64,000 bases of DNA from a virus. This document shows positions 1 through 64,000 of this stretch, in pieces (positions within the stretch are counted from its first letter, which is position 1; each line of letters starts with the position of its first letter). The position numbers were made by a program, and so were the translations under genes. The notes beneath the pieces are model-generated. The model saw only the letters and a list, made by a program, of their open reading frames with translations, was not told where the DNA came from and ran no database searches. The DNA lies in IMG/VR virus record IMGVR_UViG_3300021599_001395, positions 62,001 through 126,000 of that record; one strand, 5' to 3'.

Positions 1-645
1 AGCTGTTGTAATATATGTAGATGTAATTAAATTAGCATGCTGAAACTTATGACAAACATGAAAGTTACCATCTATTACAAATCCTATTCTAACTGTACCC
101 ACACCCAACCACTCCAAATCCATAAATAAAATTTGGGCTTTTGTAAAATCAAGTATTATTCCACTTGGCCCTGAGCCATTCATAGGGTCAACATTCCAAC
201 TTGCCTGAGCAACAGGTGTATCTACTAATGCTCCTGAGACAGAACTTCTTTCAACAAAACTTACTGTACTACCACTCTGTTCTAAATAATATCCATTTTC
301 TGCTCCATAATAACCCACTCTTTGTCTAAGACCTGTTTTAGCAGCACTCATTACAAATGTAGATAGTACAAGAAGACTTTTACCAGGTTGATATGAAAAT
401 ACCTTTATAGTTTCTCTTGTAACAGAAGAACCTGAATCCGCTGTTACATCTAAGTTAATTAGTCCTTGGTTAGCATCAAATGTAGCAGTACCACCTGTAG
501 CAGTGGCAGTAGACCATAATCCATTATCATCATACCTATGGCTTGAATCAAATAATGTAAATGGTTCACTAACTCTTAATCTACCAAACGAATCTATGTT
601 TGGAGAGTTTGAATATTTTATTTCATTGTTAATTATATATGACAT
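1..645 (-). CDS. Putative virion/tail-associated protein, 3'-truncated by window edge
   Basis: An open minus-strand frame runs from an ATG at 643-645 to base 1 without a stop (215 codons). The protein begins MSYIINNEIKYSNSPN, followed by IDSFGRLRVSEPFTLFDSSH and DDNGLWSTATATGG. The FGRLRVSEPFTLFDS type of opening is one I associate with structural proteins of marine tailed phages. That is a family impression, not a search result. The body is predicted beta-rich, with no signal peptide or membrane segment. It is the last gene of the adhesin cluster in this window, 12 bases downstream of the 724-aa fibre protein, which supports a virion role. The C-terminus lies outside the window. Confidence 0.7.
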   Translation of the reverse strand, partial: MSYIINNEIKYSNSPNIDSFGRLRVSEPFTLFDSSHRYDDNGLWSTATATGGTATFDANQGLINLDVTADSGSSVTRETIKVFSYQPGKSLLVLSTFVMSAAKTGLRQRVGYYGAENGYYLEQSGSTVSFVERSSVSGALVDTPVAQASWNVDPMNGSGPSGIILDFTKAQILFMDLEWLGVGTVRIGFVIDGNFHVCHKFQHANLITSTYITTA

Positions 646-657
646 ATATTATATTTT

Positions 658-2832
658 TTATATTATCCACCAATTATTATCTCTTGCCATTAAATGAAGG
701 GCGACATATCTTAAATTAATATCAACATAATTATTCCCATCAATTAATCCTGAAGATGGAATTAATCTTATTCTATGTGTTGCCGCATATCCTCCTTCAT
801 CTTTAATTGTAAAATTATAACCATCATAACCACTCGGATTTGGTAATGTTAAATCAACATCTCCATTATAATTAACACCATAATAATTGAATGACGTTGT
901 TAATGTTTGTGATGATACGGTTATACCTGTTGTACTATAAGCTAATGCTGATGATAAATTTCTATATCCAATTACACCGTTAGAATCTGAAGTTAATATT
1001 CTTGTGTCCCCCGAACTTATTTGGAGTCCTTGTATTCTAATTGGGTTTGTTGTTGCCGATATTGATAACTTATGTCCACTATCAACTGTTGTACCAATTA
1101 AAGTATTTCCAGACAAACTATTTAATATGTTATCACCCGTTGTGTTTTGATATGCGATGTGTGTTACGCCCGTCATACCCGACAATATTGGGTTATAATA
1201 TATACCTCTTATTGTTGTAGAAAACGCATTGGTTTTATTAATTACTGGGTCTATTAATAAAGTATTTGCGTCCCATCCATTAGTGTTAGGATTTGTCCAA
1301 CCTAAATTTATGTTTACAATAGATGAATTACCCTGATAATAGTCTCTCACTAATCCATATCCACCTCTTCTAACAAAAGTCCATTTGTCTTTTGCACCGC
1401 CTTGTTCATCTTCAATAAAATATGTTGAATTTCCATTTCCTGGTTTTCTATATATACCAACATTTGCAATTGGTACTGTGGATGATGTTGTGTTTATTTC
1501 AAAGCCAGATGATACACCACCAATTAATACGTTACCAGTAAAAGTACCATTAGAGTTAACAAATAAATTACCACTTGAACTTATATTTGTTTTTAATGTT
1601 CGATTTTGTGTTGGTGGATTACAACCAGATCCATCACAAGCGGCAGATGAACCCGTATCGGTAAATGAATTTGTACTTGTGTTATAAAACCTATTTGTAC
1701 TATTCCAAGGATTTGATCTATATACTCTATACGAGGATATACCGGCGATTGCCGTCCATGTAAGACTAACAGAATTAGTTAATCCAGAAAGTGAAACAGA
1801 ACTTATTGTACCAGCTGGTGTGGTATAACCAAGATTATCAACACCAACAATGCGATATGTGTATGTTGTACCTGTTGTTTCACCTGTAATCGCACCACCC
1901 GTTGTTGAATCAGTTAAAATTGGTTGTGATGGTGTGGAAAAAGTTCCAACACCAAAATTATTTTGAATTCTTGTTACACCGTAACTATCTAATTTAACAC
2001 CAGAATCAGTTGTCGATCCGACAATTATATTTCCATTATTATTAAAAAGTGCACCAAATGTTGTACTATTATCTACAGGCCCCCCGACTAACCATTGACC
2101 ACTTAATTGTCCTGTTGGATAGTTACCTGAGTAGACTCTAAAATTATTTCCGTTCTGTTCGATACGACTCCACCAATTACCATTATAACCACCGGAATTT
2201 CCCGATGGTCTAAATGTCATTCTTGTTATAAAAGAACCTTCATCAGAAATTTCTACAATACCGTCATTTGAATTTCCATACAAAAAACCATATCCATAAC
2301 TAGAACCAATAACAACACCCGCATTTCTTGTTCTTAAATCTATATTTGTAACATTGGAATGTGGTGAATTTGTATACGTTGGTGATATATCGAGACCAAT
2401 TAAAGTATTTCCAGATATTGATGCCGTCAATGATGGATTAAATATTGTACCTATTGTTGTTGCGGTGGTTACTGTTACCGATGTAATTGAAGGTGAAAAA
2501 GTTGTTTGTGGATTAATTGTTAATGTGTACCCACTTGTGGTTGATACCGTTCTGTTTGATTGTAATGTTCCATCAATATTATAAAGATTATCTACATTAG
2601 TTAAATTAGATCCATCACCATATATCGTGTTCCCACTAATGGTAGTTGCGGTAACACCACTTTGAAATAATACATCACCAGTAACTGTTCCACCACTTAA
2701 TGGTAAATAATCTGTAATAACCGCTGTTGTTCCTGTCCATACACCCCAATACTCACCTGACCACTGCCATGTTGTACTAGCGAAAGTATATAAATCTCCG
2801 ATAACCGGTGAATTTGGAAAATTAATTGCCAT
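658..2832 (-). CDS. Tail fibre/spike-like protein with FnIII-like domain (724 aa)
   Basis: The N-terminus (NFPNSPVIGDLYTF, then a Trp-rich stretch) resembles the short attachment domains opening many phage fibre proteins. It is followed by Ser/Thr/Gly/Asn-rich beta sequence with modules shared with the 1402-aa neighbour: ATTISGNTIYGDGSNLTN, YLPLSGGTVTGDVLFQSG and RIQGLQ...ILTSDSNGV. Residues about 300-395 look like a fibronectin type III domain (SVSLTWTAIAGISSYRVYRS). The C-terminus ends with an aromatic-rich tip (VALHLMARDNNWWII). Known biology of such fibres suggests a trimeric host-binding appendage; that is inferred from composition and position. An ATAAATA/TATTTAT motif lies 6 nt upstream of the start. 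Confidence 0.75.
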   Translation of the reverse strand: MAINFPNSPVIGDLYTFASTTWQWSGEYWGVWTGTTAVITDYLPLSGGTVTGDVLFQSGVTATTISGNTIYGDGSNLTNVDNLYNIDGTLQSNRTVSTTSGYTLTINPQTTFSPSITSVTVTTATTIGTIFNPSLTASISGNTLIGLDISPTYTNSPHSNVTNIDLRTRNAGVVIGSSYGYGFLYGNSNDGIVEISDEGSFITRMTFRPSGNSGGYNGNWWSRIEQNGNNFRVYSGNYPTGQLSGQWLVGGPVDNSTTFGALFNNNGNIIVGSTTDSGVKLDSYGVTRIQNNFGVGTFSTPSQPILTDSTTGGAITGETTGTTYTYRIVGVDNLGYTTPAGTISSVSLSGLTNSVSLTWTAIAGISSYRVYRSNPWNSTNRFYNTSTNSFTDTGSSAACDGSGCNPPTQNRTLKTNISSSGNLFVNSNGTFTGNVLIGGVSSGFEINTTSSTVPIANVGIYRKPGNGNSTYFIEDEQGGAKDKWTFVRRGGYGLVRDYYQGNSSIVNINLGWTNPNTNGWDANTLLIDPVINKTNAFSTTIRGIYYNPILSGMTGVTHIAYQNTTGDNILNSLSGNTLIGTTVDSGHKLSISATTNPIRIQGLQISSGDTRILTSDSNGVIGYRNLSSALAYSTTGITVSSQTLTTSFNYYGVNYNGDVDLTLPNPSGYDGYNFTIKDEGGYAATHRIRLIPSSGLIDGNNYVDINLRYVALHLMARDNNWWII

Positions 2833-2866
2833 TTATTATAAATATTTTTTTATTCATTTATCTTTA

Positions 2867-3106
2867 TTAAATTGGTTCTGTTGGTATCAACCCAGATGAA
2901 TTTAAATCATCGTACAATTGAATAATTTCATTTTTATTTTGGGTCACCCATTTTCTTCTATCATCACTATAACCAAATTCCATGATCTCCGCTTTAAATT
3001 CATTGTATTTGATTACAAATAAATCGGCGAAGGAATTGAAACCAATCATATAGTCAACCCCAAATTGAACTAATTTACCATATTTAATTGCCAATTCTTC
3101 AGTCAT
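2867..3106 (-). CDS. Small protein of unknown function between fibre genes (79 aa)
   Basis: I do not recognise this 79-aa protein. It is charged, probably alpha-helical, and has no signal peptide, membrane segment or cysteine pair. It contains a short aromatic patch (RRKWVTQNKNEI). It sits between two large fibre genes, 8 bases downstream of the 1402-aa one. By position it could be a fibre-assembly chaperone or a small structural protein, but nothing in the sequence demonstrates this. Confidence 0.6.
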   Translation of the reverse strand: MTEELAIKYGKLVQFGVDYMIGFNSFADLFVIKYNEFKAEIMEFGYSDDRRKWVTQNKNEIIQLYDDLNSSGLIPTEPI

Positions 3107-3114
3107 AATTTATA

Positions 3115-6100
3115 TTAATTAAATCTTAAATTTGCTCCGATTACACTTGTTGAACCTCCGGCAAATCTTTCCATTATTATTTCAAATTTTATATAATAAA
3201 CGGGTTGACCCAAATAATTTTTAGGTACATTAACAACAACATCAGAATATTGAAGTGCATAATTTGTACTTGTTTGTGATAAGTACGTCGCTGGTGCAAT
3301 TGTATTATATGGAAACTCACCGGCAGTACTTGCAAGTACCGTTCTAACACCGACATTATTTTGAACACCACCAAATTGTTCATGTGTTGTTACTCTAAAT
3401 GAATAAACATAATCTGTTGCCGTTGTGGTATGTGGTAATTTTAATGCAGTTTCTAAATCAAAAGCAACGAACATACCCCTATCAAGTAGTCCAAAATTTT
3501 GTACTCCAGTTCCACCAAAAACTTCATAATTAGGTATACCGTTAAAACCTAATTTAAAACTAACTGGAAGTGTTGATGCGAATTGAGGTAGTGTACTAGA
3601 AGCGAGAACACCATCATTGTTTATTGTAACAACTTTATTGTTTGTATCACCACTTTGTAACCCCTCAATTCTTACTGGATTTTCTGAACCAACAATATGT
3701 AATTTATTTGTTGGTGATCTTGTTCCAATACCAATACCACCTTTACCTTCTGATAGTTGTATACTAATACCTGATGTTGATGATCCAAAATTTATGTCAC
3801 CCTCGTTTAAGGGATTAATATTTAATGGTGAACAAGAATGTATATTTGAAACATATAAATCATTAACACAATCTCCGGATATACCTATTTGATTTACATT
3901 AATTGTATTTGCAGTTAAACCACTTAAAACTAAATAATCACCGATTGTGGTAGTACCACCTCCACCACCTCCTATTGTTGCCGGTTGTACCCATTGTGAT
4001 GAATTTCCGTCATTTATCCACACATATTCAATACCATTGTTTGTGTTATACCATCTATCACCATTAACTAAAACATAACCCGTTGGTGTTGATCCCGAAA
4101 TAAAATATCTCGATGCGTTTACTAATGTGTTTCCAGTGTTACCTGTTATATCTAAATAAATTCTAAATCCACCTCCAGTATTATACCCTAAATAAAGTAT
4201 ATTATATCTATTATCAAAACTACCACCAGAAATCCATTTATCATTTGTTAACCCACTATATGGTGAATAATGTAGAACACCGTTAGAGTCTACCGTAACT
4301 ATATTGTTGTCATTTGATAATTGTAGACCTTGAATTCTAACAGGATCGGTAGAACCTGTAATATGTAATAAATTTGTTGGGGATTCCGTACCAATACCAA
4401 CATTGGTACCGTCATATGTGAATCCTGTACTGCCCGATAATATACCATTATTATTGTATATTACTTGTTTATTAGAACCGACACCATAAAATGTTTGACC
4501 ACTTATAGTTGTTGCGGTGATTCCACTTTGGAATAATACGTCGTCAGTAACCGTTCCACCACTTAATGGTAAGTAGTTTCCTGATATTGTTATATCACTT
4601 AAATTTTTATATTTTATAATACCATTATTGTCGGATGTTAATATTCTGGTTTCCGTTGTTCCACTTTGTAATCCAACGAATCTAACAGGATCGATTGTAT
4701 CTTCAACATGTAATCTGTTTAAAGGTGTTACGACACCTATACCTATTTTTCCTGTTGTTGTAGGTGAATCACTAGGACTTCCACCAGAAGTATCAAAATT
4801 AGTATTGATACCAAATAATACACCACCAATATTAATAGAATCCGTGGTTCCATTTGGTAATGTGATAGAATTACCAATAATGATATTATTTTTTCCTATT
4901 TTACTAAACCCAAATCTAGGTGTTCCTACATTAAAACCTATTAATGTTGAATACGATGCGTTGGTTGAATCTTTACCTGCCAAATAACCAATAAAATTTG
5001 AAAATCTAGCGTAATTAGCATTTGAACCCGCGTTAGTACCTATAAAAGTTGAACCTGACGCATACAATGCACCACTACCCGCTAAATTACCTATAAAATT
5101 TGAATCAAAACCTCTGATTTGTCTATCAAATCCAACAATTGTTTCACCGTTGATATTATATCCCGCATTATACCCTATAAAATTTGAAAATCCTGCGTTT
5201 TTTGAATTTTGTCCCGCACCAATACCAATAAAATTTGAATTGTTTGAATTTTTTGAATCTGAACCGGCACTTTGTCCAATAAAATTACTTAGATCACTAT
5301 CATTAGCCCTAATACCTGATCCATACCCTATGAATGTTGATCTACTTGCACCTGTTGTTTCTCTACCCGCAAAATCACCAAACGAAATTTGGTCAAAACT
5401 TAAAGACTGGGCATTAGGTCCTAATGCAAATGAACCTTGACCAGTACTACCAGTAATGACATATGGTTTCTCGTATGGATAAACTGTAGGTATAACATCA
5501 CTTTCGGCATACCATTTTGGGATACCTTGTAAATTTCTTCCGTCACCATAAAATGTTTGACCACTTATAGTTGTTGCGGATATTGTATTTACCTCTAAGT
5601 AATTTAAATTAGTGTTTCCACTAACACTTAAATCACCGTTAATAGTTAATCCTGTTAGTTCATTAATAAGTACACTAAACGTAGATCCTGAATTATCAAA
5701 TATTGTAAATTTATTTGAATTGTTATATGTGAATCCAGTCACATATGTGTCACCTGTCACAGAAGATATAATATCCGATAATGATCTATATTGAATGGTG
5801 TTACCAGTACTTAAACTTAATATTTTTGTGTCAGATGTACTTAAATTAACCGTATCTAATTGAACAGTATTTGAAAATCTACTTGTACCATTAACATCAA
5901 ATTGAAATGTGCCGGGTAAAACATTAACGCCCACTTTACCATTAAATCTCAACAAATCATTTGCGAAATCACCATATATCAATGGTGTTGATGAAGTGGT
6001 ATTTTCAATGTAAAGTAAATTTGATCCCGTTTCGTTTCTACCCGCATTAAGACCAATAAAAACATTATTACTACCAGTTATATTATTAAAACCAGCATTT

Positions 6101-7323
6101 TTTCCGACAATTGTGTTACCATCTCCAGAAGTCGCATTTTGTCTTGTGTTGGTTCCGATATATACGTTGTTTCTACCTGTAAGTTGATTCAATGCTGAAC
6201 CATTTCCTATAAAAACATTGTCATCACCAAACGTCCCTGTTGTTGCACCAGTAAAATTAATTGCAACAGTATCACCAATTATACTATTAAAACTACCTCT
6301 AATGAGTTTTGTTAAAGAATTATTACCAAAAACTGTATTTTTAACACCACTAGTGATTCCCGTCATTGAGGTGTTACCAACAACTAAGTTAGTTCTAACG
6401 TTAGATGTTGAAATTCTACCAGCATTTTTACCGATAAATAAATTTGCAAATTCTAATTCCGCGGGATTAGTTATAGATGATCTTATTTCAAATAATATAT
6501 TTCCCGACTCGTCTAATCCATTTAAAAATCTATCATTAATATTAGAAGTTCTTCTTAACGATAACGTATTTCCACTTAAATCAACAATCCTATTTGACAA
6601 TAGATAACCATCGACAGTATATATATTATCTATATTTGTTAAGTTAGATCCGTCACCATATAATGTTCCACCACTTATCGTTGTTGCCGATATTATATTA
6701 GAAAATAAAGTATTGAGATTTGTGTCTCCACTAACACTTAAATCACCATTAATGGTCAATCCTGTTAAATCGTTTATTGTAATAACAAACGAAGAATTGT
6801 TATTATCATTAATTGTAAGTGTATTATTTCCATAGGTGACTCCCGTAACAAAAATATTTGGGTCTATTGGAAGATTTTGATAAGTAGTCGCACTTATTGT
6901 CGTTGCAATAAACCCGCCATTTAATGTGGTGTTACCCGTTATATTTAAATCACCATTAAGATCTAAATCACCATTAATTGTTAATCCTGTTAGTATGTTA
7001 AAAGATGCGGTTAATGTGTATCCCGACCTGTCGACTATTGTAAAAGTATTGTCACTATATGTAAATCCTGTGGTATAACGATCAAAATCGTATTCAAAAC
7101 CACTAACAGTTATCGTGTTACCACTATTGCTAGTTAGTGTTAAGACACCTTGACTAAATGATCCACTATTAAGATACAAATCACTTATTGGTGTACCTGA
7201 CAAATATATATTCTCAGAATATATTGCATCTATAGGTCCATCAATTTTACCTATTTGAACCGTGTACCCCGAAGGTACGGTTATGGAGTCAATTTGTGAC
7301 CAATTTATCTTTTGTAATCCCAT
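3115..7323 (-). CDS. Large tail fibre with YadA-head-like repeats (1402 aa)
   Basis: The N-terminus (MGLQKINWSQIDS, PSGYTVQIGKIDGPIDAIYS) looks like an attachment domain. The rest alternates repeated modules: LTGLTINGDLSVSGDTNLN, ISATTISGGTLYGDGSNL, and two blocks of short repeats of the type SNFIGxxAGxN or NVFIGxNAG (roughly 5980-6490 and 4890-5420). The latter resemble the left-handed beta-roll repeats of trimeric autotransporter heads such as YadA/Hia. Further modules (PVRIQGLQ...VTVDSNGVL) recur here and in the 724-aa fibre. A Gly run lies near residue 1120. No C-terminal peptidase S74 chaperone motif was seen. Inferred role: a trimeric, extended host-binding fibre. It is preceded by a terminator and an ATAAATA-type motif, so it may start its own transcript. 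Confidence 0.8.
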   Translation of the reverse strand: MGLQKINWSQIDSITVPSGYTVQIGKIDGPIDAIYSENIYLSGTPISDLYLNSGSFSQGVLTLTSNSGNTITVSGFEYDFDRYTTGFTYSDNTFTIVDRSGYTLTASFNILTGLTINGDLDLNGDLNITGNTTLNGGFIATTISATTYQNLPIDPNIFVTGVTYGNNTLTINDNNNSSFVITINDLTGLTINGDLSVSGDTNLNTLFSNIISATTISGGTLYGDGSNLTNIDNIYTVDGYLLSNRIVDLSGNTLSLRRTSNINDRFLNGLDESGNILFEIRSSITNPAELEFANLFIGKNAGRISTSNVRTNLVVGNTSMTGITSGVKNTVFGNNSLTKLIRGSFNSIIGDTVAINFTGATTGTFGDDNVFIGNGSALNQLTGRNNVYIGTNTRQNATSGDGNTIVGKNAGFNNITGSNNVFIGLNAGRNETGSNLLYIENTTSSTPLIYGDFANDLLRFNGKVGVNVLPGTFQFDVNGTSRFSNTVQLDTVNLSTSDTKILSLSTGNTIQYRSLSDIISSVTGDTYVTGFTYNNSNKFTIFDNSGSTFSVLINELTGLTINGDLSVSGNTNLNYLEVNTISATTISGQTFYGDGRNLQGIPKWYAESDVIPTVYPYEKPYVITGSTGQGSFALGPNAQSLSFDQISFGDFAGRETTGASRSTFIGYGSGIRANDSDLSNFIGQSAGSDSKNSNNSNFIGIGAGQNSKNAGFSNFIGYNAGYNINGETIVGFDRQIRGFDSNFIGNLAGSGALYASGSTFIGTNAGSNANYARFSNFIGYLAGKDSTNASYSTLIGFNVGTPRFGFSKIGKNNIIIGNSITLPNGTTDSINIGGVLFGINTNFDTSGGSPSDSPTTTGKIGIGVVTPLNRLHVEDTIDPVRFVGLQSGTTETRILTSDNNGIIKYKNLSDITISGNYLPLSGGTVTDDVLFQSGITATTISGQTFYGVGSNKQVIYNNNGILSGSTGFTYDGTNVGIGTESPTNLLHITGSTDPVRIQGLQLSNDNNIVTVDSNGVLHYSPYSGLTNDKWISGGSFDNRYNILYLGYNTGGGFRIYLDITGNTGNTLVNASRYFISGSTPTGYVLVNGDRWYNTNNGIEYVWINDGNSSQWVQPATIGGGGGGTTTIGDYLVLSGLTANTINVNQIGISGDCVNDLYVSNIHSCSPLNINPLNEGDINFGSSTSGISIQLSEGKGGIGIGTRSPTNKLHIVGSENPVRIEGLQSGDTNNKVVTINNDGVLASSTLPQFASTLPVSFKLGFNGIPNYEVFGGTGVQNFGLLDRGMFVAFDLETALKLPHTTTATDYVYSFRVTTHEQFGGVQNNVGVRTVLASTAGEFPYNTIAPATYLSQTSTNYALQYSDVVVNVPKNYLGQPVYYIKFEIIMERFAGGSTSVIGANLRFN

Positions 7324-7371
7324 ATTAAAAGTAAAGTCTTTATATAAATACTTTTATATGGTTTAATTAAT

Positions 7372-7401
7372 AAAAAAAGGAGGTTAAACCTCCTTTTTTT
7401 T
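7372..7401 (-). terminator. Rho-independent terminator after the glutaredoxin gene
   Basis: A perfect A-run / GGAGG-TTAA-CCTCC / T-run palindrome lies immediately downstream of the glutaredoxin stop codon on the minus strand. It is symmetric, so it could act on both strands, but only the minus strand carries genes here. It separates the NusG-thioredoxin group from the adhesin genes 1-7323. Confidence 0.85.
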
Positions 7402-7404
7402 ATT

Positions 7405-7674
7405 TTAGAAATAATTTTTTATTATTTCAACAATTTCATCTTCTGTTTTATAATTTATTGATGGTACATATATATGTCCTGTTTCAGAATTATCAGGAGA
7501 CACTAAAATTGTAGGTAAAAAATCATAATTTGTTAGTTTAACAATTTCATCCCAAACTTCTTTATTTTGTGTTACCTCAACCTCCTTATATGATATATTA
7601 ATTTCATCAAGTCTTTTTTTAAGACTTGAACAATGGTAGCACCCATCAAGAGTAAAAATAACTATTTTATCCAT
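7405..7674 (-). CDS. Glutaredoxin-like thiol oxidoreductase (89 aa)
   Basis: A short thioredoxin-fold protein with the redox motif C12-Y-H-C15 directly after the first strand (IVIFTLDGCYHC). The conserved cis-proline segment is FLPTILV, about residues 53-59. Length fits the glutaredoxin/NrdH group. Phage glutaredoxins classically regenerate ribonucleotide reductase; here the reductase is 50 kb away, so that is only a possibility. Its ATG overlaps the thioredoxin stop codon as TAATG, implying translational coupling. A strong terminator follows at once, making it the last gene of its transcript. Confidence 0.85.
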   Translation of the reverse strand: MDKIVIFTLDGCYHCSSLKKRLDEINISYKEVEVTQNKEVWDEIVKLTNYDFLPTILVSPDNSETGHIYVPSINYKTEDEIVEIIKNYF

Positions 7675-7982
7675 TATTTTATTTTATCAAGAAATTCTTT
7701 ATAATATGAATCAGGTCTAGCCCCATTTGATCTATCTATTAGATTTGATCCGTCATATATCATAATCGTAGGTACAGAAGTTATTCCTAACTCAACTGTA
7801 GAATCTCTATTTTGGTCAACATCAACCTTTAAAAATTTAAACTCGGGATATTGTTTTGATAATTCATCTAATCTAGGTGTTAACATCCTGCAAGGTCCAC
7901 ACCAAGAAGCCGAATAACTAACCAATAATTTATTACCTTCTGATTGTAGTTGTTTAACTACGCTTGAACTTACATTTTCCAT
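7674..7982 (-). CDS. trxA: Thioredoxin (102 aa)
   Basis: A complete thioredoxin with the canonical active site W27-C-G-P-C31 and the cis-proline loop (GITSVPTIMIYDG, about residues 68-80). Length is standard. It reduces protein disulfides, and in phages it can serve ribonucleotide reductase or act as a polymerase or assembly cofactor. It overlaps the glutaredoxin gene by one base and follows the AAA ATPase gene by two bases, so these three genes are probably co-transcribed. Two tandem thiol oxidoreductases of different classes suggest a dithiol relay. Confidence 0.92.
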   Translation of the reverse strand: MENVSSSVVKQLQSEGNKLLVSYSASWCGPCRMLTPRLDELSKQYPEFKFLKVDVDQNRDSTVELGITSVPTIMIYDGSNLIDRSNGARPDSYYKEFLDKIK

Positions 7983-7984
7983 AA

Positions 7985-9058
7985 TTAATTTCTATTAAAT
8001 CCTATTTTATTTTCTTTTTGTGTTTTAAAAGTTTCAACATCAATATTATATATATCTGCTAATACCATTCCTTCATTTACTTCCACATTTTTTCCTAATT
8101 TTTTTAATAGTTTATTCGTTTCTTCGGAATTTAGGGACCCAAATTTGTGTTCCGCAATCAATCTACCTTTACGCAAAAGAGCGGGGTCGATTTTTTCTCT
8201 TTTCATATTAAATGTGGCAATTATTTGAATACCTAAACAATCACCCAAAATACCATCTGTTAAATTTAATATGTTCGATACTCCTGCAGGTGAACCATTA
8301 CCTTCCCTATCTGAAATTACACGTTCAGCGTCTTCAATTACTAATATTGAGTTTTTATGTTCCATCAAAAATGGAATTATTGATGGTTCAGATAGAACTT
8401 CCGCCATTGACGGAGGGATAAATAAAATTTCCTTTTCTTTTATTAATTTAGTTAGAAATTTTAAATAAGATGTTTTACCTGTGCCAGGATCTCCATGTAA
8501 AAGGATTATACCTTTATCCATTTCTTTATTTAATCTTTCAACAATTACATCATGTATCTTTGCAAATTTACCACCATAATTTAATTCGAGATCGATTTCG
8601 GTTGTTGGTAAATCATATTCCTCCAAATCCAAATGACCCATCTCACTTTTGATTAAAGAAATATTTTTCTTCTTCTTAATTCTTTCAAATTCTTTTAATT
8701 TATCGAAATTAAGTTGTTGATCTATCTCGCCATTTCTAAAGTCATATAATATTTCTAATTGGTAATATTCGTCAGCATTATTTGTTTCGTTTATCATTTT
8801 TAAAATGATACCGTTTTTTTTGTTGATGAAAATAAACGACATCACCGTTCTATTTGATTTTCCAAATGTTTGATTTCTTGTTTCAACAAGAAAACCATTT
8901 TCGATTAAATAATTTTTAAGTGAAATATCATATACTTTAGAATAGTTAGAGTACTTTGAGGGTATAACGTCAAATAACGTTATAAAAACTTGTTCTAATG
9001 GGAAATCATTACCATATACAGTATCGTATAAGGGATAATATTTGGATAATTTTGACAT
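7985..9058 (-). CDS. AAA-family ATPase (357 aa)
   Basis: Residues 1-150 form a domain I do not recognise. The C-terminal half is an AAA ATPase: Walker A GDPGTGKT at 189-196, Walker B ILVIEDAE near 238-245, a sensor-1-like stretch (QIIATFN), and an arginine-finger region DPALLRKGRL. This resembles BCS1/ClpX-like remodelling ATPases more than replicative clamp loaders. The substrate is unknown. It lies directly upstream of thioredoxin in the same direction. It has no signal peptide or membrane segment. A role as clamp loader subunit (gp44) is less likely because no clamp or small subunit gene is adjacent. Confidence 0.8.
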   Translation of the reverse strand: MSKLSKYYPLYDTVYGNDFPLEQVFITLFDVIPSKYSNYSKVYDISLKNYLIENGFLVETRNQTFGKSNRTVMSFIFINKKNGIILKMINETNNADEYYQLEILYDFRNGEIDQQLNFDKLKEFERIKKKKNISLIKSEMGHLDLEEYDLPTTEIDLELNYGGKFAKIHDVIVERLNKEMDKGIILLHGDPGTGKTSYLKFLTKLIKEKEILFIPPSMAEVLSEPSIIPFLMEHKNSILVIEDAERVISDREGNGSPAGVSNILNLTDGILGDCLGIQIIATFNMKREKIDPALLRKGRLIAEHKFGSLNSEETNKLLKKLGKNVEVNEGMVLADIYNIDVETFKTQKENKIGFNRN

Positions 9059-9094
9059 ACTACAAATGTAATAAAATTAATGAATAAAAAAAAA

Positions 9095-9394
9095 TTAGTT
9101 CAAACATATTTTACCAAAAGTACCGACATCCATAAATAACTTATCTTCTATAGTCTCTTCCTTAAATTCTTTTTTGGTGATATCAACTAATTGTAATGTT
9201 TTTCTTATTAACTCAAACTGATCTTTTGTTAATATAGGTTCACCATCTTTTTCAAAATTTTTTTGTGATATCTCAGTTAGATATTTAAAAAACATTTCCT
9301 CATCTATCTCATTTAAAAAATAGTTTCTCGCATCCAAATCTTTATTTAGATAGTTTCTAACATTTTGAACATATATTAAAACTTCAGGTGACAT
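9095..9394 (-). CDS. Unknown helical protein coupled to NusG-like gene (99 aa)
   Basis: Not recognised. The protein is helical and acidic (for example EEMFFKYLTEISQKNFEKDG), with no cysteine motif and no membrane segment. Its ATG overlaps the stop codon of the NusG-like gene as TAATG, so the two are probably translated together. A functional link to transcription control is possible but rests only on position. Confidence 0.65.
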   Translation of the reverse strand: MSPEVLIYVQNVRNYLNKDLDARNYFLNEIDEEMFFKYLTEISQKNFEKDGEPILTKDQFELIRKTLQLVDITKKEFKEETIEDKLFMDVGTFGKICLN

Positions 9395-9921
9395 TAGTTT
9401 TGATTTTTTATTTGATTTACTGATAGTGTTACCGGTGTCGTTCTACCAAAAATCTTAACGTCAACATCTACTTTATCATTTTCTACCGAAGATACTGTAC
9501 CGATAAATCCACTGAATGGACCATCACAAATTGTAACACTCGATCCAATATTCACGGACATTTTTTTATTGTTTTTATGTTCTTCAAGAAGATCATCTTT
9601 AATGATTTTTTCAACGTCACTCTTTCTCAATAATAAAGGTTTTTTATCTCCCATCATACCCATTATATTTGGTATTGATGATATTTCTTTTAATTCATCT
9701 TCATTCATTTCTTTATTGGCTTCAAAATAAAGATACCCACCATATATCACTTTTTCCCTCAAAACTTTTTTCTCTTTAACCATAACAAATTCGGTTTCAG
9801 TGGGGCAAATAAATCTTTTAATGTTCTTTATATTACCCAAAGAAATCTGCATGTTATACTGTTCGTTTAATTGTCTCTCTTTACCAGGTAAAACTTTAAT
9901 TACATACCAAAATGTGTTCAT
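9394..9921 (-). CDS. nusG: Phage-encoded NusG/RfaH-like transcription elongation factor (175 aa)
   Basis: The N-terminal domain (residues 1 to about 95, starting FWYVIKVLPGKERQ, with VIYGGYLYFEA) has the NGN layout: a YVI/PGxE opening followed by the Y-(V/I)-F-V-type strand. The C-terminal part (about 122-172) is a KOW domain with VTICDGPFSGFIGTVSSV and a matching V-x-V-x-IFGR strand. NusG-family proteins bind the RNA polymerase clamp and control pausing, termination or translation coupling. At 175 aa it is the size of bacterial NusG. Carriage on a phage suggests a dedicated antiterminator or RfaH-like specialist acting on host polymerase; this is inference. It may pair with the phage sigma factor at 18648. 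Confidence 0.85.
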   Translation of the reverse strand: MNTFWYVIKVLPGKERQLNEQYNMQISLGNIKNIKRFICPTETEFVMVKEKKVLREKVIYGGYLYFEANKEMNEDELKEISSIPNIMGMMGDKKPLLLRKSDVEKIIKDDLLEEHKNNKKMSVNIGSSVTICDGPFSGFIGTVSSVENDKVDVDVKIFGRTTPVTLSVNQIKNQN

Positions 9922-9938
9922 ACTATATAAATATTTAG

Positions 9939-10781
9939 TTAATAGTTCATTATTAATAATTCAGTACCTTCGTTTTGTGTACCATCTTTTTTAGCTGCTG
10001 CCGCTTTTTTGAAATTTTTACTTTCCCATTTATATTGTGTTTGGGGGAACCATATGTGTAACAATTCAAATTCATAATAAGATAAAGAAAATTTACCTTT
10101 TATTGTTTTTAGACTATTTGCCAATCTTTCGTGGTCGTTTCTATCAAAATCATGGTTTGAATAATAGTTCTCTGTTTTCCAATAGGGAGGGTCCATATAA
10201 AAATATGTTGTGGGTGAATCATATTTTTTAACAACATCTTCAAAGTCCTTGTTTTCCACAAAAGTTATTTTATCAATATGTTCCCTATATTTTGGATTTT
10301 TTAGTTTGTCCATGAATATCAATACTTTACAACGATATTTTCCCTTGTAATCGGTATAAGATGATGTCTCGGGTTTAGATCCGGAAAAAACTTGGGTTAG
10401 AACATACACATATTTACATGCAATTTCAAATTTATTTTCTTCTGTTATCACCAGATCAGGACTAAAAACCTCTCTCTGATATTCACTAAACATTTGTGAA
10501 TATTCCGGTGGTGTGTCCACCACACCCAACTGTTGACAGGGGTATTTGGATAATTCTTCCCAAAGTCTATCGTATTCTTTGGTACAATTAAATAAATTGG
10601 TATTTAATCTATTAAAATCGTTATATACTACCGTTTTAAGGTTAGGGTAATCTTTTAGATCCATATTATAAAAGACCCAAAACATACCTGAAAAACCCTC
10701 TACGTATGTTTCTATGTCTTTAGGTATAAAAGGTACTATCCATTTCCCTATTCTAGCTTTTCCTCCAATGTATGAAATCAT
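9939..10781 (-). CDS. dam: DNA adenine-N6 methyltransferase, Dam/D12 class (280 aa)
   Basis: D12-class architecture: N-terminal ISYIGGKARIGKWIVPFIP, the AdoMet-binding motif YVEGFSGMFWVFYN (motif I, about residues 26-39), and the catalytic motif IV DPPY at about 196-199. The protein is complete. It methylates adenine N6 in a short target, possibly protecting phage DNA from host restriction or marking it for replication or packaging. The recognition site cannot be read from sequence. The start faces the divergent plus-strand genes across a 95-bp intergenic region containing a palindrome. No cognate restriction enzyme is adjacent, so it looks like an orphan methylase. Confidence 0.9.
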   Translation of the reverse strand: MISYIGGKARIGKWIVPFIPKDIETYVEGFSGMFWVFYNMDLKDYPNLKTVVYNDFNRLNTNLFNCTKEYDRLWEELSKYPCQQLGVVDTPPEYSQMFSEYQREVFSPDLVITEENKFEIACKYVYVLTQVFSGSKPETSSYTDYKGKYRCKVLIFMDKLKNPKYREHIDKITFVENKDFEDVVKKYDSPTTYFYMDPPYWKTENYYSNHDFDRNDHERLANSLKTIKGKFSLSYYEFELLHIWFPQTQYKWESKNFKKAAAAKKDGTQNEGTELLIMNY

Positions 10782-10829
10782 ATTATGTTTTTAACTTGTT
10801 TAGAATTAAAAATAGATAAAAAAAATTAA

Positions 10830-10845
10830 AAAACGAAATCGTTTT
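10830..10845. promoter_or_regulatory. Palindrome in the divergent Dam / plus-strand intergenic region
   Basis: The 16-bp sequence AAAACGAAATCGTTTT has 7-bp perfect arms and lies between the divergent starts at 10781 (minus) and 10877 (plus). It is a candidate operator at the only divergent promoter region in the window. No protein is known to bind it; AT-rich flanks raise the chance of a coincidental palindrome. Confidence 0.35.
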
Positions 10846-10876
10846 GAAAATTGTAGAAAAATACTTATATTATAGT

Positions 10877-11029
10877 ATGGCATGTAACGAATGTAAAAAG
10901 AAAAAAGAAGAAAGAATAAAGAAAGAAAAGGAAATTAGATTTGTGGAAAATTGGGTAATTGTCTTTATGGTTGTTTGGACAGGACTCGCAATTTATGGTC
11001 TGGTTTCTTTAATTTCAAAACTTTTATGA
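10877..11029 (+). CDS. Small single-pass membrane protein with CxxC (50 aa)
   Basis: Starting at ATG 10877 the protein reads MACNECKKKK, a lysine-rich coil, then one hydrophobic segment (about residues 27-46, VIVFMVVWTGLAIYGLVSLI). An upstream in-frame ATG at 10844 is possible, but MACNEC is the kind of N-terminus I associate with small Bacteroidota phage proteins. Function unknown. Its TGA overlaps the next ATG (ATGA), so the two plus-strand genes are coupled. Confidence 0.65.
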   Translation: MACNECKKKKEERIKKEKEIRFVENWVIVFMVVWTGLAIYGLVSLISKLL

Positions 11030-11664
11030 AAAATGGTAAATATTTCATAGTTCTTTTTTGTAACAAAAAAAGAGTTAAAATACTTTATCGTTGTATGAAA
11101 AGAACAACAATATATGAATACTGGAGGGAATTTAGAACTCAGAAAAAACCTCCATTTATAAAGCTACGCGGTAATAAACGAAAATTAGAATTAACTTATG
11201 AATTGGCACTAATCTTCCCAAATAATAGATGGGCAACAAAAACATATGTTAAAGATAGTTTGGGTAGAAATGTTGAGGCAAAAATTGAAAACGATAAATT
11301 TAGAATAAAAGAAATGATCCCGTATTGGGAAGAAGAATTGATTTATGATTTTCAAAAGAAAAAAAGAATAAGATATCATCAAATGATGGATCAAATCACA
11401 CCAATAAAAGATATTGCCCAGATCTTCACTTTAAACAACAAAGTATTTGTTCAGATAGAAAATGATGTTATGATGTTTGGTAACAAAAATATATCTGATT
11501 CCGAAAGATTATTTGAAATAATAAAAGAAGATATATTAAAAAGAAAGATAGGTAATTTTATTTTTGTAAAAGATGTGTCAACACATCAGAGAAAATTGTT
11601 GTATAATTTATTGGAATCTAAAGGATATAAACGTAGTGAATTGTTTAGACATTATTCATATTAA
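11026..11664 (+). CDS. Unknown plus-strand protein (212 aa)
   Basis: I chose ATG 11026 (MKNGKYFIVLFCNKK), which overlaps the upstream stop as ATGA; the longer open frame upstream is the shadow of the small membrane gene. The protein is basic at its N-terminus, beta-rich in the middle (RWATKTYVKDSLGRNVEAKI), and ends in a helical region. No recognised domain, signal peptide or membrane segment. Together with the 50-aa gene it is the only plus-strand unit, suggesting separate regulation. It converges on and overlaps the tail of the 77-aa minus-strand gene by 20 bases. Confidence 0.75.
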   Translation: MKNGKYFIVLFCNKKRVKILYRCMKRTTIYEYWREFRTQKKPPFIKLRGNKRKLELTYELALIFPNNRWATKTYVKDSLGRNVEAKIENDKFRIKEMIPYWEEELIYDFQKKKRIRYHQMMDQITPIKDIAQIFTLNNKVFVQIENDVMMFGNKNISDSERLFEIIKEDILKRKIGNFIFVKDVSTHQRKLLYNLLESKGYKRSELFRHYSY

Positions 11665-11878
11665 AAATAATATCAATCGTACCTATACTTATTTTAAAAG
11701 TATCTTTTGGTTTATCCATTTTCTTATTATATTTTTTTTGTACTAAATCGAATATTCTTTCGAATTCTTCCTTAGATATACCAAATACTATTGTTGAAGA
11801 ATCTGTGTTAGCATTAACTTTTTCAAGTAAGTCAGATATTATTGCCAATTGATTTAAAAAATCACCTTTTTTTTCCAT
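11645..11878 (-). CDS. Small unknown protein (77 aa)
   Basis: Not recognised. The N-terminal half is helical (FLNQLAIISDLLEKV), then a charged middle and a beta-like C-terminus (TFKISIGTIDIIF). No membrane segment. The start overlaps the end of the 67-aa upstream gene by 17 bases, and its 3' end overlaps the convergent plus-strand gene by 20 bases. Confidence 0.55.
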   Translation of the reverse strand: MEKKGDFLNQLAIISDLLEKVNANTDSSTIVFGISKEEFERIFDLVQKKYNKKMDKPKDTFKISIGTIDIIFNMNNV

Positions 11879-12065
11879 ATCCCAATATTCTAACTATTTT
11901 TTTAAAAAATAAATATTTTTCTTTTGGTTTAGGTTGAAACATTTTTGTTTTATCGAGATTTTTAACCTCATCAATCATCTTCTCCTTGTGTTTCGCTATC
12001 TCCATATTGTCCTTCTCTATCTCCTTCTTCAACCATTCCAATCCCTGTTGTATCCTCTTGTCCAT
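11862..12065 (-). CDS. Small basic helical protein overlapping its upstream neighbour (67 aa)
   Basis: From ATG 12065 the product starts MDKRIQQGLEWLKKEIEKDN and is a strongly charged helix ending in a Lys/Arg-rich tail (FFKKIVRILGYGKKR). The tail could be amphipathic or nucleic-acid binding. An in-frame TTG at 12074 is a weaker start. About 95 bases of this gene lie inside the 3' end of the 151-aa gene in another frame. The helix is regular enough that I believe both frames are coding, but function is unknown. Confidence 0.6.
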   Translation of the reverse strand: MDKRIQQGLEWLKKEIEKDNMEIAKHKEKMIDEVKNLDKTKMFQPKPKEKYLFFKKIVRILGYGKKR

Positions 12066-12426
12066 TTTCGTCAATTAATTTAATATCTTTTAATTTATCC
12101 AATGACTGATTTTGAAATAAAATTTTCAATTCATTAACTTTCTCTTCAAATAATTTTCTTTTTTCTTCCTCTTCTTTATTAACTAAAATAATTTCATTGG
12201 CACATCCAATAACAATATCGTAACCTTCTTGTGTTGCAACTGAAAATATCGAAATGAGATTAAACTTATCATTCTTATCTTGTACTTTAAATTTAATTGA
12301 CCTATATGGTGCAATTATATGTTCATATTTCCAAGATGTTGGTAGTTTAATATCTAAACTAACACTGTTATCAACTTCTCTTAATGAGAAAAAATAAGGT
12401 TTAAGTGATTTTATAATTTCGTACAT
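11971..12426 (-). CDS. Unknown protein with acidic C-terminal tail (151 aa)
   Basis: Residues 1-85 look like a compact alpha/beta domain (SLREVDNSVSLDIKLPTSW, IGCANEIILVNKEEEEKR). A helical stretch follows, and then a very acidic tail (GDREGQYGDSETQGEDD). I recall similar proteins in other Bacteroidota phages but cannot assign a function. The tail is encoded by DNA that also encodes the N-terminal helix of the next gene in a different frame, which may explain its unusual composition. Confidence 0.7.
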   Translation of the reverse strand: MYEIIKSLKPYFFSLREVDNSVSLDIKLPTSWKYEHIIAPYRSIKFKVQDKNDKFNLISIFSVATQEGYDIVIGCANEIILVNKEEEEKRKLFEEKVNELKILFQNQSLDKLKDIKLIDENGQEDTTGIGMVEEGDREGQYGDSETQGEDD

Positions 12427-12432
12427 ATGTTC

Positions 12433-12606
12433 TTAAATAAAGAAATAAGTTATAATATAGGAAATGGCAAAATATAAAAAAATTTGATTATTTTTTGATA
12501 TCACCAAAACAGAAGGATTCTCTTCAAATAATTTAAAGATAAATTCTATAACAAATCTTGATGTATATATTATACTCAAAATGAATAAAAATATTTTAAT
12601 TTCCGA
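12433..12606 (-). CDS. Small two-helix membrane protein (57 aa)
   Basis: Starting at ATG 12606 the protein has two hydrophobic segments (IKIFLFILSIIYTSRFVIEF and IFLYFAISYIITYFFI) joined by a short polar loop. I preferred this start to the one at 12639 because it gives a shorter overlap (11 bases) with the upstream gene. By size and topology it could be a holin-like or other inner-membrane protein, but it is not adjacent to the amidase, and nothing specific supports that. Confidence 0.5.
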   Translation of the reverse strand, partial: SEIKIFLFILSIIYTSRFVIEFIFKLFEENPSVLVISKNNQIFLYFAISYIITYFFI

Positions 12607-12793
12607 CATCATCTTTTTTATGTTTTTTAATTTCTTCAAGTATTTCTTTTCTAAATACTTTTGTTAAATCTTTTATTTCTTGTGCATATTTTCTGGCTCT
12701 TATTGACGCACTATGATTTCCTTTTAAAAATACCTTGTTTGTATCAACAGACATTTTCTCAACTAAATCTTTTATGGCTTTTAATGTTTCCAT
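12596..12793 (-). CDS. Histone H1/Hc1-like DNA-binding protein (65 aa)
   Basis: The core NKVFLKGNHSASIRARKYAQ followed by EIKDLTKVFRKEI closely matches the pattern I know for Hc1-type histone H1-like proteins of Bacteroidota (KGNKAAGTRARK...LKxLAQEIR). These are short, basic and helical and bind DNA without sequence specificity. On a phage it could condense or mask viral DNA. The protein ends in a Lys-rich segment. It overlaps the downstream two-TM gene by 11 bases. The assignment rests on motif memory, not on a search. Confidence 0.65.
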   Translation of the reverse strand: METLKAIKDLVEKMSVDTNKVFLKGNHSASIRARKYAQEIKDLTKVFRKEILEEIKKHKKDDVGN

Positions 12794-12830
12794 AATATCC
12801 TGTTTTTAATATCAATATAAGGAAAAAAAT

Positions 12831-13286
12831 TCATTTTTTCAAGTTTTGATCTAACAATCTATATATTTCTGTGACAACATCTAATTCGGATTTATTTTTT
12901 ATAAAATCCATATCAAAAAGTTTGTCAAAATATTCGTCAATTTTAATCTTTTTATTTTCTATTTTATTAAAATAAAATGCCTCTAAAAAAAAATTCCAGA
13001 AATACTCGTGACAGTTACTTCTATTTTTAAAATATATTTTTTCCTTGTTGAAGTTCTCTACAATTTTATCCCAACACCAGTTAAAGTGACCTTTAATATC
13101 TTCAGTTGTGGAAAGTACATCGGAACCTAAATAAGTATTTTCAATTATCTCATATAATGAGATAAGAAAGTCGTGAAAAAGTTCCATTTTCTCACGACTT
13201 ATATTGTAGGCCCTATACCAAATTTCTATTTGATATCTGTAGTTATCTAACGGATTGAATCCATCAATAATTTCTTTTTTATTCAT
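12831..13286 (-). CDS. Unknown protein (151 aa)
   Basis: From ATG 13286 the protein begins MNKKEIIDGFNPLDNYRYQ and is mostly helical and rich in aromatic residues (GHFNWCWDKIVENF, CHEYFWNFFLEAFYF). A GTG at 13292 could add two residues. No domain recognised. The start codon sits next to a perfect inverted repeat (13288-13313) that could form a 5'-leader hairpin. Confidence 0.7.
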   Translation of the reverse strand: MNKKEIIDGFNPLDNYRYQIEIWYRAYNISREKMELFHDFLISLYEIIENTYLGSDVLSTTEDIKGHFNWCWDKIVENFNKEKIYFKNRSNCHEYFWNFFLEAFYFNKIENKKIKIDEYFDKLFDMDFIKNKSELDVVTEIYRLLDQNLKK

Positions 13287-13287
13287 A

Positions 13288-13313
13288 ATCACTATATGTT
13301 ACAATATAGTGAT
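13288..13313 (-). promoter_or_regulatory. Inverted repeat in the 5' leader of the 151-aa gene
   Basis: Ten-base perfect arms (ATCACTATAT and ATATAGTGAT) flank a 6-base loop, ending 2 bases before the ATG at 13286. On the minus strand no T-run follows, so it is not a terminator. It could be an operator or a hairpin controlling translation of the gene at 12831. Confidence 0.5.
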
Positions 13314-13334
13314 AAATAAAAATAAAAAAAAGAA

Positions 13335-14789
13335 TTACTGTGTTTTTTTATTGTAGGAATATAATTTATTTATTTTTTTAAGTTCTTCTTCAAGTACGTT
13401 AGATAATTTATTAGTTGATTCTTTAACAAAATGAACATCTGCAGGATTTTCCCAACTGTGTCCCCAACTAACATCTTTTTTCTTTTTAATACTTTCTTTT
13501 TTTCTTTTTGTCTTATCTACAATTTTACTTCCTGTTTTATCTTTTACGACGTTTCCGGCATCAGATGAATTACCCATTGTACTATCACCTTCTAAAGCCT
13601 TTTTAACTCTATCTTTAAAACCTTCTGTTGGTTCATAATCAAAAGTTAAATCGCTAGCGGTTTCTCCTCTTTTATCTTCTATCTTTTTTTCATCTTCTGA
13701 TGTGTTTCTAAAAGCCATTTTATCTCCTTTACCTATTGGTTTTGGAAATTCAGGATTATCGTTTCCATCAAAACTTAAATATTTTTTCAATTTAGTTGAA
13801 AGTTCTTTAGCATAATCTTCATTTTCTTTTTTAGATCCTGATTGAGCTTTTTTAGTTACAGTGACACCAGGAATGCCGGGAATACCAGGTTGACCTTTAG
13901 CCGCTTCTGTTACCATATTACTAATTAAAGAAACTAATTCAGATTCTTTTAAACGTAATTTTTTCTTTGTGGATTCTTTCATTGAACCACATTCGTTACA
14001 TTGACCTTCTTCATTTAATTCACCGATACCACATTCAGAACAAGTTGTTTTTTCACCATCTTCCGCAATATAATCTAAAGATTTCGCCATATCGGGTTCA
14101 TAATCACGTAAACTATCATTGAATCTATCTCCAACTTTTTTACTTATGTCACGTATTTTAGAAAATAATGATATTTTTCCTTTTTTACTTTGGATATCAC
14201 TAAGATCTTTATCTAGTTCTGATGTATTTTCGTCTTCGAAACCATCCATGGCTAGATCTATTTCAGATAAGTCAGTATCGTTAGGTAAATTACCGTCTTC
14301 GGGATTTTCATCAGTTTCATTATCCAAATCCTCTTCCATGTTACATTCTTCACAAGTTTCTTCTTCTTCCATTTTTTTCCACATTTCCTCAACGTCGTAC
14401 ACTTCTTCGTTTATTTTTAATTTACTTTTGTTTTGTGTTTTAGCCAATAAAATAGCCTCAGCTAAACTTTTTACTTTTGGTTTACTTTTCATATCTTGAT
14501 TTTCTTTTTCTTGTAATTCTTCACCCATTTTATCCAATTCATCTAACATATGATCATATGAATCATATTCACCTGGTTCAATAATAAATTGTTTACCTGG
14601 GTGTTCTTTTTTTAATTTATCAACAATTTCATTCGCTTCTTCTTCACTTCCACAAACTTGTACGGGTTCACCCTCACAGGTTATTTCATAAACCTCATGT
14701 TTTCCTTCTTTAGATTCATTAATTATTCTTTTTTTAACCTCGTTAAATAAAGAACTTTCAATAAGATTATTTAAATCAATTGGTTTCAT
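13335..14789 (-). CDS. Large charged protein with zinc-ribbon-like Cys pairs (484 aa)
   Basis: I start at ATG 14789 (MKPIDLNNLIESSLF), one base after the upstream stop; an earlier in-frame start at 14816 would overlap that gene. Residues about 45-110 form a small alpha/beta domain (YEITCEGEPVQVCGSEEEAN). Then come a CEEC pair, a long acidic stretch, and a rubredoxin/zinc-ribbon-like pattern CSECGIGELNEEGQCNECG. A short collagen-like Gly-x-x run (GQPGIPGIPG) precedes a Lys/Glu-rich C-terminus with a GHSWENP motif. Function unknown; length and composition would suit a scaffold or other virion-associated protein, which is inference. Confidence 0.75.
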   Translation of the reverse strand: MKPIDLNNLIESSLFNEVKKRIINESKEGKHEVYEITCEGEPVQVCGSEEEANEIVDKLKKEHPGKQFIIEPGEYDSYDHMLDELDKMGEELQEKENQDMKSKPKVKSLAEAILLAKTQNKSKLKINEEVYDVEEMWKKMEEEETCEECNMEEDLDNETDENPEDGNLPNDTDLSEIDLAMDGFEDENTSELDKDLSDIQSKKGKISLFSKIRDISKKVGDRFNDSLRDYEPDMAKSLDYIAEDGEKTTCSECGIGELNEEGQCNECGSMKESTKKKLRLKESELVSLISNMVTEAAKGQPGIPGIPGVTVTKKAQSGSKKENEDYAKELSTKLKKYLSFDGNDNPEFPKPIGKGDKMAFRNTSEDEKKIEDKRGETASDLTFDYEPTEGFKDRVKKALEGDSTMGNSSDAGNVVKDKTGSKIVDKTKRKKESIKKKKDVSWGHSWENPADVHFVKESTNKLSNVLEEELKKINKLYSYNKKTQ

Positions 14790-14790
14790 A

Positions 14791-15480
14791 TCAAATAAAT
14801 ATCTTCTTAATCTCATTTAATACGATATTTTCCAATTCTTTCACTGGTATACCGTGTTTTTTAGATACATCATCTATTGATTCCCTCAAAACCTCCAATG
14901 CATTTATGTCACCCTGATTACAATATGGGAATTTTTTACATTTATCCTTTATTTTTATAAAGATTCCACCTGGTCCACCCCACTTTGGGAAGTTTTTATC
15001 TTTAACCGCCCTACTTTTACCTATTGTTTCGGGTCCACCGATACTTAAAGGATTCTTTCTACCCTTGGTGGTTTTACCAAATAATGGAACATCAAAAGCT
15101 GCCCCTGCTGATACAGAAGAGTCCAATGCTTCTGTAAATTCACCTTTTTTACCGTATTCTTTTGAATTTGGTATTGTACTTATTTTTCTTTTGATTATAG
15201 GTGAACTTAGACCTGCCTCAAATGAACCAGACGCGTCGGCGCCCATCATTTCTTTTGTTTCGATCTTTTTTAATTTAGTGTAATATTTCGGATCTTCAGA
15301 TAAATGATCCATAGCAATCTCTCTGGCCATTAATAAATCTTTAGTGTGTTCTTTTTCAACTTTTTGACCTTTTTTTAACTGATCTTTTAAGTATTCTATG
15401 GATACCTTATGTTTTTTAGATATATCAGTCAAAGACATTTTATCTGACAACCCACCTTTTAATTTATTAGTTTTTTTCAT
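14791..15480 (-). CDS. DUF5661-like domain protein (229 aa)
   Basis: Residues about 9-75 (KGGLSDKMSLTDISKKHKVS, then KGQKVEKEHTKDLLMAREIA and MDHLSEDPKYYTKL) match the pattern I know as DUF5661: a helix-turn-helix-like start followed by GxxVExEHT and AxEIAxDHLxEDPxYY. This domain occurs in many tailed phages, without known function. The middle is Gly/Ser/Pro-rich. The C-terminus repeats a helix-turn-helix-like phrase (DVSKKHGIPVKELENIV), so the protein carries two similar short helical units. It is encoded directly upstream of the zinc-ribbon protein and may be a virion or packaging component. Confidence 0.72.
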   Translation of the reverse strand: MKKTNKLKGGLSDKMSLTDISKKHKVSIEYLKDQLKKGQKVEKEHTKDLLMAREIAMDHLSEDPKYYTKLKKIETKEMMGADASGSFEAGLSSPIIKRKISTIPNSKEYGKKGEFTEALDSSVSAGAAFDVPLFGKTTKGRKNPLSIGGPETIGKSRAVKDKNFPKWGGPGGIFIKIKDKCKKFPYCNQGDINALEVLRESIDDVSKKHGIPVKELENIVLNEIKKIFI

Positions 15481-15481
15481 A

Positions 15482-15721
15482 TTATCTAACAGATTTTAAA
15501 GAACTTTCCCAAAACGACTTTCTCTGCCATAAGGTTTTAAATAACTCAACAACTACTTTAGTTGAGAGGTCTACGATTTTATCATCAATGTTTTTAGTTC
15601 CTAACTCTTTTTGTATTATTTTTATAACGATATTATGTGCATTTGTCGAATCTAAAAAATCTTTCATCTCCTTTTGTGCAATTTTCTGTATTTCTTTCTT
15701 ATCGTCATTAGTGAGAGCCAT
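15482..15721 (-). CDS. Small unknown helical protein (79 aa)
   Basis: Not recognised. The protein is helical (LTNDDKKEIQKIAQKEMKDF) with a C-terminal aromatic patch (FKTLWQRKSFWESSLKSVR). It is packed between two genes with one-base spacing on each side, indicating membership of the 13335-16244 operon. Confidence 0.65.
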   Translation of the reverse strand: MALTNDDKKEIQKIAQKEMKDFLDSTNAHNIVIKIIQKELGTKNIDDKIVDLSTKVVVELFKTLWQRKSFWESSLKSVR

Positions 15722-15722
15722 C

Positions 15723-16244
15723 TTAATTATTTTTTCTTTTTCTAATTATTTCATTCATTGTGGTTGAAAATGTCTCATTAAACTTTTCCAACTTTGTTAT
15801 GATTTCTATCACATCTGTCTCAACTTTTAACATATCTGCATTCAAATAAAGTCCATTTTCATCACCCGCAATAAATACAAAATCAATATCTTGATCCGTT
15901 ACCGTACCATCCAATCTTATTTGTTCTTGTGTAATTGTTAAACCCGGATCAAATTCAACTAAATTTGAAACTTGTGATTTAAAATTATCAATTAATCCCG
16001 ATATTGAGGTCTTATCTTCTTCAGAAATTTTCATATCAATTTCATCAGAAGAAACTATTTTAACGTCAACATCATTTATAACTGTTATATCATCCTGAGT
16101 ATCGGTATTATTATCTACGGTAGGTATTTCTTGTTCATCTTCTCTTAAAATGTTACCATAAATTTTATTACTTTCATTGATTCTCCTCAATGTGTTTAAC
16201 ATTTTCTTTGTCTGATCATAATTTGACATTTGTTTGTTCTGCAT
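15723..16244 (-). CDS. Unknown acidic protein (173 aa)
   Basis: Not recognised. It has a helical N-terminus with a Leu/Arg core (KKMLNTLRRINESNKIYG), a disordered Asp/Thr-rich linker, and a C-terminal domain with alternating strands and a final basic helix (EIIRKRKNN). Its start overlaps the end of the amidase-like gene by 29 bases. Confidence 0.65.
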   Translation of the reverse strand: MQNKQMSNYDQTKKMLNTLRRINESNKIYGNILREDEQEIPTVDNNTDTQDDITVINDVDVKIVSSDEIDMKISEEDKTSISGLIDNFKSQVSNLVEFDPGLTITQEQIRLDGTVTDQDIDFVFIAGDENGLYLNADMLKVETDVIEIITKLEKFNETFSTTMNEIIRKRKNN

Positions 16245-16839
16245 TTTTAAAAAATATATTAAAGTTAAATGAAGGGTTTATATCTGTATAAATATCTGAA
16301 AAATTCGATTTACATGTTATCCCCCTAAAATTTCGAGCATTATTAAAAAATCCTTGTGAGGGTACTATTTGTTTATTTATACCGTGATTATCACATAGTT
16401 TTTCACATAATTCGGAAAGGACAGATAATTGATCGTCGTTATATTTGTCCCAAAAATAGTGGTTTCTCCAATTTTTAACGAACGGTTCAGATCTATATGG
16501 GTCTCCGATCCAATTATTTAAAAACCCATTTATTGTATTTTTATTTAACCACCCAAGATTTTCAATTGCTATTTTTATTATTTTTTTATCTAATTTATCG
16601 TCTTTAAATGTTCTTGAACTATAATTTGTGTCAAAAATTTGATATACCATACCTAATTTAGAGACAACAAAATGGGGCACATCTTCATATGCCCCATTTT
16701 TACGATATCTTATTTTATTTATGAAATCATCTACTCTTCTTTTGGTATCATAAAGTAGAATTTGACTTTTTTTCGTTTTTTTTCTAATTATATTAATTTT
16801 CGAATTATCTAAATTTTCTACGTTGTGAATTATTAACAT
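16216..16839 (-). CDS. N-acetylmuramoyl-L-alanine amidase-like protein, degenerate metal site (207 aa)
   Basis: The order of motifs resembles T7-lysozyme/Amidase_2 proteins: IIHN near the N-terminus (candidate first zinc histidine, H5), VPHFVVSKLGMVYQIFD, the central KIAIENLGWL (matching the family's I-E-N strand), a Gln-rich helix (YNDDQLSVLSELCEKL), and a C-terminal FRGITCKSNFSDIYTDINPS. In typical members a histidine lies in the last motif and is followed by DPG. Here that histidine is not evident and the C-K / D-x-NP residues may substitute. Likely role: cleavage of peptidoglycan in lysis. Catalytic competence is uncertain. It lies in a cluster with membrane-anchored proteins, as expected of a lysis module. 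Confidence 0.55.
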   Translation of the reverse strand: MLIIHNVENLDNSKINIIRKKTKKSQILLYDTKRRVDDFINKIRYRKNGAYEDVPHFVVSKLGMVYQIFDTNYSSRTFKDDKLDKKIIKIAIENLGWLNKNTINGFLNNWIGDPYRSEPFVKNWRNHYFWDKYNDDQLSVLSELCEKLCDNHGINKQIVPSQGFFNNARNFRGITCKSNFSDIYTDINPSFNFNIFFKNAEQTNVKL

Positions 16840-17263
16840 TTCTTAACACTTTTTTTACTGTACCTCCGTTATTGTTTGGATCTTCTCCATTTTTATTTGG
16901 TCCATAACTATAATAATATGGTATATGTGTGCCCTCGTTAGTAAATTTCATATCATCAATCTTATTGTCAATAGGATTTGAATCGTTTTCTTTAATTTCA
17001 GATTGAGTAATGTCTTCTTGAATTAAGTTTTCCGTATTTTTTTCTTCTTGGATTTCCTCAACTTTATTTTCAGATAAGGTTTCTTTAACTTCTTCTTGGA
17101 TTTCTTCGATTTTAGGATCAATTTCTTTTTCGTTATTTAAATTATCGTTTGTTTCATCCTGAATTTGATTATTGATAATTTCTTCTTCAATAATTTGATC
17201 TTTTTTTTCTATCGTTTCATTATTTTCTAACTTTGTTGAATTCTCTATTTGGTTTTCTAATTT
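16805..17263 (-). CDS. Frameshifted C-terminal extension of the 362-aa membrane protein (151 codons)
   Basis: This frame is open from the A10 run at 17261-17270 to a TAA at 16805-16807, but it has no ATG until near its end. It continues the same Glu/Lys/Asn-rich low-complexity sequence (for example IEEIQEEVKETLSENKVEEI) as the upstream gene. It ends in a distinct, conserved-looking segment (THIPYYYSYGPNKNGEDP, then NNNGGTVKKVLRNVNN). A -1 slip on A-AAA-AAA would fuse it to the upstream ORF, giving about 513 aa. A missing A in the assembly would give the same result. It overlaps the amidase start by 35 bases. Confidence 0.7.
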   Translation of the reverse strand, partial: KLENQIENSTKLENNETIEKKDQIIEEEIINNQIQDETNDNLNNEKEIDPKIEEIQEEVKETLSENKVEEIQEEKNTENLIQEDITQSEIKENDSNPIDNKIDDMKFTNEGTHIPYYYSYGPNKNGEDPNNNGGTVKKVLRNVNNSQRRKFR

Positions 17264-18345
17264 TTTTTTTCTTCCTCTTCTTCTATTAATTTAGACTGTG
17301 GTATATTTTCATTTTGAACTTGTTCTTCAATTTTTTGTTCTTCTCTATCTATAAAATTATTTTCATTTGATTCAGATTCTATTTCTTCTACTTGATCAAT
17401 ATTTTTATTTTCTTGGAAAATATTTTCCTCTTTTGATTCTATAGTGGAAAATTCTTCACTTTCAGAACGTTCAGTGGGCTCTATAGTGGAATAATTTTGT
17501 TCTTCTTTTTTTGTGCTTTGATGAATTAAATCACCATCACTAATATCTTCACGTTCATGTTCGTGCACATATTCATTATTTGAGTTATTTTTTATTTCAT
17601 TTTTTAATGAATCACCTTCACTTTCATCTTTTGAATTCTTTATTCTTTTTTTATCATTTACAATTTCATTGTCTGTTTTTTCAGTTTTTTTATTGTCGCC
17701 ATCAGAATTATTTATTTTATTTTCTTTACTTTTTTTTGTTATAAATTCTTCAATTTTTTGTAGTTCTTCTTCTGTTGGTGTGTATTTTTCACTTAATTCC
17801 TTTTCCGCTTCGATAATAGCCGCCTCCCTACTTATTTTTTCTATATCAACAACAGGTTCAAGTGTCTGTGTTTTTTTTCTATCTTCTTCAGTAAATTTAA
17901 CTAACATATGAAGAAACGATAACGAAATGATGGGAAGCATACCTCCAGCAAAAAACGCCAAAAATCTTTTATGACCAACTAGATCGGTGTTATCTACACC
18001 CATAAACTCAACCATTGGGGAGACGAGTTCTATCCAATCTTTAAAAGATTTACTATCTATATCAATAAAGGAATAGGCAAAATAAATATTACCAATAAAT
18101 TGTACTAATGTAACTAACCCGAATGGGAAATATACTTTTTTACCCATATCAGCAGAAATGGCTGCAAGTGTAGATAACGCAGCAATTTCAATACCTATTG
18201 AAAGATATATTGCCCAACTAACCGGATTAGATATTCCGTACCATTTAGTTACGTGTGAAATTGAAACTAACGCAACTGTGAAAATTGGTACCAAAAAGGC
18301 ACCAATGATCAAAAGTTTATAATTTTTACTTATCCAATTCTTCAT
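17257..18345 (-). CDS. Four-TM membrane protein with long acidic cytoplasmic-type tail (362 aa, zero frame)
   Basis: Residues about 1-155 contain four hydrophobic segments (starting YKLLIIGAFLVPIFTVALV, and including WAIYLSIGIEIAALSTLAAI and FFAGGMLPIISLSFLHMLV). After residue 160 the protein is a Glu/Lys/Asn/Ser-rich coil (DIEKISREAAIIEAEKEL onward), interrupted by short phosphorylation-like SxxE runs. The zero frame stops at 17257 just after A10, while the -1 frame stays open for 151 more codons. Function unknown; a membrane-bound hub or anti-host protein is possible. No enzyme motif was seen. Confidence 0.75.
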   Translation of the reverse strand: MKNWISKNYKLLIIGAFLVPIFTVALVSISHVTKWYGISNPVSWAIYLSIGIEIAALSTLAAISADMGKKVYFPFGLVTLVQFIGNIYFAYSFIDIDSKSFKDWIELVSPMVEFMGVDNTDLVGHKRFLAFFAGGMLPIISLSFLHMLVKFTEEDRKKTQTLEPVVDIEKISREAAIIEAEKELSEKYTPTEEELQKIEEFITKKSKENKINNSDGDNKKTEKTDNEIVNDKKRIKNSKDESEGDSLKNEIKNNSNNEYVHEHEREDISDGDLIHQSTKKEEQNYSTIEPTERSESEEFSTIESKEENIFQENKNIDQVEEIESESNENNFIDREEQKIEEQVQNENIPQSKLIEEEEEKKN

Positions 18346-18349
18346 AATA

Positions 18350-18637
18350 TTATTTTAATTTACCTTCAAGAGTTGTGATTTCCTGATCAATTTGTGTTTG
18401 TCTATTAACGTCCAAAATTTTACGATCAGTTGATTGTATCATTCTCTTTTCAGATTTAAGACCTTCGATTTGTAATCTTAAATCCAACTCCTTTTTATTG
18501 TAAGTAGAATCTTTTAGTTCTTTCATTTCTTTTCTGATTTTACTAATCTCTCTACTATCACCACAACTTTTAAAGAATGATAATAACATAATCACAAATA
18601 CAATAATTGTAAATTTTTCTTCGATAAACTTTTTCAT
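18350..18637 (-). CDS. Membrane-anchored coiled-coil protein, spanin-like topology (95 aa)
   Basis: A single N-terminal hydrophobic segment (FTIIVFVIMLLSFF) is followed by SCGDS and then an uninterrupted charged coiled coil to the C-terminus. The topology resembles an i-spanin (Rz type), or a small lipoprotein if the Cys is lipidated. It lies between the membrane protein and the sigma factor and near the amidase, so a role in envelope disruption is plausible but not shown. Confidence 0.6.
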   Translation of the reverse strand: MKKFIEEKFTIIVFVIMLLSFFKSCGDSREISKIRKEMKELKDSTYNKKELDLRLQIEGLKSEKRMIQSTDRKILDVNRQTQIDQEITTLEGKLK

Positions 18638-18647
18638 ATTTTTTTAT

Positions 18648-19463
18648 TTATAAATAGTTAAATAGAGAATAACTCTCATTTCTTAATTTTTTTATTGCTT
18701 TATCTCTTAGTTGTCTTATTCTTTCTTTTGTACATCCGAATTGTTCTCCCAAGTCATCCAAATTAGATTCGACACCGGTTAAACCATAATATCTTTCGAT
18801 TATTGTTTTTTCTCTATCATCTAAAACACTTAACATCAATGAAACCTTTTTTTTGATTTCTTCTTTTGTGTTTAAAGAATTTTCAGGATTATCGGCATTT
18901 TTATTTGGTACAATATCAATTATTTGGTCGCCGTCTTCATTTATCTCACTGTTCAAACTAATACAATAAGGTATACTAACATCAATAAAGTTATCGTTAT
19001 TTTTGACCAAAAACATATCTTCGTCGTGTTCTACGTTTTTTTTCTGTTTCTGTGTTTCTTGAATAACATTTGATGGAATACGTATAGTTCTTGAATTTTC
19101 ATTTAACGACGCTAAAATAGATTGTTTAACCCACCAAACAGCATAAGATATGAATTTAAATCCACTTGTTGGGTCGAACCTTTCTGCTGCTTTTATTAAA
19201 CCTATATTACCTTCTGAAATTAAATCAAGTAATTCCAATCCTTGATTTTGATACATTTTAGCAACGGAAATAACAAATCTAAGATTACCTACAACCAACT
19301 CATTTAATAATTTTCCTCTTTCGTTTTTAGATAAGTTTTTGTCTTTTAAAGTTTCGAAGATTTCTTCTTGTCTTTCATGACTGATTACAGGAATCTTTTT
19401 AAGGTCTTTAATGTAGGATTGTAATTCTTCCGTGTTCGGTGCAATCGACTTTTTTAGTTGCAT
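18648..19463 (-). CDS. Sigma-70 family RNA polymerase sigma factor, RpoD-like (271 aa)
   Basis: All sigma regions 2-4 are visible. Region 1.2-2 comprises LQSYIKDLKKIPVISHERQE and the NLRFVISVAKMYQNQGLELL core, followed by DLISEGNIGLIKAAERFDP and the promoter-melting helix FKFISYAVWWVKQSI. Region 3 starts at NSRTIRIP. Region 4 has LDDREKTIIERYYGL plus the helix-turn-helix DLGEQFGCTKERIRQLRDKA. The size equals Bacteroidota group 1/2 sigma factors. T4-type phages use a minimal sigma (gp55) for late genes; here a complete sigma takes that place, so it probably redirects host polymerase to phage promoters. Target promoters are unknown. Confidence 0.95.
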   Translation of the reverse strand: MQLKKSIAPNTEELQSYIKDLKKIPVISHERQEEIFETLKDKNLSKNERGKLLNELVVGNLRFVISVAKMYQNQGLELLDLISEGNIGLIKAAERFDPTSGFKFISYAVWWVKQSILASLNENSRTIRIPSNVIQETQKQKKNVEHDEDMFLVKNNDNFIDVSIPYCISLNSEINEDGDQIIDIVPNKNADNPENSLNTKEEIKKKVSLMLSVLDDREKTIIERYYGLTGVESNLDDLGEQFGCTKERIRQLRDKAIKKLRNESYSLFNYL

Positions 19464-19529
19464 AGTAATGGTATACGTTTTACGTTATAAAATATAAACA
19501 AAAAAAATGAAAATGGGAAATTATTTCAG

Positions 19530-20159
19530 TTATTTTTTTAACTTAATCTTCCAATAAATTCCCGCCTGTATAGATGTGGTAAAGTTATTATTTAACCCGA
19601 TACCCAAACTATACATGTGATCTGTTTTGGTTTTCAACACTAAGGTAGGTCCAAAATAATTAAAACCAACTCTTCTATCTGCCCCGATCTGACCACCAAC
19701 ATAAAGTTGAGGTTTTGGTAACTCTTTTACAATGATACTATCACGTACATGAACCTGATTTATGTTAGACTTAAAAGTCCTAGAAACAATTTTATTTTTC
19801 TGTATTGTATCAGTAATTTGAACTGTTCCCAAACTATCTTCAAGTTTAATAGTATCTTTATAAATGTATTTAGCGAAGTAATCTTTTAAAATTTCTCCAG
19901 TATCAACATTACTAGGTACGTCAACATAAATTGGTTTTTCAACATATATTGTTTCACCTTGTTTATATATTGTCTGTGTTTTTGTTATATACTGTGTGTC
20001 CCTTATTCTTTTAATGACCTCATACTTTTTACCATCTACTTTTATTATTTCACCGGGTTTTGGTTGAGGTTTGGGTGTACACATCTTCAACAATAATATA
20101 ACAATAATTAAAACCGCAATTAGTAATGTCTTAAAATCTAATTTTAATAAATTTCTCAT
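19530..20159 (-). CDS. Membrane-anchored envelope protein with C-terminal beta-rich domain (209 aa)
   Basis: An N-terminal hydrophobic segment (TLLIAVLIIVILLLKM, followed by Cys) is followed by a Pro-rich linker, a beta/coil region (YEVIKRIRDTQYITKTQTIY) and a C-terminal stretch of alternating strands (LYVGGQIGADRRVGFNYFGP and later NNNFTTSIQAGIYWKIKL) typical of outer-membrane beta-hairpins. I associate this layout with DUF6808-type proteins of Bacteroidota phages and prophages. It could bridge inner and outer membranes as a unimolecular spanin-like protein; this is inference from layout. An ATAAATA/TATTTAT motif lies 9 nt upstream of the start. Confidence 0.65.
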   Translation of the reverse strand: MRNLLKLDFKTLLIAVLIIVILLLKMCTPKPQPKPGEIIKVDGKKYEVIKRIRDTQYITKTQTIYKQGETIYVEKPIYVDVPSNVDTGEILKDYFAKYIYKDTIKLEDSLGTVQITDTIQKNKIVSRTFKSNINQVHVRDSIIVKELPKPQLYVGGQIGADRRVGFNYFGPTLVLKTKTDHMYSLGIGLNNNFTTSIQAGIYWKIKLKK

Positions 20160-20194
20160 GTTTTTTTATAAATAAATACACAAAAATGAGATTT

Positions 20195-20869
20195 TTACTT
20201 TTTCTTTTTGACGATTTCATCAATGATACCATACTCCAAAGCCTCTTCTGAAGACAACCACAAATCCCTTATTGTGTCAGTTTTTATCTGATCTGCAGTC
20301 TTTCCACAATATTCCCCAAGTAATTCAAACAATTTATCATTTAATCTCTTCCATTGTTTCATGTCTATCTCAGCATCTTGAATATTACCTCTGAAACCAC
20401 CACTAGATTGGTGTAACATTGTTTCGGAGTTCTCCAAAGAACCTCTTTTCCCTTTGGTTCCCGCCCCTAATAATACTGACCCCATTGATGCGGCCATTCC
20501 CGTATTAATAGTTCTAATGTCGGACTTAATATAATTCATAACATCAACCATTGATAACCCAGATTTAACACTACCACCTGGACTATCAATATGCATGGTT
20601 ATGTCATTATAATCTATACTATCCAAAAACATAAGTTGTGCTTGGACAATTGTGGACATGTGATCATTTACCTCACCAGCAACCCATATGATACGTTCCA
20701 TCATTAATCTTGAAAAGACATCCATTGCGGTAACATTCATTTGTCTTTCCTCGAGAATGTAGGGGGTTAAACTATTTTCTATTCTTTTGTTATAGTAGTC
20801 CATTTTTAATGAACCGATACCGTGATCTTTGGCAAATAAACCGAAATTTTTTAAGTCTTTTGGTGTCAT
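20195..20869 (-). CDS. clpP: ClpP-family serine protease (224 aa)
   Basis: The catalytic triad is intact: Ser128 in GMAASMGSVLL, His153 in MLHQSSGG, Asp202 in TIRDLWLSSEEALEYG. Flanking ClpP signatures are also present (ITMHIDSPGGSVKSGLSM). Length (224) matches bacterial ClpP plus a short N-terminal extension. In phages, ClpP-like proteases either mature proheads or modify host proteolysis. Because no scaffold or capsid gene is in the window, I cannot tell which. No ClpX/ClpA gene is adjacent; the AAA ATPase at 7985 is not of that type. It lies between the envelope protein and gp46. Confidence 0.93.
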   Translation of the reverse strand: MTPKDLKNFGLFAKDHGIGSLKMDYYNKRIENSLTPYILEERQMNVTAMDVFSRLMMERIIWVAGEVNDHMSTIVQAQLMFLDSIDYNDITMHIDSPGGSVKSGLSMVDVMNYIKSDIRTINTGMAASMGSVLLGAGTKGKRGSLENSETMLHQSSGGFRGNIQDAEIDMKQWKRLNDKLFELLGEYCGKTADQIKTDTIRDLWLSSEEALEYGIIDEIVKKKK

Positions 20870-20918
20870 ATTTTATTTTTTTCAAAATTAAGTAATAATG
20901 TCTAGTATACAAAAAATG

Positions 20919-23255
20919 TTAAGAAATTTTTGTTGTTATGTAATCTATGGAAGAAATGTTTTCATCTTTTTTAATCATAATGATGTTATCGGACCAATTT
21001 CTAATCAATGGGTTATGTGAGATAACAAATATGTGTTCAAAATAATTTTTAATCTTCTTAAAAAATTCACCAACCATTTCTAAATTATCGTCAGCAATTT
21101 TACCAAATACTTCATCCATCACAACAATATTTGGTTTAGGTAAAGACGATACCTTTGTAAGAACACTCCTAATTGCAAGTGATGATATTGTTTTTTCGTA
21201 ACCAGATCCACTTGATAGAGGTTTAACGACTCTTGTTTCATTATCGATCATTAGGAATTCTAACTCGTTTTTATCGTTAATATTCAACTCCAAAGTAAAG
21301 TAACAACTATCTGACAATAACCTATGTAATTCCTGATTCAATAATGGTATCATATTTTTTATGATAACTTTTGATATACCGTTTTTACCATATATTGTTA
21401 AGTAAGTTTTAAAGACAGATATCAATTCTTCTTCTGATTTAATTTTTTTAATTAAATCATCATTAATTGTTATCTTCTCTTCTAAATTCTTAATGTTGTT
21501 TCCATGTCTTTCAATACTTGTGGTGATTTGTCTTATTTCACCATTAGTACTTTCGATCTGAGTTCTCAAATTAATAATTTCAGAATCTATTTTTTTATTT
21601 TCCTCAAGTTTACTTTTATTGCTTTCGTATACTTCTAATTTTTTTTCTTTTGAATCTATTTCTAATTGTTTCTGTTCACACTCTAATTCGTATTTGGCCC
21701 TACGAAGTTTATTTTTCTCATATTCATCATACTCCGTTTTTAAATTATTAAAAACAGATTCAGATTCCTTCAACCCATTTAACTTTTCTTCTGATTTTTT
21801 AAGTTCATCTTTTAACTCATTAATCTTTTTCCTTAAATTTTCAATTTCCTCGGTATGGTCAACATCTTCAAGGGGTCTACTACATGTTGGACATATAGTT
21901 CCTTCTTCAAATTGTTTAATTAATTTTTCATCTTTATCAATTGTACCACCATCTAATTTAATCTTAACGATTAAATCATTTATTTCTCTTTTTAATGTTT
22001 CATGTTCATCTTCAAGGTAATATTCTGATGGTTCTTTAACATTGACTTCGTCAGCAAGTTTCTGTGTGTTTTGTTTTTTTAATTTTAATTCTGAAATTTC
22101 TTTAACTAAAGTATCGGGATTTATTTTAATTAATTCTTGATCAACATCATTGTTTCTTCTTTTAAGAACCTCTTCTTTTTGATCGTCTAATTTTTTTAAT
22201 TTCTTATTAGTATTTTTAAGATCCTTTTCCAGTTTATCGATTTCGGAATTTGAAGAGTCAATTTCCTCACGATTTTTTTTATTCTTATCTTCTAAATCAA
22301 CGATATTGTTTGTATTTGATATTAATTTTTTAGACCAATCATTATAAATGTTTTTACATATTTCTTCTTTATGTTTTAAACTTTCAAGACCTAAAAATTT
22401 TGTAAGTATTTGTCCTCTTGCAGTTGGTTTGGATTCAATCAACTCTTCTAAGTTGTTGCCGGTTGTTAATATTGTAGAAAGGAAGTCCTCTTCAGTACCG
22501 ATTGCCGAAGTTATAATAATTTCAGTTTCTCTTCTTTGTTCACCAGATAAATTGATAATACTGCCATCCTTTTCTATTTTAGAAAATTCCAAATCATTTT
22601 TTACTGTATATTCACCTGATTTACTTTTCTTTCTTGAAACAATTCTAGAAATTATATAATCTTCTCCGTCAATAGATACGTAACCTTTAACATTAACTTC
22701 ATCAACATCAGTGAATTTATTAAAAATTTCTATATTTGTTTTTGTTTTCGTTGTTGAATTAAAAAATAAGAACATCAATAAGTCAACTGTTGATGTGGTT
22801 TTACCACCAAAGTTTCTCGGTGTAGATTCAATAACAGTAATACCATCAAGATTGTCGAAATCAATAACATTGTCTTGTCCAAAAGATAGAAAATTTGAAA
22901 ATTCCAATTTCTTTATATGCCATTTATTATACCTAACTCTGTTTTGATTTAATTTATCAATTTCACCATTAACGCGATCATCTAATCTATTTATCATCTC
23001 CCACTTAATATCTATTTTATTATCTTGAATAAAATCTTTAATTAAGTTTTTTTGATTTTGATAATCCAAAATACTGTCACTAACATCTAGTGATTTCAAT
23101 TTTGTTTTTGAATTATTAGACAGTATCTTAGTTACGATCTTTACGTTTGTTGAGTTGTATTTTTTTTCAAAATACGACTTGACTCTCTTTATTCTTTCTT
23201 GTGTTAAGTTTTCGGGTGTATCCTCCCATTCAACCTTTATAAAAGGGTTATTCAT
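20919..23255 (-). CDS. 46: gp46/SbcC/Rad50-like recombination ATPase (778 aa)
   Basis: Start at ATG 23255 (the next in-frame TTG upstream is less likely). The N-terminal ATPase half has LEFSNFLSFGQDNVIDF and the P-loop region ESTPRNFGGKTTS, where the first Gly of GxxxxGKT is replaced by Pro. Long coiled coils (about 280-620) surround a zinc-hook CPTC near residues 453-456. The C-terminal half carries the ABC signature LSSGSGYEKTISSLAIRS and Walker B PNIVVMDEVFG. Together with gp47 it resects DNA ends for recombination-dependent replication. gp47 is encoded about 1.2 kb upstream, separated by three small genes. Confidence 0.93.
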   Translation of the reverse strand: MNNPFIKVEWEDTPENLTQERIKRVKSYFEKKYNSTNVKIVTKILSNNSKTKLKSLDVSDSILDYQNQKNLIKDFIQDNKIDIKWEMINRLDDRVNGEIDKLNQNRVRYNKWHIKKLEFSNFLSFGQDNVIDFDNLDGITVIESTPRNFGGKTTSTVDLLMFLFFNSTTKTKTNIEIFNKFTDVDEVNVKGYVSIDGEDYIISRIVSRKKSKSGEYTVKNDLEFSKIEKDGSIINLSGEQRRETEIIITSAIGTEEDFLSTILTTGNNLEELIESKPTARGQILTKFLGLESLKHKEEICKNIYNDWSKKLISNTNNIVDLEDKNKKNREEIDSSNSEIDKLEKDLKNTNKKLKKLDDQKEEVLKRRNNDVDQELIKINPDTLVKEISELKLKKQNTQKLADEVNVKEPSEYYLEDEHETLKREINDLIVKIKLDGGTIDKDEKLIKQFEEGTICPTCSRPLEDVDHTEEIENLRKKINELKDELKKSEEKLNGLKESESVFNNLKTEYDEYEKNKLRRAKYELECEQKQLEIDSKEKKLEVYESNKSKLEENKKIDSEIINLRTQIESTNGEIRQITTSIERHGNNIKNLEEKITINDDLIKKIKSEEELISVFKTYLTIYGKNGISKVIIKNMIPLLNQELHRLLSDSCYFTLELNINDKNELEFLMIDNETRVVKPLSSGSGYEKTISSLAIRSVLTKVSSLPKPNIVVMDEVFGKIADDNLEMVGEFFKKIKNYFEHIFVISHNPLIRNWSDNIIMIKKDENISSIDYITTKIS

Positions 23256-23307
23256 CAATAAATTGTTATTAATTCAAAAATAGTAATATTATAAGTCTTT
23301 CTAAAAA

Positions 23308-23820
23308 CTAGTTTTCAACAATATTTAAAACAAACTTACCATCAATCAAATCATATGTTTCCACGTCTTCCCTTCTAAAACTCATCCAATCTTCCAATAA
23401 ATTAGTGTTACTTGGGACAAAACTAGTTATTAACAATTTTTTATTATCTCTTACGGTTTCGGGTCTAATTAATATAAATTGTGTAAAATCCTTATTTGTT
23501 CTGATAAATATGTTTTTTTCTGCTCTCGGATTTAGTTTACCTTTATGTTCATCCAACCAGTATTTGTGTTTTCTTATTGGTATGTTTATTGTTCTAAATC
23601 CTTGACCACTTATTAACGAATAGGAATCGTTATTCCAAAAATTATTTTCCCACTTACCATGTTCTACCTCAATCCCAAAATTAGGATCGTCGTCACATAT
23701 TAAATCAATTTTATTATGTTCAGGATTTATGTGTACATTTATGTTAAATGTATCCTTCATCATTTTGATGACAAAATTTTTAACTAAACTGTCATCCAAA
23801 CTTTTTTTAGTGAATCCCAT
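23308..23820 (-). CDS. Unknown protein, possible PD-(D/E)XK-like fold (170 aa)
   Basis: Not firmly recognised. Residues about 40-60 read NKIDLICDDDPNFGIEVEHG, with an acidic residue followed by a strand E-V-E and a nearby Lys, an arrangement reminiscent of PD-(D/E)XK nucleases. The remainder is beta-rich with aromatic residues (ENNFWNNDSYSLISGQGFR). It lies between gp46 and gp47 and may take part in the same DNA-processing module. The nuclease reading is weak. Confidence 0.55.
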   Translation of the reverse strand: MGFTKKSLDDSLVKNFVIKMMKDTFNINVHINPEHNKIDLICDDDPNFGIEVEHGKWENNFWNNDSYSLISGQGFRTINIPIRKHKYWLDEHKGKLNPRAEKNIFIRTNKDFTQFILIRPETVRDNKKLLITSFVPSNTNLLEDWMSFRREDVETYDLIDGKFVLNIVEN

Positions 23821-23824
23821 CTTA

Positions 23825-24136
23825 TCATTTTGGTCTATTCTCTTCGTAGTATTCTACGATTGAGTTTATAGCCCAAACGGCTCCTGCGGTAAACATACCG
23901 TCAAAAAATATTGATGGTATCCAATGAATTTCAAATAATCTGGTTGTTAGTCCACCTAAACAAAATGACAAGAAAAACCCGACCCATGTTGATGTACATA
24001 GAGTACAACTAATTAAGTCACCAAAAAAAACAGAATTTCTTTTAATAAATTCTCTTGTAGATTCAAAAATGGATCCCCATACCAATATTGATGTCATTCC
24101 ATATGCCATAAAAATCCAAAAAATTAAATACATCAT
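23825..24136 (-). CDS. DUF1360-like small membrane protein (103 aa)
   Basis: Three hydrophobic segments (start MMYLIFWIFMAYGMTSILVW, middle WVGFFLSFCLGGL, end SIFFDGMFTAGAVWAIN) surround the motif LISCTLCTSTWVG, the CxxCxxxWxG signature I associate with DUF1360 membrane proteins. The N-terminal helix may also act as a signal anchor. Function unknown. It is tightly spaced with the upstream and downstream recombination genes. Confidence 0.6.
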   Translation of the reverse strand: MMYLIFWIFMAYGMTSILVWGSIFESTREFIKRNSVFFGDLISCTLCTSTWVGFFLSFCLGGLTTRLFEIHWIPSIFFDGMFTAGAVWAINSIVEYYEENRPK

Positions 24137-24203
24137 AAATTATAATTTTTTTAATCAATAAATTATACACAAAAAAAACGATAAAAAAAAGAATATTGCC
24201 GGA

Positions 24204-24473
24204 TTATTCGTCATATAAATCTTTAACTTCTTTTTTTATTATTATTGGTTCCACACTTTTTGGTTCGGATGTTAATACTGGTTCGGATGTTAATACTGGT
24301 TTAGTAGTCAATTCTTTATTTAGATGAATTGATTTAGGTAACTCACCGTATTTAACAATTGTAAAACCTTTTTCGAAAACTTGTTTCGCGAATTTCACCA
24401 CATCATTAATATTATTCAATTTACAATATTGAATGAATTCATCATCCAATATTAACGTGTTCTTCGGTTTCAT
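24204..24473 (-). CDS. Unknown small protein with tandem VLTSEP repeats (89 aa)
   Basis: Start at ATG 24473 (an upstream TTG at 24479 is weaker). Residues 1-50 (LILDDEFIQYCKLNNINDV and FAKQVFEKGFTIVKYGELP) form a conserved-looking helical domain seen, to my memory, in other Bacteroidota phages. The C-terminal part is a Ser/Glu/Pro linker built on an 18-bp tandem repeat (24262-24297) encoding VLTSEP twice. The start overlaps the gp47 gene by 32 bases. Confidence 0.65.
   Translation of the reverse strand: MKPKNTLILDDEFIQYCKLNNINDVVKFAKQVFEKGFTIVKYGELPKSIHLNKELTTKPVLTSEPVLTSEPKSVEPIIIKKEVKDLYDE
24262..24297 (-). repeat. 18-bp perfect tandem repeat (two copies)
   Basis: The unit GGTTCGGATGTTAATACT occurs twice head-to-tail (24262-24279 and 24280-24297) inside the small gene. 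It keeps frame (6 residues per unit), so copy-number changes would only lengthen the linker. Confidence 0.95.
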
Positions 24474-25260
24474 TTTCAATATCTTTAATGTCTTTTATTT
24501 TAAAGTGTAGAAATGGTTGTTCATTTGGTAGATCAAAAAATTCATAATTATCTTCTTCTACATCATATACACCATACCCATGATGTTTCACTGTTTCACC
24601 AAAATTTTGTTGTATTAAACTACCAACCATTATTGCCTTACCACCATTAGGTAATTTGAATTGTTGTCTTTTATGTATATCTCCACATAGTAATAAATCA
24701 AGATCAACAAAATTTAATCTGTCATATGCATCTTCAAATTCAAACCCCAAATCTGTTGATAACCCCTGTATTGGTCCGTGAAATAAACCAACATAAAAAT
24801 GATCCTTTTCTTTTGTGAATACAGGTCTTTGATTATGTTGATACAAAGAATATACGATCCAACTAACATTATCATCAACGTATTCACCACTATCTTTATA
24901 ATATGTAATCCATTCATTTTTTAATAATTCAACAACCGGTGATATACTATCTAATCGTTGAACGTTGTTTTCCAAGAAGTCGTGGTTGCCGGGTATAATA
25001 ACAACTTTACCAAATTTAGTTAATTCATTTAAAAACCAACTCGTTAACATTAATTGTTCATTTGATATGTTAATCTTTTGATGTGCAATATCTCCCGTGA
25101 TAACTATTCTTATATCAGAAGGTCCAATATTATCATCATACCAATCAACAACTTTTTTAGCAAGTTCATCTATCAATATTTCAAATTGTCTTTTATATAG
25201 ATCATGTAATTGAAATGTTCTGATATGTAAATCAGAAATATGTATAATCTTCTTTATCAT
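24442..25260 (-). CDS. 47: gp47/Mre11/SbcD-like nuclease (272 aa)
   Basis: All calcineurin-like phosphoesterase motifs are visible: HISDLHIR (residues 7-14), VITGDIAH, IIPGNHDF, GLFHGP and LLCGDIHKRQ, the last giving the final His ligands. This is the Mre11-like partner of gp46; the complex resects double-strand ends during recombination-dependent replication. Its ATG overlaps the PD-(D/E)XK nuclease stop as ATGA, so both are co-translated. The size matches phage gp47 (shorter than cellular Mre11). Confidence 0.94.
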   Translation of the reverse strand: MIKKIIHISDLHIRTFQLHDLYKRQFEILIDELAKKVVDWYDDNIGPSDIRIVITGDIAHQKINISNEQLMLTSWFLNELTKFGKVVIIPGNHDFLENNVQRLDSISPVVELLKNEWITYYKDSGEYVDDNVSWIVYSLYQHNQRPVFTKEKDHFYVGLFHGPIQGLSTDLGFEFEDAYDRLNFVDLDLLLCGDIHKRQQFKLPNGGKAIMVGSLIQQNFGETVKHHGYGVYDVEEDNYEFFDLPNEQPFLHFKIKDIKDIENETEEHVNIG

Positions 25261-26114
25261 CTTTTAATATATTTTGTTAAATCCAAATCAAATACTTTTT
25301 TATTTACATCTTGTGGTACTTTATATTCAACAAACGTACCATCATCTTTTAATAAAACAACAACACAACCAAGTAATCTTAAATTTTCATACTTAGTTCC
25401 TTTTAACATTTTAAGGAAAAGTCTGGCATATAATGGTAATTGTAAATAATAATGACCTAACGCCGTATCGTGATAGTCTTGAAACGGTGAATATAATTTA
25501 CCCGTATAATGTTGTACTTCAAAATTTTTAGGTTGATTTGTTTTCCAATCGGTAACTACCAACCCATAATCTGTTTTATCTTTATTTAACATTAACCAAA
25601 ATTTATCTGGTTGTCCTGTGTAACCTAATTCATTGTCACCTAAAACCATTTCAGTATCTAATAGTATCGCACCTCTTTCGTTCATTAAATCTAAAAAATT
25701 CTTACCTGCCGAAATCATACTATCCCCTTTTTGAATTTGGTTTTCATCACATTCAAATATTGGTTGTCTAACTTCTTTATAGTTACCGTATCTTTCAACA
25801 AGTTCACTTTCTAAAATATAATGAACTCTACTACCCATATTAGTGGAAGTATTACCCGCCTCTCTCCATTGTTCCTGTAATTTTTTCGCTTCAATCGGAT
25901 CACCATTACACATTCTTAAAGCGGTTCCTTCGGCATCAAATGGTTTGTAGAATTTTTTAATTAATTTAGATACAGATGGAAAATTACTTTTTATTTTACC
26001 GTCAGTATCCACCATATAATAAATGTGTTTATCCTCCACAAATGTTAATTGTAGTTCTTTTTGTCTTTTTGAAATAACTTCTTTTATTTCGTCAGAAATT
26101 TGTTTTAAATCCAT
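25257..26114 (-). CDS. PD-(D/E)XK / RecB-Cas4-like exonuclease (285 aa)
   Basis: The C-terminal half contains the PD-(D/E)XK core: GYTGQPDKFWLM (Asp near residue 166), then VVTDWKTNQP (D-x-K near 188) and the RecB-motif QLPLYARLFL. The N-terminal part (FPSVSKLIKKFYKPFDAEGT, MGSRVHYILE) also resembles the PDDEXK_1 family used by phage and AddB/Cas4-like nucleases. It sits between gp47 and the primase, so a role in recombination or DNA turnover is likely. No helicase domain is fused. Confidence 0.85.
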   Translation of the reverse strand: MDLKQISDEIKEVISKRQKELQLTFVEDKHIYYMVDTDGKIKSNFPSVSKLIKKFYKPFDAEGTALRMCNGDPIEAKKLQEQWREAGNTSTNMGSRVHYILESELVERYGNYKEVRQPIFECDENQIQKGDSMISAGKNFLDLMNERGAILLDTEMVLGDNELGYTGQPDKFWLMLNKDKTDYGLVVTDWKTNQPKNFEVQHYTGKLYSPFQDYHDTALGHYYLQLPLYARLFLKMLKGTKYENLRLLGCVVVLLKDDGTFVEYKVPQDVNKKVFDLDLTKYIKR

Positions 26115-26115
26115 T

Positions 26116-27057
26116 TTAATCTAATTGATGTATTTTATAATCGTCTAATTTTCCTTGTAAGTCGGCAATGTCTTTGTCGCCTTCTAATTTTATAACAAAT
26201 ACTTTACTAAATAATTTACCACAATTTATTCTGTGATAAAGTTTTTCTGTATCTAACCAAGCATCGGGGTCAAGTACTAAAATTATTTTTTTTGCCTTTT
26301 CATATAATAAATTAAATATTTTTTCACTCATAAATTTACCCAATAACGGAATTGAATTTGGGATAAATATACTATCAAAAACTCCTTCAACAATATAAAT
26401 CGGTTCATCCCATTTTATTAAATGTTCATTCCAAACTATCGTTTCTTTTGGAACATCGGGATTTTTATATTTCAATTTTGTTTTTGACAAATACGAACGA
26501 GCAATAAAATAATTTAGATTTTGTTCCTCATCATATGATGGTATCAATATTCTGTTTTCATAATGACCAGTATAACAAAATCCAATGTTATACTTTTCAA
26601 TCATTTCATCTGTTATGTTTCTTTTTTTAAGATAACCCATTGCTTGTTTATAGTGATGAGTTAATTTTAAACCAGATGAAATATTTTTAAATGGTACGAA
26701 TTCTTTTGGTAATCTTACTTTTTTATATGTTCTATTTTTAAAATCCTCAACTTCTTCTGGTTTTAACAATTGATATTTTTTCAATTGTTTTGGTGTTCCG
26801 AATTTTTTAATAAGTTTATATATTGATCCGTGTGTTTCATGGGTTTCACAACAAACCCAACATTTATAAACTGAATATTTGTAATTAACCTCTAAGTTAC
26901 CTTTACCGTCACCAGAATCCAAACCTTTAACATCGTATGAACAAACAGGACAGTCAAAGGACATTTGGTATCTGTAATCATTGTGTGATCTACATTCACC
27001 AAGAATATCTTCTAATATCTCTATTATCGGTTCGTATTGTACTTCTTGTTCGGTCAT
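26116..27057 (-). CDS. 61: DNA primase, zinc-finger plus TOPRIM (313 aa)
   Basis: Start at ATG 27057 (MTEQEVQYEPIIEIL); extension to 27126 would read through a terminator. An N-terminal zinc-binding domain has CPVCSYDV and CWVCCETH. The TOPRIM domain shows YIVEGVFDS (catalytic Glu near residue 222) and ILVLDPDAW (near 258). Size and layout fit T4 gp61/DnaG-like primases. It would synthesise RNA primers for the DnaB-like helicase at 59455. It is close to the nuclease and resolvase genes, forming a replication/recombination block. Confidence 0.9.
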   Translation of the reverse strand: MTEQEVQYEPIIEILEDILGECRSHNDYRYQMSFDCPVCSYDVKGLDSGDGKGNLEVNYKYSVYKCWVCCETHETHGSIYKLIKKFGTPKQLKKYQLLKPEEVEDFKNRTYKKVRLPKEFVPFKNISSGLKLTHHYKQAMGYLKKRNITDEMIEKYNIGFCYTGHYENRILIPSYDEEQNLNYFIARSYLSKTKLKYKNPDVPKETIVWNEHLIKWDEPIYIVEGVFDSIFIPNSIPLLGKFMSEKIFNLLYEKAKKIILVLDPDAWLDTEKLYHRINCGKLFSKVFVIKLEGDKDIADLQGKLDDYKIHQLD

Positions 27058-27082
27058 TGTCAAATGATAAGAAAAAAAAGTG

Positions 27083-27120
27083 ATAAAAAAAAATCCCCCG
27101 GAGACACCAACTCCGAGGGA
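27083..27120 (-). terminator. Stem-loop terminator upstream of the primase gene
   Basis: The minus strand reads TCCCTCGGAG-loop-CTCCGGGGGA followed by a run of T residues (27081-27093). The arms give 9 pairs with one mismatch around a 7-nt loop. It lies 25 bases before the primase ATG and after the resolvase gene, and could end the resolvase transcript or act as a leader attenuator. Confidence 0.8.
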
Positions 27121-27130
27121 TACCAACCAA

Positions 27131-27146
27131 CATGTATTTCTACATG
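27131..27146 (-). other. Small hairpin near the terminator
   Basis: CATGTA-TTTC-TACATG is a perfect 6-bp stem with a 4-nt loop, located just upstream (minus direction) of the terminator. Together they could form a short structured transcript. Confidence 0.45.
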
Positions 27147-27208
27147 CCCCGTCTATATAAATATAGTTGAATAATTATAAAATGTAAAATTTAAGTTGCC
27201 GGATTTTT

Positions 27209-27292
27209 TTAAAAATTTAATATTGCTCTATTAACACCTATTTTCATTGTTAATTCAGTTGGATTATCTGAACTATAATCTAATTCACCCAT
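27209..27292 (-). CDS. Possible 27-aa mini-protein
   Basis: A short open frame begins one base after the resolvase stop codon: MGELDYSSDNPTELTMKIGV, then six more residues and TAA at 27209-27211. It has plausible composition and follows the dense packing of the region, but is too short to be sure. It fills most of the gap between the resolvase and the terminator. Confidence 0.35.
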   Translation of the reverse strand: MGELDYSSDNPTELTMKIGVNRAILNF

Positions 27293-27293
27293 A

Positions 27294-27899
27294 CTAATTT
27301 TTTTCTAATTTAATCATGTTAACATAACCAATAACAGCAGTTGCGGCATCACTCATATCAAAGTTTTCTTTCTTTAATTTGTTATTTTTATCATATAACC
27401 ACTTAACATCTGCACAAACCGCATTTACATGTTCCCAAATTACTTGTTTTTTATCAATGTCTTTTGGATAACCACCAAACAAAACATTTTTACCTTTGTC
27501 ATTTTTATTAACTAAATCAGGAAATGCAAATTTTCTTGCATTATATGTTGATATAAAGGTGGGCACAATTCCCAAAGTATCATAAACTATTTTACAAATC
27601 ATTGTATTATACCTCAATAAAGTCTGAACGGTATAAATGTTATTTGAATTTAACAATGGTTCTTCGATGATTACACGAAGGATACCCATATCTTTATAAT
27701 TCTCGATATGTTTTTTGAAGGCATCCGCCTTCTTCAATAATTCCTCAAGTTTGTCTTCAGGTTGAGGTTTTATTTTTGGAGAAAAGTGTGTTAATTCCAA
27801 TAATTTAGAACCAGTTAAATCAAATAACGCAAATCCAATTGTCTTTGTTGATATATCCAAACCTAATATCTTTGGACTATTCTTTAATTTTATACTCAT
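27294..27899 (-). CDS. RuvC-like Holliday junction resolvase (201 aa)
   Basis: RNase H-fold resolvase with the three expected acidic positions: LGLDISTKTIGFALFD (Asp15), RVIIEEPLL (Glu near 76) and SDAATAVIGYVNM (Asp near 185). It would cleave branched DNA made by recombination-dependent replication before packaging, the job of endonuclease VII (gp49) in T4. Its position beside primase, nuclease, gp47 and gp46 agrees. Divergence from bacterial RuvC means the exact substrate preference is unknown. Confidence 0.85.
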   Translation of the reverse strand: MSIKLKNSPKILGLDISTKTIGFALFDLTGSKLLELTHFSPKIKPQPEDKLEELLKKADAFKKHIENYKDMGILRVIIEEPLLNSNNIYTVQTLLRYNTMICKIVYDTLGIVPTFISTYNARKFAFPDLVNKNDKGKNVLFGGYPKDIDKKQVIWEHVNAVCADVKWLYDKNNKLKKENFDMSDAATAVIGYVNMIKLEKN

Positions 27900-27937
27900 A
27901 AAAGAATATATACGTGATATTTTTAAAAATGTAAAGT

Positions 27938-30043
27938 TTAGAAGTCTATTTTGATTGCAAAAACTTGTGTTCCTCTTCTAACAATTGGTTTCGCTGATTT
28001 AGCAACAACCAAGGCTTCTTTATTACTATCTAAAAGAGCAATCTCAGTTATCTTTTTATCTTCACCAGCAACATATGTTGGGTTCTGTGTTTCGGTAAAT
28101 TGTGTACTTGGTAAGTTAACCAAAAAATTCATAACCTCAATGTCACTTGATCTAACAACTTTTATACTTCCAGGAAACGGTTGTTCATCACCAAACTTTG
28201 GTTGCGTTGATGGTTCATGTACAATGTAACCATTACCAAAATAATTGTCTATCACATATTGTGTTCCGCTGTTATATTTTGAAAAATTAACAATAAATGA
28301 AATGTCTCTTAAATTTACGGGGCCAAGAAAATTAACTCCGTTACCTCCCGCTTCTGTTGTAAAATCAATTTCAATCCAATCATCAGGTACGGGTCTTTGA
28401 CCTGTTTTTGTTATTTGTACTAAAATTTTAAACTCAGTACCAACGAATCCATCAACAACATTTGGAAGAGTTGTTTTCATATAACTAAATGCGGTGGTAT
28501 CGAATTTAACAACTAAACTTGTTGGTATTGTTGTGCCCTGTATTTTTGAATAATAATTACAAGGTAAACCATTTAAACCTTTATCTGAATTGGTAAAAGT
28601 ATATGTCACCCATATTGTTTGATCTGTTGATCCTGTTAAAACTGAATTTGGTGCTGTGGTGTCACTTGGTACCAAATATAATTTTGGTGCATCTAAAGTA
28701 TATCTTCTATTGCTTCTGTAATCTAATAAAGCAACTAATTCTTGGTCATCAAAAATTATTGTTTTTTTAGTGTAAAAAACTTTACCAACTCTATTATTTT
28801 GTTCATCAAGTAAGTATCTATATGGTATATTTGAATTACCATTTAAGATTGGTGATGGTGTCGTGATTTCATAATCAACTGTATCCATATTAAATAACGC
28901 TCCAACAACATTACTTGTATTTCTATGGTAACAAATAAATGGTATAAATACTTGGAAGTATTCTAAATCAGTTAATGGTAAACCATTTTCATCTTCTAAT
29001 ATTGAATCATTAACATTGTTATTGGTACTTAAATAATCATCATATTTAAAGAATCTTTCAGGATCAAATCTTATATCACCTAACTCTGAATAATGTATAA
29101 CCGCCAATACCCTTTGTTCTTCAGGTGTCACGGTTATTGATTCACCAAAAGAATTTTTGTACGATGTGGTATTATTAATGGTTTGTCCGGATGATGTTGT
29201 GTATCCTAAAAATTGTTTTGTTGATATGTGTTGATTACTTGTGAAACCTGTTAAGTTTATGTTTGTTAAACCACTATAACCTATAGGATTCTCATTCCAC
29301 ACAACATTTAATGTCCACGGATCGTGTTGATCCATTGGATCAATTGGTTGTGGTAAACATATCGGTGCAACACTAGTTGATGGTGGAAATTCTATTTGAC
29401 ATTTATTACAAACAACTTGTGCAAAACCTGTTAAAGTTGATAAGTCTGGTGTGGGTCTATCAAGATATATTGTATTTCCACTAATACTTAAAACTTTATA
29501 AATTAAACTATTTGATTGTCCGGTTATTATTGGAACATTTGGATCGGTCCCACCAAACTGATCGAATACCAACGTAATATATTCACAAGTTTGAAATGTA
29601 TCTCCAGATAAAACATCAATAGAAGAAGAACCATTAATTGTGGATATATCGATTCTATCCGTCACACACATTACCTTTGTTCCTATACAATCAATATCAT
29701 CATATTCAATATATTGTGAAACAAATCCCGCGGGACCCATCGGATTTCTTAAAATGTCAGTATATGAATTTTGAACAGGGACCCCATAGGTTGTTGTTGT
29801 TACTGTTGTGTCTATTTTGTATGGATATTTAACAACTGTTTCTTTATCGTGTGGGGCAAAAACTTTTTGAAATGGTTTTTTAAAAGTACCATCTAAATTT
29901 GTAAATGGTGCACTATAATCATATTCGGAATCACCAATTTGGAAATATGAAATTACAAAATTTCCCTTAGCGATTGAATTTCTACCTTTTTTTGTTACTC
30001 TGGCCGATAAAAACTCAGAGTTATTTTCTGTTAAAAAGCTCAT
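27938..30043 (-). CDS. Tail/baseplate-associated structural protein (701 aa)
   Basis: The N-terminus SEFLSARVTKKGRNSIAKGN with YFQIGDSEYDYSAPF resembles the opening of phage tail-collar or baseplate fibre-adaptor proteins (T-x-K-G-R-x-x-I-A-K followed by a GD motif). A large beta-rich middle follows. The C-terminal 190 residues (KFDTTAFSYMKTTLP, IEIDFTTEAGGNG, KITEIALLDSNKEALVV) look like a compact virion domain. It is the last gene of the baseplate/adhesin block. I assign a structural role by composition and position only. Confidence 0.75.
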   Translation of the reverse strand: MSFLTENNSEFLSARVTKKGRNSIAKGNFVISYFQIGDSEYDYSAPFTNLDGTFKKPFQKVFAPHDKETVVKYPYKIDTTVTTTTYGVPVQNSYTDILRNPMGPAGFVSQYIEYDDIDCIGTKVMCVTDRIDISTINGSSSIDVLSGDTFQTCEYITLVFDQFGGTDPNVPIITGQSNSLIYKVLSISGNTIYLDRPTPDLSTLTGFAQVVCNKCQIEFPPSTSVAPICLPQPIDPMDQHDPWTLNVVWNENPIGYSGLTNINLTGFTSNQHISTKQFLGYTTSSGQTINNTTSYKNSFGESITVTPEEQRVLAVIHYSELGDIRFDPERFFKYDDYLSTNNNVNDSILEDENGLPLTDLEYFQVFIPFICYHRNTSNVVGALFNMDTVDYEITTPSPILNGNSNIPYRYLLDEQNNRVGKVFYTKKTIIFDDQELVALLDYRSNRRYTLDAPKLYLVPSDTTAPNSVLTGSTDQTIWVTYTFTNSDKGLNGLPCNYYSKIQGTTIPTSLVVKFDTTAFSYMKTTLPNVVDGFVGTEFKILVQITKTGQRPVPDDWIEIDFTTEAGGNGVNFLGPVNLRDISFIVNFSKYNSGTQYVIDNYFGNGYIVHEPSTQPKFGDEQPFPGSIKVVRSSDIEVMNFLVNLPSTQFTETQNPTYVAGEDKKITEIALLDSNKEALVVAKSAKPIVRRGTQVFAIKIDF

Positions 30044-30070
30044 ACATTAATAAATACATTTATTTTTATT

Positions 30071-30883
30071 TTACATTCCCGTACATTGGTTTAATCCATA
30101 AATTTTGTAATTATTCGTACCAATAGTAATTATTTGTGGATTTGTTGTTAATCCAATTCCATTTACAGCCAAATTAATTACTCTTAAACTAGCAACACCG
30201 ATTTCACTAACACCTGTACTATCAGTCGCCGATGTGTTTCCGGCAGGTAATAATAAACTAGGTAAGGTCGCGTTTCCACTTACAAATGTTGTACACGTCG
30301 GATCACTAAATCTTCTAATGACAAAATCGAAATCTAATAAATCTAAAGTCGTCCCCGCAATCACATTGACTGTTCCATTAATAAATCCAGAACCATCACT
30401 TTCACCAAATGCAACAATTTCAGCGGTTATTCCGGTTGGTGTTGGTGTACTAGTTGGTGTTGGTGTACTAGTTGGTGTAGGTGTACTAGTAGGAGTTGGA
30501 GTGCTAGTCGATGTAGGTGTTGGTGTACTAGTAGGAGTTGGTGTACTAGTTGGTGTTGGTGTTACGATGGGTAGTGAACTGCAAAGTGACAAATTAAATG
30601 CTAATTTATTTAGTGAGTTAATTATCAGATCTGCATAATATGATGGTGTTGACGCCGCCAAAGTATTTAATTCATAATTAATGTTATTTCTTCCAGATAA
30701 ACCATATGTTGATCCAGTATATAGTGTTGATAAGGATGTATCACCACTAACAGCCTGAATAAATGAACCATACTCGGTACTTCCAATAACCCTAAATATG
30801 GTTGCAAAATATCTCCCAAATGGTAATTGATTTAATGTACTGGTTAAAGCAACCATATCTTTGATCATATAAGACAGAATCAT
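30071..30883 (-). CDS. Thr/Pro-stalk tail protein, probably the frameshifted 3' half of a VWA protein (270 aa)
   Basis: Residues 1 to about 105 look like the second half of an alpha/beta VWA domain (FATIFRVIGSTEYGSFIQAV, ADLIINSLNKLAFNLSL). A PTPTSTPTPT stalk (about 40 residues) follows, then a C-terminal beta domain (about 110 residues, FVIRRFSDPTCTTFVSGNA). The 5' end overlaps the upstream VWA-containing frame by 92 bases in another frame. The upstream frame has the MIDAS strand but ends abruptly, while this frame continues the fold, so the two ORFs are probably one gene broken by an indel or joined by frameshifting. Confidence 0.65.
   Translation of the reverse strand: MILSYMIKDMVALTSTLNQLPFGRYFATIFRVIGSTEYGSFIQAVSGDTSLSTLYTGSTYGLSGRNNINYELNTLAASTPSYYADLIINSLNKLAFNLSLCSSLPIVTPTPTSTPTPTSTPTPTSTSTPTPTSTPTPTSTPTPTSTPTPTGITAEIVAFGESDGSGFINGTVNVIAGTTLDLLDFDFVIRRFSDPTCTTFVSGNATLPSLLLPAGNTSATDSTGVSEIGVASLRVINLAVNGIGLTTNPQIITIGTNNYKIYGLNQCTGM
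30435..30566 (-). repeat. Tandem Thr/Pro-stalk repeat array
   Basis: Degenerate 18-bp units of the type GGTGTTGGTGTACTAGTT, encoding PTPTST on the minus strand. The same array type recurs in three other genes of this block. Confidence 0.9.
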
Positions 30884-31982
30884 TATTAAAATAAGGTAAT
30901 AAACATGGTTTTAATATTCCACTGTTCATATTGATTAATGGAGATAATGTTGAATTCATCGATCCGGATGAATCAAAATAAATATTTATTTCCGTATTTT
31001 CATCTATTTCTGGTATGGTCAATTCATAAGTAAAATCACAAGGTAATGTTGTTCCTGTTACTTGAATATCACATGATGGTGGACATTCCTCAAATCTACT
31101 TGAAAAAATATCACCAACATTGGATGTGATTGCAGACCACATATACGTTGGTGGATTACTTACAGGATAATCAACATCATATGATAAAATAGAATGTAAT
31201 GTACCATTACCAATATCATCTCTTACTTCCCATCTATTATTAGATTCATTCCAAAATACATAATAATCATCACAACATATTTGATAATATGGTCTTTCAT
31301 TGTAAACACCCATTGGATAATATAGTGTTGTATTATATTCTGTATCTGAACTATAACATAAATGATTAAAGCATACGGGGCATCCAATAAAAACAACCCT
31401 TACTTGAAATCCACCTTGTTTTTTTGGATCAGTTAATGTATTATTTTTTATACTACCGTCCCCATGTTCAAGAAAAATATAAACAGGTTTGTGTGTTGGA
31501 CTAAAATTTTTAAATTCATAAATAAACCCAGTAGATGGATTTGTTGTTGCCGTTGTTACAAATGTTGAAGCCGAAATTTCATATGTGAAACCTGTATATA
31601 TACGATAACTATTTGGTACACCGTTAACGACAGATGAATGATTACCAAAATTTGTTGCACCTGAAACCAAATCATATATTGTAACACTACTATTAGTACA
31701 ACTACCTGTGGTACTAACATCAAGATAAAAATCTACAGTATCATAACATTCATAAACCTTACTATCATTAGTATATATTGTAGTTATTGTTGATGTACCA
31801 TCAACAATATCCGTTACTTTTATAAAGTACCTCGTATCAAATTCCAAATTTGTTATAACAACAGATGATGTTAGGCTTGGAAATGCCCCAAAAAACACAT
31901 ATGAACTTGATGACCCTCCACTATATTCTACAATAAAGTTATGTGGTATTTGTAAATTATATAACCTAACATTTAAACCCAT
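30792..31982 (-). CDS. Adhesin-like tail protein with lectin-like module and VWA MIDAS start (396 aa)
   Basis: The N-terminal 75 residues are FnIII-like (HNFIVEYSGGSSSSYVFF). Residues about 75-190 form a beta-rich domain. Residues about 205-300 are one copy of a Trp-rich module also found four times in the 2329-aa protein (key residues YNERPYY, YVFWNESNNRWE, GTLHSILSY, YMWSA). From about 330 a VWA-like strand with a D-x-S-x-S MIDAS (IYFDSSGSMN) begins, but the frame ends after about 60 residues with an unnatural-looking tail. The rest of the VWA fold appears in the overlapping downstream frame. Likely role: host-surface binding. Confidence 0.7.
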   Translation of the reverse strand: MGLNVRLYNLQIPHNFIVEYSGGSSSSYVFFGAFPSLTSSVVITNLEFDTRYFIKVTDIVDGTSTITTIYTNDSKVYECYDTVDFYLDVSTTGSCTNSSVTIYDLVSGATNFGNHSSVVNGVPNSYRIYTGFTYEISASTFVTTATTNPSTGFIYEFKNFSPTHKPVYIFLEHGDGSIKNNTLTDPKKQGGFQVRVVFIGCPVCFNHLCYSSDTEYNTTLYYPMGVYNERPYYQICCDDYYVFWNESNNRWEVRDDIGNGTLHSILSYDVDYPVSNPPTYMWSAITSNVGDIFSSRFEECPPSCDIQVTGTTLPCDFTYELTIPEIDENTEINIYFDSSGSMNSTLSPLINMNSGILKPCLLPYFNNDSVLYDQRYGCFNQYIKSITIWEIFCNHI

Positions 31983-32022
31983 GATATAATAAATATAAAT
32001 TGTTTATTTTTAATAATAAAGT

Positions 32023-32688
32023 TTATGGAACCGCAGCACTTGATGTTAATCCTACTGCTTCGGCATATTTTAACCAAGTTTCAACTCCTGCAAATTTTTC
32101 ATTTTGACAATCATATATCATTCCTTTATCAAGTAATTTTAATAAAAATAATCCTCTAAAATTTTCACTTTTGGTATCCAGATAATCAAGTAAACATTTT
32201 ATAGAAATATTACCTAATAATACTACACCTTTATCTAAAATCACTTTAGTGGTATTATATCCAAATTCAGAAATAATTCTATTTAATACTGTATTAAAAT
32301 CTAAATATGGGCAATCATTTACTATATTTATACAATTCTGAAATGGTGGATCTCCCGTTGCACCTAAAGAATTTAAAAGTATGTCATAAGAATTAATATT
32401 ACCATAAGCACTAATACAACAAGTTAAACCACTTACTGGACATGTACCATCATATGTTAAACTAACCGCTTCCGCATATTTCAAAAAAGTTTCAATCGAC
32501 GCAAATACTGTGGTACCCGATAGATCACATTCATCACAACATATAGTTTGAGTATATGCTGATGTAGAAAATCCTTCATCTAATAATTCATCCCAAGTAC
32601 TTAAAACATCATCATCGGTAGGTGATGGTGAATTATCTTCACAATAATTTATCAAAAATTCAAGAATATTATATTTTCTATTACTCAT
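32023..32688 (-). CDS. Cys-rich unknown virion-block protein with internal repeat (221 aa)
   Basis: Not recognised. Two similar segments, FASIETFLKYAEAVSLT (about residue 65) and FAGVETWLKYAEAVGLT (near the C-terminus), indicate an internal duplication. Cysteines are frequent (TICCDECDLSG, LTCCISA, DCPYL), unusual for intracellular phage proteins. Position between adhesin genes suggests a virion component exposed outside the cell. Confidence 0.7.
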   Translation of the reverse strand: MSNRKYNILEFLINYCEDNSPSPTDDDVLSTWDELLDEGFSTSAYTQTICCDECDLSGTTVFASIETFLKYAEAVSLTYDGTCPVSGLTCCISAYGNINSYDILLNSLGATGDPPFQNCINIVNDCPYLDFNTVLNRIISEFGYNTTKVILDKGVVLLGNISIKCLLDYLDTKSENFRGLFLLKLLDKGMIYDCQNEKFAGVETWLKYAEAVGLTSSAAVP

Positions 32689-32700
32689 ATATAATTATTT

Positions 32701-33663
32701 TTAAGGTATAATAGGGCTGGGTGGTGGTGTTGTTAAGTCTTCAATTGTTTTATTAAATCCTCCATGATCACCCATTCTATAATCACGACCATGACATAAA
32801 AAGAAAATACCACTACTCATCCAATCTTGGATTGTATCTCCAATCGTATTAATTCCGTCATAATTATTTATGGTGTTACCGGTATAAAAATTTATTAAGT
32901 TATCTAATCCGGTTGAATTTCCGATTGTACCCACTTCAAAAATTCCAATCTCAATTAAACTACTAAATTTAGTTGGATCTAGAGTTTTTAACAATTGAAT
33001 TTTTTCTTTAAATCCATTGTTACATGAAGAATATTTGTATACCACACCATCTATTTCTTCATCAGGTGGAATTGCATTTGATATCCCGACAGTGGGAATG
33101 TAATCCAATAAATATGTTTGTGCCGACATAGCGTAGTTTATACAACAACCTGTTAAGGCATTTATATACGTTTTATCATTTGGAACTGAAGCAGTCTCAA
33201 ACATTGATAGGTACGTGTAAGTGTTACCTATATAATAAAAATCATTACATGGTGGACAAATTAGACATGATTGTGATTGACCCAAACCATTACTTAAAAA
33301 TACATCGGTAAGCCAATCTATCGGATTTGTTAAACTTGGTTCTAGTGATGGATTTTCATCTAATTCGATTATTGATTTTAATGTCAAATCAAAAATAAAA
33401 TCAAATGGATTTATTGGTTGGCAATATTCAATGTCATGTGCCTTAACTTTAATTAATATATTTCCACATTCTTCACACGAAAGTTTTAGAAAATAATGTT
33501 GTAAAGTATTCGATCCGAGTACTAAATCTGTTATTTCAAAAGTATGTTCAAATGAATTTGTAACATTGGTTGCAATCAAATTAACCGTTGTACTTGATGT
33601 TAATCCGGAGTATATATCGAACGCTTGTCCTGTTGGTACTAAATTTATTGTTGTTTTAAACAT
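32701..33663 (-). CDS. Unknown virion-block protein (320 aa)
   Basis: Not recognised. The N-terminal 70 residues are beta-rich and FnIII-like (STTVNLIATNVTNSFEHTFE). Cys-rich segments follow (LKLSCEECGN, CLICPPCNDFYY, GCCINYA). The C-terminal region includes LCHGRDYRMGDHGGFN, where clustered His/Asp/Arg could bind metal, and ends with a Pro-rich tail. It follows the Thr/Pro protein at 33682 and probably belongs to the same appendage. Confidence 0.68.
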   Translation of the reverse strand: MFKTTINLVPTGQAFDIYSGLTSSTTVNLIATNVTNSFEHTFEITDLVLGSNTLQHYFLKLSCEECGNILIKVKAHDIEYCQPINPFDFIFDLTLKSIIELDENPSLEPSLTNPIDWLTDVFLSNGLGQSQSCLICPPCNDFYYIGNTYTYLSMFETASVPNDKTYINALTGCCINYAMSAQTYLLDYIPTVGISNAIPPDEEIDGVVYKYSSCNNGFKEKIQLLKTLDPTKFSSLIEIGIFEVGTIGNSTGLDNLINFYTGNTINNYDGINTIGDTIQDWMSSGIFFLCHGRDYRMGDHGGFNKTIEDLTTPPPSPIIP

Positions 33664-33681
33664 ATCATATTTTTTATTTTA

Positions 33682-34629
33682 TTAACAAGTACCTCCACTG
33701 TAATTAATATTACATGGTATACCTGTTGTATATATTTGTAAATCAGAAAATGAGAATAATGTTGTTGGCCAAGTTTTACTACATACCAATGTCTCTGATG
33801 GTGATCCAAAAGTACCTGATGGTATAACAACATCTTGAGATGTGTCATCACAACAATCTGTTATTGTAACAATTTTTGTTGATCCTGCGTTATATATCCT
33901 GAAAGATCTACATTCACTTGAACAATCAAAAGTGGGTATTGATGGTTGTGAATTATAAATAATCTGTGCACTTCCAGTAAGATCATAAACTCTATTATTA
34001 CTTACCCATCTACCAATTGATTGTGTTGATGTGACATAATTCGTACATAAACACAATGGATAAAATAAAGCATCACAAGGATTACTTGGGTCTCCACAAA
34101 GAACAAGTGGATTTGAATAATTCACTGGTATACCTAAAGATGATGAATTTATTAATAGTTGTTGATTATTAGATATGGCCCCTGATGGTATACATACGTT
34201 ACCCTCAATAAAAACGGCATTATTTAACCATGGTAACCCATTCCCTGTACCTAAAGATGCGGTATTAGAAAGAAGTAACCCAACTTGACCACATTCAAAT
34301 GATGATGGACAATTAACAGATGGTACAACCGGTGGTGGTGGTGTTATTGTTGGTGTACTAGTAGGTGTCGGTGTTGCCGTAGGTGTTGGTGTACTGGTGG
34401 GGGTTGGTGTTGATGTTGGTACAGGTAAATTATTGGGTATTTCTAATGTACATTGTTTTTCAATACTAGAAAAATATATAACATACGTACCAAACACATA
34501 ATTACTAATATATGTGTACGGTAATACTTGTGATCCTAAATTAAAAGTACCGCCAGTATCGGGGAAAAAAGTTATTTCTCCTGTTTCCCCCTCATAATTT
34601 TGTGTTTTTATTATTATTTCTTGTATCAT
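33682..34629 (-). CDS. Thr/Pro-stalk adhesin with shared N-terminal adaptor (315 aa)
   Basis: Residues 1 to about 65 (NYEGETGEITFFPDTGGTFN, LGSQVLPYTY, GTYVIYFS) are homologous by eye to the first 65 residues of the 779-aa protein at 34659. A Thr/Pro stalk (about residues 70-100) leads to a Cys-containing head domain (CPSSFECGQVGLLLSN; CDALFYPLCLC). A fibre with adaptor, stalk and head is inferred. Different heads on a common adaptor would let the phage carry several binding specificities. Confidence 0.75.
   Translation of the reverse strand: MIQEIIIKTQNYEGETGEITFFPDTGGTFNLGSQVLPYTYISNYVFGTYVIYFSSIEKQCTLEIPNNLPVPTSTPTPTSTPTPTATPTPTSTPTITPPPPVVPSVNCPSSFECGQVGLLLSNTASLGTGNGLPWLNNAVFIEGNVCIPSGAISNNQQLLINSSSLGIPVNYSNPLVLCGDPSNPCDALFYPLCLCTNYVTSTQSIGRWVSNNRVYDLTGSAQIIYNSQPSIPTFDCSSECRSFRIYNAGSTKIVTITDCCDDTSQDVVIPSGTFGSPSETLVCSKTWPTTLFSFSDLQIYTTGIPCNINYSGGTC
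34333..34420 (-). repeat. Tandem Thr/Pro-stalk repeat array
   Basis: Short imperfect repeat of the PTPTSTPT-encoding unit in the 315-aa protein, about five units. Confidence 0.85.
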
Positions 34630-34658
34630 CTTTTATTAAATACCTAAAATTATTTTTT

Positions 34659-36998
34659 TTATGGACAACTAAAAGTATTTAATATCACACCACCACTATC
34701 AACTTGTATTGCTAATCGTGATGTTCCAGAACAAAAAGTTGTCGAATTAACAATAACTATCCAATTTCCACCACCATCAGACGGAGCGGTTAATCCCGGG
34801 TCATCATACATTATCATACCAGCACTAAATACAGGTATGTCTCTATAAAAAGCTCTTGCACATGTTGATCCCGCAGCACAAGCCAATCCCGATGTGGAAT
34901 AAGTACTCACATTTCCGGCGAACACATATGAACTTGGTGGTGTACTACTAACCGTAGGAGTTGAGGTACTAGTTGGTGTTGGTGTACTAGTAGGAGTTGG
35001 TGTACTAGTTGATGTAGGTGTTGGTGTTGCAGTAGGAGTTGGAGTACTAGTCGATGTAGGTGTTGGTGTTGCAGTAGGAGTTGGAGTACTAGTCGATGTA
35101 GGTGTTGGTGTTGGTATTATAAATGATCCACACTGTTGTAATATACCAGATGATCCCGAATATATTACACCTATAGTGTAAGTGTCGGATGGTAATCCCG
35201 AAAAAGTGTCATGGAAATAATTCGTATTAAAAGGTGAACTATATACATCTTGATCGATAATTGTTCCTGATGAATTTAATGCACATACAATTATTTGTGT
35301 TATTGATGGATTATTTTTTACAGAATTTTCAATACCAACTTCATAACCAAACTCTGTTGAATTTATATCACTTTGTATTGTAAAAGGACAATTTAATGTA
35401 TATGTTATTGGGCAACCTGAAGTTGGGTCCACACTAAAAAATGGTGCAACATAGTCGGGATCACCAACTGTATTATTTTTAATTTCACCTGTTGGGGTAT
35501 TTGTGTTTATGTCATATTTTTCAAGTGTGTCAACTATTACATCACCCGTGTTTTCCAATCCGGTAACCGCGTTATTGTAAAAAACAACACTACCTTCACT
35601 TCTGTCTACTATTACTCCTCCCCAACCTACTGTGGGACCAGGACTTACTGACATTAAACTATTTGTCCCGTATTCATTTGTAACTTGTTCAATACCGGAT
35701 AGATAATAATTAGGTATCAATCTTTTTATTTCATATGTGTCTCTATCAATTTCATAAGTTTGATATATTACAGTTGCATCTCCATTCACATTATTAATTA
35801 ATTGAGTTGCTATGTATAACTTACCGCTAACGGGATCTAAATTAAAAGTATAAACACCAACATCTTTACCTTGTAATCTTTTATTAAAAATAATTGTTGT
35901 TACAATTGTTGCTCCCGTATTTGTTGAATTTGGATTTAAAACCCACATTCTTCTTCCACCAATATCACTTACATAAACTTTGTTTTTTTCTATGTCATAA
36001 AATAGATATTGCCAATATCTACCAGATCCACCGGGAACTGAGGTAGATGATCCTGGTAATGTTATATAGGTTATAAAATTGAAATTATCATCAAAAACAC
36101 CGATATTACCAACTGTACCTGAACCCGAAGTTGACGTTACCCATAAATATGTTTGAGAGATCCCTGTACCAATTTCACGTGCAGTTGGTGCCCCTCCAAC
36201 AAAATAAGTGTTTAGTTGAGTATTTCTTGGTATTATTGTTTTTGGTAAAGAAGGATTTTCTCTATTTATTCTTATTAAATCACCTGTTGGTGTTATTCCT
36301 GAAAGTGAACCGCCTCTAATGTCACCATATATAAAATTTTCTGAAACGTAAAGAAAATTTCTTTCGAATATATTATCACTACCGTATGATATTTGTGTTA
36401 TGGTGTTTCCGGTTGTGTCATAAATGATCATTCCTGTTATAATAGTATCAGTTGGTAACGTATTAAGTGGCGTTTGATTTGTACCTGTAAAATATATTCT
36501 CTTGTATGTTTTATCAAAAGTGCTAATATACAATGCAGGTGCTCTCAACCAACTTACATCACCAGTTGCACCAGTGATAAATGTTACATTTGATACGGAT
36601 GTAGATGCTGTGGTTGGTGTAAACCAATATATATTACCCCTAAGATTGTCATCCGCGTCTGCAACCCAAACTCTATTTGTATCATCGTCATACCAAACAT
36701 AAGATGGTGATGATATACCAGATAGTGAATTAGTGATTAAAAAGTTTGCACTTTGTTCACATGTGAAATCTAAAATTCTCCAAGCAAGTTCGGGTGACGT
36801 ATCTATTAAAGTTGACGAACATGTTATACCAAAACCAGAAAAATATAAAAAATATGTACCATAGGGATACGTTGACTCATATTGATAAGGTATAACATGT
36901 GAACCTAAATTAAATGTTCCGCCGGTATCTGGATTAAATGTTATCTCCGCAACTTGGCCATTATAATTTTCACTTGTTAATGTAACATTATATTTCAT
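34659..36998 (-). CDS. Adhesin with adaptor, propeller-like core, Thr/Pro stalk and head (779 aa)
   Basis: Residues 1-65 carry the adaptor shared with the 315-aa neighbour (PDTGGTFNLGSHVIPY). Residues about 75-510 show repeated motifs of beta-propeller type (VWYDDDTNRVWVADADD; IEKNKVYVSDIGGRRMW; DPVSGKLYIATQLI). About residues 540-625 form an Ig/FnIII-like domain. Then come a long Thr/Pro stalk and a C-terminal Cys-containing domain (ACAAGSTCARAFYRDIPVF). The layout suggests a stalked receptor-binding protein. Enzymatic activity cannot be inferred. Confidence 0.75.
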   Translation of the reverse strand: MKYNVTLTSENYNGQVAEITFNPDTGGTFNLGSHVIPYQYESTYPYGTYFLYFSGFGITCSSTLIDTSPELAWRILDFTCEQSANFLITNSLSGISSPSYVWYDDDTNRVWVADADDNLRGNIYWFTPTTASTSVSNVTFITGATGDVSWLRAPALYISTFDKTYKRIYFTGTNQTPLNTLPTDTIITGMIIYDTTGNTITQISYGSDNIFERNFLYVSENFIYGDIRGGSLSGITPTGDLIRINRENPSLPKTIIPRNTQLNTYFVGGAPTAREIGTGISQTYLWVTSTSGSGTVGNIGVFDDNFNFITYITLPGSSTSVPGGSGRYWQYLFYDIEKNKVYVSDIGGRRMWVLNPNSTNTGATIVTTIIFNKRLQGKDVGVYTFNLDPVSGKLYIATQLINNVNGDATVIYQTYEIDRDTYEIKRLIPNYYLSGIEQVTNEYGTNSLMSVSPGPTVGWGGVIVDRSEGSVVFYNNAVTGLENTGDVIVDTLEKYDINTNTPTGEIKNNTVGDPDYVAPFFSVDPTSGCPITYTLNCPFTIQSDINSTEFGYEVGIENSVKNNPSITQIIVCALNSSGTIIDQDVYSSPFNTNYFHDTFSGLPSDTYTIGVIYSGSSGILQQCGSFIIPTPTPTSTSTPTPTATPTPTSTSTPTPTATPTPTSTSTPTPTSTPTPTSTSTPTVSSTPPSSYVFAGNVSTYSTSGLACAAGSTCARAFYRDIPVFSAGMIMYDDPGLTAPSDGGGNWIVIVNSTTFCSGTSRLAIQVDSGGVILNTFSCP
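34951..35115 (-). repeat. Tandem Thr/Pro-stalk repeat array
   Basis: About nine imperfect 18-bp units with higher-order repetition: a roughly 60-bp block containing GCAGTAGGAGTTGGAGTACT is present twice almost unchanged. Confidence 0.9.
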
Positions 36999-37023
36999 TA
37001 TACCTAAATATATTTTTTTTAAT

Positions 37024-40000
37024 TTATGTTGTAAAGTTTAAACATATTTCATAATATGAACCGAGGTGGAACAACGGATCATCAGTTGTAAAATCAATAA
37101 ACAATGTGTGTGTTGTTCCTGCCGATAAGAAATATGGTCCAGGTACAATGATATTCTGAATAACAGGACCCATTGTACATCCTTGATTCAAGTCTTGTGA
37201 TGTTGCAGATGCTAACAATGTTCCATCAAGATAGAAAGCTATGTTTTCATAACCCGTATCTTGTAATTCGGCTAAACCACTAAAACTTAAGTGTAAATAA
37301 GTATCAACCGGACCTACTGTTATTGTTGCAGTTGCGGTACCATTTTGTGTTATATCACACGTACCACCACAGTTTAATGAATCCGCAATATTAAATCTAA
37401 CACATAAATTATTTGGTGATACTACCCACTCAGCCGTTTCGCAACCCGTGACTCCTGACGTATTCTTAGTTGTTGTCCATATTAAACCAGATACAGGTAA
37501 TGTTCCTGTTGGCGTAGATGTACTAGTAGGTGTTGGTGTAGATGTACTAGTAGGTGTTGGCGTACTAGTAGAAGTAGGTGTTGGTGTAGATGTACTAGTA
37601 GGTGTTGGCGTACTAGTAGGTGTTGGCGTACTAGTAGAAGTAGGTGTTGGCGTACTAGTTTCAGTTGGTGTTGGTGAAGGTGTTGGGGTTGGAGTTGCGG
37701 TAGGTGTTGGTGTGGGTGCTAATTGTAACTCAGCGGTACAACACTCTGGTATTTGTGATGCACCGTAAACCACTAATGACGGAATTGTTTGTATTAATGT
37801 TGGTGTATGTGGATATGTTAAAGGTATATTATATATTTTACCATCCACGTTCGCAACATATAATGAACCATTATCTTGGAATATTCCATATGGTGTTGTG
37901 GCAGTTGTATTTAAATCTGAACTTGTTTCAAATAAACCTGTATTATAATCATATTGAACTAAAAATACACCACCTAATTTTGTTATTGTTATTAAAATTT
38001 TATTATTTGTAGTAAACATTATATCTCCGGCAATTGACTCAGTTGGTAGTAATGAAAATATTACATTTACCGTAGCCACAGAATTACTTACGTCTATTTC
38101 TATGATTTCCCACAAACCAGATATACCATTGTATGATGATGACAATAATTTAGTATCATTTATTGCACATAATCCAGCACCAATATTTATTCCACTTGGT
38201 AAAGATACAATCCTATTAAATGTTGTCGACCAAGGATTAGTACTTATATCCCATTCATATATAAAGGAATTATATAACCACATCTTATTTAATGTGTGAG
38301 CAATATCTGCGGAAAATATAAATGTACCTAAATTGGTTTTAGTGTTTGAAGAATAATCATAATAATAAACATCATTAGAATCATCATTAATTAAAACACT
38401 ACATTCAGGTAATATTAGATTTGATGGTATTGAACATTCACCTACTGATGAGATTCCAGATAATGGTAATGTGGAACTCGTGTTACCAGTCCAAATGTAT
38501 GTATCATTAGAAACAGGATATTCACTATTGTTACCTAAGTAACCATATATTTGACCGCCAACTGTATTTGTGAAAAGGTCATAAGTTTCCCTATGTTCCC
38601 ATATAGTTGTACCACTATTCCAAACAACATATGTAATAAAACCAGGAATAGAAAGACTAATTAACATATAATTAATTTTACCATCATAATATGTGTAAGA
38701 TTGTCCACTAAAAATAAAATTAGAACTGTTTCCGGAAGTTAAATAAAAGCATAATTCAGGTAAACAATCATTTAACTGTGAATTTACTAAACCAAATTGA
38801 TCTTCAATACGAATCCAATTTTCTGTCGGTTCATTTGTTGGTGTGTCAAGGTTAACATTTAAATAACTTAAAACACCATATACAGTATCGGGTATTTTGT
38901 TTACAACATCATAATTAGAATAGTTTTCCCATCTTGTTGTACCACTATTCCAAACAACAACACCGAATGGATAAGTCATGCCTGTTCCTGTATTTGTGTA
39001 ACCTAAACTATAGTAGTACTTACCATCATGGTATCCTGCAGGGTATCTAAGATTAACATTAGATCCCATATTACCAAAAGTTTCACCAGGGTCGTATGTA
39101 AAACATACTTGTGGTGGACAATCATTTACTGTTGTAATGTACGCTCCAAGTTCAGGATTATAATCATAAACCCATTGATATTGTGAACTACTAATTGGTG
39201 TGTTTCCACTATAATTTAAATACGAATATAATGTTCCTGATGTTCCGACATTTACGTCAAAGTTTTCCCAATTTTCCCATCTAGTTGTGCCACTGTTCCA
39301 TATCAAATAATATGGGAAATTTACATCAGTAGATTTATAATAATTTCTATTGTTATACACACCAAATATTTCGTAGATATATGAAGTATATTGTGTTGTT
39401 GATGAGTATGTTCCTATTAAACAAATGTCACTACATATTTCATCACTACAATCATCCGGTAATTGTTGTGTTGGTGGTATACAATTTCCACTAATTGAAT
39501 TTATTATTTGGTAACTTGCAGATGGTAAATCAATAATATTCCAAGAATATGATCCTTCAACGATTGGTAAATTTGGATTTTCATTATATTGGTACAATGT
39601 ACCTGAATTTAATGATGATCTATATTCCCATCTATTATTATTTATCGACCAAGAAACATAATAAACAAACGTATCGTTTTTAGGACTAAAAATATATGAT
39701 GGTTTTTCATTAACGATAACCCCCGGACTAACTGTTACAAATTCAGGGTTAGAAAACGCTTCGGCAGCAATTTCAAAACATATAGTTGGTTCGGTAAAAT
39801 ATTCTGTAGGGCAATCTTCAATATCACTATAGAATTGTTGTGGACAATCTTCTATTAAATTAGAAACATGTGTTTGATATTTGTGTTGTAGTAATACTTG
39901 ATGACTATCGTTACCATTAAATATTATTAAATCTTCACCGACAGGTACATCTCTACCAGAAGTTTCAAAATTAAAATTATAATACATATTTGGTTCACAG

Positions 40001-43000
40001 TAATCAAGATCTACCGCAATAACCTCAATAGGAAAACCATCGACATTCAATAAGAAATCACCATAATTTTCATAATAATCTTTTGGATATGGACAACATG
40101 GTTCTGGTGGTGTTTCTCCGGGTAATTGTAAATGTTCAGGTATTCTCTCATCAAGGAAATAATCTGTTTTAGTTACAATACCTCCATCAACTATTTTGTT
40201 TGTATATACTCTTAATTTTGTTGTTGGTAAAACTTCAATAACTGTTGTTGTATTATTTACTGTTCTTCCCGTTATTAAACTTTTCTTAACAGATCCAAGA
40301 CATTCTATACTTTTTACTTCATTATAATCATATTGAAAAGTAAAGGCATATCCATATAGATAAGCAAGTTTAAAATCTTGATATGAGAAATTACATGGTT
40401 TATATGTTGCGGTTAATAAAATATCACCAACAACAACGTCCTCAACATTTGTTATTTCAATATCACCAAAATTAATATAATGTACTATTGCGTTGTAATC
40501 TATTGTACCGTTTTCTATTTGAATTATTGGAAACTGTCCAACAATTTTTAAAACTTTACTATCAGACAATAATCCATAATCATAAGATGGTTCATATTTT
40601 AATCTTGGTACGAATATACAGTCAATAAAATTATCACAAAATGTGACCGCTGTTTGTGAAGAAATTAATGTTTCACCACTACAAGGTAGTGAACATCCAC
40701 TCATATATGTATTGATAACAAATTGTTGATAATATTCTTTAGACTCATTATGTTCATATTTTTTCTGAAATCCGTCTATTGATATTTTTGTCTCACAATT
40801 AGCAGCATCTAAAAAATTTAATTCTATTTTTTTACTAAGAGAAGCACCTGATATAGATATTTTACAATTATCAACTTCACCAAATTTAATTCCTGTACTT
40901 GTTGTTCCAGTTTTACCTGTGATAAACATACAATCAGAGTGGTAATAAGTAGAAGAACCAAAACCACCTTTTTGTATACCAACATTATTTTTAAGTACAA
41001 TATCTAAATCAATAATAGGACAATAGTCTGTTTGACACTCTGTTGTATTTACATTAATATCTAAATCATTATTACATATTGGATTTATTGGTGTATATTC
41101 AGTGTCAAATCTATATATAAAATAATCTTCAACAGAACAATCATTAAAATCATATTTTATTGATGTGAATCTAACTTTTTCTTTACCGTCAATATCGGTG
41201 AAAAATTCAAAAGTTAACTTTGGTTTATATTCCCATGTGTATGTTGAATTAGGTTGTTGTAGAAAAGGTTCGTAATTTTCATATCCCGCAGTATATCCCG
41301 TTGTAAATTTATTTACAACATTTTCAACCAACCCAGATAATGCAACCACCCAAAGTTCTTTTATTTTATCGACATCGGGATCTACAAATTCTTTATAGTC
41401 ACATATCAAAGGCAATGCCGTTGTACCGCTATCAGGTAAAATTGTACAACCAGTCATTGGCATTGGATTAAATAATTTAGCACTGTTACTTGTATTTGTT
41501 GTCCCACTAACAAGTACACAATAAGGGTGTCCAGAAAACACATATCCATCAATTTCTATTATTGGACAATATGTTACCCCTGTTATATTGATTAATCCTC
41601 TAAAATTTTCTTCTTCACCTAATATTGTTTCTAAATCTTCATTTATCGCATCACCAAAATTTGGGTATAAATTCTCAACTATTGTTTTTGGTTGACATCC
41701 TAAATTATATTTATATTTTGGTCTACCAAAAAAGTTATTATCTATTAAATTACCTCCTGTCCATAATGTAGTTGCGGGAATTACTTGATCAAGTATTTGC
41801 ATCCAATATGGACTCATTCGTTGTATAAACTCATGTGAATCAATATAATTATAAGAAGTAAAACCAGTGCTAGTGAAATAAGATGTGTAAACATCCTCGA
41901 GTGCAATGTAATTTTTCTTATATCTTATAACGTGGGAATTTTTTAATTGGGAATGTAATGTCTTTTCTAAAAATTCCGCAAATGTGACACCTGTTTGTGG
42001 ATATAATGTATTTGAACCGAATGTTAATAATAAATCTCTAGATTTTCTCCAAATATCATAATCGATCGCCCTACTTGGTGATAAGTAGACTTCAATATTT
42101 TTTCTATTTAAAACATAAGATGAATTTCCATCATAGAAACTGGCCTTAACGTTATCTATTTCAGAATCCAAACCATATCCAGTATCTAATCCTGGTAATG
42201 TTCTAAAAACGTCAAAATATTCTTCACCATAAGAATATGGTTTTGCCTTTGTTTTAATCGTTTTTGTTCTACCTGTTAAAATAGAATTTTCTTCATCAAG
42301 TATATCGGGTGTTCTATGTTTTAAAGTCATATCATACCATCCCGAACCTTTCTGAAAAAATATATCACTTATTGGATCAAATGCTCTTCTAGGTAATCCG
42401 GTTTTTTCATCAACAGGATAACCCTCTCTATTAAATGTTGTTAATCCTTGTTCTATATTTTTTGTATAAAGATATGTTGTTGGTGAAAATAATGCTGTCG
42501 TTAAAAATTTACTTCTTTGTAAAACATCATAGATATCATTTTCGAGGTCACTAGAATTTGGCATTGATGTGACTCTGTAAATATATTCATCAATTCTTAT
42601 TAAAGGTTCAGGTGCACCCAAAAATCTTAGAAAGAAATGTATCGATGATCTAGTTCCTTTTGATTTATATAGATAGGCTAAATTAACTAATAGTCTTCTA
42701 TAGAATTCATATTCGGCTTCAATTAAATTTTTACCAATACTTTGTGATGAATAGTTAGATCTACTTCTACTATACAATGCACTATCTAATGTATCTTCAT
42801 CAAATAAACTAACAGTGGTCAAACCTAAATTTTCCGCTAAATTCTTAAGTAGAATATCGGGTAAATTATTTATACCATCATAACTTACATTTCTCATGTA
42901 AGCGATGTTGTCTATATATTTCTTTATTTTATCAAAACTTTGTCCATATAATTGAAAAACACTTTCTGCCTTTTTTTCATCAGAATCAAACTCATACAAT

Positions 43001-44013
43001 TGGGGTGATGTTAAAAATCTAATAAATAAATTAGATTTATAATTATCGATTTCGTCTCCTAAATTTTTTAAACTATCTAGATACCCATCAAAATCAGAAC
43101 CAATTATTTTTATATTCCAACCATCTTTAGATAATGGCCAATTATATGCAACTTGTATTAAATTTGTATTTGTTTTATCAAAATTTTCTCTTGGCACAAC
43201 AAAAAATGCAGTAAACTTTGGATTAGTTTCTCTATTAACTAATTGTTCCTCAATTTCATCTAAACTTTTATAAAACTCCTCAACAATACCATCATTTGGT
43301 CTAACTAATATATTTTCAGTATAAGTCGTGTCGCCAGAAAACGGATTACCCTTTATTTTTAATTTAAAGTTACTTTTACTGTCTGGTTGTACAAAGTCAA
43401 CTATTTCGTAAGGTTGTTCTTTGATTACTGTTACATATTTCTTAAATGAAGAATAAAAGTTTCTAATATTAGTATCACCATCAGGTAAGGTATTACTTTG
43501 TGGTCTACTTAATTTTATTTCAAACGTATTAAATAGTCTAGGTAACTCAACTTCAAAAATTGTTGTGTCTCTATCAATATCGTATGATATATTATAGGCC
43601 GTATATTGATTTGTTACAATTAAACTGTCTTTGTCTATTAAAAAAGATGCGGGATATTTTTTAATAATATTTTTAATTGATACTTCTAATCTTCTAGATA
43701 ACGACCCGAATAAAGATTTACCAGCATCATTTTTAGCATTTCTAAATCTCAACTCTCTGTCACTTTTTTTAGTCGATGACATTAATGGAGTTGAAAATTC
43801 ATTTTCTTCTTCTTTTAACGTGTCTAATGTTAAAAAATCCGAAAACGGACTTGTTCTAAAATTTTTACTGTCTTTTTCAGGAATTGCTCTATCTAAAGCA
43901 AAGTTGGTATTAGTTAATTGACTAGACCCATCGGTAATTTGCACACCGACTAAACTATCACTAAAGGTTTCTCTTCCACTTGCTGCCTGACTTGGTACTT
44001 TTCTTCTTGCCAT
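37024..44013 (-). CDS. Giant baseplate/tail-fibre fusion, gpI-like N-terminus with lectin-like modules (2329 aa)
   Basis: Residues 1 to about 700 look like a baseplate component; around 425-475 (AEYEFYRRLLVNLAYLYKSK, GTRSSIHFFLRFLGAPEPL) matches the pattern of P2 gpI-type tail proteins, where a K-G-T helix precedes a loop-forming domain. The middle (about 830-1380) is beta-rich with many Cys. About residues 1407-1860 hold four tandem copies of a Trp-rich module (VVWNSGTTRWEN type). A propeller-like region (about 1870-2095) follows, then a long Thr/Pro stalk and a C-terminal jelly-roll-like domain (NIAFYLDGTLLASATS). The start overlaps the upstream stop as TAATG. Such a fusion of baseplate and fibre in one chain is unusual. 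Confidence 0.8.
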   Translation of the reverse strand: MARRKVPSQAASGRETFSDSLVGVQITDGSSQLTNTNFALDRAIPEKDSKNFRTSPFSDFLTLDTLKEEENEFSTPLMSSTKKSDRELRFRNAKNDAGKSLFGSLSRRLEVSIKNIIKKYPASFLIDKDSLIVTNQYTAYNISYDIDRDTTIFEVELPRLFNTFEIKLSRPQSNTLPDGDTNIRNFYSSFKKYVTVIKEQPYEIVDFVQPDSKSNFKLKIKGNPFSGDTTYTENILVRPNDGIVEEFYKSLDEIEEQLVNRETNPKFTAFFVVPRENFDKTNTNLIQVAYNWPLSKDGWNIKIIGSDFDGYLDSLKNLGDEIDNYKSNLFIRFLTSPQLYEFDSDEKKAESVFQLYGQSFDKIKKYIDNIAYMRNVSYDGINNLPDILLKNLAENLGLTTVSLFDEDTLDSALYSRSRSNYSSQSIGKNLIEAEYEFYRRLLVNLAYLYKSKGTRSSIHFFLRFLGAPEPLIRIDEYIYRVTSMPNSSDLENDIYDVLQRSKFLTTALFSPTTYLYTKNIEQGLTTFNREGYPVDEKTGLPRRAFDPISDIFFQKGSGWYDMTLKHRTPDILDEENSILTGRTKTIKTKAKPYSYGEEYFDVFRTLPGLDTGYGLDSEIDNVKASFYDGNSSYVLNRKNIEVYLSPSRAIDYDIWRKSRDLLLTFGSNTLYPQTGVTFAEFLEKTLHSQLKNSHVIRYKKNYIALEDVYTSYFTSTGFTSYNYIDSHEFIQRMSPYWMQILDQVIPATTLWTGGNLIDNNFFGRPKYKYNLGCQPKTIVENLYPNFGDAINEDLETILGEEENFRGLINITGVTYCPIIEIDGYVFSGHPYCVLVSGTTNTSNSAKLFNPMPMTGCTILPDSGTTALPLICDYKEFVDPDVDKIKELWVVALSGLVENVVNKFTTGYTAGYENYEPFLQQPNSTYTWEYKPKLTFEFFTDIDGKEKVRFTSIKYDFNDCSVEDYFIYRFDTEYTPINPICNNDLDINVNTTECQTDYCPIIDLDIVLKNNVGIQKGGFGSSTYYHSDCMFITGKTGTTSTGIKFGEVDNCKISISGASLSKKIELNFLDAANCETKISIDGFQKKYEHNESKEYYQQFVINTYMSGCSLPCSGETLISSQTAVTFCDNFIDCIFVPRLKYEPSYDYGLLSDSKVLKIVGQFPIIQIENGTIDYNAIVHYINFGDIEITNVEDVVVGDILLTATYKPCNFSYQDFKLAYLYGYAFTFQYDYNEVKSIECLGSVKKSLITGRTVNNTTTVIEVLPTTKLRVYTNKIVDGGIVTKTDYFLDERIPEHLQLPGETPPEPCCPYPKDYYENYGDFLLNVDGFPIEVIAVDLDYCEPNMYYNFNFETSGRDVPVGEDLIIFNGNDSHQVLLQHKYQTHVSNLIEDCPQQFYSDIEDCPTEYFTEPTICFEIAAEAFSNPEFVTVSPGVIVNEKPSYIFSPKNDTFVYYVSWSINNNRWEYRSSLNSGTLYQYNENPNLPIVEGSYSWNIIDLPSASYQIINSISGNCIPPTQQLPDDCSDEICSDICLIGTYSSTTQYTSYIYEIFGVYNNRNYYKSTDVNFPYYLIWNSGTTRWENWENFDVNVGTSGTLYSYLNYSGNTPISSSQYQWVYDYNPELGAYITTVNDCPPQVCFTYDPGETFGNMGSNVNLRYPAGYHDGKYYYSLGYTNTGTGMTYPFGVVVWNSGTTRWENYSNYDVVNKIPDTVYGVLSYLNVNLDTPTNEPTENWIRIEDQFGLVNSQLNDCLPELCFYLTSGNSSNFIFSGQSYTYYDGKINYMLISLSIPGFITYVVWNSGTTIWEHRETYDLFTNTVGGQIYGYLGNNSEYPVSNDTYIWTGNTSSTLPLSGISSVGECSIPSNLILPECSVLINDDSNDVYYYDYSSNTKTNLGTFIFSADIAHTLNKMWLYNSFIYEWDISTNPWSTTFNRIVSLPSGINIGAGLCAINDTKLLSSSYNGISGLWEIIEIDVSNSVATVNVIFSLLPTESIAGDIMFTTNNKILITITKLGGVFLVQYDYNTGLFETSSDLNTTATTPYGIFQDNGSLYVANVDGKIYNIPLTYPHTPTLIQTIPSLVVYGASQIPECCTAELQLAPTPTPTATPTPTPSPTPTETSTPTPTSTSTPTPTSTPTPTSTSTPTPTSTSTPTPTSTSTPTPTSTSTPTGTLPVSGLIWTTTKNTSGVTGCETAEWVVSPNNLCVRFNIADSLNCGGTCDITQNGTATATITVGPVDTYLHLSFSGLAELQDTGYENIAFYLDGTLLASATSQDLNQGCTMGPVIQNIIVPGPYFLSAGTTHTLFIDFTTDDPLFHLGSYYEICLNFTT
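37506..37718 (-). repeat. Longest Thr/Pro-stalk repeat array
   Basis: About twelve 18-bp units (GTTGGTGTAGATGTACTAGT type) encoding PTPTST(S)T on the minus strand, the longest of the four arrays. Confidence 0.92.
38440..39800 (-). repeat. Four tandem lectin-like protein modules (DNA-level diverged)
   Basis: Each module is about 110 residues and shares a first CF(E/T/Y), a YY(x)n block, WNSGTTRWE (or WSINNNRWEY), a GTLYxYL or VYGYLG line, and a final Trp. Approximate borders are 39455-39795, 39115-39450, 38770-39112 and 38440-38765. A fifth copy is in the 396-aa adhesin. Confidence 0.75.
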
Positions 44014-44933
44014 TATATATTTGTAATAGTATCAAAATCTAATGATTGGTCAATATCTGTTTTTCTTTCTCTAACCTCATACAATGTGTCATTTAGATCA
44101 TCTTTAATCTCATACAAGTTGTATTGTCTATAGATATTGTTATTATTATCGTAAATCGTATAGATACCCGGTGCAACCGCCTTAGTTTGATTACCATAAA
44201 GTGCGTGTGCTAATGTAGTTGCATCATGTTCAACCATCTCGATTTCAATTGTAGTTGGATTTAAAAAAGTATTTGTTAAAATAATTTTTTGTGATGGTTG
44301 TCCAATAAAAGGTACCGTATTTGGTTTACTGGATGGTGCGGAGGACGGTGTAACAGTAAGAAACATTAAATTTGTCGCTTGATCAGTGTACTGATATCTT
44401 ATCGCTTTTTGAGTTGTATTTGTCAAATTTGATGCAATTGGTGTACAATAAAATGATGAAGTTACGACTCTATAAAAATTTGGTATTTTAGTATTGTTAT
44501 TTGTGTTGATATACTCTATTCTATACCCAACCAATCCTTGTGGTGTGAATTTATTTCTATCTTCGGTTGGAACGTTACTTATATCAATAATTAATCCTCT
44601 AACTGAAGGTAAAGAAGCCAAAATACCACAATCGGTTATTGTTGTTCTTATTTGTTTGGGTCTAATGTGTAAGGTATATATACCTAATTCGGAAAAATCA
44701 CTAGAGGATAATTTTAAATTATATAAACCACCTAATATTTCAACATTTGGTGCATTATTGTCATCGGTTGTTTCATTATTATGAAAAACCGGTGTTAAAA
44801 TGTCCTGAGAGGCTAATTTTTTTAATGTAACCTCAGATGTTGTCAATCGATTTGCAACATAATGATAATATATATCAACATCTTGTGGTGATATATCCGA
44901 TGGTCTAACTATACCGTATGATCCTACTGCCAT
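44013..44933 (-). CDS. Baseplate/tail structural protein (306 aa)
   Basis: The N-terminus MAVGSYGIVRPSDISPQDVD resembles the start of phage baseplate or tail-completion proteins. A central beta-rich region (LYNLKLSSSDFSELGIYTLH) and a C-terminal helical tail (YEIKDDLNDTLYEVRERKTD) follow. Not recognised further. It is coupled to the 2329-aa baseplate gene by TAATG, so the two probably interact. Confidence 0.75.
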   Translation of the reverse strand: MAVGSYGIVRPSDISPQDVDIYYHYVANRLTTSEVTLKKLASQDILTPVFHNNETTDDNNAPNVEILGGLYNLKLSSSDFSELGIYTLHIRPKQIRTTITDCGILASLPSVRGLIIDISNVPTEDRNKFTPQGLVGYRIEYINTNNNTKIPNFYRVVTSSFYCTPIASNLTNTTQKAIRYQYTDQATNLMFLTVTPSSAPSSKPNTVPFIGQPSQKIILTNTFLNPTTIEIEMVEHDATTLAHALYGNQTKAVAPGIYTIYDNNNNIYRQYNLYEIKDDLNDTLYEVRERKTDIDQSLDFDTITNI

Positions 44934-44959
44934 GTATTTTTATTTAATAAATATATTTT

Positions 44960-45883
44960 TTATTGTTTTATTACATTAAAAAATCCATTTCCATAAATTC
45001 TTAATTCACCGGTATTGTCTACTTCAGTTAATCTTAGATTATATTCCATAACACTAAGTTTACCTCTTTCAACAAAAATATCGGAATAGATCGTCGGTTC
45101 ATCAATAAACCCAAGAAAATGTTCATTCCTTGTTATTAGATTATCGAAAACTTCTTCTTTTGTGAATCCAACGGTCGTACCCGTTATCATCGTATAACCA
45201 TCAGAATAATCTTTATAAACTAAATTGTCAATAGTATATGCACTATAACTACCGATTTCATCGACCCCGCCCGTTACCCCAGTATATGAATTTGACCCAT
45301 ATAACCTTTTTTCATCTATTCTACTTCCACCTATAGCAACATACTTAAATGTTGTTTGTCCAGTGTTATTTGTGTAATCTAAATCATTTAGATAATCTTG
45401 ATCACCCGTTAAAACGGTATAAGGTATAGTAAATCCACTAAAAGTACCAAGTGGATTTGGTTTTGATATGTCTTGAGGTATTTTAACTATTTTACTTAAG
45501 TTTTGTTTTGTCCATGGACTATCTAAACTTATCGTTATGGTGTATGAACTATATCCAATAGATGGTATTGGGTAAGTTTTTGAAACGGTAGACAGTAAAT
45601 TACCTGTATGTATAGGTAATGGAGAAGACGTACCATCTCCCCAATTTATAGTGAAAGTGGCTTCTTTTATATATCTAAATTTTTCAATGAATACGGTATT
45701 ATATACATCAATTACATTAACATTTTGTGTGTAACTAAAATTACAAAATTCTTCTATTTGACTTATTTTACCATCAAAACCGACCATGATACCCATTTCA
45801 TCAACCGATGAATCTAAATATATAGGTAGGTTATATGTTAACCCCGTATTTGTCCTTAATATTTCGTATTTAGTTTTTCTCAT
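44960..45883 (-). CDS. Structural protein with PKD-like domain (307 aa)
   Basis: Residues about 55-120 contain KEATFTINWGDGTSSPLPIH, the WGDG signature of PKD-like beta-sandwich domains that mediate protein or carbohydrate contacts. The C-terminal region has regular strands (ERGKLSVMEYNLRLTEVDNT). Position within the baseplate block and composition point to a virion role. Its stop lies one base from the coupled downstream gene. Confidence 0.75.
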   Translation of the reverse strand: MRKTKYEILRTNTGLTYNLPIYLDSSVDEMGIMVGFDGKISQIEEFCNFSYTQNVNVIDVYNTVFIEKFRYIKEATFTINWGDGTSSPLPIHTGNLLSTVSKTYPIPSIGYSSYTITISLDSPWTKQNLSKIVKIPQDISKPNPLGTFSGFTIPYTVLTGDQDYLNDLDYTNNTGQTTFKYVAIGGSRIDEKRLYGSNSYTGVTGGVDEIGSYSAYTIDNLVYKDYSDGYTMITGTTVGFTKEEVFDNLITRNEHFLGFIDEPTIYSDIFVERGKLSVMEYNLRLTEVDNTGELRIYGNGFFNVIKQ

Positions 45884-46699
45884 CTATGAAAATGATTGAT
45901 AAAATTTAATTGGGTTATACCTGGTACCGACTCTAGCACCGGTAGATCCACTATAACTATAAACAATATATGAATAATCAGTTCTTCCAGGTGTGTCTGT
46001 TCTATTTATTTCCAATTTATAATACATGTCTCTAGATTCGACTATTTCAGTTGTTGGTGTTAATCCACTATTTGTTAGATTTAATATTTCACCATCCTTT
46101 GCGTTATAAAATCTGGCAGACACCCAAAAAGTATTTCCGGTTATTAATGTTTCTTCGAATGCGCTATCATCTTTAAACCAAAAAAGATACATGTTTTCTT
46201 TATTCCTATAATTTGATCCCGAAAAAACAGGAACAAATATGTTTTTTATTAGTGGTGCAAAAAAGTATCTTTCACCTAATGGTAATGTTAGATTTTTTGT
46301 AAAAACTAATTTTCTGTTACTTCTATCTGGCACATCGTTATTGGGTGTTTTGTAAAATTCTAATCTAAAAAAACTTTCAGTTGCTACTTTTAATAATTTA
46401 GCGTTTTCATCTGGTTGTATACCAACTAAATTATAATCTAATCCATTTGTATAGGTTGTTCCTGTTGTAAAATAAAAATAAAACCAAATGTCATTTTGTG
46501 TAAAATTAGTAACTCCACTTATTGGATATTCTTCATGTATATATCTAACAGTTTCATAATTATCTATTGGGTTTATAATTCTTTTTAAACTTTCTTTTTC
46601 TAATTCTTCGGCGTTCTCTTGCCACCCGAGATCTGTTTTGAAATCGTTTTCGTTATTTATTAAGATATTTTTATCACTATCGTTTCTTAATATATTCAT
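45884..46699 (-). CDS. Baseplate-block structural protein (271 aa)
   Basis: Start at ATG 46699, which overlaps the upstream stop as TAATG; an earlier start two codons upstream is less likely. The N-terminus is charged (NILRNDSDKNILINNENDF). The rest is beta-rich (GERYFFAPLIKNIFVPVFSG). Not recognised. Part of the consecutive set 44013-48447 of mid-size structural genes. Confidence 0.7.
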   Translation of the reverse strand: MNILRNDSDKNILINNENDFKTDLGWQENAEELEKESLKRIINPIDNYETVRYIHEEYPISGVTNFTQNDIWFYFYFTTGTTYTNGLDYNLVGIQPDENAKLLKVATESFFRLEFYKTPNNDVPDRSNRKLVFTKNLTLPLGERYFFAPLIKNIFVPVFSGSNYRNKENMYLFWFKDDSAFEETLITGNTFWVSARFYNAKDGEILNLTNSGLTPTTEIVESRDMYYKLEINRTDTPGRTDYSYIVYSYSGSTGARVGTRYNPIKFYQSFS

Positions 46700-48447
46700 T
46701 AACAATCTATTTTTAGATTTTGTGTCTTTTTAACACCATCTTGTTTATTTGTATAGTCTTCCTCATTTTTTAAATAGAAATTAATATCAAATTTTAAATA
46801 ATGACAATCATTTAAAAACGGAAAATTAGTTCCAAATCCATCAACATCGACATATCCGTGATCATATAGATCTCTCCATTTCCATAAATTTTCTGATTTG
46901 TCATATATTATATTTTCAGGTAATCCATAAATTTGGTCGGTATTTGATGTTTCTATATATGGTGATAATTGTCTAATTTTTACTCTATAGTGTGGTTGAT
47001 AATATAACCCAACCAAATTAGTCGGTACCGCATCCATAGCGGTATCTTGTCCATGATCAAAAATATTCAAAGGTGATGTTATTTTATGGAAAGATTCGCT
47101 TATTATCCTTTCTTTTAATTCTTTTGTATTGTATTCAACAAATGCTCCCACTAAATCTGTACCTTTTGGTATTGGGTTACCTCTATTAAATGTTATACCT
47201 GAATTAATAAATGGTGTACTTGTTAAACTATTTTCAAAAGGTGAATTTGAATCATCAAAATGTTTATCTACCCAAGTATCGTGAAAATTAAATTTGTAAC
47301 CGACTTTTGGTGGATAATTAAAATATCCGTTATCGTTTCTAAAGATTATTGATACATATAATTCTGTTGGTGTGTAACCTAAATTATTTGTTATCCCACT
47401 TAATGTGTATGGTTCTTTAAAATCAAAAAGTACTGATTCCATTCTATTTTGTTCAACCAAATAGTCAATAACACCTTGGCTATTTTCAAATAATAATTTT
47501 TTTTCATCTTCAAATACTGGCGATTCAAACCCCATTTTATCTAAGATGTAATCTTTTAATTCAGTTAATGTTTTGTGTCTATGAACATAGTACTTTGAAG
47601 TTGTTTCAGATATATTATTTATATCGAGACATCTCTTTATAAAGATAACGGTATCAAGCGTTAATGATGGTGGAAATTGACTTTTTAGAATGTTTAAAAC
47701 ATAATTTTCAGAATCATATATTTCGTCACCAATACTATCAACATAAAAAGTTCTATTTTCTACCGGTACCGTATTATTTAATGTTGTTTCTAAAATTGTT
47801 ATATATTCTCCTTGATTTATACCATGTGTAACTGGTGACGTAAATTTATAATATTTACCATTATTAGTAACTCTAAATGGGATACCATCTTGTGCTTGAA
47901 AAGAGTAAACTGTACCATCAGATAAACTGTAATTTATTGGATACGTTGTGTCTCCACTATAAACATATGATAAATAAAAATTCCAATTTTTATAAGGTGC
48001 GTCAGTTTGGGACATACCAATATGATCAAGTCCACCATCTGTCAAAGTGATATTAGGGACGAATGCACCAGGTGTTGATCCTGATATTGGTTCATTTTTT
48101 TCTCTTAAAAGATCTGTTCTTAAAAAGGCAAATTCATTATAGTTTAGATATCCTGTAAAATCACCATCCCCACCATCACCGACTAGTGCCAAATTTCTTT
48201 CAAGTGGACCATATGTTGTGTCACCAGAATAGGTATTTCTGAATATCATTTTTATTTTACCAAATATTTTATAATTTTGACATTCGTTTCTTTCTTCATT
48301 AAAAAGTCTAGCCAAATCTAAAATAACATCTCTGTCACCTTCTCTTAATAAATTTTTAGATTCATCTAAATTTATTCTAATTGTTAGATTTTCATCGGGT
48401 GCACTTTCAAATCTTCTATCTGGTAATATGATTTTTTTCTTATTCAT
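46699..48447 (-). CDS. Baseplate-block structural protein (582 aa)
   Basis: Not recognised. It opens with a basic helix (MNKKKIILPDRRFESAPDEN) then beta-rich sequence with the short phrase YSGDTTYPINYSLSDGTVYS. A helical segment lies near 290-330 (TLTELKDYILDKMGFESPVF), and the C-terminus has aromatic, lectin-like features (DHGYVDVDGFGTNFPFLND). The size and position, between baseplate wedge and fibre genes, suggest a large baseplate peripheral subunit. Confidence 0.7.
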   Translation of the reverse strand: MNKKKIILPDRRFESAPDENLTIRINLDESKNLLREGDRDVILDLARLFNEERNECQNYKIFGKIKMIFRNTYSGDTTYGPLERNLALVGDGGDGDFTGYLNYNEFAFLRTDLLREKNEPISGSTPGAFVPNITLTDGGLDHIGMSQTDAPYKNWNFYLSYVYSGDTTYPINYSLSDGTVYSFQAQDGIPFRVTNNGKYYKFTSPVTHGINQGEYITILETTLNNTVPVENRTFYVDSIGDEIYDSENYVLNILKSQFPPSLTLDTVIFIKRCLDINNISETTSKYYVHRHKTLTELKDYILDKMGFESPVFEDEKKLLFENSQGVIDYLVEQNRMESVLFDFKEPYTLSGITNNLGYTPTELYVSIIFRNDNGYFNYPPKVGYKFNFHDTWVDKHFDDSNSPFENSLTSTPFINSGITFNRGNPIPKGTDLVGAFVEYNTKELKERIISESFHKITSPLNIFDHGQDTAMDAVPTNLVGLYYQPHYRVKIRQLSPYIETSNTDQIYGLPENIIYDKSENLWKWRDLYDHGYVDVDGFGTNFPFLNDCHYLKFDINFYLKNEEDYTNKQDGVKKTQNLKIDC

Positions 48448-49155
48448 TTATCTTTGTATATTAAATAAATAATTCATAACACATCTTATTGATGATGATG
48501 GTTGTTTTTTTATTTCACAAATTCCATTTTCAATCATTATTTTATTATATTCATAGGCCATTCCACAAGTTTCCCAACTCATTTCCTCACCATCAGTTCT
48601 TCGGTATATGTTCATCATTTCCACTTCATCATTAAAAATACCATTCTTACTTGGTTTCATATTATCTATTGTTTTTTTACTAAACCCATTTTCTTTACAT
48701 TTACAAACAACGGCTTTACCATTTAAACTGTAAGCACCATACATTGAGGCTGTTTTTATACCACCATACTTTTCAGAAACCTCAACCAATTTTCTATGTG
48801 CCATTCCAGCGAAACATGTTGCAAATTGCAATGTACCATTTGTATCTAATAGACTAACCAATTCATTTAATAATAAATTTAATTTTTCATCACCATCAAT
48901 TTCTTTTAACTCTTTTGAGTTTATTAAATGTTTACCTCTACCATATGTATTAATGGTAACGTACTTCAATTTATTTGGATACTTTTGTTTAAATTTTTTT
49001 ATATTTTCAATAACTTCGTTTACTGTTTTAACCGGACCAATTGAATAAGTGAATTTGGAAAATGTTCTAAATAAAAGTTTATCTTTTTTATCATAATCCA
49101 GATAAACAACAACATGATTTGGTCTTCTTTTACTAAATAAATCTTTTATAAACAT
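48448..49155 (-). CDS. Tandem-duplicated clan CD-like cysteine peptidase candidate, copy 1 (235 aa)
   Basis: The protein starts MFIKDLFSKRRPNHVVVYLD and carries two motifs shared with its downstream-numbered neighbour: YVTINTYGRGKHLIN (His) and LQFATCFAGMAHRKLVEVSE (Cys), spaced about 45 residues apart. A hydrophobic strand, T-C-F-x-G and a preceding His are reminiscent of caspase/gingipain/CPD clan CD peptidases, where His and Cys form the dyad. A C-terminal WETCGMAYEYNK segment is also conserved. No such enzyme is known to me in tail blocks. Peptidase function is a hypothesis. Confidence 0.6.
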   Translation of the reverse strand: MFIKDLFSKRRPNHVVVYLDYDKKDKLLFRTFSKFTYSIGPVKTVNEVIENIKKFKQKYPNKLKYVTINTYGRGKHLINSKELKEIDGDEKLNLLLNELVSLLDTNGTLQFATCFAGMAHRKLVEVSEKYGGIKTASMYGAYSLNGKAVVCKCKENGFSKKTIDNMKPSKNGIFNDEVEMMNIYRRTDGEEMSWETCGMAYEYNKIMIENGICEIKKQPSSSIRCVMNYLFNIQR

Positions 49156-49159
49156 ATTA
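49118..49159 (-). repeat. 42-bp perfect direct repeat, copy 1
   Basis: Covers the ATG, the first codons and a few upstream bases of the 235-aa gene. Identical to 49830-49871, indicating recent duplication or gene conversion. Confidence 0.95.
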
Positions 49160-49867
49160 TTGTGTATTAAAAAAATAATTCATTAATCCATGAATCGCTA
49201 ACCATGGTTGTGTAATATTTTCACAAATTCCATCTTCGATAGTTCTTTTATTATATTCATAAGCCATACCACAACTTTCCCAATTTATCACTTCATTATC
49301 TGTTCTTCTGTTTATTTCGATCATTGTTTGTTCGTCTCGTTCCATACCTCTTTGACTTTGTGGTAATTTAGATATTAAATTTTGACTATAATTTTTATCT
49401 TTACATGAACACATTTTCCCATGTTTAAATAATCTAAATAAAGAAGTAAAATAATTAGCAATCGTGTCTGGTGCAACTATTTTAATTCCATCTAATTTTT
49501 GTGACATTTCAACTAATTTCCTATTTATTGTTCCAACAAAACAAGTACCGAATAACATTGATCCGTTTTCCTTTAACATTGGTTTTAATTGTAACAATAA
49601 TTCAAAAACTTTATCGTCACCTTCTTTTGTGTGTACTAAATGTTTACCTTTACCATTTGTCATTATGATTATGTAATCTAATTTATTTGTATATTTTTTT
49701 TTAAAAATATTTAGATCGTGTATCACATCATCAATTTTCCGATATGGACCAATGGAATGTAAAAATTTAGAAAAAATTGTAAATAATCCATTATCTGTTT
49801 TATTGTTATCAATAAAAATTATCAAATGGTTTGGTCTTCTTTTACTAAATAAATCTTTTATAAACAT
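49157..49867 (-). CDS. Tandem-duplicated clan CD-like cysteine peptidase candidate, copy 2 (236 aa)
   Basis: Start at ATG 49867, aligned with the start of copy 1 (MFIKDLFSKRRPNHLIIFID) and four bases before the upstream gene's stop at 49869-49871. An upstream start at 49903 would overlap the large gene. The conserved motifs are IIMTNGKGKHLVHTKE (His) and LFGTCFVGTINRKLVEMSQK (Cys). The C-terminal INWESCGMAYEYNKRTIEDG also matches copy 1. Moderate divergence from copy 1, while the first 42 bp are identical, suggests duplication followed by divergence with a conserved 5' end. Function unknown. Confidence 0.6.
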   Translation of the reverse strand: MFIKDLFSKRRPNHLIIFIDNNKTDNGLFTIFSKFLHSIGPYRKIDDVIHDLNIFKKKYTNKLDYIIIMTNGKGKHLVHTKEGDDKVFELLLQLKPMLKENGSMLFGTCFVGTINRKLVEMSQKLDGIKIVAPDTIANYFTSLFRLFKHGKMCSCKDKNYSQNLISKLPQSQRGMERDEQTMIEINRRTDNEVINWESCGMAYEYNKRTIEDGICENITQPWLAIHGLMNYFFNTQ

Positions 49868-49871
49868 ATTA
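49830..49871 (-). repeat. 42-bp perfect direct repeat, copy 2
   Basis: Identical to 49118-49159; covers the start of the 236-aa gene. Confidence 0.95.
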
Positions 49872-52800
49872 GAAAGGTCCGTAAAATTCAATAAATTTAT
49901 CAAAGGCGGTCTTACCTTTTCTTAATCCAAAATAATAATGAAATGGTATACCAATTTCCATAGTATGTCTTTTGACACCATTCACAGTATGTTCTTTATA
50001 ATTGTCATTATATTTCTTTTCACCACTACCAGCATCAATACAATCTCTTATTGGTGGTAAAACATAGGGATCAAAATAATCATCATCCAACGGATTTGCG
50101 TTTGGATCAGGATTCATATTACCCTTCATTAATTGTATTTTTTGGTTATATATTTTACCACTATAATAACTTTGTCCTTCATCACTACCTATATTACCAG
50201 TTGTTGATTCTCCGAAACCATGTCCTATAGTATCCCACATATAATATGGAACTCTTTGGGATACGTCACCAAGCCTTGTTGGTTCATTTAAACATTTTCT
50301 AATTAGTTCACCTGCTCTTTCAAATGTAACCGTATCGGGATCATCTTCACTAAATACAAAATCAAGACCGACTGGACCTTTACCATCAAATACCGTACTG
50401 TATTGTGCTGTGTATGGTGAAAATGATTCTTCATATTCAAATGGAAAAATTCCCGATTGTGTATTAAAATTCATTAATTGGGCGATATCACCATCTATTA
50501 GTCCGTTTGCTCTTGCATCAAATAAATCTTGTACATCTAATTTTCCCCTTTCTTTTATTTCTTTAGATTGAACAATATATTCCATTAAATCATCTAATCC
50601 TTTATATGATGTTGCACCTATACTTCTAGATATCGAACAATTAACATCTAACTCAGGATCGGTACATATTTCATTAATCCAAGTGTTTCTTGGTCCTAAA
50701 TCAATAATTGTTGTTGGGAAATTTATTTCTCTTTTGTAATTTAACCCATTAAACAAATCACCAATTAAATTCATAAAAGGTAATGGAGTACTAAAATTTG
50801 CACCATAATCAATTGCCCTAACTTGACCATAAAATCCTTTTGTTTTGTTCGCATAATCACTCGTTAAAGAAGTATTTACACCTAATTGAGTTCCAGTTGC
50901 GGGATCGTAATCATATTGTGTTTCTGATGCCGAATAACTCGGACTATATGGTGTAGATCTATAATAGAAATGGAGGCCCGTTGCGTCTTGAACTTTATAC
51001 ACACATTCTTTACAAAATCTATTACTTCCTCTTTTCATAAATTGAAAGAAATATAGTGACCCTAATAACCACGAATCATTAAATGTATATGATACCACCC
51101 CTCCACACATTAGCTTATGGAATAATTTTCTTCTTCTAAAAGATTTTAACATTGTAAATGTGTTTCCTGCTAATGGTACTATACTATAAACACCATCTCT
51201 AAATTCAGAATATCCTGATAATGTACCTCTTTGTGTTAATCCTTGATCACAATAATATGGTCCCTTTTTCTTTACTTCGCCAGCATATGCACCATTCACA
51301 ATACATCTTGTTGTGGCATTTCTAAATCCTCCATTCGGATCTGTTGGCCATTTGGCATAAATACTTGCAACAGCACCAACATTACATGGTACACCACTAA
51401 AGCATGGATCGGGATGTGATTGTAAAATATTTGTTGAATAATTTCCATCCAATTGATCCCATAAACTAGTTCCGGCACCAATAGAACCATTACTAATACA
51501 ACCAACATTATATGTACTTGAATTTGTTGGGTAACAATCACCTGGTCTACAACCCATTAAAACATTTCTCGCGGCGGCATATTCTTGTAGTGGTGTTCCG
51601 CCATTATATAACGGGAAAACAAATGCCTGTAAATTCATACTACCACCACCACCATCTTCTGTCCATTTTGTGTCAATTATAAAATCGTACTTATTACAAC
51701 CTTCTTCCTCAATTCCTGATGGTAGATTTGGGTCCGGTGCTGATACGTCAGAACAATCTTCCACATATATAAGTTTAGATATAGGAAAAACACAACCATG
51801 ATCTTCATGTACAGAATTTTGAATAGGTGTATCATATCTTGTGTTAGTTTCATCGGCAAGAAAACTAGCCAAAACACTATATACCCCTCCACCTACTTTC
51901 CATCTACCATATTGTCCAGAATATATTATGGGGTAATTGGTTCCACATCCAATAAAAATATATTGTGGGTCTGTACCAATAAGTGGTGTAATTTCCAATA
52001 GATATTTTCTATTCATAATGGCACCATCAACAGTTGACCCTGTATAATTTGAAAATACGTCAATTCCCGTACCACCACATCTATTACAATATGCCGATGT
52101 TGATGATGTGGTATAAGTTACACCAGTAAATTGTGGTGGAATTGTAAATGATTGTCCTCTTTTAGCACAAAAAACAAATGTGTTACCAGATGTTCCTGTT
52201 GGAACTGTTATAGTATTTCCTGACGCATTATTACAATCAACAAAATTATTTATTGTAAAAGCACTTAAACCTATATTTTTAAAAGTATATGCATCACAAG
52301 GATATGTGAAATATAAAGAATCATCAGCGTTGCCGGAACAATAAGCACCGGGACTTTGTTGTGTAGCCGTTACTTGTGAACCAAAACCTGGCGGTATTGT
52401 AATGGTTTGACCTTTTTTTGCACATACTTCAATTCCATTAGACGGATTTTCTTCAACAGGAAGATATATCGTTCTACTGACATCATCGCAATCTATATAT
52501 GTTAAAGTACATGCACTTGAACTATAATTTCTAAATACATACTTTCTACATATGTCGGTATTTCTTCTAATCTCATATTTTTCTTCTACAGTGAAATTTG
52601 TGGCAACAGGTGGTTTATTTTTATAATCATCGGCCGTCGGTGCCACTGGTGGAGTTTGTACAGGTGTTTCTTCATTATCTTCATTACAATCGTAACAATC
52701 AGGATACACCAATAACTGAAGTCTAAAAATATTTGTAAATTGAAATTCCTTACCCCTTCTAAATGTTCTAGCAGCAGCATCGTTTGACACCCCACTACTT

Positions 52801-54470
52801 GCTATTGCTTCCGCAATACCAAAAAGAGCGGCCGTCACAAATTCTTTTATAAATAAAGAAATCACGTTACCGATATATTCAATAAAATTTAATACCGTTA
52901 AAATGAAAAATTGAAATCTATGATTTCTAACCGCATCGTTTACAGGAAAATAATTATTAACATTTTCACAATCATCTTTTTCTTGTGGCCAGTTTTCTTT
53001 AATACCAATAAAAGATTCTCTTCTATCCTTTTTAAAAAAACTAAATGCCCTTTCTAATGCACTTGTTTTATAATATTTGTTTATAAATTCACTAACGGTG
53101 TATATTCTACCGTATCTAAATTGGTAAAAATAGTCTTGTGGAACCCCGTAGTTATCACTAGTAATTGCGTCCACACTTGTTCCGGCAATTTCTTTTCTTG
53201 CGTCAGGAGGATAATCATCAATATTAGTACTAAATGAATATGATCTACTATCAATTGTTGTTGGTGATCCTTGAAAACTTGTATCACCTATATGATATTC
53301 CCTAACATTTGGTACTAAGAATTTACCCGTAAATCTATTTCTAGCACCAGTATCTTCAGTCAATGAAAAACGAAATCTATAATTACCTTGTGTGGCAATA
53401 CCGATATTCTTGTCATTTGTTTCATAATATTCACCAAACTCATTTGTGGCAATATATTTCATATTCATTGGTATTCTAAAAAAGAATACACCATTCTCAT
53501 CTATTGTACTATCTATATCAAAAAATTCAAGTATTGGTCTGTCTATATTTGGTGATCCGTCAGGATTTTTCTCATAATTTCCAGTAAATCTAATTGATTC
53601 GACATCACCTTTGAATGTTATCAATCTACATTTTTCACCCATTTGGTTGTCAACGTTACAGTTCACCCTTAACGCATCTTTACCTGAATCGGTAAAACTA
53701 CCTCCCGCAATTATTGCATACGGGTCAATTCTTACTCCTTGAGAAGATAAATCAAAATCAACTCTAGTGATTGCAATTTGACATAACTCTTGGTTGCCCC
53801 AAAAAGGATAAACCTCAATAGATTTATCATAACTAACAATTTGTGGTAAAGAATCAATATCCGACGCACTTTTATATGTGTATTTATTTACGAATTTTTC
53901 TTCAGATATACCATCGTAAATAAAATCATATGGTACTAATGATTGACATCCCGCATCAGACATATCTAGGTCAATATGTAATGTTTGGTTACCTAATGGT
54001 ACCCCCCATATCATAAAATCACCCGCTTCATTTGTTTTTACGGTGTACCTATAATATTTTTCAAAAACCTCTAAAACTTCCTCTCTATTTAAGATGTCAG
54101 ATTGATCAGGAAATGTACCTGTTGGTACGTGTCCTGTATGTTGTTTTCTAGCCGGTAATAGGTTATATCTATAATTTGAATCGTTTCTTTGATCTATTGA
54201 TCTATAAGGATACAACTCAGATAAAACAGGATCATTTTCATCAACATCTGATATTGGTACAAAAATAGAAACTCTGGCATTTGGGAGACCAAAACCATTA
54301 TTAACCGATATTCTACCAACAACAACACCATAATCACCACAAAATGATGAGTAAGCCTCTTGTTGTGAAAATTTTAAAGATAGTATTTCTAGTAAATCGT
54401 AGTCTTGTTTTAATTCTACGGTTATTTTTTGATCTACACCTATGTCTGTATAAATTCTATGTTTTTGCAT
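49869..54470 (-). CDS. Large tail/baseplate structural protein (1533 aa)
   Basis: The N-terminus (MQKHRIYTDIGVDQKITVEL, then KFSQQEAYSSFCGDYGVVVG and a short Ig-like loop with NARVSIFVP) looks like an assembly domain. A large mid-section includes a hydrophobic stretch (FFILTVLNFIEYIGNVISLF) that is unusual for a virion protein. Around residues 630-850 two related Cys-containing repeats (CRKYVFRNYSSSACTLTYID / CDAYTFKNIGLSAFTINNFV) occur, as well as a Cys-rich C-terminal half. Not recognised by family. Located between gp6-like and the duplicated peptidase candidates; structural role inferred. Confidence 0.75.
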   Translation of the reverse strand: MQKHRIYTDIGVDQKITVELKQDYDLLEILSLKFSQQEAYSSFCGDYGVVVGRISVNNGFGLPNARVSIFVPISDVDENDPVLSELYPYRSIDQRNDSNYRYNLLPARKQHTGHVPTGTFPDQSDILNREEVLEVFEKYYRYTVKTNEAGDFMIWGVPLGNQTLHIDLDMSDAGCQSLVPYDFIYDGISEEKFVNKYTYKSASDIDSLPQIVSYDKSIEVYPFWGNQELCQIAITRVDFDLSSQGVRIDPYAIIAGGSFTDSGKDALRVNCNVDNQMGEKCRLITFKGDVESIRFTGNYEKNPDGSPNIDRPILEFFDIDSTIDENGVFFFRIPMNMKYIATNEFGEYYETNDKNIGIATQGNYRFRFSLTEDTGARNRFTGKFLVPNVREYHIGDTSFQGSPTTIDSRSYSFSTNIDDYPPDARKEIAGTSVDAITSDNYGVPQDYFYQFRYGRIYTVSEFINKYYKTSALERAFSFFKKDRRESFIGIKENWPQEKDDCENVNNYFPVNDAVRNHRFQFFILTVLNFIEYIGNVISLFIKEFVTAALFGIAEAIASSGVSNDAAARTFRRGKEFQFTNIFRLQLLVYPDCYDCNEDNEETPVQTPPVAPTADDYKNKPPVATNFTVEEKYEIRRNTDICRKYVFRNYSSSACTLTYIDCDDVSRTIYLPVEENPSNGIEVCAKKGQTITIPPGFGSQVTATQQSPGAYCSGNADDSLYFTYPCDAYTFKNIGLSAFTINNFVDCNNASGNTITVPTGTSGNTFVFCAKRGQSFTIPPQFTGVTYTTSSTSAYCNRCGGTGIDVFSNYTGSTVDGAIMNRKYLLEITPLIGTDPQYIFIGCGTNYPIIYSGQYGRWKVGGGVYSVLASFLADETNTRYDTPIQNSVHEDHGCVFPISKLIYVEDCSDVSAPDPNLPSGIEEEGCNKYDFIIDTKWTEDGGGGSMNLQAFVFPLYNGGTPLQEYAAARNVLMGCRPGDCYPTNSSTYNVGCISNGSIGAGTSLWDQLDGNYSTNILQSHPDPCFSGVPCNVGAVASIYAKWPTDPNGGFRNATTRCIVNGAYAGEVKKKGPYYCDQGLTQRGTLSGYSEFRDGVYSIVPLAGNTFTMLKSFRRRKLFHKLMCGGVVSYTFNDSWLLGSLYFFQFMKRGSNRFCKECVYKVQDATGLHFYYRSTPYSPSYSASETQYDYDPATGTQLGVNTSLTSDYANKTKGFYGQVRAIDYGANFSTPLPFMNLIGDLFNGLNYKREINFPTTIIDLGPRNTWINEICTDPELDVNCSISRSIGATSYKGLDDLMEYIVQSKEIKERGKLDVQDLFDARANGLIDGDIAQLMNFNTQSGIFPFEYEESFSPYTAQYSTVFDGKGPVGLDFVFSEDDPDTVTFERAGELIRKCLNEPTRLGDVSQRVPYYMWDTIGHGFGESTTGNIGSDEGQSYYSGKIYNQKIQLMKGNMNPDPNANPLDDDYFDPYVLPPIRDCIDAGSGEKKYNDNYKEHTVNGVKRHTMEIGIPFHYYFGLRKGKTAFDKFIEFYGPF

Positions 54471-54527
54471 AATTCTTATAATAAATAGAAACTAGTTGAT
54501 TTTCTATTAATATAAAGAAAAATGTTT

Positions 54528-56360
54528 TTAGTATGTAGTCGAACCTAATGTTTTTACCCTAACTTTTATATCTTTATTTGGGAATCTTATTTGATATATT
54601 TGATTTGCTTTCATAAAGATGGTTTTATCGGATTGTAGAATTTCCCTTGTTACATCATCTACATACGGTTGTGAAACCTCAGCAGTGGAATATTCTCCCC
54701 CTAATAAGTTAAATGCTCTAATATCAACAACATTTATTACACCGTTTACATTACCAAGTTCTTTAAATAGATCACCCAAAAATAAAGGGTCTCCCATTTT
54801 TCTACCATCTATACTAAATGAAGTAATTGTTTTATTTATTGTTTCTTTAATTACTTCTGTCTTGTTTACGTTCTTATCTATGATTAAGTCTATTTCTAAA
54901 CCCAAATCTATTACTTGACCACTAACAATATCGATGTAATCATTTATCATTCTAAATTCAGATAAATAATTTAAAATATTATTTTTTAATGTATTGGAGA
55001 CGATATCAATTAAATTACCTCTATCATCATATGATAATAATTTAATTCTAACTTTATTATCTTCTTCCATAACTTCAACTTTGGCGGGTGCCCCATATGT
55101 GGATGGCATTGTTTCAATCAAAGATTTATAGTCATTTAAAGTGACCGCCCTATTTTGTGCGGCAAAATTATATGCAATTAAATTTCTTAATTCTTCTATT
55201 GTTGGTTGATCGGAACCGCCAACAGCCGGTGTTATATTAGTTACGTTTAATGTGTTAATAACTTGATTATTAATTGTACTATTTGGACCATTAACATTGA
55301 ATTCCACTTCATCAACACTGTTTATTACATTTACACCGAGATTAGTACTTTTACCACCACCAATTCTATATTTTACAAATAATGTTGTCCCAACCTTGGG
55401 TAATGCACCTAATGAAAGATTATTTAGATAAACACCTAAATTTACTTTCATATTATTAGTCATAAAATTATCTAAATTATCTAATGGATCAACATTTCCA
55501 GACCCAAACGTTAACGAAAAATAACCCTCTGGTGTATATTCCGTAACAAACTTGTTAGTTACATTTATATAATTTCCTGCTTTAAAATTATCTCTATCAG
55601 ATACAGATGTTGGATCGGGAACAAAAACTTTATCTTCAATTAGTGATTTAACCTCATACCATTTATTTGTTGACGTATTAAATTCACCAGAATTTGGATT
55701 GGATGAGAAACTAGTTCCTTCTTTGTGTATTACTGCAGTAACACCCAAAACATTTTGTTCGGGTAAATAAAGTTTTAAAAATGGTTTTTGATCTAACTCA
55801 TTTATGACTCTTCTAAAAATTCTTGAAACACCATTAACAACTGGTTCTCTTTTAACGATTGTATATGATACTAACTGATTATTTGCATCAAAGTTTGGTA
55901 TTTTCAATCTATTTGGTTCACCTCTATTATTAAACGGATTTGAAAAATCAATATCGTCAATAGTTTCAAATACCTGTCCCCCACCAGAAACTTGTGCACC
56001 CCCTTTTAAAATACCTTCATATCTTTCATCTTCTTTATCACCTCTAACTGGAACTGTTATTGAAAAATCACACAACGCAACCGAAGGTCTATTTCCAGGT
56101 ATTTTTAAACCATATGTTTTAGCAATGAAAAATAGAGATTGTCTTTGTTGTGCAAAATCCAACATTGTTTCTTGCCAAACTCTATCAATGTGAAAATGTA
56201 GGTTATCTGCAACAGCCGCATTTATATCTAATAAAACAGAATATATAGATGCGTCGTTAGTGTTCTTAATTAGATCGGGATAATAATCTTTGGTCATTCT
56301 AACCAATTCTTCTCTTAAACCAGCGAAATCCCTTGTTGCGTATGATATTTTTTTTGCCAT
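54528..56360 (-). CDS. 6: Baseplate wedge protein, gp6/gpJ-like (610 aa)
   Basis: The N-terminus (KISYATRDFAGLREELVRMT, DINAAVADNLHFHIDRVWQE) is typical of gp6/baseplate J-like proteins, which form the inner baseplate ring. The central region holds NFAAQNRAVTLNDYKSLIET, matching the J-like motif (A-x-T-x-x-D-Y). Length is close to T4 gp6 (660 aa). It lies immediately after gp25 and before the other tail genes, the same gp25-gp6 order as P2 W-J. A strong assignment based on motif and synteny. Confidence 0.9.
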   Translation of the reverse strand: MAKKISYATRDFAGLREELVRMTKDYYPDLIKNTNDASIYSVLLDINAAVADNLHFHIDRVWQETMLDFAQQRQSLFFIAKTYGLKIPGNRPSVALCDFSITVPVRGDKEDERYEGILKGGAQVSGGGQVFETIDDIDFSNPFNNRGEPNRLKIPNFDANNQLVSYTIVKREPVVNGVSRIFRRVINELDQKPFLKLYLPEQNVLGVTAVIHKEGTSFSSNPNSGEFNTSTNKWYEVKSLIEDKVFVPDPTSVSDRDNFKAGNYINVTNKFVTEYTPEGYFSLTFGSGNVDPLDNLDNFMTNNMKVNLGVYLNNLSLGALPKVGTTLFVKYRIGGGKSTNLGVNVINSVDEVEFNVNGPNSTINNQVINTLNVTNITPAVGGSDQPTIEELRNLIAYNFAAQNRAVTLNDYKSLIETMPSTYGAPAKVEVMEEDNKVRIKLLSYDDRGNLIDIVSNTLKNNILNYLSEFRMINDYIDIVSGQVIDLGLEIDLIIDKNVNKTEVIKETINKTITSFSIDGRKMGDPLFLGDLFKELGNVNGVINVVDIRAFNLLGGEYSTAEVSQPYVDDVTREILQSDKTIFMKANQIYQIRFPNKDIKVRVKTLGSTTY

Positions 56361-56361
56361 C

Positions 56362-56811
56362 TTATATGTTAATAATTATAAAGTCGGAAGACGAAAATGT
56401 ACCATTATTTACAGTATAGTCTATTTTTACTTTTGCGGTATATGGTTTTGTAGAATAATCGGAAACTCTAAATAGTCTATTGTCTTCATCCTCCATTGAT
56501 GCAATTGGTCTATCAGGATCATCTTCACCAGACATTATTTTTATTGAGTTTATATCCAAATTTGGTATATATTTTCTAACACTTTCTCTAATTTCATCTT
56601 CAATTAAATTATATGCAACTATATCATTTTGATCAAAAATGTATTCATATAATCTAGTACCAAAGTCGGGTAAATAATATCTACTACCCTTCCTTGTTAA
56701 TAGAAGATGTAATAAATTTGCTCTCACCTCTTTTTCGGTAGTTTCGGTCATTCTTAAAAAATCACCTTTTCTACTATCTCTAAATGGATAATCTATACCA
56801 TATGTCGCCAT
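56362..56811 (-). CDS. 25: Baseplate wedge protein gp25/gpW-like (149 aa)
   Basis: Start at ATG 56811 (MATYGIDYPFRDSRKGDFLR); a longer open frame to 56913 runs into the terminator region and is rejected. Typical gp25/W features: YPFRxxxxG opening, LLHLLLTRKGSRYYLPDFGT, RLYEYIFDQND and a final acidic/beta tail. This lysozyme-fold protein connects the baseplate wedge to the sheath. It is followed by gp6 after one base, and an ATAAATA-type motif lies 5 nt upstream of the start. Confidence 0.93.
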   Translation of the reverse strand: MATYGIDYPFRDSRKGDFLRMTETTEKEVRANLLHLLLTRKGSRYYLPDFGTRLYEYIFDQNDIVAYNLIEDEIRESVRKYIPNLDINSIKIMSGEDDPDRPIASMEDEDNRLFRVSDYSTKPYTAKVKIDYTVNNGTFSSSDFIIINI

Positions 56812-56845
56812 GTTTATAAATATAATGAATATTAAAATGGTAATA

Positions 56846-56875
56846 AATAAAAAATCGCAACATATGTTGCGATTT
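56846..56875 (-). terminator. Rho-independent terminator between DUF5522 gene and gp25
   Basis: AAATCGCAA-CATATG-TTGCGATTT (56852-56875) forms a perfect stem; on the minus strand it is followed by T residues. It ends the RNR-DUF5522 transcript and separates it from the gp25-gp6 baseplate genes. Confidence 0.85.
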
Positions 56876-56882
56876 AAAATTT

Positions 56883-59424
<2,542 letters not shown>

Positions 59425-59454
59425 CTCTGTTTTTAATTTATGTTTTGTTTATTA

Positions 59455-60831
59455 TTATTTTTTAACCATCTCCTGTCTCTTCAAAAAGGCTTCTTTGGCT
59501 CTATTTTGATTGTTCTGTACCTTTTGTTCTTCATGACCCAAAAGTGTATTCTGAGACTCTGTATCGATAAGTAAGAATTGATTATCGAATTTACAGTTTT
59601 GGAACACAACACCATCTTTACCTATACGAGATTTAAGTAATGTTAATGTTGCTAAATTATGTTCCTTTTGTTCTAATGTTTTACCTATTGAAATGATAAC
59701 GTGACCTATCTGAGCCTTTTTAATTGATCCACCCATTTGATCTGTTGTTACTACTTCAGATGATATCGATCCCCTATTACCTTGAGTGGCGGTCCAAATA
59801 ACAATATCGAATTCTGTAGTCATGGCTTCTAAACTTCTCATTATAGAACCTTCTCCTTTCCATTCTTCCCCATTTGCAGATCTTTCAGGTGAGATACAAT
59901 CAACATAATCAATAACCAATAAATCAATATTAAAACCTTCAGATTTGAACTTTCTTATTTTAGATTTTATTTCACCTATTGTAATATTATCACTCGGTAG
60001 TTTTAATATTTTAATTTGACCTTTGGTATTTTCATTAACCTCATTAATTTTTTCAATAACTTCTTTTTCATTATCCGGTTGATCATCAGGTGCAATACCT
60101 GTCCAAATAGTATAGTGTTTTCTTTTAATGTTATTTACATTATCTTCGAAAACTATTTGAAGAACATTGAAACCGTATATATATGCAGTGTTAGATATTT
60201 TCGTAAGTATTGTTGTTTTACCTGTACCTGTTGGTGCTAAAACAACTCCAAGTTCACCTCTACCTAAACCACCTTTCAATAAATTATCGATACCATGAAT
60301 ACCGGTTGGAATTGGATGTCTATAGTCTTTTTTAAGAGCATCTTCAATGTTATCCAAAACATCTTCAACATCATCATTGGTTATACCAACTTGTAATGCC
60401 TTTTGAATGATATGTTCGATTTTTGAATATTCCTCAAAATTACCATTCTCAATAATGTTTGTTACCGTTTTTAATTCTCTTTTTAAATTCTGTTGTTTAC
60501 AAAAATTAAGTGCGGTATCTTTCACATACATTATATCATCTTCGGTACTGTTTTTAATATTTTCTAATGTGTCGATATGAATTTTACCATTATCTTTATT
60601 TGTGTGTTCACCCATTATTTTTTGGGCCAAAGTATTGTAATTAGGTATTTTACTATAAGTTCTATGTAATTCTTTTAAATTTTCCATGATATACTTAAAA
60701 GAATTATTATCAAAATACTTACTTTCTATAACATCAATAATTGTATCTCCATATTTTTTATCTTCTATAATTGCTTTTATTAACGATTGTTGAAACGATG
60801 ACCCTAGATGTCCAAAATTTTTTTCCTTCAT
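59455..60831 (-). CDS. 41: Replicative DNA helicase, DnaB/gp41-like (458 aa)
   Basis: RecA-fold helicase with Walker A APTGTGKTTI near residues 200-209, Walker B LLVIDYVDCI near 309, a Q-rich motif (ATQGNRGSISSEVV) and C-terminal LTLLKSRIGKDG (arginine-finger region). The N-terminal 150 residues contain the helical domain (FGHLGSSFQQSLIKAIIEDK) of DnaB family proteins. It unwinds the replication fork with the primase at 26116. Located with RNR, 5' nuclease, UvsX and SSB in the replication block. Confidence 0.93.
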   Translation of the reverse strand: MKEKNFGHLGSSFQQSLIKAIIEDKKYGDTIIDVIESKYFDNNSFKYIMENLKELHRTYSKIPNYNTLAQKIMGEHTNKDNGKIHIDTLENIKNSTEDDIMYVKDTALNFCKQQNLKRELKTVTNIIENGNFEEYSKIEHIIQKALQVGITNDDVEDVLDNIEDALKKDYRHPIPTGIHGIDNLLKGGLGRGELGVVLAPTGTGKTTILTKISNTAYIYGFNVLQIVFEDNVNNIKRKHYTIWTGIAPDDQPDNEKEVIEKINEVNENTKGQIKILKLPSDNITIGEIKSKIRKFKSEGFNIDLLVIDYVDCISPERSANGEEWKGEGSIMRSLEAMTTEFDIVIWTATQGNRGSISSEVVTTDQMGGSIKKAQIGHVIISIGKTLEQKEHNLATLTLLKSRIGKDGVVFQNCKFDNQFLLIDTESQNTLLGHEEQKVQNNQNRAKEAFLKRQEMVKK

Positions 60832-60843
60832 AATAGTTTTTTA

Positions 60844-61290
60844 TTAAAGTTCGTATTGTAAATAAGTTGTTTCTGGTTGAGACATTGACAGAATTTCAGT
60901 CAAATCTGACAAAATTACTTTTAGTCTTGGTCTAATATCAACCGTGTACCTAACCTTTGGATGATAGTAGTGAGCCGGAAACATTCTTTGAATAAATACA
61001 TCGTCACCGAGCTTAATTTGGATTAAAAAATATTCTTCTAGCTTCTCATTGATATCTTCCACATTATCGGAATTCAAAAAATAATTTTGATTTTCACATA
61101 GATAATCGGAACTTTTTATTTTTAAATCTTCAGAAATTTTATCTGAAATTTCTTTTACATAATAATGTAAATCCATTGATCTCATTGCCTTCGGATTATG
61201 ATCTTTTACGTTAAAGTACCTTTGACAGATAATGTTTTTACCTAATGTCATTAAAAACTCAAATTTTGTGATTTCTTGATTGTTAGTCAT
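60844..61290 (-). CDS. Unknown replication-block protein (148 aa)
   Basis: Not recognised. Two related segments ITKFEFLMTLGKNIICQRYF and FIQRMFPAHYYHPKV show basic/aromatic character; the rest is alpha/beta. It lies between the 5' nuclease (8-base overlap) and the helicase, where T4-type genomes may carry accessory replication factors (for example helicase loader gp59 or UvsY), but no specific similarity is visible. Confidence 0.65.
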   Translation of the reverse strand: MTNNQEITKFEFLMTLGKNIICQRYFNVKDHNPKAMRSMDLHYYVKEISDKISEDLKIKSSDYLCENQNYFLNSDNVEDINEKLEEYFLIQIKLGDDVFIQRMFPAHYYHPKVRYTVDIRPRLKVILSDLTEILSMSQPETTYLQYEL

Positions 61291-62302
61291 GATTTTTGAT
61301 TTTGATTATTCTTTTATTTTTTTCTTTTCTGGTTAATCTTAGGAAAGGATTGAAAAATATTGTCCACGCATCGTCTCTTTTTGGTAATACCTGAAATAGA
61401 CCATCTTCCATCATCATTTTTATGGTATTTTTATATGATCTACCTTCAGGATCTAATGTTCCATCAATTAACGATTGTATGTCTTCTATTGCTTCTTCGG
61501 TTAAAAATGGTTGATCTAAACTAACTACTTTGGTATTTAATTCGTAGAACTCTTCTTCTAAAATACCTTTTTTAGTTACCCCACCTAATAAGTTTAATAT
61601 TGTTTTATTATTCTTATCATTTTCAAAAAGAATATTAGTTTTTTCTCTAATTTCTTCTATTGTAACTGGTATGTGTTTGATCTCAGGAAATATAGATATT
61701 AATTTTTTAATTCCAAAATTTCTGATACCAAAAACATTATCGGACGAATCTCCACATAGTATTTTAGCGATCTTTACATTTTTAATGTGGATCTCCTCTT
61801 TCAAGTAAAGAATAGTGTCATTCTCTTTGTATAATTTACCGTGACCCGGATTGTAAATTATTGTACTATCGGAAACCAATTGAGTTAAATCTCCGTCTGA
61901 AGAATAAATAATCTTTTTTTCTTTGGGTGAATTTTGAGTATAATAAGCAATACAGTCATCAGTTTCACAAAAATCATACTGACCCTGTCTAACATATATC
62001 TCTTCAAGATATTGTTTTATTCTGTTTCTTTGATAATTGTATGAACTTATTTCCTCTTCTGATCTTAATCTAGACTTTCTGTTTTCTTTATACCCTTCGT
62101 ATATACGTTTACGTTGAATTGCACCATCTTCACCATCCCAAAAAACGACTATCTTTTCTAAATTATATGTCTCAAAAGATTTTCTAAGTGTATTAAGAAA
62201 ATGATAGATACCTCCAATGTGTTGACCCTTGTAGAAGTAATTTTTAACACCGTAGAAACCAATTGTAAGTAAATTGTCACCATCAACAAGTAAGGTTGAC
62301 AT
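61283..62302 (-). CDS. rnh: RNase H-type 5'-3' exonuclease / flap endonuclease (339 aa)
   Basis: Metal-binding acidic residues are visible: LLVDGDNLL (Asp7, Asp9), VVFWDGEDGAIQRKRIYEGY (with the basic helix), SDGDLTQLV and CGDSSDNVFGIRNFG, the last matching the H3TH DNA-binding turn. Size fits T4 rnh/T5 D15 type enzymes. It removes RNA primers and flaps during Okazaki fragment maturation. Its end overlaps the next gene by 8 bases. Confidence 0.9.
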   Translation of the reverse strand: MSTLLVDGDNLLTIGFYGVKNYFYKGQHIGGIYHFLNTLRKSFETYNLEKIVVFWDGEDGAIQRKRIYEGYKENRKSRLRSEEEISSYNYQRNRIKQYLEEIYVRQGQYDFCETDDCIAYYTQNSPKEKKIIYSSDGDLTQLVSDSTIIYNPGHGKLYKENDTILYLKEEIHIKNVKIAKILCGDSSDNVFGIRNFGIKKLISIFPEIKHIPVTIEEIREKTNILFENDKNNKTILNLLGGVTKKGILEEEFYELNTKVVSLDQPFLTEEAIEDIQSLIDGTLDPEGRSYKNTIKMMMEDGLFQVLPKRDDAWTIFFNPFLRLTRKEKNKRIIKIKNHD

Positions 62303-62332
62303 TAATGTTCATATTATTAGTTAAAAATATTG

Positions 62333-62758
62333 TTACCCTTCAATTTCATCATCGTATTGAGAAAATGTTTCCGTCAATTTAAAATCACCTCCACCTAATT
62401 TATTAGTCCAATATGTGGAATATTTTTCCTTATATTCTTCAAGTGATTCTTTTGTGTCAGGAATGTATCCATTGTGTACCGCAATGATTTTACCATCTTT
62501 GTACCCCAAACCATTAACGTGATTTTTAAGTATTGAGATTTTTGTTCTAATTGCGTAAGAAACTTTTCTGCCATCTTTAGTTGCATCAATATGATTGATC
62601 CCCGCTTTCTTTTGATTACCAAATAAGAATACTAATGATGACGCTAACCATAATGCTTCCCCACCTTTAGCCTTAATTTCCGGTTGACCAAATGTATTGT
62701 CGGGTAACTCAACCCATGAAACATATAGACCTATCAATTTCACCTTTTTCTTGTGCAT
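62333..62758 (-). CDS. uvsX: UvsX/RecA-like recombinase, C-terminal fragment (frame starts by chance)
   Basis: Real homology begins at residue 15 (WVELPDNTFGQPEIKAKGGE, position 62716) and continues with LVFLFGNQKKAGINHIDATK, AIRTKISILKNHVNGLG and a C-terminal acidic tail. The first 14 residues (MHKKKVKLIG...) are the wrong-frame reading of the N-terminal fragment's DNA. In intact homologues a long segment including Walker B lies between the two parts, so the gene appears broken here. Confidence 0.75.
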   Translation of the reverse strand: MHKKKVKLIGLYVSWVELPDNTFGQPEIKAKGGEALWLASSLVFLFGNQKKAGINHIDATKDGRKVSYAIRTKISILKNHVNGLGYKDGKIIAVHNGYIPDTKESLEEYKEKYSTYWTNKLGGGDFKLTETFSQYDDEIEG

Positions 62759-63149
62759 CTAATACCTCATTAATAAACTCTGTTGCTTGTTCAATATAAT
62801 CAAAACTATCATTAAAGATAAAATCACCATCCCATTCACCATTACTATCTTTTTCAGCTTTTAATCCTAACTCGACAGCATGATCCCAACTCCATTTTTT
62901 TTCTGTAATAATGAATACAGGTAAGTGACCTTTCTTTTGAGCGTCTGCTGCCGTTAATACAAGTGCAGTTGTCTTAGATGAATTCGAATGTCCTAAAAAC
63001 ATATTAACACCACCCATAACAGGACCGGGTAATCCGCAAGCGTTCATAAAGGCCTCACCACAATAATAGAAATTTGTTTCCTTATATTTGGTTTTTGAAG
63101 AGAATTTCTCTTTGTAATTAAATTCTTTTTTCTTTATACTTTTTGCCAT
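62709..63149 (-). CDS. uvsX: UvsX/RecA-like recombinase, N-terminal fragment with Walker A
   Basis: The N-terminus and P-loop (MFLGHSNSSKTTALVLTAAD, Walker A GHSNSSKT) are those of T4 UvsX-type RecA proteins; the protein then reads VLDAQEKGEIDRSICFMG and stops. The expected continuation, a Walker B strand ending in I-D-S, is missing. The reading continues after an apparent internal deletion in another frame (C-terminal fragment). Either a truncated, nonfunctional gene or a deletion artefact; reading frames and homology support a single original gene. Confidence 0.8.
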   Translation of the reverse strand: MAKSIKKKEFNYKEKFSSKTKYKETNFYYCGEAFMNACGLPGPVMGGVNMFLGHSNSSKTTALVLTAADAQKKGHLPVFIITEKKWSWDHAVELGLKAEKDSNGEWDGDFIFNDSFDYIEQATEFINEVLDAQEKGEIDRSICFMG

Positions 63150-63166
63150 TTCTTAAAATTTTTTAG

Positions 63167-63220
63167 ATAAAAAAACATGGACACCTACTTGGACATTGTG
63201 TCTATGTAAGTGTCCATGTT
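63167..63220 (-). terminator. Strong terminator after gp32-like SSB gene
   Basis: Eleven-base perfect arms AACATGGACAC / GTGTCCATGTT (63174-63184 and 63210-63220) with a 25-nt loop; on the minus strand a T-run follows. It lies between the SSB stop and the uvsX start and would uncouple SSB expression from the rest of the operon. Confidence 0.88.
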
Positions 63221-63227
63221 CATTAAA

Positions 63228-64000
63228 TTAGAACGGTAACTCTGAATCTACATCTTCACTATCTTGAAGATCGGGAGTAGATGATTTCGATACACCGATG
63301 GTTTCTTCTGCGGTAGAATCGGATACCCATTTTTTACTATCAGAATCCCATCTTGGGGTCTCACCTTTTGCAACCATTTCAAGATATTCTACAGGTTTTT
63401 TAGAATAAACATCAGACCAAACCAATTCATCATTAATCCATTCTTGAGCGATTGATTCATCACTGTGTAATGGTCCCACGTCTTCGGGGATCACAGAACT
63501 AACCGCCGTATATTCTTTACCATTACCTGATTTTGTAAGTGACAATGTCACGATCAAGTCACGACCTTTTTGTGGATCAGTGATATCTCCCTTGTTTCTC
63601 CAAATAGGAATAATTTTGTCCAATACCCCCTCACCTTTTATGTTATTTTTAAATCTCCAAAATTTAACACCGTCTTGTTCGTTTTCTCTGTCAATAACTT
63701 TAACAATGTAGAATTTTTTTGACCTGTATTGTCTTGCTAATTCTTTATCAGAAGCAACACCACTCATATTTAATCCTTCAGCAACTTCATTTAATGGTGA
63801 ACGATCACCATCTTGTGCTGGATCATATAATTTAAGCCAATTACCATCAACTTGAAGTTCGTGGAACTTTACTTCAACAAATGGAGAAGAACCATCCTTT
63901 GTTGGGAGGATACGAATTCTTTTTTCTTGTGTTTTAACACCTTTAGGTAAGACAGTCGTGAAATACTTTTTCATTCTGTCTTCTTGTGATACTTTGTTTG
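63228..64000 (-). CDS. 32: gp32-like single-stranded DNA-binding protein, 5'-truncated by window edge
   Basis: The frame is open to the window edge: upstream of the in-frame Met at 63974 it reads NKVSQEDR, so the true N-terminus lies to the right. The core (KKYFTTVLPKGVKTQEKRIR, ILPTKDGSSPFVEVKFHELQ, RQYRSKKFYIVKVID, KFWRFKNNIKGEGVLDKIIP) is the OB-fold of T4 gp32-type SSBs of Bacteroidota phages. The acidic C-terminus ends DSELPF, as expected for partner binding. The zinc-coordinating CxxC of T4 gp32 is absent. It coats ssDNA at forks and recruits UvsX, helicase and primase. Confidence 0.9.
   Translation of the reverse strand, partial: NKVSQEDRMKKYFTTVLPKGVKTQEKRIRILPTKDGSSPFVEVKFHELQVDGNWLKLYDPAQDGDRSPLNEVAEGLNMSGVASDKELARQYRSKKFYIVKVIDRENEQDGVKFWRFKNNIKGEGVLDKIIPIWRNKGDITDPQKGRDLIVTLSLTKSGNGKEYTAVSSVIPEDVGPLHSDESIAQEWINDELVWSDVYSKKPVEYLEMVAKGETPRWDSDSKKWVSDSTAEETIGVSKSSTPDLQDSEDVDSELPF

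Follow-up and report, generated by a model that had tools for sequence, protein, structure and literature searches.

The gene considered here lies in the window, the whole stretch of 64,000 bases that was analysed, which corresponds to positions 62001-126000 of G000, a virus record 150,387 bases long. Its closest described relatives are the UvsX-like recombinases; an intact relative, carried by a near-identical record, matches PHROG 97 over residues 41-262 (E 4.3e-13). The same protein weakly matches RecA chains of the PDB over the ATPase core (best single RecA, E 0.0084), and the PDB entry that it matches best (E 7.2e-13) is a fusion of tandem RecA repeats, each scoring 6.8 bits among the rows listed. 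Against the Pfam RecA family it is divergent, at 20.4 bits, below the cut-off of 27. The sole records in the phages collection to match either half of the window gene were the four of the Flavobacterium phage vB_FspM_immuto (MW353175-7, NC_055915), at a distant 34.4% and 36.5% identity; both matches fall on an immuto feature annotated 'recombinase', in one frame and separated by 156 bases. A DNA search of that collection with positions 61000-64000 of the window gave no match. The window gene is placed as would suit a UvsX-like recombinase, between a gp32-like gene on one side and exonuclease and helicase genes on the other; unlike members of the UvsX/RecA family, the window copy has no core.

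A second body of work relevant to this locus concerns errors of assembly. According to one study, local assembly errors are recognised by a lack of perfect read support, and those left uncorrected propagate incomplete or incorrect gene sequences in the public databases (PMC7111523). Another cites QUAST's definition of a local misassembly, and reports for one spiked phage that SPAdes in meta mode produced no local misassembly, whereas every other assembler produced at least one (PMC6350398). G000 has eight sites which correspond in geometry to that definition, with gaps of 49-302 bases and, at uvsX, flanks which are colinear in five near-identical records (G001-G005). The sites resemble the local misassemblies of short-read metagenomes in that there are several per record and genes are left incomplete; they differ in that the published sign is missing perfect read support, whereas the G000 sites are known from the assembled sequence alone.

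A split uvsX-like gene

The UvsX/RecA-like gene occupies 62333-63149 on the minus strand, where it takes the form of two overlapping ORFs of 146 and 141 amino acids in different frames.

62709 to 63149, minus strand: ORF of 146 aa with the N-terminal part of the split gene (PHROG 97 'UvsX-like recombinase', E 1.1e-5)
62333 to 62758, minus strand: ORF with the C-terminal part (141 aa; contains ...WVELPDNTFGQ...)
62718/62719: junction where the window lacks 191 bases that five near-identical records have (perfect microhomology, 0 bases)
62695, minus strand: substitution, 24 bases from the junction and the sole one in 58336-64000 relative to the near-identical records

The 146 aa ORF contains GHSNSSKT, which we take to be the P-loop (Walker A), and terminates in ...DRSICFMG followed by a stop, just beyond the junction. 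In the 141 aa ORF true homology runs from 62718, the first 13 residues being the N-terminal part read out of frame. When the halves are searched singly, PHROG 97 is matched only by the N-terminal one; at E 0.001 the 141 aa ORF matched neither a PHROG nor a Pfam family. The window copy thus has no single open frame that holds an ATPase core with both Walker A and Walker B. An earlier note on this DNA had described uvsX as broken, with the core containing the Walker B Asp gone and the frame shifted, and both the two ORFs and the comparison with relatives bear this out.

Comparison with related genes

Relatives were obtained from two IMG/VR scans, the best 80 loci being fetched from each, of at least 574 and at least 594 confirmed. 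The resulting 160 fetched loci include several from one contig, and their best matches represent 94 distinct sequences. Five near-identical IMG/VR records occurred among the matches listed (L082-L086, here G001-G005), and when the window gene was compared with these related uvsX genes, as the earlier note had asked, the relatives proved to be intact. The gene measures 1008 bases in a near-identical relative and 817 in the window. The missing 191 bases, which amount to 63 codons and 2 bases, are present as coding sequence in all five near-identical records, and the whole 335 aa gene is uninterrupted in four of them, G004 stopping inside the gene. Codons 145-207 of the relative are lost entirely, in agreement with the 60-100 missing residues that had been claimed. 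Asp147 of the relative sits inside the missing stretch; its motif and its place in the weak RecA alignment suggest, tentatively, that this is the Walker B position, and we assume here the familiar role of the Walker B Asp in RecA.

The left flank (gene positions 1-431) is identical to all five near-identical records at 431/431 bases, and the right flank agrees at 385/386 bases in four of them and at 260/261 in G004, so that apart from the 191-base loss and the substitution at 62695 the gene equals that of its near-identical relatives. The substitution changes residue 216 of the relative, a position at which no fewer than 98% of the fetched full-length relatives agree, without correction for redundancy. 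Among the wider set (best 80 per scan), 151 of the 160 loci give a single-frame match from residue 15 or earlier to residue 300 or later, and in the other nine the gene is cut by the edge of the fetched stretch; a stop, or a gap of more than 5 aa, was found in the best match of none of the 160.

The junction itself was found among 195 loci only in L001, L162 and L163, all of which are the window's own record, and a 30-mer spanning it had no match in viral_contigs, a search from which records very near the window were possibly omitted. As such omission may apply to the collection searches in general, another carrier of the uvsX junction could be hidden. It should also be noted that reads may be common to the near-identical records, which need not therefore be five independent witnesses.

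Replication and recombination genes

The neighbours of uvsX, and further ORFs of the replication and recombination set, are as follows (window positions).

63228 to 63974, minus strand: gp32-like single-strand DNA binding protein, the upstream neighbour (Pfam PF08804, E 1.8e-15)
61283 to 62302, minus strand: 5'-3' exonuclease-like protein, the downstream neighbour (Pfam PF02739, E 2.4e-25)
59455 to 60831, minus strand: DnaB-like replicative helicase (PHROG 19, E 7.5e-64)
20919 to 23258: SbcC-like ORF (PHROG scan)
24442 to 25260: SbcD-like ORF (PHROG scan)

The gene set resembles, we presume, the replication and recombination set of T4. The SbcC-like and SbcD-like ORFs agree with the presence of gp46/47 that had been read from the sequence, although the Pfam profile PF13476 matched nothing in G000, the SbcC-like ORF included. 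A ribonucleotide-reductase-like ORF (57145-59424; PHROG 367, E 4.3e-76) lies between baseplate-wedge-like and helicase-like ORFs.

Neither a second complete uvsX or recA nor the missing core was found elsewhere in the 150,387 bases of G000, itself possibly a genome fragment; the suggestion that a second complete uvsX might explain a tolerated loss therefore found no support in this record. When the intact relative was searched against G000, residues 1-146 and 205-335 were recovered at the uvsX locus and nothing else. A weak match to PHROG 97 at record positions 122190-122336 (window 60190-60336) falls inside the DnaB-like helicase ORF and is not a second uvsX; it is probably a cross-hit of P-loop ATPases.

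These searches bear on the notion that the gene truly exists in two parts, with trans-splicing, frameshifting or a spliced element making its product whole. Both parts are indeed open and in order. The core, however, is absent rather than interrupted, the search with the intact relative having found it nowhere in G000; a frameshift would be unable to supply 191 bases, and the whole protein is encoded without interruption in four near-identical records. We regard a two-part gene as scarcely credible, and for G000 the missing core refutes it.

Deletions across the record

For comparison along its whole length, all 150,387 bases of G000 were set against G003, a near-identical assembly that serves as the reference and not a verified genome. 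The two differ by eight clean deletions of 49-302 bases in G000, no insertions and eight substitutions; when one cut and one insert were introduced artificially as a control, the comparison code detected both kinds of change. The deletions relative to G003 are these (record positions).

13853: 162 bases, outside the window; ORFs short, assignment unsure
28386: 95 bases, outside the window
45501: 302 bases, outside the window; ORFs short, assignment unsure
92861 (window 30860/30861): 176 bases, the second deletion in the window
124719: 191 bases, in uvsX
133430: 49 bases, outside the window
137818: 81 bases, outside the window
149795: 73 bases, outside the window

Where the relatives have one ORF of 695 aa, the 176-base deletion leaves two, of 270 and 396 aa. 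Besides uvsX, the ORFs of the relative which are hit comprise three without a named function (695, 1617 and 149 aa), one of 107 aa matching a baseplate wedge family (PHROG 7145, E 9.5e-5) and one of 372 aa matching a head-tail adaptor family (PHROG 211, E 1.4e-9), the last two being hit by deletions outside the window.

The sister assemblies carry lesions of the same kind at other places. G001, of which 100,628 bases were set against G003 (its final 11,946 and as many as 150 of its first bases lay outside the comparison), has five other deletions (231, 82, 86, 1 and 16 bases), no insertions and one substitution; G005, over 39,403 bases (the last 51 having no match to G003), has two others (18 and 147 bases), no insertions and one 7-base mismatch block. 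G002 shows no difference from G003 over the 129,785 bases compared. Since their lesions differ, G000, G001, G003 and G005 are, as judged from their sequences, separate assemblies. All 15 length changes relative to G003 are losses (two-sided sign test, 6e-5, with events treated as independent), and the lengths which are not multiples of three number six of the eight in G000 and 10 of the 15 overall, where chance would give 2 in 3.

It might be supposed that a lineage or subpopulation has in reality lost 191 bases of uvsX and relies on the recombinase of its host or of a helper. The G000 sequence is continuous, containing no N, and the other genes for replication and recombination (gp32-like, DnaB-like and SbcCD-like) are present; both points speak in favour of such a mutant. 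Against it stand the seven further deletions of G000 in other genes, among them the baseplate-wedge-like and head-tail-adaptor-like ORFs and those of 695 and 1617 aa, and the fact that the deletions of G000 are as numerous as its substitutions; ordinary divergence is not known to yield one such deletion per substitution. The segment is moreover kept in all 160 fetched relatives (best 80 per scan). Two sister assemblies, G001 and G005, have like lesions elsewhere whilst their uvsX is intact, and because of this such lesions do not follow from the loss of a recombinase. We therefore give a real deletion mutant very little credence, and the same slender chance to its natural extension, in which a uvsX-deletion form would coexist with the intact form and small deletions would have accumulated genome-wide with point mutations remaining rare. 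The remark that the loss of a recombinase would be odd in a phage with gp46/47 is sound in its premise, given the SbcCD-like ORFs, but a real loss is not well supported.

Junctions and nearby substitutions

The bases perfectly shared at the eight junctions of G000 number, in record order, 1, 0, 2, 3, 0, 1, 0 and 1. Their mean of 1.0 compares with 0.85 at random cuts (P 0.37; 20,000 cuts, with lengths drawn from the eight deletions and three of G001), and since homology over the eight junctions is thus at chance level, microhomology-mediated deletion was rejected as the cause. At the uvsX junction itself microhomology had been proposed, but no base is perfectly shared there, ATGGG occurring near both breakpoints out of register. 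Base composition was likewise discarded: seven of the eight missing stretches, that of uvsX included, have 0.25-0.38 G+C and one 0.47, the record as a whole having 0.30, with no clear trend.

The eight substitutions lie 24, 256, 261, 2538, 2917, 4036, 4102 and 21831 bases from the nearest junction. Two are those at 30600 and 30605 (a 6-base block at record positions 92600-92605), some 260 bases from the 30860/30861 junction. Three of the eight are thus no further than 261 bases from a junction; against uniform placement, P is 0.0012 for three or more at that distance and 0.021 for at least one within 24 bases, both cut-offs having been picked post hoc. The other five are far from any junction.

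Joins without overlap would also be produced by chimeric library molecules, arising from PCR or ligation jumps at normal coverage, in which case the artefact would predate the assembly and the phage gene would be intact. The substitutions near some junctions would fit single, error-bearing molecules of this sort. Such molecules must, however, have beaten the true ones eight times over, an outcome likely only if true coverage at those sites was near nil, and because of this need the idea merges with the explanation that we prefer; as a separate cause, at normal coverage, we rate it a shade lower still than a real deletion mutant.

The explanation that we prefer, and to which we attach high confidence on the evidence of the sequences, is that the apparent break in uvsX is an assembly artefact and that the gene is intact in the phage. 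The sequenced phage would carry an ordinary uvsX, of which 191 bases would have been skipped in one metagenomic assembly, as at the seven other sites in G000; the flanks would have been joined where few reads or none supported the sequence, either by the assembler or when a scaffold gap was closed afterwards. We favour local misassembly at thin spots because the differences are deletions only and indifferent to frame and gene, the junctions lack homology, some substitutions lie nearby and the records are otherwise near-identical. The sequences show directly that the stretch is missing, that near-identical records have it, that the changes are all losses and that the junctions are at chance level; we infer from these that coverage was thin at the joins, and at what stage they arose. 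The data do not distinguish a join by the assembler from a scaffold gap that was closed or from a chimeric molecule where coverage was thin. The choice offered in the earlier note, a microhomology deletion or an assembly collapse, is thereby narrowed to the second, given eight deletions, no insertions, few substitutions and other deletions in the sisters, whilst the first stands at chance level. A biological loss of uvsX is not supported.

Two features of G000 count against an artefact, namely the absence of any N and the joins without overlap, as assembler joins normally need overlap. The SPAdes result of PMC6350398 may also count against it, should G000 have been made with that assembler. 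A real deletion subpopulation keeps its small probability because of the joins without overlap, the lack of N, the SPAdes result, witnesses that are perhaps dependent and records that are possibly hidden.

For the biology of the phage there is little consequence, as uvsX is most likely intact in it. The warning is a more general one: a single IMG/VR record can, with no N to mark them, hold several clean deletions of roughly 50-300 bases, which can make core genes appear broken and which near-identical records expose.

A separate observation concerns G001, in which the 231-base deletion falls in a virion structural protein ORF (PHROG 1645).
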